Below, piece by piece: positions 1-64,000 of a stretch of DNA of 64,000 nt; the first letter of the stretch is position 1, and every line of letters starts with the position of its first letter. The stretch is from positions 1-64,000 of the forward strand of contig JAJTUQ010000019.1 of NCBI GenBank assembly GCA_021399445.1, in the 5' to 3' direction. The notes below the pieces were generated by a model that was not told the origin of the DNA, did not search any database, and saw nothing but the letters and a program-made list of their open reading frames with translations. This DNA comes from Xylogone sp. PMI_703. Lineage: Eukaryota; Ascomycota; Leotiomycetes. A program made the translations under genes and the position numbers.

Positions 1-1
1 G

Positions 2-2150
2 AAAGAAGAATTTCGAATAGACCCACAAAAAGTGGCTAATATCAAAGAATAGCCTGAACTAAAGAATGTCAGAAATATTTAGGTATTCAAAAAATTATAC
101 AATTTCTATAAGAAGTATATTCACAAATTCTCGAACATTATAGTATCATTAAATGACTTAACCAAGAAAGACTGAGAATTCAAGTTCGAAAGTAAAGAAC
201 AAGAAGTATAACAGAAACTCAAGGACTAATTCGATAAAAGAATAATCTTGATAATATTTTAAGCAGGACTATTAACGAGAATCGAAGCAAATACATCGAA
301 CGAAGTATTAAGAACAGCTCTAAGTTAACTGTATCTTAACAGAAGATAAAGAATAGTAGCCTTTTACTCAAGAAAGTTTATCCTAGCAAAAAGAAATTAT
401 AACATTTATGACAAAGAATTATTAGTTATCATAAATATATTTAAGACCTAAAAGATATACCTCCTGGGATCAGAGGTAGAAGTATTTACAGATCACCATA
501 ATCTAAGATATTTTACTAATACTAAGATCTTGAACACCAGACAAACTAGATAGTCAGAAGAACTTATATAATATAATTTTAAGATAAGATATATCAAAAG
601 AACTGAAAATGCTAAAACAAATACATTTAACAAAAAACTAAACTACATAGAAAAAGCAGAGCCAGAAGCTAAAACTATCTTCAAGAAAGAAGAAAATAGA
701 ACATTAATATATAATCACTTAGCCCAAGGAACTGCAGATTAGGAATTTGACATAGAATAAACGAAGAAAATAATCTAGGTTATCAAACATAAAGTTAAGG
801 AAACTAAAACCTTATTCCAGAAGCTAAATCCAGACAATAAATAAGAGGAATCTATTGAAGAACCAAGAATATAATTTTACAACGAGAGAATTTATATACC
901 ATAATCTTTAATCAAGAAATTTATTAAATACATATATAATTCACTATTACATGGACATCAAGAAATCGTAAAGATGTACAAACTTCTTAGCCTAAAATTC
1001 TATATACTTAAGTTACGAAAAACAATATAAGAAATCATCAAAATATATGATATATATCATAGAACAAAACTAACATAAAGAATTATATATAAATTACTAT
1101 AATTATTAGAAGTACTAAAAAGACTATAAGAGTTAATAATGATAAACTTCATAGTAGACTTATCATCATCACTAAGTATGAACAACAAGATCTACGACAA
1201 AGTATTGATAATCATAGATAGACTAACTAAGTATAAGATTTTTATACCATGGAAAAATACTTATATAACAAAATAATTAATAAATATACTCATGAACAGA
1301 GTATTCATGATATTTAGATTTCTAAAAAAAATCATCTCTAACAAAGATAAGTTATTTGTATTAAAGTTTTAATAAGTACTCATTATTATGATGAAAATCA
1401 AAACTAAGATAATCACCAAAGGATAAGCATAAACTGACAGAAATACTGAAAAACTAATTCAGACATTTAAACAATATCTTAGGACATATATTAATTATTT
1501 ACAAGATAATTAGGTTAAGTTATTATTAATAATATAATATATATATAACAAAGTAAGATATAATAATATATAAATATTACTTTATTATATAAATTTTGGA
1601 AAAAAGATAAGTATAATATATTTGTAGAAAAAAATATTTAATATAATAATAATAATAAAAGAAAAAGTTAAGCTCATCAAGGAAACATAAGCAGTTATAC
1701 AACAGAACCTAGAGAAAGTCAGAGAAAGAATAAAAAAATATTATAACAAATAACATAAAATAAAACTTATGTTTAAGAAAGAAGATAAAGTATACCTTTT
1801 ACAAAAATTCATCAAAACTAAAAGACCAAACAAATTACTAGATTTCAAGAAGATAAGACTACTAGAAATTGATGAAATGTTAAAACAAATAATGTATAAG
1901 CTAAAATTACTTAAAGATACTAAAATACATTTAGTATTCTATGTTATCATACTAGAACAAGTACTACCAAAAATACCAGTAATCATATACCTAAAAGTAA
2001 AAAATCTTAACCCAGAAAAAAAATACAAAATGAAAAATGTAAAAAGACAAAAGATTTTCAGAAAGAAAGTTCAGTATCTGATCAAATGGAAAGAATATCC
2101 AGAATCAGAAAATACCTAGGAATTAACAAAAAAACTCAAGAACATTTAGT
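2..2150 (+). pseudogene. RIP-mutated gypsy pol: RT C-terminus, RNase H, integrase, chromodomain
   Basis: A single reading frame starting at base 2 stays in register for 2.1 kb. It reads EEFR..DPQKV..IKE, then a stop at 50-52 (TAG) where the family has Trp, then N..NFY.KYIHKFS typical of gypsy RT. RNase H follows (YDKELLVI, then FTDHHNLRYF), then the integrase zinc-binding and core region (LLHGHQEI; the second Cys pair appears as Tyr, a TGC to TAC-type change), and finally a chromodomain with YLIKWKEYP near 2071-2100. Many in-frame stops occur and I found no frameshift. The stretch 1769-2119 is the longest stop-free part and should not be called as a gene. Confidence 0.9.
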
Positions 2151-2180
2151 GAAAAGTTCAGGAATTTAAGGCCAGACATA

Positions 2181-2639
2181 CTAAGTTAGATTGTCCAGCG
2201 TTAAATCATTAGAATAAATCTGATCAAAAGCTTCAAAAAGATTAATAATCTGGGAGTTCGAGAAAATAAGGTTATTTAAGGAAATTATGACTATATAGTC
2301 AGAAACTTCTTGCTCAGTACACTCCTTCTTTTCGGTAATATTTAACTTATTTAAAGTTTTTAAACTATAACGAATTATCTCTTTAGTATATTTCTGCAAA
2401 AACTTTCTTTGTTTCCTTAAACAAGCAAAATGAATAACATTTTCGGTTATAACTTAAGTAGCCTTCTCCTCCTCGGCCTCGAGGTAAGCTTTCTTTTGAT
2501 CTAAAGTGTTTTAAGAAGTCATAGGGATATTCTCATTATTATACGTTTATTGACATAAAACATATTCATTATAATAATTCGACTTAAGAACCATCTTACA
2601 AACCTTATTATTATAGGCATAAAACGTATAAAAAGACAT
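2181..2639 (-). pseudogene. Antisense ORF relic inside the gypsy element
   Basis: On the minus strand, between the chromodomain and the 3' LTR, a frame runs from an ATG at 2639 to a stop at 2181 (152 codons plus stop). It has only three internal stops, all TAA, as C to T change of CAA would give. The frame starts MSFYTFYAYNNKVCKM and keeps GC-rich, coding-like codons in the middle (LEAEEEKA near 2460-2485) within otherwise AT-rich DNA. The product is not recognised. It may be an accessory antisense gene of the element or a chance open frame. Confidence 0.45.
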
Positions 2640-2843
2640 TTTGACTTTATAAATCTAAATATAAGCAGAAAAATTTATAACTTTTTGGTATTTTCGTGAT
2701 TTCTTTCTTTTTACTGTTTTACCCTCTTCAGAATATAAACATTTGAGTAATATGATGGAAAAGAAGAAAAGTCTAAAGAATAATGAGATTGTTCTTATTT
2801 TAATTTTAAGTTTTGGGACAAAGTTAGACTAGAAGGAGAATAA

Positions 2844-3241
2844 TGTCACAAACCACACACAGATGAGGTCAGGCCTGAGGCTCAGTAGCAAAGGCTACAC
2901 AAAGAACCTGACATTACCCTAAGTCACGTGATAGACCCGAAGGACCTAAGGGGTCCAGGGGGTCCACGGACCTGGAGGACCTGGGAGGTCCAGGGGGTCC
3001 ATGGACCTGGGGGACTTGGGGGGTCCAAGGGGTCCTGATATATTTTATTAAATATATAAACCAAACAATTACTTAGATAAAAGCCTCATGTTTAACTTAA
3101 TATACAGATTATTACTTATATAATTATAATTATAATTATATACTATATTATACTAATCCCCGAGCTCTTACCAACCCCCTTACGACCTAATATATACCTG
3201 TACATTCTATAGGACCTAGGTAAAGGCTTAGGTTTGTAACA
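2844..3241 (+). repeat. 3' LTR of the gypsy element
   Basis: The 398-bp LTR is bounded by TGTCACAAACC at 2844 and GGTTTGTAACA ending at 3241. These are inverted copies with one mismatch, which is itself a C/T transition. The purine-rich AGAAGGAGAA lies just upstream, as expected of a polypurine tract priming plus-strand synthesis. Inside are an AT-rich half with TATA-like sequence and a GC-rich block at 2941-3036 made of repeated GGGGTCC and GGACCT units. Confidence 0.75.
2941..3036. repeat. GC-rich GGGTCC/GGACCT repeat block in the LTR
   Basis: Short direct and inverted units of GGGGTCC and GGACCT are packed over about 95 bp. They include the perfect 12-bp palindrome GGTCCATGGACC at 2996-3007. 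The block could fold into several hairpins. It contrasts sharply with the AT-rich, RIP-altered DNA on both sides. Confidence 0.7.
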
Positions 3242-5183
3242 GATTTTATGTAAAAGTAATTAATTATTTAATTTTTTTTGTCAATATTAAGTAAGCCTAG
3301 GCTTGAATGCTTTAGCGAGAATAATAATGGAAATCTAACATTTTAGTTATAATAATATAGTAATCCATAATTGTGACGAAACTCAAATGATAAGTATAAA
3401 AACAAAATATAGAGGGAACTTTTATGAGTACTAAAAACAATGAAATACAAAAGTAAGAACAGAGTAAAAACGAAGGTGTTACAAATTACACTCAAGTTTA
3501 CCTTTATTGTTTAAATTAGTATATTACTAGTATATGTTAATAATAGTGAACTGTTATAAATTAGTTCTAATTCCCTTATGGGCGATAATAGTGGTTATAT
3601 GTAAACAAATAACTAACGCGATATTGACGGATTAGTTATCATATCAAAGTAGCCTTAAGGGTTTCTCAATAAGTCAGCTTTTGGTCTGAATACTTGTCTT
3701 TTATATTTCTATAATCGGGATTATCTTGATTATTATACTTATCACTCGTCGTGCTGTTCTTCGATATATCTTATGGTTTATAAAGTTTAAGAATTTTCAC
3801 TAAAAGGCAAGAGGAGGTTATGATAGATTTAGATTGGTTATACAGCATCTACAGCCCGATTCCTACTGTTACATTAAGTTTATTGCTATAACGTAGACGA
3901 TTTGTGAGGGTGGGTTCGTATATACATTAACCTTAATCAAACGGTTGTTTGTCAGCCTGACACTATTAGAATGATCTACAACACTGAGATAAATTTCAAG
4001 GAGACTAAACATCGTTTCTGTTTTGGGGTTATGATAATCGCGCCGGTGATACTCGCAGTTAAAAGACGACGTGGGGCTTTGTGGAATGTCTAGTAAATGG
4101 AATGTGTTTTCCCTCATCGATTCTTTACCAACAGCATCATGCAAGCAAAAAGCGTATGGTATTCAGTTAACAATTAGTTGCATGTCTTGTTTTGTTTGAA
4201 CTATTTGTCGGTTTCACCATGGGCGGATCTATCATTCTGGATGGAATGGATAGATTTGCAGCTGTTGCGCGGGCGGCGGGTGTTCTCAGGTAGCTGCCGT
4301 AGCACGCCATTGATATCGTGAGGAGAATTGGAGAATTGGCCTCTCGCAACATCTTAGCTACTCCAATGAGAAGAGAAATACTAATGACGCTTTGCAAGGC
4401 CTCAAAATTAATTGGGCCGGGGAATTACTATGGAACAGGGATCGGAGATGGGCGTATTTTAGAACCAATGAAACGAACATCGTTCCCTTGTATTAGAAAT
4501 ATATAACTTTAAAGAGGCTATGTTACATCAATCGTCGGCCAAGCATGTCTGCGGCCAACTTTTTGGAAACTCGCGCTGTTCGTAATCAAGATAGGTAAAA
4601 TATGTTCCAGCTGATACACCAATTTGACGGGGTGGTTGGTGTATGTACGTTAACGCATTTCATCTGTCACATTTACTTGTTTTTATTACGAGCAGAACCA
4701 ATTTTCAGCTGATGCAGAATTAGCCCCACCGCGAGGCTATTACTGTAAGAGAAGCTCTACATGATTAACCAAGGCGAGCGTTTCCCCGAGGATGCCCAGA
4801 GCATTATTCCCTGGCTTAAAGATTGCCAAGCCTGCAGACCGTTCCGAAAGAAGAAATAAGTTTCATCCAAGCTTCGGCTAAAAATCAATGCTCTGGGGAT
4901 AGTCCAGTACGACACCGTGCATACCCGTAATCCATGGCCCTTGCGGATCACGCCCTTCCTCGCATCCATTCACCCACTCCCAACCTCCCTCTTTGATCCA
5001 GGATCGTTGAAGTAAGCTCCGTTCCGTGTGGGAAAGTCTCTCGCGCGGTATCATCCTATCTGTGCTGCCGTCCATATCTGTGGCCTTGTCCTCAGCCGTC
5101 TTACTTCACTCCATCTGATAACCCTCCCATCCATCCCGCCGTGCTCGTTTCCCCAAGATACCCGTCTTTGCCCATCCCTCACC
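3242..5183. other. Intergenic; AT-rich flank of the retroelement, then promoter DNA
   Basis: From 3242 to about 3850 the DNA is AT-rich like the element. From 3850 to 4600 there are only short open stretches on both strands with no recognisable domain. From about 4700 the composition becomes balanced and forms the presumed promoter and 5' UTR of the gene starting at 5184, with pyrimidine-rich stretches near 5080-5180. I see no gene I can support. Confidence 0.5.
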
Positions 5184-7052
5184 ATGAGTGAGACCGGTCG
5201 TCACAAGGCCTGCACGTCCTGTCGAGAGCGGAAGATCAAGTGTGATGGTGGACAGCCTAGGTGTCGTCGGTGTGCGCGCTCCAATGCGCAGTGCTTTTAC
5301 GCGTCGCCCTCGAAGAGGTTCAGCAAGTCCGATGTAGCGTCCAAGCTGGAAAACCTCCAAGCCCGAGTGCGTGAGTACTCCCTCAAATATCTTGTCTTGC
5401 ATCGCAGCTGCGACTGACGAATCTGCTGTGTAATAGAGCAAATGGAGCAGGAGAAGCTCGCCAATGCACTTCATGGTGCACGAACAATTGCGCCCGCGAC
5501 GTCGCGGCCAGTGTATCCCACGTGGCTTCCTCCAACATCATATGGCTCCGAGAGCTTTGCCACTCCTGACTTTGCCCACAGCCTCTGTCTCTATCCCGGA
5601 TTGAGAGAGCATTCATTGCCCACTCCAGGCCCACCAGCTACGCTGGATCCACCATCATCTGAGATGGTGATGTTTTGCTCGGATTCGGGAAGTGATGGGA
5701 GACACGAATCCCCCAATGGCCAGGTTCTGAATCCAGACAGTAGTACCGCGACGAAGGAAAATCCCATAATTCCAGTTCACACGGATGACAGCTCTGTAGA
5801 CCCTGGCATGGCTCATAATTCCGACTTTTCTGAAATACTGGATGATCAATTCGGTTTATCGCTTGAGTGGCGGAGTAATGACACAACTCATGCGCCCTCA
5901 AAACACGACAGTGAGTTTTCTAGACTAGCTAGCAATGCTCATTCACCCCGTAGTAGGAAAAATAGCCAATCTGGTACACCGCAACGCTTCTCGGTGAGGC
6001 GTTCATCCTCAGCCTACGGAACTTCTTCTAACTATGGCACAACTGCACTCTCCAACACATTGGATAATTTTGAACTTGAAAATTCCACTGCCCCGAGCTA
6101 TCCCATGACCCAAAAACGTCGTCGATTGCACATTGGCGGTGGTGGTTTGCAGGGTTTCGGGTATGCTGCTGGAAACTACAATACGGGATATTTTGATATC
6201 AGTCTCGAAAGTAATAACATATCAACCACTTCACAGCAACACAGAGCATCACTGTCTATTACGCAGAGCAATCAAGACTTACCATCTAACGCTAACGCCT
6301 CTTTCACCACCTATTCAAGACAACATTCTATATCTAATGAAGGTCTTCTCTCGCCTATGTCATTCAAGTCTCTGTCGCCTTGTACTAGTTCAATGCGTCG
6401 TAATATTGGCAATGGCATGGCATTCAACGGGATTGTGAAGCTCCGTGGTAAGGAGAATTATCAGGAATGGTATCGAGCTGTTCGGGCTGCGGCTAGGAAG
6501 GAAGGTGTTTGGGACATGTTAACAGGAGACTGTTCCCGGCCTCATCCACCTGGCCCTGGAGCAAGTTTGGCTGAGCAACAAGAATATCATGATAATATAG
6601 TATACTGGAACAGTAAGAGCGAACTAGCCTTGGGCGGAATTGAGGGTAGCCTAGAGAAGTCTGCGCAGGCGTCAGTAGATAACATTGAGTGTCCGCGAGC
6701 CATGTGGCTTAAACTCGAGCGCGATTATAACCCTCTTGGGACAAAGGTCCTCTATGATTTAATGCAGAAGCTTGATACATTAAATCTGAGTGGTGACGTG
6801 GAGAAACTGGCCGATGACTTACGAGAACTGAAGAAGAGGATCGATACCCAGAGGGAGGCTGATGCTCTTCCACACTGGTATTATACTATCAGATTCCTGC
6901 GTTCCCTTGCACCAGCGTACGAAGAGTTTGTATCGAGCATGATGGATCGAGACGCTGCTTCGGGGGATGATAAGCATCGGTTTACGGAGTTAACGTTTGA
7001 GCAGGTCGTATCTAAGGCCATGGCGGAGGAGCAACGTCGTAAGCATGAGTGA
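5184..7052 (+). CDS. Zn2Cys6 DNA-binding domain fused to a copia-type Gag (UBN2-like) domain
   Basis: Exons are 5184-5370 and 5437-7052, giving 600 aa. The 66-bp intron is GTGAGT...TAATAG with a CTGAC branch point, and the start is ACCATGAG. Residues 10-37 form a complete Zn2Cys6 cluster (C10, C13, C20, C27, C30, C37), followed by a basic linker and a predicted short coiled coil at about 45-75, the usual dimerisation arrangement. Residues about 80-385 are Ser/Thr/Asn-rich and low in complexity. Residues about 390-595 resemble the Gag polyprotein domain of copia retrotransposons: LRGKENYQEWYRAVRAAA at its start, then W.KLERDYN, a D.L..L.L.G....L...L..L motif, and a final LTFEQVVSKAMAEEQRRK. 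There is no CCHC knuckle, protease or RT after it. The frame is intact, so this looks like a domesticated Gag joined to a transcription-factor head. Its function is unknown; nuclear DNA binding is inferred from the N-terminus only. Confidence 0.85.
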
Positions 7053-8072
7053 ATTTTAAGGAAGGCTTTGATCTTTACTTTACATTTGGTTAAACTACGA
7101 TACACTAGCAGAAGCTAACATATAGGTTAAAACTGTTATAGATACTCCGTAGATGGCGGTGTGTGGTGCATTGTTAGTATTGCACGCCATGAATAGGGAG
7201 TATGCCAATCCACGTAACATAGTCTCAGATTATAATATAGTTCAGTTCGATTTCTACGGTGGTTCAGATAGAAACAACGCCAATCCGCATCCACGAAGCT
7301 TCCCAAACACATGACATAGACAATCTTTCTATGAAAGACCCCACTGACGCTATAGCGCCCGGCACTCTTGACGGCTCGAGACACCGGGTTATATTGAATT
7401 CTAATTTAGCAGGAATGAATACCACCATACAATATCCACTTCAAGAAAAGGCCTCGATGATGTCTGGATGAGGTGCTCTGCAGCCACGTCCAATTCCGCG
7501 CATTCGTATGGCTCCTAAAGACCATGCGGCTGAAAAATTGCGTATCTAACTGAGTGGATACTGTATGTACATACTCTAAACCGTAAAGTATCCCTGTGTG
7601 GTCCGTCAGTTCAAAAAAGCTTTTTGGGTTTGAAATCGCTATGGAGGCGTGATTTTTCAGCTCGAGCTAACACGAACCGTTCCCGGGCCATGATTCCCAC
7701 CGTTCAGTTTCCACAGTGTGGCGTTGCGGAGAACGCCGTGATTTCAAAGCGCGGCCACAACGATCCTGCAGTCCAATATTTAGACGTGCTCATGTACGTA
7801 ATTGCATACAACTATATTCGCAGGCAATTCGGAGGGTCAAAATCGCGCATGAATATAGTACGCTCCTGCTTCAAGGTCGCATTCAGGTAAAGATTAGGTT
7901 AGTTAGAAAGCTGCTGAAGCGTGGACTGGGTGGTAACTTGTCAAATTGCGTACATTCCAACATTACAATTGTATTTGTAGATACGGCTGCTTCACTTCTG
8001 CTCATTTCGTCATTTAACGGTCATTTTAAGTCATTTACAGTAGATGCGATATAGGTTGCATTGACGATTGCA
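7053..8072. other. Intergenic, no gene recognised
   Basis: Short open stretches exist on the plus strand (7259-7471, 7624-7890, 7716-8054), but none has a recognisable motif, supported splice sites or a family match. I take this as the 3' flank of the fusion gene plus unassigned DNA. Confidence 0.4.
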
Positions 8073-8760
8073 CTATCTAGACTGCCTTTGACATGTGCTT
8101 GCCTGAGACAAGTATCTCTGCATATGGGTATGGACGGTGTGAATCTGCCCCAGAATAGCGAGCGAGCGATCGTTCTTTAAAGCCATTGAAAGTGGAATGG
8201 AGCGTCTGTAGAGACGCCACCGGCGCTGTTGTACTTGGTTGCTCTGGGGATTTTTCAAATATGGTGGCTGCGCAATAAAAGGCAGTCTTTGATTTACAGA
8301 TTTATCCGCGGCGACATCATCAGCTTCCCAAGACACTTGATCTTTGAATTTTCTGGCATCTTTATCTTTGTCCCCGGTAAAGAATCGTGGGAGACCAATT
8401 TCATCCTTGAGAGAGTGATTGAACATGGCAAAATGATCCCGCCAACCAGTACAGGCTACCACGAAATCTGCCTCGACATCCTTGCCGGAGGAAAATTATA
8501 GGTGGCCTCCAGATATGCTTAGTGGGTCGTCGGGAACTACGGACACATCTCCTTCATGGAGAGTTTTCCAGAAATTGATAGATCTCGCTATAAGGTTGTA
8601 CTTGGCAGGCCCTTTCCCTTGCGCCTGCTTGATTTATTTAGTATCAATCTGGATAGTTTTCATAGCCATGTCGCACTGGAGATGCTCCAAAGCAGAATAG
8701 AGATTTCGGATAATCGGAACCGAGCTGTTATTGACAGTCCTCATTTGGAGGTCTTATAGA
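8073..8760 (-). pseudogene. Flavin-binding monooxygenase relic
   Basis: The minus strand encodes the C-terminal half of a fungal flavin-containing monooxygenase. It reads INFWKTLHEGDV, then an in-frame stop near 8500, then DFVVACTGWRDHFAMF (the conserved ACTGW/ATGF segment of these enzymes), SVNQRLPF and RRWRLYRRSIPLSM. Another stop near 8640 interrupts the preceding part. Weaker similarity may reach about 9000. The N-terminal FAD motif (GxGxxG) and a start codon are not found. The gene is a fragment, probably a remnant of a Baeyer-Villiger or FMO-type enzyme. Confidence 0.6.
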
Positions 8761-8992
8761 GTTCCCCAGGTAATGAGGAGGCGAGAAAGATGAGAGGTAT
8801 AGTGGTGTCGATGTTGAGATCTATCAGAGCATGGAGAGACATATTGGATTTCTGACCGTAACACATTAACCAGTTTTGATGGATTGAATATACTAGGTTG
8901 AACCAATGGACTCGGTTGAGTTCAAGCGTGCACATGAGCATGATGAAGAGGACAAGGCTTGAGCGCTGAGCTAGGGTGATCTGGCAAAACAT

Positions 8993-9380
8993 AAATGTGT
9001 ATAAATATATATAATTAGAACCGGTTATATAATTACTAAAATTAGCTTATAACACTCTAATGAAATAAATAATATGTAAAAAGAGTATGTATATTACCAT
9101 AAAATAATATTTATATTTTACATCAATTTACTTCATAAAAACAAAACAGTTACTTGATAAACTAATAATTACAGAAATAGTAGAAAAGTCGTAAAAGGCT
9201 CTGAGATTATATTGAAGTAAAAGTATAATTAGTTAATATGTCTAAATTGAGTTAATTGCAAAGATTTCATTGAGTATTGCATAATACTAATTTGTATACA
9301 ACCGCGAGATGTTATGATGAAGGCCAGTATCAGCGGTTTGATAGCAATTTAGTTAAGCCTGGCGGAGATTTAGTCGTGGC
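8993..9380. other. AT-rich spacer
   Basis: Strongly AT-rich sequence with stops in all frames and no recognisable gene. The composition resembles RIP-altered repeat DNA, but no repeat boundary can be seen. Confidence 0.5.
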
Positions 9381-11031
9381 CTATACTAATATTCGAGCTC
9401 GGCCGCCATAAAATGCCCAGAACGCAGACAGTTGTATGACTACAAGGCTGAAAGCAGTGGCTTTTATATCCTTCCATGCTGAGTTAACTAGTTCAACTTT
9501 TGTAGTCAGTTCGTCTGAGGTGCTTCCATTAACATCGTCGTCCCAAAGGATCCTGCCGGTGGAGTATTTGATTGGTAAAAAGTTGATCCTTTCCCCCCCT
9601 TTAATAATTTCTCCAATTGACCGAGCTTCTCTTCCTTCTGGTAAGGCAGTACCCATAAAGCAAAGAATTTCACGATCCGACTATCCCACTCTTGGACCCT
9701 TGTGATTAGGTTAGAGAACTCTATAATCTTTCTCATACGCGGAATGCGTTTGTCTTGGTAGCTTTTAAAAATAGCCTTTAATGCAGCCCGTGACTGTTTA
9801 CTGTCACATATGTGGTGACTACAGGCCGAAGAAGATTAACAAGAAGTGCAATGCTCTCCATTCCTGAGTTTCCACCTAATGCAATATTAGGTGTGACCTA
9901 TCCCGGTTATAGTTAGCTTTCATTCAAACCATAAACAGTAGATATGGAAGTACCTTATGAGTAGCATCACCCACAAGAACAGTCCGTCCAAAAAACGAAT
10001 GTGATAGTATCCCTTCTTCAATGTCGACTATCTGTCCGCGATACTTTCGCCTCCATAGATCTCCAAAGACAAGGGTTTCAGATAGTGGATGGCTTGTAAC
10101 ACTCAACGCAGCTTTTTCAGCATCGGCATCACTCCAGCGGGGATGAGTGTATTGAGAGTATGGCTTTTTAACACGGAAGAAGACAAAGAAGAATATTCTA
10201 TTAGGCCGAGTACCAATCAAGAAGGAATAACCGTCGTTGTGAACACATGACAACTCGTTTCTAAGGGAGGGTTCGCCAGGTCCCATACCAAGTAGACAAG
10301 TCCAAGATGTCATCATAGCTGTCATGTTCTGTTAGTAAATTGATGTTCGCTTGCTTTTTTAAACAGGAATATAATCGATACCTTTTCTTTCCTTAACATT
10401 TAGTATGCCTGGACTAAGTTTATCCATGTTATCCCACATAGCTTGTCGTACAATGCTATGGATTCCGTCGCATCTTATTAAGATATCCCCCTTTTCTGCT
10501 GTACCGTCGGCTAACGATACTTCAACAGCATCGTAAGTTTCTTTGACGGTAGTGACTCGTTTGTTGAAGAGAATTTTCGTTTTATCTGGGAGCTTATCAT
10601 ATAATGTCTGCAAGAACTCTCGGCGCTCGAAAAGCATCAGTTCATACCCATGACTACAAATCATTAGCTGGATAACTCCTCAACAATCGTGTAGGTAATT
10701 CACTTCTTCCTAATTTCGCCCCAGTAGTCATTCTCCAATAGCTCAGTCCCATCCGGTTTTCGATTAACTAGTCGTTCCATAGGAGATGTGATTTTCATCA
10801 TAGCATATAAACAACCAATTTGTTCTAATATCCTAGCTCCATGAGGATATATTGCAATACTGGCCCCGCTGGGAGGACCAGCCTCCTTCCTTTCTCTAAG
10901 ACAACATGATCAATGGTAGCCCTTGTTGGAATGTGGGATGCCACAAGACCAGTAACCCCACCGTCTACGATGAGGACTCGAAATAGTTTGTCCGCGAAGC
11001 TCGTAGTTCCGTTAGATAGAAGGCCAGGCAT
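9381..11031 (-). pseudogene. PaxM-like FAD-dependent monooxygenase, decayed
   Basis: The order of conserved pieces matches the FAD monooxygenases of indole-diterpene and meroterpenoid clusters (PaxM type), which epoxidise prenyl chains. They are: FRVLIVDGGVTGL (the GxGxxG loop with one Gly changed to Asp), IDHVVLEK, GARILEQIG, a region around 10664-10359 with RREFLQTLYDKLPDKTKIL and IRCDGIHSIVR, then WSDADAEKAA, FGDLW, and FGRTVLVGDATHK (the second FAD motif). The C-terminal part continues with RIPRMRKIIE and WVLPYQ. At least three frame breaks are needed to join these: near 10860-10872, between about 9790 and 9835, and in a run of seven C at 9593-9599. The mutated FAD loop also argues against function. 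A GMC fragment lies just upstream on the same strand. Confidence 0.75.
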
Positions 11032-11205
11032 AGTTTAGCAGAGTAGTAGTACGTGTAAGAATAGAAATAAGGGCTCTTTTATTGGGCTACTTGGAAGGGC
11101 GTCTTCTGCTAATTTATTAACACTACCAGATGCCATATTCGTAGAATACGATGCTGGTCAAATGGAATCCATTGCTCCAGACTGGCTGCTAAAATTATGC
11201 ATATA

Positions 11206-11701
11206 TCATGACACTAGGATCAGATCTTGAAAAGTTAACCAACTCACTGGTTGTGGAACAGCCTCTATGTCCCACTCCACTAGTGAGGGACGGCTGTTGT
11301 CGATGTGCGTAGACCATCCATTATAACCCGGAATCTCTGTCAAGTTTTCATTATCATAAAAACTGCCAGCTTCTATGACTGCAACAGAAAATCTTCTTGG
11401 GTCCACTGCCAGCCGAGCAGCAAGAGCGTTACCGACTGTCCCGCCGCCAATAATCTAAGGAAGACAAGATTAGATCTATGCTCAGGAACCGCAACACACA
11501 TTAAGCAAAACTCCGTCTATTCTTGGATCTTTTTTTATTACCACATACTTGATAATCATAGGTTTCATTTACACCCGGAATACCAAAAGAATTTCCCCAT
11601 AGCCGATTGGTCCCATCACGTGATTCTCTAAACCCTGCAAATGCGACGCCACGTTGTAGAGTTGAGTAAAATAAGAGAGTTAGGGTATATTTGAGAGGCA
11701 T
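11206..11701 (-). pseudogene. GMC oxidoreductase, N-terminal fragment
   Basis: An ATG at 11701 starts a signal-peptide-like N-terminus, followed by ETYDYQ. A roughly 90-bp intron then leads to IIGGGTVGNALAARL, the FAD-binding Rossmann motif of glucose-methanol-choline oxidoreductases, with AVIEAGSFY and EIPGYN. The reading stops soon after VPQP. The later conserved GMC elements, such as the GGSS motif and the C-terminal His/Asn pair, are missing; the next gene in the same orientation starts 175 bp on. This is a truncated gene. Full-length members are about 600 aa. Confidence 0.75.
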
Positions 11702-12430
11702 TATTATGAAAAACCGGATGCGAAATGATAGGAGTATTGTGCGATCCGTAGGAAATATCTCAGGTTACGCGACCCTCTGCATGCTGATCACTTGCAGGAG
11801 CTGTTGCCATTGTCTATAACCTCATTCGACTGTGGATAGGTGCCTGAAAGAATAACAGTTGACACCTCAGGTACTAACATCTGCGGCGAACAGACTTGCG
11901 CTTGAATAAGGTTTAGACTCGGTCAGTACGGTCCGCTGCGGGCCGAAATTGCGTGATGATTGGCTGGAGAGACCTAGTCACGCCTGCAAGATCAAGCAGG
12001 GAGTGGAGCGATACTGAATACCGTATACACTCACATTTACCAGAGTTATACCATCAGGGGTGGAACAGACCCTGTGTCAGCAGCCACCCATACAAAAGGA
12101 GTTCATGATCCTGGTATAATCAGCAAAATCTAATACGTGTCAGGCTAGCCTAACTCTGGTAGATGTGAATGTACACGGTACCCGTGACGTTTGGAGCATC
12201 GAAATTCCAAACATGTGATTTCTAGTTCTGATTTCCAATATGAAGTTTCAATATGATTTGTAAACCTCCTGAATATGTAACGCTTTAACTTGGATTTAAT
12301 GCCTTCAGACGTTTTTAGTTTGTTGTAATATTAAATATTCTTCATAGTTTTTTGCTTTCTGGAGTCAGTCAATCATTTTCTTCTTTTTCTATCCCGAGAG
12401 ATTTTCTTGATCCCTAGGGAGCACAAAATT
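11702..12430. promoter_or_regulatory. Divergent intergenic region between the GMC fragment and the DHA2 transporter
   Basis: The 729-bp spacer contains a MITE-like insertion at 12019-12180 (separate entry). The last 250 bp before the ATG are AT- and pyrimidine-rich (TTCTTCTTTTTC near 12375), as is common for fungal core promoters. Confidence 0.5.
12019..12180. mobile_element. MITE-like element with 28-bp terminal inverted repeats and TA flanks
   Basis: The arms at 12021-12048 (starting CCGTATACACTCACATTTAC) and 12151-12178 (ending AGATGTGAATGTACACGG) are inverted copies matching at 25 of 28 positions. All three mismatches are transitions. The 158-bp unit is bordered on both sides by TA, the target duplication of Tc1/mariner-type elements. 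There is no coding capacity inside. I infer a non-autonomous DNA element lying about 250-410 bp upstream of the transporter start. Confidence 0.65.
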
Positions 12431-14285
12431 ATGACGGAACTCGCAGACGAGAAAATACCAACTCCACAGGAGCAGAGTGAACCGGAATCTCTTGTAGGAA
12501 GCAACACTATCGACCCTGAAGCTGAGATTAATAATCTTGCTGAACAAAATGTCGAAGAAAAGACTGCTCCAGCTCTGGATGGGGGGCGTTCCATTCATGG
12601 TTTTAAATGGGTTTTAGCTGTGACTGCTATTCTCTCATCCACCTTTCTGTTTGCGTTAGATACTACTGTCGTAAGTCCACCTAATATTTAAATTGCAACA
12701 TCTTGAAATTTCACGCCAGAAACAACACTAAAAATGTCACTTCTTAGGTTGCCGATATTCAACCTAATATTCTGAATTCTCTGGGCGATTTCGAGAAATT
12801 CCCTTGGCTTGGCGCAGCCTTTGTCCTTCCAGCCGCTGCTTTGGTTCTCCCATTGTCAAAAGCGTACTCACTCTTTAATATTAAATGGCTCTATATTGGA
12901 TGTGTAACTCTGTTCGAAGTCGGAAGTGCTATTGCCGGTGCCTCTCCGACCATGAACGCGCTTATAACGGGTCGAGCGATTGCCGGAATTGGAGGCTGTG
13001 GGATGTATGTTGGCGGTTTGACCTTCTTTTCTGTTATCACGACTCCAAAGGAACGTCCAATATATATATCCCTTGTCACACCAGTCTGGGGAATTGGTAC
13101 AGTGCTCGGACCCATTGTAAGCTTTCTTTCTGCTGTATTATTGCTCTGTCTGATGTATTCTAGGTTGGAGGAGCCTTTGCAGAAAGTAGTGCAACATGGC
13201 GTTGGGGCTTCTACATCAACCTATGCATATTTGCGGCATTTGCGCCAATAATGGTCTTTCTTTTGCCATCTCTTGAATTTCAACCCACCCTATCTGCCAA
13301 ACAAAAGCTCGGCAAATTCGATTGGCTTGGCCTTCTCATATTTACGGGATGGTGCCTTTCCTTCGTCATGGCTTTACAATTCGGCGGCTCATACTATCCA
13401 TGGAAATCAGCAAGTGAGATAGTACTTTGGGTCATGACAGGCGTCCTAATGGTTGTTTTTGTTCTGTCACAAACTTTCCATCCTTTCATCGACAACAGCA
13501 ACCGGCTTTATCCAGCCCATATGCTAAAGAACCTAAAGCTAGGGATCCTACAATTCGCTACATTTTCTGCCTCCTCTGCTGTCTATATTCCGATCTATTA
13601 CATTCCGCTTTACTTTCAATTCGCGAGTGGAGAGTCACCTTTGCCGTCGGCGATAAAGCTACTTCCGTTCGTCTTTATGATTGTGGCTCTTTCCCTCCTT
13701 AATGGTTTCCTCATGTCCAAACTGGGTTACTATATGCCATGGTTCTTTTTGGGTGGAGCTATTGCACTAGTTGGCTCAGCCTTAATGTTTACCGTCGACT
13801 ACAATACCAGTACATCTGCTGTCTATGGATATAGTGTACTAATGGGCATCGGTGGTGGCTGCTTCCTCATGAGTGCATTTGGCTGTGCTTCTGATGTTGT
13901 CGAAGTAAAAGACGTCTTTGACGCTATTGGTGTCCTCTCCGTGAGTCAAGGTATTGGTATAGTTTTCTTTGTCTCAGCTGCTGGAATCGTATTCCAGAAT
14001 CTGGGAGTCAAGTATATTACATCCTTCTTGCCGCCGAATTTTACAGGAAATAAAGATGACATTTTGGCTGGAACTACTAGCGCAGTATACCGGAGTTTTG
14101 ACCCTCAAACCAGAGCTGAGATTGGAGCCGCCATTGTTAAGGCAATGAGTCGAGTGTATGGATTGTCAATTGCAGGAACAGCGATAACGACGGTCATTTC
14201 ACCGTTTCTCAGCGTAAGTGTTCACATTACCTCATTCTGAGATTTACGATGCTAAGTTATTCCACAGAAAGGCAAGGTTGGATAG
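12431..14285 (+). CDS. MFS drug:H+ antiporter (DHA2, 14-TMS type)
   Basis: Exons are 12431-12670, 12748-13116, 13164-14213 and 14268-14285, giving 558 aa with all junctions in phase. About 60 hydrophilic N-terminal residues precede the first membrane segment (WVLAVTAILSSTFLFALDTT, carrying the family's LD.T motif). The segment GIGTVLGPIVGG is the antiporter motif C, and GRAIAGIGGCGMY fits motif B. The rest is a run of hydrophobic helices with a large loop near the C-terminus, as in 14-helix exporters. Members of this family export toxins and drugs from the plasma membrane and often sit in secondary-metabolite clusters. It lies opposite the decayed GMC and PaxM-like genes, so it may be the surviving pump of that cluster. 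The substrate is unknown. Confidence 0.88.
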
Positions 14286-14661
14286 ATATCTAGATAGTAT
14301 TGGAAGAAATACGTAATGGTAGCATGGTTTCCATTACTAAGTAAAATTAGGTGGGATTAAAAAAGTTCTCTGAGGCTAAAGTGAATATTTAAGAGCCATA
14401 AAAGGATATAATAACTTCTCTTCTCTACTTGGAACTTAAGCAATGCGAGGTGCGCTCCAAGGGTGTTTTCAGTTGCCGCATCCACCTTAAGTACAAACTT
14501 CACACTCATAAAATACTTGTCGACAAAATTTCCCGAACTCCGAACTCCCACGTGGCTGTTTTTAATTTATTGCTGTTATCTTGGTAATATCATTCGGTGT
14601 TCACAAAGGGTTAGATTTTTTGTACCCACCATTATCAAAACCAATAGTATCACTCATATAA
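14286..14661. other. Convergent 3' spacer
   Basis: About 375 bp between the ends of the DHA2 transporter and the oppositely oriented DUF2306 gene. It should hold both 3' UTRs. I see no further gene. Confidence 0.5.
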
Positions 14662-15835
14662 TTACGCCTCCATATCCTTAGGCCTCCACTCTTCTGCATC
14701 TCCAAATCTTTCAACAGTCCACCCACCATTTCCAGGTTTTTTGTAACCAGCAGCAAGCTGCCTTTCATAGCTAACTTGACGTAACCTTTGTGCCTCTCTG
14801 GGAGTGAGATTTAGATAAATCTCAACGCCAATCAAATGAACAACTAGACTTATCCAAAGCTAGATTTCATTAGTATATATTTGGTGAACAAAGACGTCAG
14901 TTTAGGAAAAACTCACAGCGGCGCCAAACGGAATACTGCCACTCGCTCCCGCACTTTCTGGTTCCAATACTGAGTGAACAGCTTTAACTACAACTCTTCC
15001 ATCTAGGGTCCCATTAGGAATTAAACATTGTGGATATTTCTTTTCTAATATCCCTTCAATCCCAAACTGGCGGTAGGTGTAATCTATCTGATCACATGTC
15101 CAAACAGTATAATAAGTCCCGATCCGTGATATAATAACAGCTGCTATGTTATCAATTATTCGGCTCGATATGATAACCCCAAAAATGAACATGCTCCTAA
15201 TCATCCATGCTCTGTGCTGATCAATTTGGAGTCTTCTGATGTTCCAATACGCCATGGTCAAGCTGCAAGTTGTCAAAATGACCAGCATAGCTTCAGCGCT
15301 CTGGATGCCAACTCGAGTTCCAGAGTCCGGATGTGGGAGGACGATACATGCTCCAGCATTAGATATTAGGAGTAGAATGAGCACTATGTAACCGTTTATC
15401 CTGTGGAATATAATGGAGAAGTGGCGGATTGCAGGAACAAATTGGAGTACCATGAGAATCCCCGCTGGAAGACATCCACATAGATGCATCAACATTCCAA
15501 CTCGGTAGGAGCCTGAACGAAAGTAATACATATATCCAGGATTAATATTCACGGAGAATATCTTGTTATAGTTGTAGAATTGTAGTCGAGACAGGCTAAA
15601 ACCGAACATGGCACCTGCAAAGATTACATCTAAATGAGTTCAGGTCGTCAGAAAACCTTTTTAATTCGATTCTAGACATTATGATCTTACAGAGAGGGAA
15701 GTTATAAGCTTTGGTAAATCCAAATGCGTTGTACACTCTCTGGTATGTCGATTTCACCTGTGATATCTCGTTCTGGAGACCAGGGCTCTCAGCAGAGGAC
15801 AAGGAAGAATTGGATTCGTTGGTTTCTTTAGACAT
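14662..15835 (-). CDS. DUF2306-type integral membrane protein
   Basis: Minus-strand exons are 15835-15691, 15614-14917 and 14859-14662, giving 346 aa; both introns (76 and 57 bp) are GT-AG and in phase. The start is the MSKETNES methionine. Several membrane helices are visible: HLCGCLPAGILMVLQFVPAI, GYIVLILLLISNAGACIVL, AMLVILTTCSLTMAYW and a last one after the second intron. The conserved-looking pieces HRINGYI and QIDQHRAWMIRS match the fungal DUF2306 family, whose function is unknown. The C-terminus is hydrophilic (WTVERFGDAEEWRP). It is divergent from the SDR at 16334 with a 498-bp shared spacer. Confidence 0.8.
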
Positions 15836-16333
15836 CCTGAAATCTACGAAGCCCGTGTGGGTATTCTTATAGGATATTTTCTTCCCCTTCTCGATCCTGT
15901 TTCTATAAGTGTTGCTGATTATAGATGACGGCAAACTAAAAGCTAGAGGATGGCATCCCCTCTATCATCAGGGCTGCGACAACAATGAAACTTATACTTT
16001 ACATCCTACGTCTAAATAATCCAAATTATTAAATAGAATGCTTCTGATCGTCTCTTGGTACCACTTGTGCAATTATGGGAGTTAACACACCGAGTCTCCA
16101 CTTCATTGCAGAATCGCGGGCCGAGTTTGAGCGCACTATATTGTGGCAATTACTAACATTCCTCCCAGCTTCTAGTTCATGTTCTGCGAATCAAGACCCA
16201 GCTAGCCGATTATGCAAGCTATAAAACCTGGCCTCACTTATTTAACAGATCTTCTCGCTCCGGCGGTGGTTCTATGCTCGTGCCGAACGTACATCTCGGG
16301 CTCTTCTCTCCGCCTTATCCTTGCTAATCAAAG
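15836..16333. promoter_or_regulatory. Divergent promoter between DUF2306 and SDR genes
   Basis: The 498-bp spacer should carry the promoters of both genes. It is balanced in composition with pyrimidine-rich DNA before 16334. No specific binding site can be assigned with confidence. Confidence 0.4.
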
Positions 16334-17108
16334 ATGTCTGCACCAGTCCTCCTCGTTCTAGGGGCTGGTAACAATGTCGGTTTACATACCGCTTCCCATT
16401 TTGCTCGACAAGGTCATCGAGTAGCAGTTATCTCTCGATCTATCTCAACCCGCGCCTATCCTCAGTACACGATTATTAATGCCGATTTGCTGACGTAGAG
16501 GCAATCAAAGGGGTGTTCGACCAAGTTAGGGCACAACTTGGCGAGCCCAATGTGGTACTTTACAATGGTAATAATTAATAGTTCCTGCGATTACAATAAT
16601 GAACATATCTAATGGATATAGCGGTCTTTTTTGCCCGGCCAAAGGAATATATTTCAGATATACCCATTGCCGCGTATCAGAGATCACTGCAGATCAATAC
16701 AGTAGCCCCATATTTGTCTGCTCAATTATCTATTGAAAGCGTTTCTAAAGTCACTAATGGAGGCCCAAAAACTTTCATATTCACTGGGAACTGTTTAAAT
16801 GTCAAGGTTTTACCCCGATTCTGGTCCTTTGGTTCAGCGAAGTCGGCAACAGCTCATATAATAATCGCTGCATCCATGTATTATGAGAATCGCGGATACC
16901 GGTATGCGCTTAGAGAAACACAATAAAGAATTGAGAAGCGGAAATTTATAAATAATGCTAACGGAAGAATAGGTTTTATTACGTAGATGAAAGGACTCCA
17001 GAAGGGGAGCCTGTGATGGATGATTTGAGCGGAGAAGCGAATGCGGAAATATTTTGGGAAATTGAGCCAGTTGAAGAAACAGGAAAATCCGATTGTTACA
17101 TTTGTTAA
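16334..17108 (+). pseudogene. SDR-like NAD(P)-binding protein, frameshifted
   Basis: The start ATG at 16334 gives LLVLGAGNNVGLHTA, a dinucleotide-binding motif, then a strand and basic residue (VAVISRS). The frame meets TAG at 16496-16498. Shifting frame near 16486-16492 restores ADVEAIKGVF and LGEPNVVLYN, so a small indel has broken the gene. After that, introns at 16568-16621 and 16902-16972 splice in phase. The expected YxxxK is replaced by GSAKSATAH, as in a divergent fungal SDR group. The C-terminal part has FYYVDERTPEGEPV. Apart from one frameshift, the model is complete (about 210 residues). Confidence 0.7.
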
Positions 17109-18905
17109 TAAAAAGGGTTAAGTAGATTTTAAATAAAAACTTAAAAATGCATAGAATTTGAATTTAGTCTGATATATTATAATTATATAATTAATATTGT
17201 TGGTTTATCCAATCACGTGAATATCACATGTACGCTAGACCTAATTAGGTGTGAGCCATAGCCGAGCCGTAGGCTCTCCTACCTCTGTACGGAGATAGAG
17301 AGAATTAACTTCCATACAACGTAATTAGCATACCCGTAACTAAAGGTTTACGATCGTGCTACGCGTTATCGGAGCATACCGACAAATATCTTATTATATT
17401 AAAATAATAAAAATAATAAAATCACGTGTACATTATGTAAAAGTCACGTGACTCAAAATTTAATATATGATATTTTAAATAATTTTAAGTCTATTTATAA
17501 TAATTATAATAACTATAATTAGATATTTACTCTTTTAATCTATGAGACGACTTATTGCGCCCTGGAACTTGGTGGGCTGTTACAACTTTGCGGGGTTGTA
17601 ACAGAGGACAGCTTAGCTCCTTAGTGAGAATTATGAATAGACTCAGTCATGCACAAATATTATAACCTGGTTAAAAATGGACTTACTGTACTAATAATCA
17701 TCGGCAATAATGGGGTCCTGCAAGATTCATAATCCGTCAGTCAACAGACCAATGAACAACGTCCTAATTAGTACTATTCCTGCAAGTGACAGCCATAATC
17801 GCGGCAGGTTAACAGTTGGCGCCCCTGAGCTGGTGGCGACGGCTGGACCGAAGCTGCTCACATTCCATGGCCTTAAGCGTCCGCGTCTACACAGTAGATT
17901 GCTGCGCTGGAGGCTCAGAAACCCCAGCTTCTGCCTCGCTGTGACAGGTAAAGATAGATCCACGGAAGTAGGGAGTGGTAAAATTAGTGGCAGCTACAAT
18001 TCCTGTATGTGCAAACCACGGCAATGCGTCGTAGCCCTGAGCAGAATGACTGGGGATGATGGCTACTGATCGGTATCCACGCAGGACGGCTCAAAGCACT
18101 ACGCCGCACCTCTATACAATAATACAAGACCGGCAATTGCGATTGAGCTCTATGTTGTGCAATAATTACAAGTTGCTAGTCGTCCGAAGGCTTATGGAAA
18201 CTGGTTCACGGAATAGGATAATGGGGAGTCTCCCCCATCTGGGGAAACCCCGACCCACGGCTTACGGGACTTGCGGGGGAAGCGGCGCTGGGCCTCTCCC
18301 ATAGAACGCGTTGTCTTGGCCTATCCACCTTGGCGGCTTCTGTGGCAATGGGTTAGATTCGCAACAATGCTCCCTTGTTATGGATCGGTATTACTGTATG
18401 ATGGCCTGGTAATCTATCATGTCGCACGCCGGGGGTAAAACCTGAAGTTACACAAACGCGATGTATCTTGCCCGCCTGATAGAGCGTGGTAGCTTGCTAA
18501 CTGGCCCCCGGAAGGCTCTTCCCGATGCGAGATGCGAAACGTACAGCGGACCGTGGATGCAACTTTGCTGTATCCCGTGGGACGGATGCATCATTTACGA
18601 GCTCATTGTCACTGGCTGCGTTGGAAAGGCTGCTAGACGGTTGACGTGCAAAATGTAGCGCCCTAGATAGCTGGCTAAACAGGGGGCGTTGGGAAGCTTC
18701 GGGCAAGCTCAACCGGTAAAGCTTAGGGTGCCATCTCGTGCCAAGTGGCTCACTCGGCAGATGCTTTCCCCAGACATGCCGATCTCAAGTAGACTTTTAA
18801 CTTGGGATATATATCTGGGTCAGTGGTAGTCTGCAGCTCCTCCTGTCGTCGCTGTTGTGCGGATCTGTGGGACCTTTATCCTTTGGCGGCCACACTCCAA
18901 TAACC
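17109..18905. other. Long intergenic region: AT-rich relic, hairpin, G/C-cluster promoter
   Basis: 17109-17560 is AT-rich with CACGTG sites near 17213-17220, 17422 and 17446, and may be an LTR-like relic. A 9-bp perfect hairpin (TGTTACAAC / GTTGTAACA) sits at 17578-17603 and resembles a gypsy LTR end. 17700-18850 is balanced and unassigned; an open stretch at 17710-18069 has no recognisable domain. At 18226-18275, runs of CCCC/GGGG, including CCCCATCTGGGG at 18233-18244, could be zinc-finger binding sites in the promoter of the transporter at 18906. Confidence 0.45.
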
Positions 18906-21160
18906 ATGTCGATTCAACCTGTTGCTACCCAGCTGGATGAGCTGGACAAGAAACAAGACGATGTTAACCATATCTCGGAAGTCGCCAGCGTAGCTAACGA
19001 TGAAGCTGCAAATGTCAGGCCGACTCCAGTGATCAAGGTGGATTCATATCTGGACGATGAGCATATCAATTTGGGTTGGCGGTCTTGGATGGCTGTCTTC
19101 GTGACCTGCTTTGCGTATGTTTTTTTCAACGGCTGCTAAATATGTGATGTCCTGTCATTTGAGCTAATGTGTGCTACACGCAGAAATGGAGCCCAAGTCT
19201 TCGTTGTCACAGCCGCTGGTTCTGTCATTGCCTTTATTGTTCGAGATCTTGGTGATGCCCCTCTCTCTGGATGGATCATTCAGGTACCTACTCTGTCCAC
19301 GTTATCATCACTTCCTCCCATTCCAGTTCGAGCTCCTAATTGAGATATTCAGGGTCCGCTCCTAATGCAGAGCGTGCTATCGCCAGTTGTTGGCCGCCTC
19401 TCCGATGTCCTGGATCGCAAATATATAGCCTCGCTCACTCCATTGGTTGCTTTTGCCGGTGCTGTGATCTCCGCGCGGGCTACGTCGATGAATATGCTTA
19501 TCGGTGGTGGTATTTTGATTGGTACGAACTTGTCTACCGTTGCTATTGTGCATTCAATTCCCTCTGAAATCCTACCTATGAAGTATCGACCTTTGGCGAA
19601 TGGGTTTGGTTATGTTGCCGGAGCTATTGGTGGCCTGTAAGTACCCAGAGGAAGCCCGACCATGCGCTTTTGGCTTTTTTTTTTTGGCAATTCATACTCT
19701 AACATCTACTCGCAGAGTTGGCACCTTGGGGTCGGGCGGTGTTACTAATGCTGATGCTGGAGGTTGGCGGACCATATTTTGGATGCAGGCGGCTTTCTAT
19801 CTTGCTTCCTCTCTTGGACTCTTGCTTTTTTACTGGCCACAACGTAGATCCGATTATCCAAAGATGAGTCTCTGGGGTTATATCTGGTCCTGTGATCCCA
19901 TCGGTTCACTTTTATTTGCTTCTGGCACACTCTTGTTGTTACTTGCTTTCGATTGGTCCGGAGGCGCATATCACTGGTCGAACCCTCATGTTGCCGTTAA
20001 TCTCGGTCTTGGTGGAGCACTCTTGATTGCATTCTGTTTATACGGTGTGTATATTTCAATAAAATGTCCGTGTCGTGAGAGAGTGGGTCTAACTATGCAA
20101 ACTCAGAATGGAAGGGTCGTGACGACGGTCTGGTTCCCCATGTACTTTTTCGTGGAACACCCAATTTTGCACTCTCTGTCTTTACCTTTTCCGTTGAAGG
20201 GTATGGATATTCTGCTACTTGAGATATGGTAAAATACTAATAAGGAGTGTAGATGGATGTTTTATAGTGCAGTCAACAGCGTGACTCCACAGCTGGTACT
20301 AAACCTTGGTTTTGAAAGCACTTCTTGGGAAATCTCGAAGCGGCAGTTATATTACAATATCCCCGCACTTCTAGCCTCTATACCTATCATGTAAGAGATC
20401 TATGTACTAACTAAAAAGCCTGGACTGACAGAGTTTTAGATGGTATGCTACACGTTACAAGGACCTTAAGTCACCACTACTACTCACACTCATCATCTTC
20501 CTTGTTGTGTAAGCAACCCCTTGCAAAACTAATTCTCACTTGCTGACGTCTGGTAGCGTTATTTGTTACGCTTGTATTCAACCTTGGATGGATCACGCCC
20601 AGATTGGGTTTAACATCATCTGTACGCACTTCTTTTAGATAACTGTAGTGTAATACTGACATTCTCCAGGCGGTATTGGCCAGTCTGGTCCTCTATCACT
20701 TCTCGTCGCCCTGGTCCAGTTTACTGCTCCTCATGCTTACCTTAGCACGGCCACCGGCCTCGCTTTCTCTGCACGAGCTATAGGCGGCGCCTTCGGGTCT
20801 GCCGTACTCTCTGCAATTATAAACGGGAAGCTCAGTGCCACCTACGCGCCAACTATCTCTAAGCTTGCTATCTCAGCCGGCCTCCCTCCATCATCAGCGC
20901 CAGCTCTCGTTGCGGCTGTGAAGGCTGGAAAATCCACGAGCGCTGTACCAGGGATTACGCCAGAGATTCTGAGTCTTGTAGTTGATAAAAGCCACCACTT
21001 ATATGCCCAGGCGTATCGATTAGCGTATTCAAGTATCATACCCTTTGTGGTGCTCGCATTTGTCGCCAGTTGCTTCTTGAAGGACGTGAAAGAGTTAATG
21101 ACGGAACATGTTGAGGCTACTGTTGAAAAACTTCCTGAGACAAGCAAGGAGGTTGCTTAG
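18906..21160 (+). CDS. MFS transporter, TRI12/siderophore-like (fungal trichothecene efflux pump family)
   Basis: Nine exons (18906-19114, 19184-19283, 19353-19636, 19716-20044, 20107-20200, 20253-20390, 20440-20508, 20557-20621, 20670-21160) join in phase to 592 aa. After a 60-residue polar N-terminus comes LGWRSWMAVFVTCFA, typical of the TRI12 family, then QVFVVTAAGSVIAFIVRDLG and the MFS loop VVGRLSDVLDRKY. The helices continue to FVVLAFVASCFLKDV and a polar C-terminus. These proteins are plasma-membrane exporters of toxins or carriers of siderophores. The many short introns fit the family. The gene is intact. It precedes a ToxD-like reductase in the same orientation, 1.1 kb away. The substrate cannot be read from the sequence. 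Confidence 0.88.
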
Positions 21161-22298
21161 ACGGGGAGACCAGATCAACGGTGCACATTATGAGTGGATA
21201 ATGGATTTGACTGCTTGATCATAGATAGGAAACTGTATATCCTGTTGATTAAAGAACCGGGGTCTTCATCCTACAGTCTCTGCACAAAATAGCTTCCAGC
21301 AAATCACTTTTATTGTGGTGCACTGCGCTTTTACCAAAATTAATCAGAGTTGAAATATCACTTTCCTGTACGAATAACGAAAAGGTTCTTAAGCTTAATA
21401 ATAATCATATCCACTCGCCCAGCAAGCAATTGCCAGCTATGCATACACAACTGTAGACTCGTGAAATCTTATGTAATGGAACTATAAGAAGCAAGCGTGA
21501 TGTGATTGGACATCGGAGCTATTTTTAGGCATAGTTTATTATTACGCACAGCATACGGCACATAATGCACTATTAGCCATAGCTTGACAGGAAGAGGGAC
21601 AGTTCATATAAAGCTTCTGCGCTTAATGGCAGGAAGATTTCATGCGCAACATGAACTAAGGAAGATCTCTGTCTCATATTTACATGCATACGTATCCGCT
21701 TGCTTTCATTATTCATACATGGAAAACTACGTGCAATATTCGTTTAGGTAGCGGAATACGAAAATTAACTATAGCTTATACAATTGGAATCAGAATCCCA
21801 GAGCAAATATCGCATCTGTAAAAATCCCATACAGGTGTAGGATGATTATTTAGCTTCAGCACGTACTATTAGGTCAAGCCTCTGGAGGCATTTATTAACT
21901 GGTTGCCTAAAAGTTTGTGATATCAAAAATATACAACCGTCAATTGGTCTAGAGTTGACCGAAAGGAAGCATTGGCGCGATAGGATTGCTCAAGAGCGGA
22001 AGAGGCATTGGTTGGACCTAATAATGGCTTTGTGGCTATTCAGCCACATGCAAATATTATTCGTAAGAAACGAAGGCATAACGGGAACTTCACACCGGCT
22101 CTTGGGAAAGCTGTCTCTGATTTCCGCGCTAATTGCCTGAGCAAGCCAAGTTATGGCTGCCAGGCAGGTATAAAAGAAAATCAATTATCCATTCTCGAGA
22201 AAGTCTTGTATGGAGTGAATTACTTAATTGTATGACCCTTTCTAACTTAAAAAATAGCACGTTTCTTGCTCCGCTGATCGATTGTGTCATTTGATAAA
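21161..22298. other. Intergenic, promoter of the reductase
   Basis: Open stretches at 21955-22235 overlap on both strands and show no domain. Nothing else is recognised. Confidence 0.4.
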
Positions 22299-23668
22299 AT
22301 GAAGGGTGTTATTGTTCCAAAAGCCGGTGCTCCATTTGAGCTTGTCGATAATCTCATTAAGCCTAGCCCAGGTAAGGGAGAGGTCCTAGTGAGGTCTTTG
22401 GCAACTGGCATCAATCCAATGTTGGCCCTCTAACTTTACTTATGCTGATGGACTGCTGATCCATATTCGGTAGGGAAAATCTCATGCAAAACGGGCTTCT
22501 AGTCGATAAATGGCCCACAGTACTAGGGTGTGATGCATCCGGAGTTGTTGTCAGCGTCGGGGAAGGAGTTACGAAGTTTGCCGTTGGTGATGCTGTATTT
22601 GGTTGTACCAAGTTCGGGGGGTCAGATTACATGACCTTTCAGGAATATGTAAGCTGGATAATAATATCTTTCGTCTCATTAGTAAATACAGTAATTGACA
22701 TATCGTTAATAGTTCCTTATGTCGGAGCCGATCACTTTCAAGAGGCCTGAAATTATTTCAGTTGAGCAAGCTGCTACAGTTGGGGTTGCCGCGTTGGTAT
22801 GCCGAGACCAAAATTTCTCGCATTGGCCTACTAGAACTACCGTACTAACTGAATAGACTGCGTCACTTGGGCTAGTCACTGGCGCTGGGTTAGAGTTAGC
22901 AGCTCCTGATAATATTGAAAGAAATACATCGGAATGGCTCATAATCCTCGGGGGGGCTTCATCGGTGGGTCAGTTTGGAATTCAAGTAAGTCACCAGAAG
23001 CCCGCTAAGGATTTGCTAACATCTATGCAGATTGCTAAGTTGAATGGATTCAAAATCCTGGCGTCGTGTTCACCACATAACAATGATGTGACTACCTCCT
23101 AATAGAACAGTGCCCTTACTGTTTGCTGATCGGCATTTAGCTTGTCAAGAGAGTCGGAGCCGACGCGACGTTTGACTATAAGACGCCGGTGGAGACACAG
23201 CTGGCAACAATAGAAGATGTGACTAAAGGCAACTTTTCTGTAGTCTTTGATGGAAGTGCCCAAACGGGAGAGTTCGGTCTAGATATTCTCCAAAAGTTGT
23301 CGAAAGCTGCAACAAGATCGTTTGCCACACCAGATGGATGGTGAGTCAATTTTGCCTATCCTAAAATAAGTTAATAGCAGCTAAAAGTAGAACGAAGGTC
23401 AACAATGGACGCAAGGCCAGGAATTCGTACTTTTAGAATAAGCTTAGGAGAACTTGGTCGAAGTGGCAATGCTAATGCTGACTTGACAAATACTGAAACA
23501 ATCAAGTTCATTCCAAAGCTGGAGAAATTGCTAGCAACTGGCGCTCTGAAGCCATTGGAGTACGTGAATGTTGGGGGTGGATTTGAAGGTATTTTTGAGG
23601 GTCTAACAGCTCTAGGAGAAGGAAGGGGTAGGGGACGGAAAATTGTGGTAAGGCTTCAAGTCGACTAG
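22299..23668 (+). CDS. Medium-chain dehydrogenase/reductase, ToxD / enoyl-reductase-like
   Basis: Seven exons (22299-22420, 22474-22648, 22713-22796, 22857-22985, 23031-23087, 23141-23340, 23398-23668) join in phase to 345 aa, the usual size. The N-terminus MKGVIVPKAGAPFEL and GLLVDKWPTVLGCDASGVVV are typical of the GroES-like fold of fungal ToxD and trans-acting enoyl reductases. GGASSVGQFGIQ is the NADP-binding loop, followed by SPHNNDLVKRVGADATFDY. The structural and catalytic zinc cysteines of alcohol dehydrogenases are absent, as in quinone or enoyl reductases. The first intron has a weak donor (GTTGGC) and the last uses an AAG acceptor, both chosen because they restore the family reading. 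It likely reduces a C=C or carbonyl bond with NADPH. Confidence 0.82.
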
Positions 23669-25148
23669 AGGGGTGAGTCTTTGGTATTCTTCCACTCTAG
23701 GACCGCGGTGTTTGTTCAAGCTCTGCGTTTCTTGCCCTTTATGAATGCAAATGTTGAAGTATCTTCCGTTTCTACGTCACCCCATCCAAATTACTGTTCT
23801 TAGGGAAAGGAACAGAGTTTCTTGTCAATAGTATGTCGAAAAGAGGTGTTGTGCCCCCAAGTAAAGTATTTGCGTGGCAATTGCAGGTCCGACGACGCAC
23901 CAAGCAGAACAGAACCCGCCGCCCACAGTGCTGCAATGGGGTCGAACGTGGTGATAAGGCTCTTGCCTGCTGTCGCACTAAACACAAGCTCGCGGGATCA
24001 GTATTGTTTGGATCTGGAGTCAGATCGCTGATGCTGTATTAATTCATCTACCAGCCGATCCTTCCCAGCAGGTATGTGTGGGGTGGGAAGCAGCAGGGTC
24101 GGCATGTTTGCAGGTCACATCACGCCCGACAAACTCACCGGCTTGATCACCCAGGCGTACACGTACAAGTACACTTCTTCTGTACAATGTATGGGTGACT
24201 GTGCTACTTGAAGAAGTAACCACTTTACACTATCGTGATTTTGTTGCTGGCTGCTGTCAGATTAAGGTCGGGAGCTCGCTGCTTGGCGCTGCTCTTTCTG
24301 CCACGGTGCCTCCAACGTGCGCTTGCCTGTTTGCAATGCCAAAGCCACCACTATCTTTCGCTGCGCGCTGGAGCTATATTGGTGCTATTGTGGTTTTGAC
24401 TCCCAGGTGCCAGTACCTGGTACTCACGATGCCATTCGCGCCATTCGCGCCATTCAGGTCACCCTGTGTTCATGATGGTTATGGAATCAATCGGCCAGCC
24501 AGCCAGCCAGCGAGCCCATCAGTCGGTCGGACGATCATGCTCATGAAGTCTTGGCAGCGCGCGAGTTGCCACGGACTTGGCCAGCGACGAGCGAATACGA
24601 AGCTTTGAAGCCCGCCCGCTCTCCAGGAGATTGGTGGTGGATCAGCAGCAAGCAAGCAAAACATGGAGTCCCAGCGCTGCTCTCTGTCCCAGCAGTCCAA
24701 CATCTGACGATCGTTGCGCGATGAAGGTGTTGGGTCCGCCGCCATTCTCCAGGATGTCTGGAACACATTGGCTGCCAGCTGCCAACCCCATCATTTACCC
24801 CGTCCCCCCGCAATCCTGTCCCAGTCACTGTGCAATGCCGAGACTTTTGCGTCGGTGTGATCTCATCCGAATAGGAAGGAGAGACGGGGAATAATACCAC
24901 GAATAAACCTGGAGCAGTAGGAGCGATGGAGAGGCCAAGCATGAACAGAAAGGAGCACCAAGGGAAAAGGACCGACAAGGGATGGCTGAGGGGAACGCTG
25001 GATGAAGGGTCGAGAAGGGATCTTCCTAATTAAATAAAGCTTGATGGACCTGGGTCTGTGAATTCTGGTTACCCAGAATCTTTGAGCTCCTTCACGCGTC
25101 TTCTACTCGAAATATTCTTCGTCTTGAGCAATCATAGTGGGCGCCGTC
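23669..25148. other. Intergenic, long promoter of the fucose-permease-like gene
   Basis: Balanced to GC-rich, with open stretches on both strands that show no domain. It contains a small tandem repeat of GCCATTCGC (three copies, last imperfect, 24431-24457) and a CAGC/CAGCCAGCC run near 24496-24512. Nothing else is recognised. Confidence 0.45.
24431..24457. repeat. 9-bp tandem repeat, three copies
   Basis: GCCATTCGC occurs at 24431 and 24440, and GCCATTCAG follows at 24449. It is a short microsatellite-like tract in the upstream region of the permease gene. Confidence 0.7.
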
Positions 25149-26947
25149 ATGGGTATTTTCAAAAGACGTTCGCTGAAAGTCAGCGACAAGGAGAAGACGA
25201 GGGCCGCCGAACTGACTTTGCGCGAGTCCATCTATCCCCTGTGTCTCGTCACGATTCTGTTCTTTCTGTGGGTGCGTGAAACGTGTTCTGTGTTACTGCT
25301 TTATTTCAGCCCTTGGCTAATCTTGATGATTTTGAAAGGGATTCTCCTATGGCTTGCTTGATACACTGAATAAGCATTTTCAAAATACTCTGGGTATCAC
25401 GAGGTCTCGATCGTCGGGTCTGCAAGCTGCATATTTTGGGTATGTAGAGAGCTAGCTTGGGATGTCCAAATTCATTTGGATATGGATTGATGGGTTCAAT
25501 CTAGGGCGTATCCGCTTGCTTCCCTCGGCCATGCAAACTGGATTCTGAGGCACTATGGCTATAAGCCTGTTTTCATATGGGGCCTCTGCTTGTACGGAAT
25601 CGGAGCACTTATTGCCTGGCCTTGCATCCTCCATCGATCCTTTGGGGGCTTCTGTGCTGCAATCTTCGTTATTGGGAATGGCCTGGGCTCACTTGAGACT
25701 GCTGCGAACCCTTATATCACAGGTCAGTGCCCCCATGCTAAGATGATATGCCATTTGGTTACTAACCTGGCGTAACTAGTGTGCGGCCCCCCCAAGTATG
25801 CCGAGATGCGGATCAATATCTCTCAAGCTTTTAATGGTATCGGAACCGTTGTTGCTCCTGTCCTTGGTTCCTACGTCTTCTTCCTGAAAACAGGAGAGGA
25901 TTCTAAGGCACTTCACAACGTGCAATGGGTGTATCTTGCGATCGCCTGCTTTGTATTCCTCCTGGCAGTAGTATTTTACTTGTGTGTATTTCGATCTCTT
26001 TGCTGCAATATAGTCCTTAGAAATTAAACCATGCTAACATAGTCATCGTAGTTCTCCCATCCCGGAGATAACGGATGCTGATATGGAATTTCAAGCCGAG
26101 CAAACTCATGCGGGTACAGATGTGAAGCCATTTCGCAAGCAGTATCGGCTGTTCCATGCTGCGTTTGCCCAATTCTGCTATACAGGTGCTCAGGTGCGTA
26201 CACATCTAACTATCATTTCTACGATCCAGAGCATTTGCAGGCCATTCTTCTTTACCTTGGTAATGATACAAATTTGCTTACTTATCACCATAGGTTGCGA
26301 TTGCGAGCTACTTCATCAACTATGTTACGGAAACACGGCCAAACACGGATTCCTCTTTAGCCGCCAAGTTCCTTGCTGGCGCCCAAGGTGCATTCGCTCT
26401 GGGTAGGTTTACAGGTGTCGGCTTTATGAAGTTCATCAAACCCCGATGGGTATTTCTATTTTACTTAACAATGTGTGTCGTTTTCATTGCCCCAAGCATT
26501 ACTCAGAGAGGTAACACAGGCATGTCAATGCTCTATATAACTCTCTTCTTCGAGTCCATTTGCTTCCCGACAATTGTTGCTCTTGGGATGCGAGGGCTGG
26601 GCAAATATACTAAACGCGGCTCTGGGTATATCGTCGCAGGGGTTTCTGGAGGTGCTTGTGTGCCACCATTGTTAGGACGGGCTGCAGATTTGAACAACTC
26701 AACTGCGATTGCCATGACAGTTCCACTAGCATTCTTTGTAGCTGCAGAGACCTATGCAGTTTGCGTTAACTTTGTGCCCAATTATAGGGAGACGGTAGAT
26801 AAATTTACGGTTACCGAGATAGGATTAGGAGGAGTTGCCAGAGATGAAGAGAGCGGAATCAAGCAAGAAGACAGTGGAGCGGAAAAGCAAACTAGACAAG
26901 AGGCGGAAGAGGTTACGGGGCCATTTGAGAGAAAGGAGAAGATTTGA
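25149..26947 (+). CDS. MFS permease, L-fucose permease (FucP)-like
   Basis: Exons 25149-25271, 25339-25439, 25505-25722, 25780-25981, 26052-26193 and 26294-26947 join in phase to 479 aa. After a basic N-terminus comes SIYPLCLVTILFFLWGFSYGLLDTLNKHFQ, in which the FFLWGF..GLLD.LN pattern marks the FucP-type (FHS) family. Other typical parts are GLQAAYFGAYPLASL, GLGSLETAANPYI, ISQAFNGIGTVVAPVLGSYVFF and RPNTDSSLAAKFLAGAQGAF. The C-terminal 60 residues are charged and cytosolic. Family members import L-fucose or related hexoses with protons. It is followed by a second sugar permease and an arylsulfatase, which suggests a catabolic locus. The exact substrate is inferred only from the family. Confidence 0.88.
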
Positions 26948-27202
26948 TCTTGAGTTAAGTTGCTATACCAGAAGTAGTATTTTATAACGAATAAATTTCA
27001 ATATTGTTCAATAAGCAGCCAGCATGGATTTTGGTTGACGAGTATCAACCAACGTTATTGAAAGGAACGGGATCTATGATTGCCATGGATTCAAAGCTGA
27101 GAATTCTCCAAGTTCTGTTGGCGAACTGAGTATTGAATTCATTAGAAAAGCCGTACCGAATATGATTTCGCTACGGCTTAGAGTAGCCCAAATACTAACT
27201 TC

Positions 27203-29031
27203 CTAAGTCCTCACCCTCTCTTCTTCTTCGGCATATCCTAAGTCTGCGGTCTTGCTTAACTCAGTATCCAGTGGCGCCCCCTTTGCACCAAACACTTGTT
27301 CCATCTCTTCGAGAGATTTTCCTTGAGTCTACCGACAGGTCAGTCCGTTCAGTCTTCGAATAATAAACAACATAGCAGCGTAAAAGAAATATACTGACCT
27401 CTTTAAGTATAAAGTATGAATAAGCAATCAAAGCATAATTGAAGATAGCAAACATAAGGAACGTCCTCCAACCAATATTCTTAATAGCATACGGAGTAAT
27501 TTGGGATAGCATAAAGTTGAATAACCATTGGGCTGCAGCACCAATTGCGATTCCAACTTCACGAATACGGTTCGGAAAGATTTCACTTAGATATATCCTT
27601 ACAGCGGTTAGTTATAAGAAAGTGTGCATTGTTGAAGAGACATACCAAGATACCGGGCCCCAGGACAGATTATAAGCAGCTGCTTCACTATAAACCATAA
27701 CAATGGACGCAATAGAAGCTCTTGAGATCTTGCCAGCAACAGGAGGATGCGTCGCTGAGATAATGGCAATTATCAACATGAAGGTCCCCATAGCTCCAGC
27801 ACCCCCCATAAATGCAGTTTTTCTTCCGATGCGGCCAACAACCAAGAGCTACGGATCATATTGTCAATAGGGAGTGTGTTAGATAGAAATGTCTTAAGAA
27901 GACTTACGGTAAAGGTAGTAACAGCAACAACTTTGACAAGTCCAAAGAACCCAGTAATGAGTAGCGTGGAGTTTCCAGCGCCGAGGGTACCAAATATTTG
28001 TGGCGCATAGTAGGCGAGAGAGGTATTTCCAGTCAACTGAACACCTGAAAGAATGAAGTTAGATGCTGCACGGTGTTGGATCAATACGAGCCTACCTAAT
28101 TGCATACTGATAACTATGAAGAGTCTGAAGCGATTTATAGGGAGCAGGAACTCCTTCCAAGTAAGGCCTTCAGTTGCCCGGATCTCCTCCTCAAGGCTCA
28201 GGAAGATTTCATCAAACTCAGCCCGTACTTCCGGAGTGTCTTCTCCTCTCACCCAGATCAAGCTTTCGAGAGCTTTATCATTCTGACCACGTTTTGCAAG
28301 CCAACGTGGACTTTCCTTTATGAGAAACATGCCAAGGCCTAGGATCCCGCCGGGAACTATTATCGAAATATTAGGAGAAGGCTTGAACTGGACACGTAGA
28401 GAAATATACTCATTTGGATCCCAACAGGCAGCTGCCACTGGATAGTAGATGATTTATAGTTGTAGGTGACAGCGTAAACGACCCTGTAGCGATGGTATAT
28501 TAGATCTATTAAGCAAGCTATCCGGGAAATTGTACAAGCATAGGCTTACCAATAACTAGTCATCACACCAATTGCGAAAAACAACTGAAAGCAAGAGCCA
28601 AGTTGGCCACGGATATTCTTTGGAGCCATCTCTGCTGAGTACATAGGTACCAGGACCGTGGCTGCACCAACCCCAAACCCGGATATAACTCTGCCGGCAT
28701 AGAAACATCCAATTGAATGTGTGTTGATAACCTGGAGAATACCACCAAGACAGAAGATGAGAGAGCTAAGCATCATGGACAAGCGACGACCCATGCGAGC
28801 CGTGATGGGCCATATCAGAAAACAGCCAAAGAAAGCACCTGCTTGAAGGATGCTCACACAGTTGGAATTGACGCGTGTTTTGTTAGCCGTTGTAAAGCGA
28901 AAATCCCTCTGGAACGAAGAGAGTGTGAGAACGCCGCCAACAATTCCGGTATCATAAGAGAAAAGAAATGACCCTATGCAGCAGAGAATGACCAGGTAGA
29001 TTGCTCGAAAGGTTCCTAAGCGCTTACCCAT
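27203..29031 (-). CDS. SP-family sugar permease
   Basis: Minus-strand exons 29031-28550, 28483-28410, 28356-28096, 28044-27908, 27848-27646, 27597-27399 and 27328-27203 join in phase to 493 aa. Family signatures are FLFSYDTGIVGGVL in helix 1, GRRLSMM, the VLVPMYSAEMAPKNIRGQ motif (PxYxxExxPxxxRG), PESPRWL-like KESPRWLAKRG, GRRK-like VVGRIGRKTAF, WGPVSWIYLSEIFPNRIRE (a second copy of the signature) and the final ETQGKSLEEM. Twelve hydrophobic segments are expected. It is a plasma-membrane sugar:H+ symporter. Its promoter is shared with the arylsulfatase on the other strand. Confidence 0.88.
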
Positions 29032-29876
29032 CGTAACAGTTCCGAAGCTGTAAAACTTGCGTCGTCGAAGCTGTTAACACGCTCTAAGGGGGCTTTGTTT
29101 GAATCAATATTGCTACAACCTAGCTAAAGAATCTTGGAGTCATGAATGGAGCCTTCAAGGAGGAGACTCAGCAATTTAAATAGCCGGATATACTTATTGA
29201 TGGCTTGCGTGCTTGCCCCAGAATATGTCGAAAGGGGGGCCCACGGTCCCCAGATTACTATCCCCAGCTCTGATGAGCCCCAGGCTTCTCCATATCCTGC
29301 ATGTACACTGCTCTTTGGTAAGTCCCCTAAAGATGCTGGACCCGTGGTGGCTCCCTGTTGTCGACCCGGTTTATGGTGGCAACTGAACTGCGATATCCGT
29401 TGCGACTTCCGCCGCGACTTCCGTTGCGATATCCGGAATCAGAAATGGCTTCAAAAGGCCTGAGCTTAGTAAGTAGGGATTGATACAATATTTCGGTGGT
29501 GGCGGGCAGCATTATCCACTTTCTGCAGACATAGGATGGTATGTTAAATCTGATACCAAGCCGTTTGTCTCTCCCGGGTTGTTATGACTTCAGGGAGTCG
29601 AACACTCAACCAGTTTGAAGGACATCCGGTCTCAATTTAATGTGCGACTTCCGTGATATCAAAGCGATATCCGTTCGACTCTGAGACCTATGGGGGGATT
29701 CAGCGTTCTACTAAAGCAGGTCGCAGGTTGCCGGATATCATTATTTATCCTCATAATCTGTCCATGCTGATATATGTATCTTTCCTTTCTTCTCTATTCT
29801 CCATTCTCTTCACTATTCTTTCTGTTTTGAGAATTCCGTACGATTTAACTTTTAGGTGCTAATTGGCATTTTTAAT
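29032..29876. promoter_or_regulatory. Bidirectional promoter of sugar permease and arylsulfatase
   Basis: The 845-bp spacer lies between two divergent starts. It carries a cluster of CGATATCCG and CGACTTCCG words at 29391-29438 and again at 29645-29739. The last 100 bp before the sulfatase start are pyrimidine-rich (TCTTTCCTTTCTTCTC-type), a usual fungal core-promoter feature. An open stretch on the plus strand at 29146-29463 crosses the repeats and has no domain. Confidence 0.6.
29391..29438 (+). repeat. Four 12-bp tandem units, likely regulator-binding array
   Basis: Units of exactly 12 bp are CGATATCCGTTG (29391), CGACTTCCGCCG (29403), CGACTTCCGTTG (29415) and CGATATCCGGAA (29427). The outer two share GATATC and the inner two share GACTTC. 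Further copies are CGACTTCCG at 29645, CGATATCCG at 29665 and the inverted CCGGATATC at 29731. CCG and CGG triplets are the half-sites usually bound by Zn2Cys6 proteins, so this may be an operator array. That role is inference. Confidence 0.6.
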
Positions 29877-31888
<2,012 letters not shown>

Positions 31889-32532
31889 ATTTTTTTCATA
31901 AGGCTAGTAGATAATCGGCAACGAAGTGTATCTTATCGCTGCTTGAGCTCTGTGGTGGGCACAAAGTTGTGTGCTGTAGATAAGTAAATAAATAACTTAT
32001 CCCTCAGTAGCTTAATCAATATTGTACGATTCTAGCCGCGCATTCTGCATAGATACTCCCGCGGCATAAATAGGGAAGAGCTGCAAAGGTTAGAAAGATC
32101 CGGAATACTGCAAGAATGAAAGGTCGCTTTGCAAGTCCATATTTATGTAGACCAACAATTCCTCCGAGAAAGTTCATTGATATGAAAAAATGGGAGTAGA
32201 CCTAGCATACCAGTTTTTGTCACTAATAGATGGTAAACATATAGCTTAGATCGCAGCTAATCTATCAGATCATATAAGAATATATCAGCAGCAGTTAATT
32301 GTGTTCTCCAATTGACTGGCATCTGTCAGCGAAATATTGTAAATGAACGCTAAAAAAGCTTAATCCCGAAACGACGTCTGCAGGATTTAAGTCGAACTCT
32401 TTTCCACGTTAGCCGACCCAACATCGTCTTTTGATCCAGCCAGTAACAGGGTGGAACGTTCACAGCCCTTTCAAATAATAATCTTGGGGAAGCAGCAATT
32501 CTGATCAGTGTTGGGAGACAGCGTACCTTGTA
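31889..32532. promoter_or_regulatory. Intergenic, promoter of the twin-zinc-cluster regulator
   Basis: The 644-bp region has the 3' flank of the sulfatase and the upstream region of the regulator. No CGATATCCG word was noticed here. I see nothing else. Confidence 0.4.
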
Positions 32533-35213
32533 ATGATAGCTCAAGGAAGTATGGCCTCAAGCTCTCCTGCTTCACGCGACTCAATACCATCTTGTGTCGT
32601 ATGCAGGCAACGAAAGGTGAGTATAAATTGTTTGCCTCCGCACTAATTTTGATTAATTTTAATACCAGGTGAAATGCGATGGACGTCCAGGCACCTGTGC
32701 TCGATGTGAGAAGCTCGGCTTAGAGTGTCGATGGCAGCACGGTTAGCTATAACTCCCGTAAAGATAATAAGCTCTACCTAACAAAATAGTCTTATAGATT
32801 ACCCAGATATTAGCTCTAGAGCGAATATAATTAGTTCCCACAACAGTCGCGATATTACTCAGGCTGGTCTCAAAAGAATGAGACAAGCTGTTGCCTGTGA
32901 GACTTGCCGAAGAAGGAAGTTGAAATGTAACGGAGGAAAACCGACATGTTCATCCTGCATCAAACGGAAACTTGAATGCGTGTATAGGCCTAGATATAGG
33001 CGTCAATCTTCATCATCTGGCCTATCCCCAGTCGCAGGGGAGCCATCAACTTCTCACAACCATGATGAGGTTGAATCGCAGAACTCAGGAGTTGGGACTT
33101 CAAGGAAAGCTGTCGTACCGCTTGAATGTCTCATTATTACTAACTTTTAAATAGACAGGAAACTCGTTATCTGGGTGAATTATCTGGGTATGCCATGAGA
33201 ATTTACATCGACTCATACTTTCTCAATATGCACCCCATATGTATTAATAACTATATGCATCCCGGAACATTATTTGAGGCATTAGATCAAGGAACAGTTC
33301 CTCCTCTCTTACTCTATTCCCTGTGTGGAGTATCTGCAAAATTCCTATCCGATCCAGATAAAAGGGCGATTGGTCGCCAGTGGCTTGTAGAAGCCAGACG
33401 ATTGATATTCGATCGGCTAGATCACATCTCTACACTGACCGTCGTCGCCTTGCAACTACTGGTTTTGAATGATATTCAAGAAGGGAATTTAACCTCTGCA
33501 TGGAATTTACTTGGTACGGGTCAAGACTGATGCATTTATGGGCAAGGCTTATACATTGTATCCAGGAATATCAATCCGCATGGCGCTCCGTTTAAAACTT
33601 AACCTACCCAGATCGCGAGAAGGGGATCCATTGAAGATCGAGTCATCCCAATTTCTTGAAGAGGAATGCCATCTTCGATTGATGTGGTCGATTTTTGTTG
33701 CAGACCTTCTCTTTGGTTGCGATGAGAGTCAAATCAATGAGACATCTGTTGCCCTGCTGCCTACTCCTTGCAGCATGTGGAATTTCGCTCAAGCATCCCC
33801 GTGTGTAACATTTCGGATTCACGATAAGTTGTACGATACTGTCGTCGAACACGCCACGAATCCATGTGCCTATCTTATCAGGGTGCTTCTTATCAGGAAA
33901 AGAATCCTTCAGTAAGTTTACAATTTAGTAATTGTATTATCATCCTGTTGACATAGGTTGACGATATAGCTATATCAAATTTCCGACAGAACATACTCAA
34001 ATACAACCATGGTCTCCAAGTTCTACATTCCAGCAACTCATTAGTGAACTCAATGAGTGGAGACGATCCTTGCCTAGAAATTATATATTCGGAGAGCGGA
34101 GCATATATGCGTTCCGTTCAGGTCGCCAAATCGATATGTTTCTGATGATCCATGTGTGGTACCACCAGTCTCGCTGCGAGCTATACAGTATATGGAAGCA
34201 ATTTCACATGGATAGTATGGATGTAGACGTGCATAACAACGTCTCGAGCCAGTTCATTGAAGATTGTAAAATGAAATGCCTTATTCATGCTAATTCTATA
34301 TCCTCGGCTGTAGAAAAAGTACTCAGTATTGAACCCGATCATCTGTTCCGGGATGCCTGGTTGGGGTTTTGTATTCTAGATTCTACTCGAATACAATTAT
34401 CCCATAAAGATATGGTAATTGAACAATATACGTTTGACGAAAGAGAGCTAGTTTTACGACTAAAAGTTAATATACGCGCCCTCTCAACCACTAAATCAGT
34501 GTTTCCCTTAACGGAAAAAATAGTAAGTTACACCGACATACGCTATATAGATACTGAGAAGGGCATAGTATCAAGAATGTTTAACTTCGATTCAGGATGC
34601 TGGGCTCACTGAAAAGGTTGGCTTATCCAAGGCGACCTTTAATCAAAGGTATTTATTTACCTCTAGTTCTCAAGTTACTTACATGCTCTTACCGTTTTAT
34701 TTATATAGAGAAGGGCTGGCAAATACAAATGCAATTGAAGATTTCACTCCGGAGATTATAAAGCGATACCCATTCCTCGTACCAGCACCACTCGCAGATT
34801 CGGAAATTTGGAACCACATCTTCAATGCTACTAGTCTTGCCGAACCAAGGACCAGAGAGTCTTCCAGTGGTCCCAGAAATAGGCAATCAGATTCTAGCTT
34901 TACCAGCCAACAAGTGCTCCAGTCTAACAGAAGTCAAGCGTCACTGTCAGCTAGCTTGCTATGGACGAATTATGTACCGACGGAAATCTACCCTATATGG
35001 CCGGACTACGAATATCTCATGCCATATAACAACTTGCGAGCCAATCAAGCCACTGATAATGGCCAATACCTCCAATCTTTAGAATTATTAGCAGATAGCA
35101 ATGATTTTTTGATGGACTTCAACAGGAACGTGGAGGAGGCAGAAAACCCGTCAAATATGCTCTCGGCACTTCCTAGAATGGATCTGAATCAACCAGATTC
35201 GGGGCATTCATAG
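32533..35213 (+). CDS. Transcription factor with two tandem Zn2Cys6 clusters
   Basis: Exons 32533-32616, 32669-32741, 32798-33114, 33159-33513, 33566-33911, 33970-34522, 34596-34648 and 34709-35213 join in phase to 761 aa. Cluster 1 has C21, C24, C31, C38, C41 and C48; it is split by intron 1 at the usual place after CRQRK. Cluster 2 has C86, C89, C96, C103, C106 and C113 (CETCRRRKLKC). Both have all six cysteines and basic residues between the second and third Cys. The middle part (about 165-500) fits the fungal-specific transcription factor domain, with YFLNMHPI, ISIRMALRLKLNLPR and LRLMWSIFVADLL. The C-terminus is acidic and Asn-rich, with SNDFLMDFNRN, suggesting activation. It lies just downstream of the arylsulfatase and is the best candidate local regulator. 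Confidence 0.88.
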
Positions 35214-35537
35214 GCAGATATGTAGTCAAAAGTATTCAGTTGGAAAGGTGTTGAAGATATGTTTAAGCCTAGCATTAATTGTGACAAAATCATAATCATA
35301 GCACTTCGAGGATTGGGCTGGAACATACGACGACCTGAAAAACCGTTTGTATTTAGGGACTACTCATGCAATCATTCTTTCCTTGCTCTTGTGCAATTGA
35401 AGATCCGTTCTGGGCGAGTAAGAGTAAAATGTTATAGCTAAATAATATTGTATGCTACCATTAGGGGAAATTTTTGCTTTTCGGTCTTCGAAAACATCAA
35501 AGCTATTAACTTAATTTCAGAGCCCTTTTAAATAAAC
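35214..35537. other. Convergent 3' spacer
   Basis: AT-rich spacer of 324 bp between the regulator and the converging SDR pseudogene. It should hold the two 3' ends. No gene is seen. Confidence 0.4.
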
Positions 35538-36630
35538 TTATGGGGCCCACCCTCCATTTTTCATTAAACTTTCCGTATAACTATCCAACTTTACTGCCAG
35601 ATTCATATTTTTGGCATTACGACTCGAAGTACCGTTAGCTTTGGCGATCCGCTCAAAATATGCCCCGCTGTGCTCGGGCTTCATATCAGGAGAAGCTATA
35701 CAGTACAGAGAAGTGTAAGAGCCACGATCGGCATCTATATAGCCACCGAGCTTTTCTAGCAAGGCCAAGAGTGCCTTATTGAACTTGCCTTCACTCTGAG
35801 AAGCTAGTTGGCTATATGATTTATTCATATGTTAGCTGTATTTTATCGGTTTAGTCGATGGTAGGGAAATAAAGAAGGCCGGTTGTGAGTGGGGAACGCT
35901 TACCTTTCTACAAGGCCCGGATGGACTGATGCTGTCCAAATTTGCCCTTTACCAGCCTTTGCACTTGGTGACGGCGGACCGTATCTCTCGTTGATAATCT
36001 TCGCATGCAAAATATTCGCGAGTTTACTCTGCCCATACCTTGTCGATCCATTCCTGTTGCGCAAACTTGTATCTTCAAAATTGATTCCCCCTTTCGGTGC
36101 AAACCAGTGCCCTCCGCTAGTAAGGTTGACTACGCGAACTGTGCCAGCCGGGTATTTCTTGCTAGTCTCTAACATGAGAGGTAGAAGATGAGCCGTGAAA
36201 ACCCAGTGGGCCAGGTGATTAGTCTGCCATTCTGCTTCAAAACCATCCTTGCTCATTTCGAATGGTGTTGCCATAATTCCAGCATTATTGACAAGACCGT
36301 GGAGTTCAGCCTCCCTTGATATTACTATCTTGGCCGCTGTTACCACAGAGGCTAACGCCATGTGATCCACCTCTAGAAGAGAGACTTGAGCAGCGGGATA
36401 TATCTGCTTTATGCTTTCAACAGTCCGTATTGCCTTTAATCGTAGATCGAGCACACAGATATACACGTGCATTATGCTTCGCGAGATGAAGAACTGTATA
36501 ATACCCTCTATCCGTCCGTCAGCAAATGAAACGAAGAAACAGAACAAGTTGCCTACATTCCGGTATTACCACCAGTAACGATATAAACTTTACCTGATAA
36601 ATCTGGAAGTTGGTCAGGGTGAAACGCCAT
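35538..36630 (-). pseudogene. Short-chain dehydrogenase, retinol-dehydrogenase-like, one frameshift
   Basis: The start at 36630 gives MAFHPDQLPDLSGKVYIVTGGN. Splicing at GTAGGC...GATAG completes TGGNTGIG (the TGxxxGxG cofactor loop) and YYTVLHLAKHNARVYLCARS. Between about 36430 and 36450 the frame must shift by one base to continue TVESIKQ, HGLVNNAGIMATP (NNAG motif), YGQSKLANILH (YxxxK catalytic pair) and HPGLVE. A last intron leads to YTSLYCIASPDMKPEHSG and the stop at 35538. Everything except that single base is as in functional fungal members of about 330 aa, so it is either a young pseudogene or a sequence error. It is divergent from the bZIP gene. Confidence 0.75.
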
Positions 36631-37275
36631 GGTTCTATTCCGTAGAGAAGTATGGCCTAATGGTTCAAGTATTGGTTATTTTTCTGCGGTGAAATTCAGA
36701 CCCAAACAGCTCTTTATATACATGTGAGTTAGCAAGTAACTGTGCTTTTCACTAGCAGACACTCCGCCTCTTCTCAAGCTATGTCTTCATAATTCAGGTG
36801 TCCTCACTTACAGCATATTTCCTTATTCGATTAGAAATTGGGAATACCGCTATGTGATTGGTTAACTAGAGACTAGCAACGCCATACTTGATAAAGTTTA
36901 GAGCCATAAGCAGGCTGCAGGATACCAGCCCCAATACAGCTAGACATATCTCGCATGATATTCAGCGATTGACTGGGATACATAAACCGAAACTTCCGGC
37001 TTCAAGTGACGCCGTACCCGAGGCACTGCTTACGGCCTGGATTGCGTTTCGCCGTTAATTACACCTCCTACCGTCTTCAAATACAGTGTCCGGATGCTGC
37101 AGACAATAACCTAACTTTTTGTAGATTTCTTGTCTTCTCTCATTCTCTTCTTCTTTCTTCTCCACACAGATAAGCAGGCTGCATGTGGTTGCATCGAGCC
37201 ATATTCTTAGTTCGTGCTACTCCAAGAGGAGTCTGTCTTTGATCACGCGGTTAGACGGCCCGCTGAAAGATCAAA
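36631..37275. promoter_or_regulatory. Divergent promoter between SDR and bZIP genes
   Basis: The 645-bp spacer should drive both genes. It contains a TTCTTGTCTTCTC pyrimidine stretch near 37127-37160, upstream of the bZIP start. No defined binding site can be assigned. Confidence 0.4.
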
Positions 37276-38316
37276 ATGGAGGAGCGCACGGCAATCTCCC
37301 AGCCACTTGTACAGCTTGAGCTGATGCCGCAGCTGCGTGAGGTACACGGTAACCGGCTACCTAGAGCTCATGATGAACTACTAAGATAAACAGGCAAGGT
37401 ACCGGGAAGATGATTGGACCGGGTTGACAGATGCTGCAGCGAGGAGAAAAAGACAAAATAGATTACATCAAAGAGCCCACCGTAGGTAAATCCCACAGCA
37501 ATTAAATATCTCCCCTTTCATCTTTATTTCGGCACAGGAGCTTTTTCATACAGTCATGGACTCTACGTGACGTACACCTGGTGATAAGGTATACCCACTC
37601 ACGACTCGACAGGCAAGCGACAAAAAGCTCGAGAATCTAATATCGGTCATTTCTTCAATAGTAACAAGGATGGATCCACAAGATCAACATACGCAGAGTA
37701 TCAAAGCATCTCCGCCTCTTCAGTTAGTAGATTGCACTCAACTATTAAAACTTGCAACAGTAGCAGCAATACAAAACATCTGTATCATGCTGCAGACGCC
37801 CTCTATTTCCCGCTTTCTATGGACCATCTAATAGTTGTTGTTCAACTCAATGTTCTTCGAGCAGTCGTAACAAATATCTCCTTGGTCCACCCTCACTTAT
37901 CTGTCCCTACTCAATGCGATACAATCATCCCCGTTGAGCCATTTGCGCTTCCATCGGCACTCGCCATCCCATTTACTCTTCAACCTACGGTTTTGCAGTC
38001 AACCACGCCTCATCCCTTTTGGATTGACCTTATCCCTCTTGGGAAGTGGCGCGATAATATGATACTCGCCTCCGGAACGTTTGACGAGGATGAACTGTGT
38101 GTAGACATAGTAGGGGGACTATGGGAGGGATTTTCAGATGCAGATCGAAGAGGGCTCGTGGTATGGAATACTCCGTGGGACATTCGTGGATGGGAAGTCT
38201 CGGAGGGATTCTGGGAGAAATGGGGTTGGCTATTGAAGGGATGCAACGAAGCACTTACAGCAACAAATTACTGGAGATCTGTTAGAAATGAAGAGCCATT
38301 AGTTGTTGAAATATGA
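37276..38316 (+). CDS. bZIP-type transcription factor with DUF3425 C-terminal domain
   Basis: Exons 37276-37341, 37394-37481 and 37613-38316 join in phase to 285 aa. The 131-bp second intron lies inside the basic region; joined, it reads RRKRQNRLHQRAHRKRQKARE, matching the N..R..QRA.R.R basic region of this fungal bZIP group. After it there is no clear leucine heptad. The C-terminal half carries the DUF3425 signature: PFWIDLIPLGKWRDNMIL, DEDELC.D, WDIRGWEV.E.FW.KWGWLLKGC and ATNYWRSVRNEEPL. The gene is intact but easily missed because the basic region is split between exons. The targets are unknown; the divergent SDR is one candidate. Confidence 0.83.
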
Positions 38317-38434
38317 CAGTTGTGTGGGTATCCCTTGCGGAAATTGAAGCAATGTTAAACTTTCTTTACAGGCTATCGCAGCTAAGACATATCCTCAATT
38401 AAACGTCCTTAACCAAACATCACGCTACTCCATG

Positions 38435-40006
38435 CTAAGAAATATCTCCTTTACCTTCTTTAAACTCCTGGAAACCCCGCTCCGCTTTCCAGGACAGGGG
38501 ACTCGATGAAGCAAAGAGGAAATCGAGATCCTCAAGATGACGGTTTGCGGTTTCTATGTAAAATAAATAAATAGGTACCAACATTGCAATATTTATCAAT
38601 GCAAACATAATAAAGATCCAGAATCCAATGGCGTTAATCAAATATGGCACAATCTCGTTGATAGTCCCGCCCGCAAGGGAGAAAGCCACAGTGGCTAAGG
38701 CTACCCCCTTTGATCGGCTTGCGAGGGGAAATATCTCAGTGGGATACACCCAGCTGTTTTGTTAGTTTAAACTGATGCTGATCATTGGGGGTACACTTAC
38801 CAAGTAGTAAGCCAGGTGCTACCGTAAAGGAACGTGTAAACATAGAGAATCGTCGCAACACCAGCGCCCAGTCGACTGGTCTTCGCTGGATCTGTCCTGC
38901 TGTAAACAAGCACTTCGTGAGACAATATCCCTCCTACTATTAAAACGACTCCCATGCCTGATGAGCCAATCATCATCAGTTTCCTTCTACCCACACGATC
39001 AATGAGGAAGATAGCTACAGCTAAGCTCGCCATATAACTGATCAAATTGCCCCCAGCAAGCAAGCTAGGTTTATCACCTCTATATCCCGCAAGCGTAAAC
39101 ATCTCCGGAGCATAAGTAGCGATAAAATCAATCCCCGTGAGCTTCTGCATGATCTGTACACCTGCCCCGAGCAGAATTCGACGACGAGTATGGAGTTTGT
39201 CCTTGACAGTGAGCATGCTTATGAATGTCCGACAAGGGGATGTCGCCTCGAGGATAATTGCATTATGAATTTCAGTCATCTCTTGCTGAATGTTAAGAGG
39301 TGTAGGATCCAGGCGGCACTGCTCAAGGACAGTTCTTGCATTATCAAGGCGACCTGTCTTGGCTAGATGGCGAGGTGACTCCGGATAGAAGGGGATAATA
39401 ACAAGAATAACCAGAAGAAAAAAGGCTTGGAACGTTAAGGGAAATCTCCATGCAAATGATAGACTCTGAGTTTTCAAACATCCATACTCCATCCAATATA
39501 CGCTGATATGTACTGTTAGCGCGAAGCCCAAACAACGATAGAGAAGTAACATGCATTACGGAACCCCCCAGGGCCAGTGTGAACTCTATCGCAACAAACG
39601 CGCCACGAAAATGAGGATCCGCAAGCTCAGATGTCCAGATAGGCACCATTGTGTTCAGATGCCCGCATCCAATCCCACCAATAACACGAGCAAATGCCAT
39701 CCACGTTATGTTCTGAGCCGAACCCTGAAGTACGGCTCCAAGTATTCCCCAGCAGCAGCCAATTTGTATTGTCTTGAGTCTTCCAATCTTATCCGCATAC
39801 TGGCCAACACACAGAGCACCAGTGGCAAAACCACCAAACCAAAGGCTAACAAGTCCTCCAATAGCTGCTGCGTCACGATCTGAACCGGAATCTGTTCCCA
39901 TGTGCAGTAAGTAGTCTGAATTTGTGTTGACTAAGCTCATAACACTAGCATCATATCCAAAGAACATAATTGCGCATCCTGCTAGGCTAAGGATGGCGTA
40001 TATCAT
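38435..40006 (-). CDS. SP-family sugar permease, possible single-base frame break
   Basis: The sequence from 40006 reads MIYAILSLAGCAIMFFGYDASVMS (helix 1 with the GYD motif), then GQYADKIGRLKTIQIG, GCGHLNTMVPIWTSELADPHFRG, YPESPRHLAKTGRLDNA, QKLTGIDFIATYAPE, FLIDRVGRRKLMM and, after an intron (38800-38754), WVYPTEIFPLASRSKGVAL. All are SP-family signatures. The intron after LALG (donor near 39557, acceptor before VYWMEYG) does not keep frame as written: one G fewer in the G6 run at 39564-39569 would repair it. The true start may lie upstream (residues AESKYAAYIPGGYSPGRC precede the Met in frame), but the first exon could not be resolved. Confidence 0.7.
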
Positions 40007-41008
40007 TCGCCTTCCAGAAAGCTTGAGGCATCGGCCTGGAGAATAACCTCCCGGAATATAAGCCGCATACTTCGATTCAGCTGGACGGAACGTACAAAGT
40101 TAGCAGTATACTCGCCGCGATAGAAATTTAGGTCGAGAAGAAAGGGGAATGGCATACGTTCGTATACTTGACCGCTTACTTGAGAATTGGACTTCAGCTG
40201 TAAAATATCAAATTTAGCAGCCATTGTGAACGTAATATGTTTCTGTTTGAATATTATCTGCTAGACTGTCTGAATATCAACATCACTCGTATCTGGCGAA
40301 GGGACATGCATACGCAGCCCGCACTGCGCAAATATATAGTATCGGAGCCAGAAACCCCGAAATGTTACCGTCAGTTTCAAGACGCTATGTTCGCAGAATG
40401 ATATGCCGAAGTAGATGATAGTTGGTCCGTTAGGAAGTTGGTTATACCAGTTTTAGTATGTTTCGGTCAGATCCCCCACTTACACCGGGCCAAATGTCAA
40501 ATCCCCGGACCCCGTAAGATGTGTAACCAATAGCATAGGGCCATCTTAGTTGACTGAAAGCTTATGGCTGATGCCAATCCGGGAACTAGGAGATATATGA
40601 CATAGCTTGATATATGACACGTCTTTCAGCATGAGTAAGCGAGAGCAGGAAAGTTTCACAATATTCTTCACGGAGACCTCATGGAGTGGATGAGGTTTGA
40701 AAGTAAAAGCTACGTGTGGAAGAGCCGAGTACGACTACTACAATACAATGCCAACTCAGCGCTTCAGCAGATTCGTTCCGAATACATACCTCGATCAGGA
40801 TCAACTAGATTAGCAAAATAATATCGCGACGTTAAGGTTAAGTACCAACTAAATCAGTAAGGCCTTTCCGCCGGTTCTTTGCAAATATATGTAGAATGTT
40901 TTGTTCCGTTCAAGCCAATAGAATAGCGGTATGTGTACGGAGGTACACTGTAACAAGGTTAGAGCTGTGACAGACCTTAGGTATTGATATACCGTACATC
41001 TCTTGCAG
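40007..41008. other. Intergenic region between sugar permease and zinc transporter
   Basis: The part up to 40224 may contain the unresolved first exon of the sugar permease (a methionine-started stretch at 40224-40006 in another frame). 40225-40850 would be its promoter. The rest is the 3' flank of the CDF gene. No other gene is seen. Confidence 0.4.
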
Positions 41009-42565
41009 TTACCCGCAGCAAGTAAGGTCCTCACAAAGAGAACCGCAATTGATTCGACAGCCGGAGCTCTTTCCTGGTCTTTGACGTAGAGGTCTAGGTT
41101 CTGTTCCAGTGTCCCTTCGAGCTGTGCTAACCAACTCAGGTTGGACAGTAGCTGAATGAATACCATAGGCATGGAGGCACTCATTTATTAATTGTGCCTT
41201 GTCCATAAAACTCTCGAGGGAGGGATCGGAAGTAATTAGGTGTGCGGATGCTAATGCCTTGTCTTGGCTCAGCCGCCAAGCATGCAATTCGTGGACAGAA
41301 GTTACTCCAGGAATCTAATTTGTATCAATATGTGTACGGTATTGTATACCACGAAGCGCCTCCGTCTACTTACTTTCTCAAGGTCATGTTTCACATCGTC
41401 TAAGTCCACTCCGAGAGGGACACTCTGTAGGAGGATCAACCCGCTGTTCTTAACTAAGTTTGTGAGATGTTAGTCATTCAGAATAAAAGTTTACGCAGAA
41501 CTAGCTTACCAAGAGGCACAGCGGAAAGGAGAATCAAAATTGCCGTAACCATGCTCACTGCAGGATCTGCGTAGAATCTTCCTTCATGCCTGGTACGCCA
41601 GATAATTAGAGCTGCGATAATAACGCATATATTATTAATGGCATCTCCAATGATATGTACTAAAACTCCCATGATACCTAAATCATGGCCCCTGTGTTTT
41701 GAAGGAGTGATTTTATGTCGATGGTCGCTGTGATGATGAGAAGTCTACAGTAGATCAGTACCCTAAGATCAAGCATGGTCTTCTCGATATGGGTATACTT
41801 ACATTAACCAACTGGGGTAGCTCTATTGCATTCCCGGCTTCACCGCTGCGGTGATCGTGTTCTAGGGTAAAGTAAGTCCCTGTGTTAATTATTTCTCCCC
41901 TGTGCATACCATGGAGGAAGAGGATGCTTATGATATTCAACGCAAATCCCACGGCTCCCATTATAAGGATCAATTTTGGACTTTCCACCCCTGTAAACAG
42001 TTAAGTTATATGCTACGGATAGGTTCAATGCATATTTACTCTGCAGAGTGACGAATCGTTCAATAGACTGTAAAAAGATGCTGACTCCTAGTGCAAGTAA
42101 GAAGACACCATTAAAAAAAGCTCCCAATAATTGTGCTCTTTGCCATCCGAAAGACAAGTCCTTTGGTGAGTCAGGGAGTTGAGACATCTATTTTCATACG
42201 TCAGATAATAAGTATCCCATATTTCCTTCTGTGGGTTTCCTGTTTAGAAAGTACCTTTAGGGCCACTAAGGCTACGATAAATCCGACCAAATCATTCATC
42301 TAATCAAATCAGAAAAATTATGTAGATAAAGATAACAACTTCAACCCAGCAAAGGGCAACATACATAATGAAATGCATCAGCGACAAGTGCGAGTGAATG
42401 CGTGTAGAATCCAACTAGCAATAGCAAGCAGGCCGAGGTTAGCTATAAACTTATGGAGGATCGAACAGTGTATTTGGGCAGACCTGAGATCTCTGCAACA
42501 AAGAATGAAAATGATATGCCGATGATTATTATCAAACGACTGGACCGAGATATCCGAAAGGTCAT
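41009..42565 (-). CDS. CDF-family zinc transporter (ZRC1/COT1-like)
   Basis: Eight minus-strand exons (42565-42484, 42414-42365, 42299-42255, 42187-42040, 41990-41803, 41744-41510, 41453-41374, 41314-41009) join in phase to 377 aa. ALVADAFHYMND gives the HxxxD metal site of helix 2, and HIIGDAINNICVI gives the HxxxD of helix 5. Between them is a His-rich cytosolic loop (HDHRSG, TSHHHSDHRHK, KHRGHD). The C-terminal domain has VTSVHELHAWRLS and ends in a Cys-rich CRINCGSLCEDLTCCG tail, as in fungal vacuolar zinc/cobalt transporters. It should move Zn2+ out of the cytosol in exchange for H+. All splice sites are canonical and the gene looks functional. It is not obviously linked to its neighbours. 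Confidence 0.92.
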
Positions 42566-43619
42566 CTTGGCTACGATATGATAATGCCCTCTTTGCAACC
42601 TAGAGATTTTAGAGATGAATTGTCTTCGCTTCGAGATGCACGTACAACACAGAGTACACGTGATGCCACTATGACCTCACCGCTCCAAGTATAATCTTTG
42701 GCATAGACGGTCGTACAAAAATCATCAGTAGTAGAGGCACTAATGATATAACATATTCAGAAGTATGAATGGGTACGATTGCAAGACATTTTGCGGATTG
42801 AAAAGCGGACAAGTTTCCTGATAACGGAGAAGATACCTAATGTGATTGCAATTCACTGCTTCTTAGATAATATTACCTGTGAATATACAACTTGATTGTG
42901 TTGGACCTCCTCTATACTGTAATTGTTCCTATGTCATCGCAAGGCTCCCTAAATGAGCTTTATTCAATTACCCCTTCAATATTACTAGTGAATAGAAACG
43001 GGACGTTTATCACCTGCCACTGCTAATAAGGTGTGTATAACTAATAAGGTGTGCTAATCTAATAATACCTCGACCTTCGAGACGTTATCAATGGTAACCA
43101 CTTACTACAGGAGAAGTAAGGTTGAATATGCATGAAAATTGAAGGGACAAGGAAAGATCACAATATAAAACCCAACTTTCCATAACCGCGTGTGTCCCAG
43201 GTCGATTCTTCCATACAGAATACCGGAGCCGTCTTGCGATGATGATCCCCAGAAGAGGCCTACTCTTTTTGATTTCGACATGTATCACCATATAGACGTA
43301 ATACCATATGTGAATCACAGACAGGCAATAATCTCCTCCTGTCTAGCGAAGCAAACTAATCGAACATTCCCTCGTAATGATTCATGCAGCAGACGATGGC
43401 GGATACTGTCATTCAATCTAACACTAAAACACCGTTAGGATTTCGAAGACCAAAATGATCCTTCTCCTTTCCTACTTCATTCCTACTTGTAAACGCATTT
43501 CTTCCAACGTGTAAAGGCAAAAGATACAAGCAACAAACATTAACTCTACTCAATACAACTATTGCCTACATCTCAAGTTACTGTTATCAACTCCACACAA
43601 GTTTCTGAAGCAAAACAAG
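42566..43619. other. Intergenic
   Basis: Contains two copies of TAATAAGGTGTG (43025 and 43044). Open stretches at 43088-43438 overlap on both strands and show no domain. The last 100 bp before 43620 look like a fungal 5' UTR (CAACTCTACTCAATACAAC). No gene is supported. Confidence 0.45.
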
Positions 43620-43836
43620 ATGAAGCTTACAGTATCTCCTGGTGAGATGACTTCCTTCTTTGCAACAATCAGAGACTCTTTTGGAGGATTTGGCTATTAC
43701 TGGGCATGCTGCAGGGTACGTTCGATGAACAGCATAAATGATGTAATCTAATGACGAATTGCAGTGTGGCCATTTCAACTACTACACTCTCACCCAGTGC
43801 CCATGCAGTCATTGGAAATGCTATTGGTGTGTCTAG
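43620..43836 (+). CDS. Small Cys/His-rich protein (55 aa), zinc-ribbon-like
   Basis: Exons 43620-43715 and 43765-43836 are separated by a 49-bp GTACGT...GCAG intron and give 55 aa. The C-terminal half is dense in metal-binding residues: C30, C31 and C33 in CCRCG, then C44, C46, H48, C51 and C54, forming CxCxHxxCxxC. This matches the style of short fungal proteins with W.CC.CG followed by C..C.H..C..C, which are thought to bind zinc. Codon phase is kept across the intron and the upstream DNA looks like a 5' UTR. It is too short for automatic gene calling. Its function is unknown. Confidence 0.6.
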
Positions 43837-43858
43837 GTAGTCTCCGACTGTTGCTGGC

Positions 43859-44227
43859 TTAGAAGTAAAGCAGCAATAGTTGATACCTTTTACGACCACA
43901 CACCAATCTGCGATACGAAAGATCTCTTGCGTTGATTTTGTCTGGAAGGAAAACTTGCGGTGATTTATAGTTGATATTGTCGGAAGATACCTCGAAAGTT
44001 ATTGCAGTTTGAGTTAAATTAAACTCCGTTGATTTAAGCATGTCACACCTGGAATGACTGGTAGTTTGTGCAAACATTGTGTAGATCTTAACCTGCAGCT
44101 TTTGTAGCAGTAACTCAAGCTTATTAATCTCTGGAAGATATGGAAACATCGTCCCAATTTGCTATCAAAAGCAAATATGTTGTTTCATATAGTACTACAC
44201 GATGGAAGAGAGACTTACAGTAAACAT
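43859..44227 (-). CDS. Hypothetical small protein
   Basis: A 9-nt first exon (44227-44219), a 57-bp GTAAGT...GATAG intron and a second exon (44161-43859) would give 103 aa, starting MFTQIGTMFPYLPEINKLEL. No domain is recognised. The C-terminus is rich in Lys, Arg, Leu and Tyr. It converges on the small Cys-rich gene. The only support is the open frame and plausible splice sites. Confidence 0.25.
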
Positions 44228-45096
44228 CGTTAGCCGTCAGGCAAAAACCATCAAACTATCAATCAGCAGTCTCCCTATAGCTTAGTCTAATATTATATAA
44301 TCCGCAGCATAGAAACGCCAAGGGTATCTAGAATAGAACCGGGCCGGTCTTGTTTCTAGCCATATTACGTCCTGGAAGCCCCTCCGATGAAGCCAAGTTC
44401 CTATATAGACCACATGGAGGTAAAATGCGAATTCAATGCTCCAATATTAAATTTGTCTATTTAGTGCATGCTTAAGTTCTTTTTAGTGACAACTATATGC
44501 AACACCATAGTTTCATTATGGATACTTATTGTTTAGTTCATGCCGAATGATACACCCGAATCATTAGATTAGCCTAAACTGCCTCTAAAGTCTGTCACAA
44601 AAGGAATACTTTTTAGTTGATTCAACAGCTAGGTCTGCGATTGGAGGAAAATTAGTATCCTCCGCTAGATTAATTAGTTCGGAAATAGAAACGCTATAGG
44701 TAATAATGTTCAACTGCAGGTGGTGCTGCAGAGCTGAAATCGTCTTTCTTATCAAATGTCTATTCATGAAGCGCATCGCCCAGTAAGATGACCTTCAAAA
44801 GTTTGTATCACGACCCCAATGTGCAGATAAATAATAGAAATGCCTAAAATAATTTAATACATTCCTGTTGAAGAGGTGTAGTTATGCCATATATGGTCTT
44901 CTGTTATACAGTGTCAAAGTTCAGATTGCTATTTATTAGCTGAAAGTCACGCAGGCAATATATGAATGTATGCTACGAAGTGGTACCGAACATCGTAAAA
45001 TATCAAAAAGCTCGTATTCACTACTCTAACAATAATCGACCTTTTCAAATACCAGCTTCTCGCCTAGCTTTATTTCAGCATTCAATCTCCGGCTCT
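44228..45096. other. Intergenic
   Basis: AT-rich to balanced DNA. A 63-codon open stretch on the minus strand at 44585-44776 has no recognisable domain. I see no gene I can support. Confidence 0.4.
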
Positions 45097-46373
45097 TCAG
45101 TAAAGCTTTGGTGTCTTCCAATCAATCCACTTAGACTCATTAAAAGTTTCATTGGTCGTCTTGAAGACCAGTGTATCAGCAGATGCGTCGTCTAGAAGGA
45201 ATTTGTTGATATATGCCGTCAGCTCCGGCTGTTGATCAGCTGGAAATTGACAGTGCGAATGGTTCCCATCCTGGGTGAAGCCCATGTGGTCTGGGACCCC
45301 GAGAGCCTCCCAGATCTTATGGGCGGCTGCCATACAGCCATAGCTACTCTCGGGGCTCAACCAAACGTATGCTGTATTCTCAATTGCGAGTAATGCGCGT
45401 GGCGCAACCATTCCGGCGAGCATGTGATGGTCGAATGGAAGGTAAGATGTGTTGTACTGGGCAAAAACGTCGAATTCAAGTGAGAACCAAACATTCTCAC
45501 CAACGATTTCCGACGAGGTTTGAACCACATAGCCTTCGGCCTGTTCTGCATCTGAAAGGCGCCAGCAGGCATCACCTCCAGAGCCTGATTCTTGAGGAAT
45601 CGTCAAGGCGATCCGTTTCTCATATGCGCCAGTCAATAGAGCTCCTTTTCCATTTCTAGAGCAGCCTGTCATTCCTAGGCGCTTAGTGTTGATTTTAGCT
45701 TCTGGATGGTCCTCCAATGCATCGATGATTCGGCTCACTGCCCATGTCCACGCCATCATCGAGCTAGCGGTGGCATCAGATCCATATAAATCGTAGAATT
45801 TTCCGATTCCACGACTCGAAGCATCATTTTGCTGAGCAATTTGATTGTTATCTAGGTTAATCACAGCAACGTTGGAAGGTACTGGAATGCTAGGGCCTCC
45901 ATACGCAATTATTGCGGGATATGGTGCTTTTCCGGCCGTAGGATAGATTATATTTGCCGAGAACGAGATTGAATTGTGTGTCTGTCTATCTGTGGCATTT
46001 ATGTTGATAGTCGCACCATTTGCAGTAGCTGTGATGTTTGAGGAAAAGAATTCTGGCTTCGACGGTAGATGACCAGCTTCATATCTTTCAATCATTACTC
46101 CAATCTGATCCCGGCGACATGTCCAGTCGTCAGCAGTGAGGACTGGGTTCCCATTCACAAGAGTGAAGGGATCAGGAAGCTTGGTATTATTAACAAGATT
46201 AACAGTGAATTCATGGCCTGTTTAGTGTCAATGTCAAAGGATACCCATACGCTACGAAGTCATATTCACTTACATCCTGATCCCCGTTTGATAGTCTTGG
46301 TTGGCGAAGATATACCTTGCGTCCATAGTAGGCTCGATGCTGCCAAGGCTTGGCCCGCGAATTGAAACTTCAT
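45097..46373 (-). CDS. Secreted glucuronoyl methylesterase (CE15)
   Basis: Exons 46373-46274 and 46217-45097 are separated by a 56-bp intron and give 406 aa. The N-terminus (MKFQFAGQALAASSLLW) is a likely signal peptide. GCSRNGKGAL carries the nucleophile Ser of CE15 esterases, followed by PQESGSGGDACWR with the conserved Glu and GNHSHCQFP with the catalytic His. Two conserved Cys pairs are consistent with the family. There is no cellulose-binding module. The enzyme cleaves ester bonds between glucuronic acid side chains of xylan and lignin alcohols outside the cell. N-glycosylation sites (NITA, NETF, NTSY) support secretion. The gene looks intact. Confidence 0.92.
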
Positions 46374-48176
46374 AATTTCAGATGGGGGGTGCGGAAGGGT
46401 TGGGTGGTGATAATCTTGATGTTTTGGTCCGACACAAGCTCAACTGCCGAAGCATAAGTCCCCAACCCCAAGGGGTTGCCTGCCATTTAAGCTCGGATGA
46501 ATCCCATATACATGCTAATGTTGAGGTATCATATTGCCAGAGTATTTCCAATGTATATTTGCCGGGCAAGGGGAAATGTGTCGATCCTTCCACCGGTTAA
46601 ACAGGTTCGGTGTAGCTTGCATTATCCCGAGTCCACTTTGTTGGTGTGTTTGGTGCGATAACATTATTACAGTATGGGAATAATATCTGGAGGGCAATTC
46701 CCAACCCCAACTTCAATTTTGTCCATTGGTCTACTCTTAGACTTTACCTGGCCCGAACTCCACATTCTCCGCATGACCGCAATTCTCCGCCCCTCTCCCG
46801 AGCTTATTTATCCAGGCTGAAATCCCGATGCAGGGATAATCCCCCAATCGCCTCAGAAATAGGCTAGAATCAGCAGGATACTGTTAGTACTGATATCTAC
46901 TAACGGTTCCGGAATTTCCAATTTGAACCCAATCAGAGCTTCCTATGCTGCGTCATTCCTTGAGCCCGCTAATTTGACATAAGCTTCTGGGCATATTTGT
47001 AGTCCTTTTTGACAGCCTAAGATACTAAATTCTAATTCTACCGTTGCGGATGAACGGGTGTTCTGTATTGGTTGATGTTGTTAATTTCAGGAGGAATTAC
47101 AATTATTGGGTAGCAGTTTACCCTGAGCCGCTTGAACTATGTTCTTTCGCTTCTAACTAACCATGTTACCTAGTGAGAATTCCAGAACAAGCATTTTTAG
47201 TAGATCCCCCCGCGTTGTTTTAAGTCTCTATTTATATTTCTTATTGTAGCTTCTCATGAGTTGAAGTGTTACTTTAGATGGCTTCGGATACTGCACTGTT
47301 GCTGCTCCGTAGGAAATAGAAACCTAAGCTCTACGTGCAAGATTATTCGTAAATTTGTCCGAAAGTTGCTGCCAGAGCAAAAGGAATATCACCAGTTGCT
47401 TGGCTGCTTATACTGCTATATACCTGCGTTCTAACAGTTGCCTCGCAACAATGAGCCAGGAGAAACATTACTACCATTAGGTTCGAGGAACAAGGCTAAG
47501 GAAACGAACGTGTAGCCCTACTATATTCAAATACAGTAATAGAGCTAATAAATACTTGGCGAAAAAGGAATAAAATTCACTTTTCTTATTTGACATAGGT
47601 TTTGTAACTACTTAGCCCCGTATGGAGAGACTGATCCCAGACTTTGGAGATTTTGAACAGCGCTGGGCACAGCAATACCCTACCGAGGCAAGCGGTGATT
47701 CGTTCTGGTGGGCTCTGAAGGGAAGCGAGCTATATGTTTTCTACAATTACCTTTGAATTTTACAAAGGTATAATTTAAGGTTCAGATTATCCATTTATTA
47801 CATGATTTTTGGGCACTATTTATTGGGTCGGTTTACAGGCTTACAAAGCATCCGTAGTGGCCGGAGACGACTCCTTATTCGAATCTCAAACGGAAATAAG
47901 ATCAGGAAATCCCGTGAACATTATTGAAACCCCTAGGAAAATAAATGATTGGCTTTGTTAACCTGACTGCCAAGATTGTTCGCTGACATGCATTGGTAGC
48001 AAATGCACGGAACTTTTTCGACTTCTAAATTTATATCCTTGCCGCAGGAAGCACTGAGCTCCGTACTAATGGCCATCGCTGAGGCTGAGCCAAGATGAAC
48101 GTACAGAATATGAGGTATACTCGCCTACCCCGTCGAGGATCCCTCATGATAATAATAAGGTCCACTCATTCTGAAG
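46374..48176. other. Long intergenic region with a 44-codon open frame
   Basis: 46374-47600 holds the promoter of the esterase and unassigned DNA with overlapping open stretches on both strands. At 47622-47756 an ATG-to-TGA frame of 44 codons (starting MERLIPDFGDFEQRW and containing SFWWALKGSELYVFY) looks protein-like, but it has no partner exons and no family I recognise; it may be a gene fragment. 47760-48176 shows nothing. Confidence 0.35.
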
Positions 48177-50219
48177 ATGGAAGAAACATGGCCCTTAAGT
48201 AGCTTTAATTTACGGCATACATTGGCTGAAGATGAGATCCGCATCCTCGAGTTCGATGCTGCGCAGTCACAGAGCTCAGGTTACGTAGCCTGTCTTACTA
48301 AGATTTTGAAGCTTGCAAGTATTTGCAAAGGGGAAAACAGGACTTACGCCACACTTTCCTATGTCTGGGGAGATCCAGGTGTCACATCGCGTATTCTATG
48401 TGATGCAGCAAAGATCCATGTTACGATTAGTCTTGCGGATGCACTCTCAACGATATGGAAGACCCACCCATCGACGCTATTGTGGGCTGATGCGTTGAGT
48501 ATCACGTAGAATAATATTAAAGAGAGGAATCCTCAGGTCTCGTTAATGGGTGATATTTTCCATTCCGCAGAATGCGTGTTCGTATACCTAGGACACTCCC
48601 TAATGGGAGGTAATTTGTTTTGGGAGTTCCTTCAGAGTTTTATATCGGAAGGAGACTTTGGAAGTCCGAGGTTTGAGGAGCAAGTCGATGGATTCATGGA
48701 GAGGGATTCTAATGAATTGAGTATGGGGCTGGATGATCTGATTCGTCGCCCTTGGTTTCATAGAGCTTGGGTAAGTTACCATAACAAGGCGAGCAAGGAT
48801 AACATAAGGCAATGCGCCAATGTGCTGTGACAATACAACACTAGCTGATTAATATCACAGACTTACCAAGAGCTCCGCGTAGCAAAATCTGCTCTTGCTG
48901 TTTGTGGGGGTTCGTTCATGCCTTGGCATAACTTCACCAAAGCTCTCTCTGCCTTTAATGGGACAGGTAATTTCTTACCGATATTTTCGCCCCTCCGTGC
49001 CTTTTTAAGAGAGCAGTCATATATCTTCAAAGTCATTTCTACTCCAGTCATCAATAACCCGACGGTGAAACAGCCTCAAAGCCAAACGAGCTTGCAACAG
49101 GAACTTCCTAAAGAGCCCCTTCTCGATCTACTCGTAGACGGATGGCCAAGAGATGCAAGTGATGCAAGAGATAAGATATATGCATTCATGAGCCGGCACC
49201 TGAATTCAACACCTTATGGAGAGCTGGAACCCGATTATACACCTGATATACCGGAAACCTTTGTACGGCTTATTAGGATATATATCAACAACGAACGTAA
49301 CCTGAACTTCCCCCGATTTGCACGCGGAATTGACCAACCTGTTCACAATCATGAAGCAGGCCTTCCCAATCCCGAGCCTCGTTGGATGCCTCTTGTCAAC
49401 CTCGATCGCGTCCCCGATGGAAAGGCAACAAAAATCGCAGCTAATGCATCAACAACCCAAAAGATTTTAAGCAAACCATCTCTAAATATAGACTTGGCAT
49501 CTTGGGCTTGTGACCTGAGGGTGGAAGGTATGCGCAAAAAAGTCAGCCAGCCCAGCTTTTCCTTTGATGACAATCTCTTCAACATACGGCACAATATATC
49601 TCCTTCCCTACAGTCTATTCATGATTTCAGCAAGCGATTAGTTATCAAAGGATGTGCTCTTGCTAGAGTCAGCTGTGATGACTCTGAAGCCTTGAAAACT
49701 GAGAATCATAGACTTGGTAAATTTTCAACCCTACCCAGATGTGCCATGGAAAGGGCATTCAGCTTCAGCAATCACGAAGAGAGTTGTGGAATATCGCCAG
49801 CTATCAATGAGTTCCTGCGATTGCAACAATTCAAAAATTCAAAAACCCCTCGCAGCTGTAACATGGTAGGCTTATTACTGCAAACTTTGCTTCACGATCA
49901 AAGTGGGTGTCATTGCTTCTCTACTAGGTCTAGACAAGATGGGAAGTCTGTCAACAGTTCGCAAATTCTCAAAGCTTATTGTCCCTTTGATGGGTATCCA
50001 CGTTCAATGGCCAAAATATCGGACTGGTTATTTATCCTCGACGGCCTATTTGAACCTGTTATTCTACGGCCGCATCTAAAGCAGAGTGATGGAGATGGCG
50101 CAAGAAGTGAAGTAGGTTTTGACTTTGTTTCGGTGTGTCCTCTTGCAACTACAAATCCAGATGTGGCGGAGGATTGGGCAAATGCTCCTTGTGCCTACGG
50201 GAATATCATATTATTTTAA
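48177..50219 (+). pseudogene. HET-domain protein with a premature stop
   Basis: The HET (heterokaryon incompatibility) domain is seen as YATLSYVWGD, LWADALSI, RNPQVSLMGDIF, VFVYLG and RPWFHRAWTYQEL, the last spanning an intron at 48771-48860. Directly after LWADALSIT there is TAG (48507-48509) at the place where the family has NQ, so the domain is truncated. Downstream the frame is open to 50219, with AFMSRHLNSTPYG..PDYTPDIPETF, the usual region after the HET domain. No intron of sensible size removes the stop. The gene probably acted in non-self recognition and cell death and now appears inactive. Confidence 0.82.
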
Positions 50220-51811
50220 GATGCTATGTTTCACCTCCAAGTTACACTTATATCGTCAGCTTCCGAATATTTGCGAGGTTGTCTACCGATCGACGCGTGC
50301 AGTAGCATATGATGTGTTCCAATTGAGTCCGTCGTGTGTCCCACTAGACATCCACGAGCAAGGTACCAAGCACAGGAGCACCGCAAGTACTTCTATTCCT
50401 GCACAAATTCCCATCGTTTGAAGAATGCAACTAAATTAACGAATGCTGTGGGAACCGTGCAGCCAGCATACTGCATGGGGGGCGCTGTCTGTAAATTGCA
50501 TATAGTCATCACCGCGCCCCCTGGATACCACCATTTTCCACTTTAATACTCCGACAACTTTAGCATCGCAGTCAGTAATACCATAACAAGTGACTGCATA
50601 GATGCATATTATTTACATCATCACGCGTTGGCTGCTCTCCAGGTGCTGCGGAATGTTTGTGAAACCGCCATTGTGATGGAAATGAAGTGTGATACACATT
50701 ATATAGGGTGCCCAGAAACAGTTCGTCTTGGCCGGATCCAATGTTAAGGTACCGTACTACAGCCTACCGCATTAGAGCGCAGATCGTCCTGGTCTGCAAA
50801 TGGGAGAGAAACAAATCGTATTTGGGCATAGATCTGGTCGTCGATTGCAGCACGGAAGAGCGTGAAGTGGTACCGTGTTTCCCCCAGACTAGGGGATACG
50901 GGTAGGCTACGGCATATCTGATACCGCAGATCCCCTGGAAAGGGAAAATGCCCCAGCGCATACAGGTAATGACCCTGCCCGCAGACACCGAAAGGTGTAA
51001 GCATAATTACCGAGTCGCTGGGCTGCCGTATAGAAACGACTTGCTGCATACTGTGTACATTGAGCGAGAGGGTCCCCACAATTGAAAAGGCCTTGAAAGC
51101 CCTACCCTCTTCAGAGTGTCTACATGTTGCAATAGAACCCGTTGACATTACCGGTATTGCGATTGATTAGATATCTGGCATCTAAAACCGCCGCTAATTG
51201 TTTCCGGTTGTGCCGACGTCCTTGGCTTATGGTGATCTGACTGTATTCGGCCTGTAGTAATAATTAACCAGTACCGTACCGTAATACAAGTACCGGTACC
51301 AGGTACAGGCATACGGTCCAGCAAGTGTACGGTACGGTAATTTGACGGGCCCAGGCTTCTGATGATCACCAACCAGGAGTATCAGCGACTCCTGCAGCAC
51401 AGCTGTTGTGCTTCCTTGCACAGTTTCGCATTCTCTTGAGGCAATTCGAAGGCGCACTCTGATTTCACTTTCGCTCGCTGGCAGCTGCAAAATGCTGTCA
51501 CAATGACTGCGAGGCTGAGCGTCGATCTGCTCGGCATTGTGGCACAGATCAGACGTGTTACCGGTTGACCACGTTCTGGTGGATTTTGCAGGATCCTGAT
51601 CTTCAGCTAACCATGTCGTCGGTGTCAGCACTACCATTCCTTTCTGACCAGCCTCACCACACACAGGATGAGCTTCGGGCCCATCGGTGTGGGATTACTC
51701 AGTAAGGAGAGATTACTTTAAATATAATCTGCCAGCCCCTCTCATCAGGCTTTGCAATGCAATCAAGCATTTTCTTCCCTTCATGTTCCGTGTCTAAGGC
51801 ATACAGTCAAG
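50220..51811. other. Intergenic with GTACCG-type inverted repeats
   Basis: Open stretches on both strands at 50744-51664 overlap each other and show no domain. GTACCG/CGGTAC words are frequent (50747, 50870, 51271-51340). The last 100 bp before 51812 are a likely promoter and 5' UTR of the multicopper oxidase. Confidence 0.45.
51271..51340. repeat. Inverted repeat with 12-bp arms and GTACCG core
   Basis: TACCGTACCGTA (51272-51283) and TACGGTACGGTA (51328-51339) are perfect inverted copies. TACCGGTACC (51291-51300) sits between them. The structure could form a hairpin or be a multi-site binding region. It might also be a short non-autonomous repeat. Confidence 0.6.
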
Positions 51812-53806
51812 ATGTCTAGGCTTTTAACTTTTTTCTTACCGACACTCTTTTTACATACGATCCTTACACACGCATTTCTTCACGTACACGACCATACGTT
51901 CGTTCCCGATGCTATCTTGCGAGTGACCGCGGAGAATATTGCGCAGTCATGCCTGCCCGCGAAATCCACAGTCCTGGTGAACGGGACGTCGCCTGGCCCT
52001 GAACTCCGACTAGTAGAAGGGAAGACGACTTGGATCCGAGTCTACAATGATATCCAAGATCAGAATTTAACAATGGTACGCACTGACATGTTAACTGTGA
52101 AGGACATAAATATGAAGAGCCCTCTCATCATTGTTATCGAATCTTGACCTGGGAGCCTTGATGATTGACTTGGAATTAGCACTGGCATGGCCTCACCATG
52201 GCTGCCTCACCTTTCAGCGATGGCTCGCCAAAAGCAAGTCAATGGCCTATTCCGCCGAACCATTTCTTCGACTACGAGATAAATGTACCACGGGGGATGG
52301 CAGGTACCTACTTCTACCACAGTCACGTAGGTTTCCAGGCAGTTGCAGCTGCAGGCCCTTTGATAGTTGACGAGTCGGGACCTGTTCCGTATCACTACGA
52401 CGAGGAGAAGATTGTCTTCTTGTCGGATGCCTTCACTCGCAATGACACGGATATTGCTGCAGGCCTTGCGCATAATCCATTGATATGGAGTGGGGAATCT
52501 TCTATGGTCTTGATCAACGGGAAAGGAGGAGGTTCAGCAAATGGAACTGCCTGTAATGCAAGCCTGGACATAATCAATGTTGAACCTAACAAGACATACC
52601 GGTTGAGATTCATAGGCGGCACAGCTCTGTCCTTTGCATCCCTTGCTATCGAAGGTCACTCGGAATTGACTGTGATTGAGGCGGACGGGTAAATTTTAAA
52701 ATTTCAGATCTCATAATTAGGTATAAATTGTTAACGTGCGTCTAGTTCATACACAAAGCCCTGCAGTACAGATTTCCTGCAGGTCGGTCCTGGCCAACGT
52801 TTTAGTGTGCTGCTTAAGACGAAAGCCAAGCCAGCTTCTAATGATTTCTGGATCCAAGTTGAGTCCCGCGAAAGGCCGACCATAACCCAAGGCTTTGCTG
52901 TCTTGCGATACAATTACAATGCCAAACACCAACCCCTTAAGCAGTCGGACGTCTTTCCACCGGCTGCGCCACCTCTGACACTCCCAGCAACAGATACATC
53001 CTTCCTTGAGTATGCACTTGCTCCTCTCTTGCCTGCCGTTGACTTCCCAGCAGCGGCACAAGTAACCCGCCGTGTTACCATTACTGTCCACCAAGCCGTC
53101 CGAGGCCAAACAGTCTGGCTACAAAATGGATACAACTGGACCGAATCTTTTCCGAAGGAACCATACCTCGTAAGCCTCTACAAGAATGATGGTATCGAGT
53201 TTCCATCTATGCAGCGAGCATTGGCCAACAATGGTATTGACCCGGTTACACGAGCTTTTCCGGCACAGCTGGGAGAAGTGCTTGAGATTGTGATCCAAAA
53301 CACAGGCGCCGACTCCGGTGGACTGGACGTTCATCCATTCCATGCCCACGGAGCACACTACTGGGATTTGGGATCTGGAAATGGAACATATGATGCCAAA
53401 GCAAACGATGCGAAGATCCAGGCTAGCGGCCACAGCCCCGTGAAGAGAGATACTACTATGCTCTACAGGTATGCAAGTTCCACCAAAAATGGAACCGCGG
53501 AGGGATGGAGAGCTTGGAGAATAAAGGTTACAGAACCCGGAGTGTGGATGATCCACTGTCACATATTGGAGCATATGCTGATGTATGTTACTGCTTCCTC
53601 TTCCCCTATTTTAATCCGGTGCTAATACTAATCTACTCAACAGGGGTATGCAAACAGTATGGGTCATGGGCAACTCTCAGCAGGTGCTCAGTCTACCATT
53701 CCCAGATGTCAAGGGATACCTTACGTATGGTGGCGATGTTTACGGCAACAAAACCCATGCACCTTCCGTTGTCCACGTCAATGATGACTGGGTAGATCAG
53801 CAATAA
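51812..53806 (+). CDS. Secreted multicopper oxidase (ascorbate oxidase/laccase-like)
   Basis: Exons 51812-52075, 52180-52688, 52746-53582 and 53644-53806 join in phase to 590 aa. A signal peptide (MSRLLTFFLPTLFLHTILTHA) is followed by the four copper-binding motifs: HWHG (from residue 89), YFYHSHVGFQ, HPFHAHGAHYW and HCHILEHMLMGM. The first copper motif lies directly after a 104-bp intron, so the two exons look like separate short frames. Many N-glycosylation sites occur. These enzymes oxidise phenols or ascorbate with O2 outside the cell; some act in conidial pigment formation. It is the first of a group of redox genes reaching to 62.7 kb. The gene is intact. Confidence 0.92.
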
Positions 53807-54763
53807 TGAATTAATAGCTCTATCGGCAGGGGAAACTGGGAGGGCAAATACGATAAATAAAGCATCACAGTTTAATAAGCAATAGGACATGAGTTTTATT
53901 TTGCAGTTGGTCATTCTATTTTTTACCGTAGTATTTTTAATTGTTCGATTGTGAATTGATACCTTGGTTCATTTTTCCTCAGTCAGAAACAAGCTCGGCT
54001 TGCCAACCGTTTCAAGCTCGTCAACAGTCATCGTATAACCAGTCATTAAACAGGGTCTTAACTTACACTCGAAACATTTTACAGTAGCAAGGGGACTCTG
54101 AAAAGTATACAAATGCCTGTTTACAGATTTTCTGAAACCCCTTCTATTCTCTAGATATAGCCGATTAATGGAAATGGCTCGCACTTATGCAATTTATGGC
54201 CTTCTTGTTAGCAATTAATTGGCCGATACCGCCCTAATCTGACTGTAAAGTGAGCTAAACTTTTGGCATTTTAAGGATACTCGCATATAGTGTATGCAGT
54301 ACTTCCTACACAAAGCACATTCATAAATGGTTACGCAGCAGCCAATCAGATACCGAGGTCGTTATAGCCATCGAACAAAGACTCATTGCGAGCCAATAGC
54401 ACATGCGGTGGATGGTTAAGCAAGAACCTACAGGATGCAACTTTTCCCAGTTACTTATAGCAAAAGAATGGCAGCACAAAGCTCCCGGATTTCGGATTGA
54501 CCACGATGGCTGTCTTTTGTTCACTACTGCAGCGAGAATAAAAGATTTCTACCGATAGATATCTTGACTGAGCCTAGTTCTAATTTCATTTCAATTACAA
54601 GGGCTGCGTTGTCTTTCATTCCATAATCTATCTTATATCTTGACATCCTGTTACTTACGAGATCTAGTCTCGATTTCTGGACGGAGAATGCGATGGCTGA
54701 TCTATACGAGACCTAGTCTAGAGATGGACAATGTTCTTGTGGCTCTTGCAATTCTGCTATATC
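53807..54763. other. Convergent intergenic region
   Basis: The 957-bp region lies between two converging genes and is AT-rich. Short open stretches on the minus strand (53693-54524) have no domain. Nothing recognisable. Confidence 0.4.
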
Positions 54764-55984
54764 CTACCCCGTAGTTTCAGTCACTCTGAATATAAACTTT
54801 GTAGCACTAGCTTTCCCGTCCACTAGCCACTGTAGGCCTTCCCTCACTCCTGCCAGGCCGCCAGGGACGACTTGATATGGATGACCTTTCAACAGCTGCT
54901 TCTGCAATACCCAAGTAAAATACCTCGACATTACGAGTCCAAAACTTGGGTTTTCTAAAGCAATATTTCCAGCCAGAGTGTTACTCTGTTCCACTCCATC
55001 TGGATAACTGAAGCCGGCTTCCGCAAATTGCCGCTCTTTATCTTTAAATCCTAAGTACTGTCCATAACCCTCAGGCGGGTGCACGCAGGTGACGCGTGAG
55101 CCGTCTCCAACAAATTGAGCAACATTTCGGAAACTACTCCCTTCACTAATAGCATCGAACACATACTTGGCGGTGTCTCCGGCTCCCGCGTCTCTCAGTG
55201 CCTCCCTGATCTCTTTAATCAACCTCTCGTCGCCTTGCCGGTAATCTATAATTGAATCACCATGTTCTACATCTATCAATGTCTCAACATAACTTCTTGA
55301 CTGTCCCGCAACACAGATTATTGGCCCAATGCCTGAAGCCTTAGCTAGCTGAACGGCAAACGCTCCTACCGCACTCCCTGCTCCGTAAACTACTAAGGGC
55401 ACCTTCTCTTTCCCTAGCCCGATCCACGGCTGTGGCAACCTTAAGCGTAAGAATAAACCTGCCGCAGCTGTCATTCCTGCGAGAGGTATGGTGGCAGCTT
55501 CTTCAAAGCTTACACCTCGAGGCAACATGAAAGTCATGTATTCGGGGGCTAGCGCATACTCTGCGAAAGCACCCCCCACGGCACGAACAGTGTGGAATGC
55601 AGCTACTAAGTCCCCAGGTCTGAAAGCTTGTACATTCTCACCTACAGCGATGACCGTACCAGCTAGATCGTCACCAGAGTTGTGGGGTTCGTTAGACCAT
55701 AGCGGGACTTTCCTATGGAAGAGTAATAAAATTAGAAGCGAGAAACTTTACGAGAGCCGATATTATTAAAAACACATGGAAGATGGAGTTGGAATGATGA
55801 TTTAAGCTATAACTGACCGTGCTGGGTAGGGATACCGCGGGAATACTCACCAATCTTTGGGGTTTGAACCTGCAACAGCGACTTTCACAAGTACATCGGA
55901 AGGCCCAGGTGTTGGTATAGGAGAGTCGATAAGATCTGTCGATACGACAAACTCCTGGGACACAGACACAATAACTTCTCTCAT
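54764..55984 (-). CDS. Medium-chain zinc-type alcohol dehydrogenase-like protein
   Basis: Exons 55984-55851 and 55712-54764 join in phase to 360 aa across a 138-bp intron. The start MREVIVSVSQEF is chosen because the longer upstream open frame has no family match. Conserved parts are GSNPKDWKVPLW, DDLAGTVIAVGENV, VVYGAGSAVGAFAVQLAK (NADP-binding loop) and DYRQGDERLI. No catalytic zinc Cys/His set is apparent, so it is probably a quinone- or enoyl-reductase-like member that uses NADPH. It is divergent from the alpha/beta-barrel-type gene, with a 656-bp shared spacer. Confidence 0.85.
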
Positions 55985-56640
55985 TGCTTCATGGAATATT
56001 TGAAGGTGTATGAGATGATATTTTGATAAGATAAAAGTCGGGCAGCAGAACACAAGGGCTATAGAGAAAGTCTCGCGCGGGGTTATTACTAATATAGATG
56101 TACCCCTTCTACATGAATTGGTGTGCAGAGCTTGTCTCATCTAATCTTCAGACCAATTTGAATTTAAGGATTCTCCGGAGACTACTCGTTGGCAAGACAC
56201 TTGAAACTACATCCAGCCTACATCCAACCGCCCCATAGAGCACGATAATCGCCAGATGTTTGTCGCTCCTCGATTGGCTCTATCTCCGATACTGGGACCC
56301 ACTTGCCTCCGCTGTTACAGTAATTAACTTAATCAAGTCGTGAATGACTAAGCAATTCCGTCTTGTGTGTAGTGAAGTGATAGTATTGTAATATCTCTAT
56401 CTTCAGTGCCCCGCTCAGGATTTAGGAAGCGGTGTAAAGTGGATGATGTAGATCGAAAATTATTAATTTGCCAGATTGGATTGTCAACCTGCCTCGTAGT
56501 ACTGCCGCATGGTCGTATACAAGTTCGTTTAAATACCTGTTGGATCGAATTGAGCGCCAATCCTAGCCTCTAAAAGCAAAAGCACAGTAACTATACAGAT
56601 TTTTTTTTATAAATTTGCTAACTATCAGCAACCAACAACT
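55985..56640. promoter_or_regulatory. Divergent promoter
   Basis: The 656-bp spacer between the dehydrogenase and the gene at 56641. A T-rich stretch at 56602-56611 lies close to the plus-strand start. No specific site can be assigned. Confidence 0.4.
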
Positions 56641-57441
56641 ATGCCCATCACAGAATTTGTCTTTCCTAAACCAAAGGCAGATCCTATCACTAGACAGGAG
56701 CTTAAGAATAAGCTACCTGAGTTTCTTGCCGATTGTTTCTCTGGAACATCAGGATTATTAGGGCTCTATCTCGGTGAAATTCTTGATCTGAGCTTCATAA
56801 AAGAGCCATCGGCTAGCGATTATAGTGACGGAGGAGTATGCCTCTTACTAGGTTAGGGCTCTCATGTGTCACCCATAGGAGTTGGTTCAAAGACGCTAAC
56901 ATCACATCAACGGAAATAGAATGGGACCAGCAGACTTCATTTGAGAATTTCTTCGCCTCATCTAAATTTGGAGGCTTTAAATCATCCTTCCTACCATATG
57001 TAGCAGGCCCCTCCATGCTAGAGCTATTCGAGTCCGACGAAAGATCGATAGCGACTACTTCGGCTCCTTATACTCAAGTCATTCGTCTAGTCCTTCCAGA
57101 AATGCCAGATGCCAAGCAACAGGTTGAGAGTTTGTGGAATAGTTTCACTGCAGTGCTGGTCTCCTTACAGGAGCGGAAAAGTCGAGATTCGCCAGACTTT
57201 TTCTCAGGTCAAGGGATGAAAAATGTCCAGGGAGTATTTGTCGGAATAATCGGTTGGAAGAGTTTGAAGGTACAGTCTCAACACTCCCAAACCTCTCGAT
57301 AATGCAGACCTGACTGACGAAACCTAGATTATCGAAGAAGTTCATGCCAACTTAGATGTTTCAAGATTTTTGAATCTTTTCAAAGAGAATAGCAAAGAAT
57401 TCTCTACATTTATCGTGCAGCTGGAAAAACAGGCTCTATAA
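56641..57441 (+). pseudogene. Dimeric alpha/beta-barrel-type protein, frame disrupted
   Basis: Exon 1 begins MPITEFVFPKPKAD and continues to about 56850. The second part reads SWFKDANITSTEIEWD, FENFFASSKFGGFKSS, VAGPSMLELFE and GVFVGIIGWKSLK, then an intron (57270-57327) and IIEEVHANLD to the stop at 57441. This resembles small fungal proteins of the dimeric alpha/beta-barrel (antibiotic-biosynthesis monooxygenase-like) type, about 230 aa. The join near 56840-56880 cannot be made in frame with any GT-AG intron I can find: the available donors are in phase 0 or 1, while phase 2 is needed. It is either a broken gene or has a sequence error. Confidence 0.5.
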
Positions 57442-57672
57442 AACTTTACTCAGAACAAAAGGAGAACTGAAGTTTAGCTGGCTACTTATACCCCTCTATA
57501 GTATTTATTCTGACATATTATTGCCATAGCTACAAGTTTAAGTTCTGTACAAGCAACGTATGTGAGCTTTTGTGCGTTATTATAATAGCCATATTCCGTA
57601 TTCTTACCAAATTGTATCCTCAAAACTTTTAGAGATGGCTGCGGTACAACATACCTTCCAATACCATGGACT

Positions 57673-58833
57673 CTAAAGGGCATTTTGCATCAAGCGACCC
57701 ACCGTGGGTAGCCTCTCACTTATGGCACCGACGCCTTTACAGGCAACAAGAAGTAATAATGCAAAGTCATCAACATTTGACATGGACTTGTCCTCCCAAT
57801 CTTGCACAAATTCGTGATATGAGACTACCACTCCAGAACCCGGGTTTGTTGGAAATGTCTGGGCTTGTTCGGTGGACCATCCCAAATGACAATGTTTCGA
57901 GACCGGTAGAGTCATGAGGTTGACGATAAAGCTGCACGTCTGATATTTCAGTACGTGATAGACACAACGGAGGAAGTATGAAATCATAATCGCCCGCCGC
58001 GCACTCTCGTACAGCGCCGGGGAATCATCTGCGGAGCAAGGCGCCCTGGATTGGGTCTTTTCAAGCTCAGCCGTCCACTGCGCCAACAGAATTTCCTGCT
58101 GTTCCGCTAGGTTCTGATGGTGTCTATCGCCACTAAATAACATCACCGTGTGGTACAGTATCAGGGCTTGCAATATCGCAAGCTTCTCAGCAAACGTACC
58201 CGTAAGTGAACCTGCGATTAGGGCCTGCACTTCACTCTCTAGCAGCTGCGAGAAGAGGGTTCGATTGGCGTCTGTCTGAGTCTTGTAAGCGGCGCATACC
58301 CCGAATGCTGTACGCAATGATGGCTGTAGTATGGCGTCTTGGGATGGGTGAACGAAGGTGTTGGATCCGCTCTGAACGAATGCATCTATATTTAAGAGCA
58401 GTGATTGAACACAGAAACTCCAAGTTTGAATATCATCTATGCGCGCCCAAAACTGAAGAACCCTTCTCTGGAGAGGCATTAGTTGTTTGGAAGCATCATG
58501 TCGATTAGGCTTGTGGTCCCATTCAGGCCCAGGATCTTCCTGGAGAAGAAATTCCGACACGAAGATCGAATCGAAATCTATCTCGGGGCCCAAATCTTGA
58601 AATATCATTGAGTCATCGAGATGATCACCATGATTATATAGTGGCGTAGTGGTCGTTTGAACTTTAGATTGAGGTCTTGCTTCCAAAATCTCCGATGTAG
58701 GAGGAGTCTCAGGCGGATACGGATACAAGCACGACAGTGATCGGTGGCGACAGCGTTGGCAGGCAGGCAGGGCTTTATCGCACCGCCGCTTGGCTGCGAC
58801 GCACGAGTAACATGCTGTCTTTCGGAGAGACAT
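57673..58833 (-). CDS. Zn2Cys6 transcription factor
   Basis: A single-exon frame of 386 aa. The N-terminal cluster has C8, C11, C18, C25, C28 and C35 (ACYSCVAAKRRCD), followed by a Pro/Thr-rich linker at about 38-60. The rest is mainly helical with no strong motif, such as WARIDDIQTWSF, LLESEVQALIAG and ILYHTVMLFSGD. Length and architecture fit short cluster regulators (AflR-like size), but homology to a specific one cannot be claimed. It is divergent from the Old Yellow Enzyme at 60151 and lies amid redox genes, so it may control them. Confidence 0.85.
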   Translation of the reverse strand: MSLRKTACYSCVAAKRRCDKALPACQRCRHRSLSCLYPYPPETPPTSEILEARPQSKVQTTTTPLYNHGDHLDDSMIFQDLGPEIDFDSIFVSEFLLQEDPGPEWDHKPNRHDASKQLMPLQRRVLQFWARIDDIQTWSFCVQSLLLNIDAFVQSGSNTFVHPSQDAILQPSLRTAFGVCAAYKTQTDANRTLFSQLLESEVQALIAGSLTGTFAEKLAILQALILYHTVMLFSGDRHHQNLAEQQEILLAQWTAELEKTQSRAPCSADDSPALYESARRAIMISYFLRCVYHVLKYQTCSFIVNLMTLPVSKHCHLGWSTEQAQTFPTNPGSGVVVSYHEFVQDWEDKSMSNVDDFALLLLVACKGVGAISERLPTVGRLMQNAL

Positions 58834-60150
58834 ATCTTTAATCTATACAATACTAAATTCTAGAGGCTATCCACGTTGAAAATCCCTCTTTGAATAAGGC
58901 CCAGTGAGAGGATGAACGATAAGCGTGTAAGTTTCTTTCTTCACTAACACAATAAGTCACCCACTGGAAGCACACCAGGGGTTGCGATCCGCGCCTTCCG
59001 GCTTATTGGCCACCCATACGAGTCAAGATCAAAACGCTTATTATTAACTTCTTACCACTGAATTATCAGATCAGTGGCAGAATCAAAAGTGGTTCCAAAA
59101 TAATATTATCATTAGTCTCCTTTAAATAAGTCGATCAAGGCTGGGTATGATAAGCCGAGTATCCAACGCAGGGCCATTCATAGGGGCCGTTAAGATGAGC
59201 ACCGACTGTACTCCTGCCTTCAAAAAACATATTTTGAGCATCTATTTGAGTGGCAAATGGAGAGCCTTCTTCCACAATGCTAATAATCCCACGGTTGATA
59301 AGACGATGATGATGCGTTTCATTCGTTTCCCGAATCTGGCTGTGGACTACAGAATGTTTTAACATTCCATTCATTGCACCGTCGGCATAACGATGCTTTT
59401 AGCTCAAGAGACCAACCTAGAACCCGGTTGTCGGATCCACTCTTCTCCGCAACAGGGGTGCGGAACAGAGTGTCTTGTGGTATTAATAATTAGTAATACA
59501 GTGCAGTACATTACACGTGTAACCACTTTGCATACGATGTTAGCACGGTGATATAGCCTGTCCATTAGAACAAGATCATCCTCGAAGTAGCACCAAAGGC
59601 TATACGTACCTCCGTACTGATACCGTATTGCAGTAATACGCAACTACCGGTCTGAGGTGAAATCCTAATTATGTTAACAGCGTCAGCTGTCGACCCACTT
59701 TCCTCCGCAGGGTGGCCCACAGTGCCTGGCAGGCCCAGGCAAGTGTCATACTGTAATCTCTTTGGTGGCTCGGGTGGTTAACTCACGTCCCTGCAAATAC
59801 ACAACATTGCCGTGCGTATAGTTCCACAGCATATACCAGTATGAACGTAGTGGGCTCCCGTTTCCCGCAGTACTGGAAGCTCTGCTGGGACGAAGGTTTG
59901 CATTGTTCGTTTTCGTATTCGCATTATTCATGATCTCCAAGTATTCTCCAGAGAGACGAGACCAACCAACAGTCCATCCGCTACTTCACAGTCACTTTTA
60001 CGTGGTGGGCTTAACCTTACCTGCACTGTGGTAGCTGTTCTTAGCGGTATATATTTGTATCGAATGTAGAGAAATTTTGTACCATCATGGAAGGCACTGG
60101 TCATCTTGCGAATCTCAGGAATAGCCTTCACTTCTTAATAAAATCCGAAA
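58834..60150. promoter_or_regulatory. Divergent intergenic region between regulator and Old Yellow Enzyme
   Basis: The 1.3-kb region contains GTAC-rich words (TACCTCCGTACTGATACCG near 59608-59627) and overlapping open stretches on both strands without domains. It should hold the promoters of both neighbours. Confidence 0.4.
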
Positions 60151-61488
60151 ATGCCTTCTCATCCACGTTGGGATTCTGGCGTCGTGGATCCGGCGCCTCT
60201 AGGGCAGACCCTTAAGTTCATCTTTTCTGAACAAACGGCTCCTAATAGGTTTCTAAAGTCGGCGACATCCGAACGTCTCTCCTCATGGGACCCTAGCGAC
60301 ATATCTAACAGAGGGATCCCTTCAGAGAGGATGGTCCATCTTTATCGAGCGTGGAGCCAATGTGGTGCAGGTATCATAATTACCGGTAATATCATGATCG
60401 AAGAGGACCAGCTGGAGGTGCCTGGAAACGCCATTATCCCTCGCAGATCACCGTTTTCTGGGGAAAGATTCGAACGTTTCCAGCAGTTGTGTGCAGAGGC
60501 GAGAAAGGGTGGTAGTCTAGTCCTAGGGCAAGTCAATCATCCAGGCCGTCAAGTGCCTAGTAGAATCCAACAGAATCCTGTCAGTGCCAGCGCGATTCAG
60601 TCTCCGGGAGCTTTCCTGGGTTCAGAATTCGCAAAACCCCACCCGGCTAGCAAGGAAGAAATTGCCAACATAATAGAAGGATTTGCGCATTCCGCGGAAT
60701 ATCTACACAAGTGTGGGTTTGATGGAATTGAGCTCCAAGCCGCTCATGGATTTTTACTTTCACAGTTTCTATCCAAGAAAACAAACAAGAGAGAAGATGA
60801 GTACGGCGGTGCGTTTCTCAACCGAGCCAGACTCTTGGCGGAAATTCTCGAGGCTATTCGCAATTGTGTACCGCAATCGTTTGTGGTGGGTGTCAAGATT
60901 AATAGCACCGACTTCCAGGATGATAAGTTGGGTCCAGAAGAACTAGAACAGCTCAATGACATGCTTGAGTCTAACAGAGTTGATTTTGTGGAGCTTTCGG
61001 GAGGGACGTACGAGCTTCCTCGGTTTGATTACAAAAACGAGGCGTTTGAGAAACGCGAAGCATTCTTCATTGACTTCGCGGAGCTCATTAGATCATACCT
61101 GCGCAAGACTAAAGTGTATATCACTGGGGGGCTTCGATCAGCGGGCGCAATGGTCAAAGCTCTCACTTCCGCTGACGGTATTGGCATAGGACGCCCACTT
61201 TGCGCTGAACCTCATCTTTGCGCTGATATACTGAGCGGAAAAGTTATGGGAGCTATTTTGCCAAAGATAGATCCACGCTCATTTAGCATCACTGCCTTGG
61301 CTGCGGGTGCCCAACTGAAGCAAATTGCTCAGGGAGAACAACCTATAGATTTGTCATATCAAGAAAACGCTGCTTATTTTCTGAATGCACTGGATTGCTG
61401 GATTAAGGCAATGGAGGCAGATGCTAAAGGGACTTTATACGAGCTGATGGACTTGGATGGGGCTCTCATACTAGGGTCAAAGGCTTGA
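60151..61488 (+). CDS. NADH:flavin oxidoreductase / Old Yellow Enzyme family
   Basis: An uninterrupted frame of 445 aa. The TIM-barrel flavoenzyme is recognised by PNRFLKSATSERLS near the N-terminus, GQVNHPGRQVP (substrate-binding region), EYLHKCGFDGIELQAAHGFLLSQFLS with HGFLLSQF typical of the family, KREDEYGGAFLNRARLL, KVYITGGLRSAGAM and GIGIGRPLCAEPHL (FMN phosphate binding). The enzyme reduces activated C=C bonds using NAD(P)H and FMN in the cytosol. There is no signal peptide and no intron. The gene looks functional and is divergent from the Zn2Cys6 regulator. Confidence 0.93.
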   Translation: MPSHPRWDSGVVDPAPLGQTLKFIFSEQTAPNRFLKSATSERLSSWDPSDISNRGIPSERMVHLYRAWSQCGAGIIITGNIMIEEDQLEVPGNAIIPRRSPFSGERFERFQQLCAEARKGGSLVLGQVNHPGRQVPSRIQQNPVSASAIQSPGAFLGSEFAKPHPASKEEIANIIEGFAHSAEYLHKCGFDGIELQAAHGFLLSQFLSKKTNKREDEYGGAFLNRARLLAEILEAIRNCVPQSFVVGVKINSTDFQDDKLGPEELEQLNDMLESNRVDFVELSGGTYELPRFDYKNEAFEKREAFFIDFAELIRSYLRKTKVYITGGLRSAGAMVKALTSADGIGIGRPLCAEPHLCADILSGKVMGAILPKIDPRSFSITALAAGAQLKQIAQGEQPIDLSYQENAAYFLNALDCWIKAMEADAKGTLYELMDLDGALILGSKA

Positions 61489-61973
61489 AGCCGCTTGAGC
61501 GAAAGTTCAAAATCGTTAGATATTTTCTATCAGTTAAATATGTAAATGACATATTAACTTAACAAAATTATGGAGTCGGACCTAGTAACCCCAGATTTCT
61601 TGTGTCCCTACTCATTATGCCTATTTACTTTGCAATTTCTTTACTCAGCTAAATTGGGGTCCCCGCTCTGAAGTGAATTCATTTGAACCATAATTGATGC
61701 TTATTGAGCAACAAAGCTAGCGCTCTGATGTCCACCCTGTATGAGATTTATCCATATTATCATCAGAAGGCTTGCAAAAAGTGAGATCACAAGTAGAAAA
61801 AGGTGTAGAGAAGCTGGAAGGAGGATATTACGGCAGGTTGCTTTAATATTCGTCTTCACATGTGAACTCTTATACCATTACAATTCAATCTTATATTTTA
61901 CTTCTTGGCTCAAGCTGATTATTATTACGTTGCACTTGATTGTTTAAAGTTCTTATATGGGCTATTACTAAAT
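61489..61973. other. Convergent 3' spacer
   Basis: The 485-bp AT-rich region between two converging genes, with no supported gene. Confidence 0.45.
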
Positions 61974-62705
61974 TTAGTGCGGAGGTGCAACTGTTCCACA
62001 TACCCGGCAGACACGACTCTCCTCATTTGTCTGCCAGTCCTCTATTATAGCTTTAAGGTTTTGGGCAATATCTTCACAAAAGAAAGATTCCTCTCTAATA
62101 ATGAAAGGTTTATTTTGATGAGCACTTGCGTTAGGGCAATACCAGCGAAGGCGATCGATACTTTTGGCTTTTCGTTGTCGTTCCATCACTAGGCCAATAG
62201 TATGCTGCTCGCGGATCGGGCTATGTGGGGTGTTCCCTTGCCTAATATAAGCAAGTTTCTCGTAGTAAACCGATATGGAAGCAGACCTGGTAGAAGGAAC
62301 ATCTCGCCTTCATTTATCTCAACATCTCTGAATTCGTCATTGTTTTCTACGATTTTGAGGAGTAGTTTTCCTTTAAGTTGGTAAAACCATTCCTAAACGG
62401 GCCACCTTAGTTATTCATCTACACCGGTGCCGATACCGGTTTCATTCTTACCTCAGTTTCATTGACTGCGCGGCCCATTTAGCACAATATGACTCTGCTA
62501 TGTCTGAGAAACTAAGTTGTTACGTACTGTGATAATCATTTCTTGCGTTTGGACCAGCAATAGCTTGTAAAAATAAGTCATTTCCGGTAAAGATGGACAT
62601 GTTCCCAACTGGTGGTCTCAGTCTATCCCGGTTCTCGTCGAGCCAAGAAGCCAACGAAATTGGAGGAGCGATAGGTTTAGTTATGGATGATACTGGAATA
62701 TCCAT
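61974..62705 (-). CDS. 3-hydroxyanthranilate 3,4-dioxygenase
   Basis: Exons 62705-62528, 62465-62452 (14 nt), 62392-62287 and 62236-61974 join in phase to 186 aa. The micro-exon supplies INETE and joins DYH to EWFYQ, giving the family order. Fe(II) ligands are H59, E65 and H104 (NTPHSPIR); R55, R108 and E118 would bind the substrate carboxylate and ring. The C-terminal rubredoxin-like site has CRVC, but its partner is CPNA rather than CPxC, so the second metal site seems incomplete. The enzyme opens 3-hydroxyanthranilate to the quinolinate/NAD precursor in the kynurenine pathway (BNA1 type). It probably is an extra copy serving tryptophan or anthranilate metabolism near the redox genes, which is inference. 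Confidence 0.87.
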
Positions 62706-64000
62706 AGTGATAAAGCATGTATCAGTTGCAAGTATACTTTTAATACTGACTCTGACAGATATTAGAGACGAGAAGGGTTGAGGAAGAGACCGCACAAGCA
62801 AGATGACGATTAGATTGATACAGAGCTATTTATAAAATGCCATGAAAAGAAGAATTGAAGTCTCATGGTCGGTGCAGATCAAGTGGTACAATGACTCAAT
62901 ATTTACCCGCTTAATGCCACACTTCTAGATCATAAACTGGATATCAGTGGAGGCTGGAGCTATTGCGCTGGTTGTGTCGAGCTCACAAATAAAATGTCAC
63001 TCGCTACTATTGCGGAAATAAGTGGGCCCTCCCATATCTGAGTCATGACAGGTACATAGATGTGTCGGACTGGATGGGCTTCTAAGAAAATAGATTGGAT
63101 AATCATGGTGAATAATCAACTAGATACTTCTGTGAATTCGGAAATTTCTAATATGGTACCTAATTGTTCCGGCACAAGTCTTTCCTAGTCTACCTATAAT
63201 AACTAAGCTGGTTATAGTAGAAGAACACTCTGAGTATTCGTGAGAGCTGCCGAGTAAATGTCAAACGGTGTCATGGCAATACTCATTGAACACTCCGCGT
63301 TCCATTACGCAAAGACATAGCTGCCGCCTTATCTGTTAAGGTGATTTGCAGCCCGCGGACAAATGTGGGTCAAGTTATTATAATGCTTAGAACTCAAAGG
63401 CGAAGAAGCAAATGCGGTTGATGTTCTTAAACATGTTATAACGACTTTTGGCGTAGTACGCATTGAGCAACTGATGTATGTTTAGTCGGGACCATTGAAT
63501 GCCGTATAGCGGCATGAATATGGTCAACTGGTTACATTTTGTTGGCAACGAGTTGCTGGTTGACGACTCACGGCGATTGTACGGATATTAGGCCTCTTTA
63601 ATACATATAAATACCTTGAGCTTGCTAGTAGTCTCCATGATAAATATAATACTTTATAAATTGTAAGCTCGTAGAGATAGCCAACGATAGGTGACGCAGT
63701 ATTAAGTGTACGAGTTCCAGCTCTATTTATGAGTAATCTAGCTATTCGACTCTAAAAATTCATTCTTGGCTTCTAGAATTGGGTTTTGGTTTTCTAAGAG
63801 AGTAAACAAAGCAATACAGGAGGCTTACGTAGCACATCCACCAAAGCAGTAAGTGTTTCTAATGCTGACCACATCTAGAGTGCTTCATCAGAGGTTTTCC
63901 CCGTCTAGGACTCTATCGCACTTGCCTTAATCCATATTTTTCCTTTTAAGGTGCATGAATGCCCCCTTTACCTTAGTGTACGTGTCCAAGGTTAACTCTG
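62706..64000. other. Terminal intergenic stretch
   Basis: The promoter side of the dioxygenase followed by about 1.2 kb of AT-rich to balanced DNA with only short open stretches. I see no gene, repeat or RNA here. Confidence 0.4.

Follow-up and report, generated by a model that had tools for sequence, protein, structure and literature searches.

SCAN zinc-finger factors of vertebrates combine a zinc DNA-binding module with a domain derived from the capsid of an LTR element, which is used for dimerisation. They form a large class of regulators built from a piece of Gag capsid and zinc fingers, in which SCAN corresponds only to the C-terminal capsid lobe (CA-CTD) of the Ty3/gypsy type and is joined to C2H2 fingers. 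Arc, PEG10 and PNMA2 are not known to be copia-type or to carry a Zn2Cys6 head. In 2021, Wang and Han reportedly described 14 gag co-options, some of them in fungi and some of copia origin.

According to the parts of the two sources covered here (PMC10951436, PMC8458377), the yeast restriction factors Drt2 and Ty1 p22/p18 have the CA-CTD as their core and target closely related elements; p22 is without the N-terminal lobe (CA-NTD), and the extent of Drt2 is roughly that of p22 (PMC10951436, same parts). In Copia, as stated in the part of PMC11835246 covered here, the central spokes of a capsomer are made up of CA-NTDs, the CTDs lie around the outside, and RNA is required for assembly. The parts of Oggenfuss et al. 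2024 (PMC10799480) covered here treat fungal fusions of host and transposable element (TE) sequences, mainly helicases, and cite a PEX14-Bel/Pao gag fusion (Wang and Han 2021).

In this work, we describe a gene of Xylogone sp. PMI_703 that encodes a Zn2Cys6 cluster and a copia-type Gag in one open spliced frame; it has relatives of the same layout, is present in a single copy, and has no copia pol around it. The capsid takes the position that a fungal-specific transcription factor domain commonly has in Zn2Cys6 proteins. With a probability of roughly 0.6, the gene belongs to a small family, conserved and domesticated, whose proteins carry the Gag capsid of the Ty1/copia type behind a Zn2Cys6 head and would act as a multimerising regulator or DNA-bridging protein.

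Gene structure, Zn2Cys6 head and neighbourhood

The stretch of DNA analysed (the window) comprises the first 64 kb of the 159,137-bp contig C11, in a genome of 50.1 Mb and 25 contigs; the parts of the gene and the neighbouring repeat are given on the + strand. Reading of its open frames gave a spliced frame of 600 aa with the ATG at 5184 and the stop codon at 7050-7052. Exon 1 (5184..5370) holds the start codon, the Zn2Cys6 cluster and the first part of a putative coiled coil, and is followed by a 66-bp phase-1 GT-AG intron (5371..5436) with a GTGAGT donor at 5371, a CTGAC branch-like motif and a TAG acceptor. Exon 2, including the stop codon (5437..7052), belongs to a 544-codon open frame at 5418-7052. 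The limits of gene and intron are those already given in the preliminary description. The intron position is probably common to the window gene and its metagenomic relative P0001, since the frame of P0001 starts at about the beginning of exon 2, with EQMEQEKL at the acceptor.

At 7039-7152, a possible 103-bp 3' intron (7039..7141) would explain the C-terminus ...EEQRHTP of the public gene model, while the unspliced genomic frame ends in ...EEQRRKHE. Either ending may be right, and the intact frame does not require this intron.

Two Pfam families exceed their cut-offs in the 600-aa protein, Zn_clus and Retrotran_gag_2. Zn_clus (PF00172) covers residues 8-45 (5205..5318) with E=1.8e-10 and 41.2 bits against a cut-off of 21, and among PDB chains PUT3 matches residues 9-63 and GAL4 residues 8-67, the dimerisation segment included; the complete binuclear Zn(2)-Cys(6) cluster first read at the head of the protein is thereby borne out. 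Behind it, a linker and a putative short coiled coil (residues 46-70, 5319..5459) are split by the intron, and the hydrophobic residues V51, L55, L58, V62 and M65 take up heptad positions in the stretch into which the PDB matches extend (to residues 63-67). A similar segment occurs in the relatives P0003, P0005 and P0015. The following linker (residues 80-374, 5487..6371) consists of Ser, Thr, Asn, Gly or Pro at 47% and contains KRRR (residues 289-292, 6114..6125), a putative nuclear localisation signal whose motif KR[RP]R recurs in nine of the 15 family proteins from databases as well as in the window protein. The fungal-specific transcription factor domain gave no Pfam match to the 600-aa protein up to E=10, a limit at which the filters of HMMER discard most matches above 0.1.

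The main evidence against a fusion in Xylogone sp. PMI_703 comes from the public model of the gene itself, P0007 (F5884DRAFT_150637), which is identical to residues 286-596 of the protein read here; as it begins at Met286, the Zn cluster lies outside it. This beginning would fit a gene-model artefact, in which a fragment of a Zn-cluster gene and a solitary Gag are neighbours read as one. However, three annotated proteins of other fungi hold both domains, the linker reads through without a stop and shares 115 of 308 aligned residues with P0001, the window protein compared with P0003 over the N-termini (Zn cluster included) outscores 200 of 200 shuffles, and the intron signals are normal for fungi. 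We therefore consider such an artefact very improbable.

The gene stands beside a dispersed repeat (about 1..3241) affected by RIP, with at least 82 matches in the genome including itself. The RIP index CRI is +0.16 at 1-2200 and +0.38 at 2200-4000, while the window gene, at -0.59, has no signature. The repeat is probably of the Ty3/gypsy type rather than copia, judging from two matches under their Pfam cut-offs, one to a chromodomain (E=4.9e-5) and a weak one of Tf2 type (E=5.6e-4). The earlier statement that the gene lies beside RIP-killed elements stands as regards RIP. Its position next to RIP-hit repeats near the contig end could also suggest a recent neutral copia relic that landed beside a Zn-cluster exon by chance. 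Yet the frame is intact and free of the RIP signature, no second close copy occurs, and relatives in other genera have intact frames that hold the two domains together. No remnants of copia came to light near the gene: none of the 84 matches to copia reverse transcriptase (RVT_2) listed for the genome falls on the 159-kb contig, and the host copia ORF gave no tblastn match in the window at E<=1. We consider a chance relic very improbable as well.

Repeats of at least 40 bp, direct or inverted, were absent from 1-16000. A place among Starship cargo was considered and dropped, as none of the 15 DUF3435 matches lies on this contig and there is thus no evidence for it. Between the window gene and an MFS transporter, frames at 8073-10331 resemble decayed gene remnants, and the frames at 8073-8495 and 9924-10331 gave no Pfam match. 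The transporter itself (12748-14240) lies in two overlapping frames, which implies that it is spliced or frameshifted.

Predicted capsid in the C-terminal part

Retrotran_gag_2 (PF14223) covers residues 415-599 with E=8.1e-14 and 51.9 bits against a cut-off of 27. The structure predicted for this part (pLDDT 83.5) has a two-lobed capsid fold, with a CA-NTD at residues 390-494 (6417..6731), aligned to the CA of Copia, and a CA-CTD at residues 498-599 (6741..7046), which lies within 2.2 A over 89 residues of the Ty1-prime CA-CTD 9rxw. The best structural match to the capsid model is Copia CA (8vvw), with 181 aligned residues; the whole-chain rmsd to it is 14.6 A, which we attribute to an inter-lobe hinge that differs in the model. 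Among the 50 VIA rows of structural matches, rows 1-38 belong to Gag or capsid structures (in row 30, an HIV-core entry, the chain is unnamed), and the capsids of Arc, PEG10 and PNMA2 occur in the same list. The best E-value given by Foldseek was 2.6e-3, with none below 0.001.

When PDB was searched by sequence, the Gag domain as query gave two matches up to E=10, neither of them a capsid, and profile A2 gave five matches, again with no capsid. Because these searches yielded no capsid chain, the capsid assignment draws on the PF14223 profile and the predicted fold. Both agree with the preliminary description in that the C-terminal part is Gag; its comparison to UBN2 was too narrow in extent, as the prediction comprises a whole two-lobed capsid and not only the UBN2/CA-CTD part. 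The same description noted no protease, reverse transcriptase (RT) or zinc knuckle, and this agrees with our results: no protease or RT family is listed by Pfam for the 600-aa protein, and the pattern C..C....H....C was found neither in the protein nor in the six frames of 6401-9000. The missing knuckle pattern says little, since the host copia ORF is also without the exact pattern.

The two lobes differ in conservation. In an alignment reduced to 13 of 16 rows (P0005 and P0006 were dropped for mispredicted stretches, and P0007 as the same gene as in the window), 25 of 94 positions are invariant in the CA-NTD and six of 102 in the CA-CTD. The NTD is the most conserved part of the capsid, and the CTD, the lobe that usually dimerises, is the less conserved one. 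Helix 1 of the predicted capsid carries AARKEGVW (residues 414-421, 6489..6512), which follows the family signature AARKE[GA]VW. All 15 family proteins from databases contain AARKE, as does the window protein.

Such a pattern raises the possibility that the capsid is a recruitment or stability module only, in which a family-specific NTD surface would bind a partner protein or nucleic acid and self-association would have been lost. It accords with the invariance of AARKE and LALG..EG.L in the 16-row alignment, with the confinement of AARKE or AGRKE among 40 Gag loci of this genome to two that are both the window gene, and with the weak conservation of the CTD helices; on the NTD surface of the capsid model, R49, K50 and E51 are invariant and R45 nearly so. 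Against it, the whole two-lobed fold is predicted and there is no sign of interface loss. This explanation is unlikely, but deserves to be kept in mind beside the proposed multimerising regulator.

Relatives, origin of the fusion and resident copia elements

Three protein searches, which scored 7993, 7992 and 3174 candidates and give family counts as lower bounds, revealed at least 15 database proteins with this Gag (P0001-P0009 and P0013-P0018). Both domains exceed their Pfam cut-offs in P0003 (Apiospora arundinis), P0004 (Leptodontidium sp.) and P0005 (Apiospora phragmitis), each of them one annotated protein, and P0015 (Chlorociboria aeruginascens) has the Gag and a cluster cut at the N-terminus (E=3.6e-5, 24.2 bits against 21). 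Relatives with both domains thus exist in other Pezizomycotina, where the preliminary description had proposed to look for orthologues. Xylogone and Leptodontidium belong to the Leotiomycetes and Apiospora to the Sordariomycetes, so the known distribution is patchy. Judged from these sequences, the protein is not a chance chimera, as the fusion recurs in Apiospora and Leptodontidium.

The Zn cluster is over the cut-off in four of the 15 listed family proteins and in none of the other 11. Among those 11, P0007 is the window gene, P0014 (Apiospora sp.) and P0017 (Aspergillus pseudoviridinutans) are NCBI models, and the remaining eight, from the sources ena, lgn or jgi, are taken to be frames called without splicing. 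The Gag score falls under the Pfam cut-off in four of the 15 (P0006 and P0016-P0018). Three Zn-cluster proteins without Gag, P0010-P0012, were also among the matches listed, at E 1.3e-3 to 5.2e-3.

The heads of the fused proteins were compared against a background of 28 Zn clusters drawn from 150 listed matches, of this genome only, 24 of which were used for the segment following the cluster. Over the cluster and the 35 residues behind it, the four full members score 150-226 in all six pairs, whereas the best of the 28 other clusters reaches 108-121 against full members. P0015 is partial, and its score with P0004 (79) stays below the highest background value for P0015 (94). In the segment that follows the cluster, where background maxima are 26-36, the window protein scores 75 with P0003, 61 with P0005, 48 with P0004 and 46 with P0015; P0003-P0005 (102), P0003-P0015 (77) and P0005-P0015 (53) are also above background, P0004-P0003 and P0004-P0005 (35 each) are about at it, and P0004-P0015 (20) is under it. 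Since the Zn heads score above background, one fusion event fits, and a common fused ancestor is plausible, at least where the genes of Xylogone, Apiospora and Chlorociboria are concerned.

The Aspergillus-type proteins P0016-P0018 share the Gag signature but have no Zn head in their models and represent a possible gag-only branch of the family. The Gags of P0017 and P0003 are 36% identical over 194 aligned columns. No vestige of the Zn head was detected in the N-termini of P0016-P0018 in 21 comparisons, the lowest with six of 200 shuffles as good; in the control, five pairs of family members had 0 of 200. Because these three carry the Gag with N-termini unlike those of the fused members, domestication of the Gag may have preceded its joining to the Zn head, or these three may have lost a head or have one that the models leave out. 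Scans based on the Gag alignment yielded 25 pattern matches on viral contigs and 172 on prokaryote contigs, none of which was confirmed.

P0001 aligns along the linker and the Gag (46% over 90% of the query), with identity at 164 of 225 positions (73%) in the Gag and at 115 of 308 (37%) in the linker; the Fisher test of this difference (p=3e-16) treats sites as independent, and the contrast is one of protein rates, not dN/dS. Constraint on the Gag part is thereby supported indirectly, and the earlier suggestion that selection keeps the frame open holds to that extent.

Within its own genome, this Gag matches, up to E=10, itself, a sequence of 23% identity that contains stops (E=1e-4), and one of 22% (E=0.025). 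The gene is single copy and lies outside any element, and the flank 7050-12000 is likewise single copy. PF14223 has at least 38 matches in the genome, 12 of them in 1626-aa frames. These frames are distributed over several contigs (e.g., G000:C14:110000-116900, L068) and suggest a recently active family in a genome in which another repeat is hit by RIP. In a tree of 23 of the 30 aligned rows (six near-duplicate own-genome rows and P0007 dropped, midpoint root for drawing only), the resident copia Gags are set apart from the family by stem branches of 2.5 and 3.88 changes per column; the own-genome rows stand on long branches, and the tree supports separation of the family, not a sister group. 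The labels of fused members require four changes on this tree, a number as low in 500 of 500 shuffles and hence uninformative.

The preliminary description had also raised the idea that the captured Gag could restrict related retroelements. Such a factor would poison the assembly of copia particles like Ty1 p22 or Drt2 and might be aimed at LTRs by the Zn head. A CA-CTD fold is predicted here as in p22 and Drt2, but close similarity to a resident Gag is absent: the nearest other match is only the 23% one, and the stem branches are long. Moreover, p22 is without the CA-NTD and Drt2 spans about the p22 region, in the parts of the sources covered, whereas here the NTD is kept and is the best conserved part. 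Resident copia copies are numerous and open, and would thus appear not to be visibly restrained. Restriction is therefore disfavoured, and we consider it improbable, given the great distance of this Gag from those of the resident elements and given that the best-kept part is the NTD, absent from p22.

Two further loci came to light in the same genome. A second solitary copia-type Gag frame, of 203 aa from its ATG, lies at G000:C1:2628390-2629160 (L042:4391-5161; PF14223 E=7.7e-15) and is possibly a further domesticated Gag, with no listed RVT_2 match nearby. At G000:C20:1048975-1051431 (L044), two adjoining Gag-like frames show weak matches to DUF4219 and PF14223 and one weak zinc knuckle, all under Pfam cut-offs, again with no listed RVT_2 match nearby.

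Proposed function and comparison with known systems

The absence of an NC zinc knuckle and of pol, together with a DNA-binding head at the other end, points to a factor accumulating at sites on DNA. The protein would enter the nucleus via the putative KRRR signal, dimerise through its coiled coil and bind specific DNA through the Zn cluster, and capsid-type contacts might then join the dimers to one another or to partners. The outcome would be a multimerising regulator or DNA-bridging protein, by analogy with the Gag-derived SCAN domain in vertebrate zinc-finger factors. A doubtful extension of the proposed regulator goes further: with Zn2Cys6 dimers seated on chromosomal DNA, the capsids tethered by the linker would form NTD-centred, capsomer-like rings or small capsid lattices, gathering distant sites or wrapping a locus. 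If this were true, a capsid would have been turned into an organiser of chromatin in which the ring-forming NTD, absent from p22 and SCAN, is retained. If the capsid of the proposed regulator still multimerises, the family would offer a small, tractable system for the effect of capsid contacts on a DNA-bound transcription factor, and for the question of why the NTD, with which some other domesticated Gags dispense, is the best-conserved part here.

With Gal4/Put3-type regulators, the window protein shares the cluster and linker and a putative coiled coil, but it differs in having no fungal-specific transcription factor domain in the Pfam listing. The capsid model has the same two-lobed CA architecture as the Gag capsid of Drosophila Copia (8vvw, PMC11835246), its best structural match; in contrast to Copia Gag, the protein is without the zinc knuckle pattern and pol and has an N-terminal DNA-binding head. 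A DNA-binding domain is unmentioned for Drt2 and p22/p18 in the covered parts of PMC10951436 and PMC8458377, whereas the window protein has one. The fusions of Oggenfuss et al. 2024 (PMC10799480) are of the same general kind, joining a TE domain to a host domain, but the parts covered here do not name a Zn2Cys6-copia Gag fusion, and the main text contains the word 'copia' 0 times. No description of such a family was found in the literature covered, and this family or its Gag may be among the co-options of Wang and Han 2021.

Arc, PEG10 and PNMA2 are likewise host genes with Gag CA folds. The window protein resembles SCAN factors in that a zinc module of a kind that binds specific DNA sequences is attached to a domain of capsid origin; while SCAN factors pair a gypsy-type CA-CTD with C2H2 fingers, the window protein pairs a whole copia-type CA, as predicted, with a Zn2Cys6 cluster. 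The same design was apparently reached independently in fungi, with a Zn2Cys6 head and a whole copia-type capsid.
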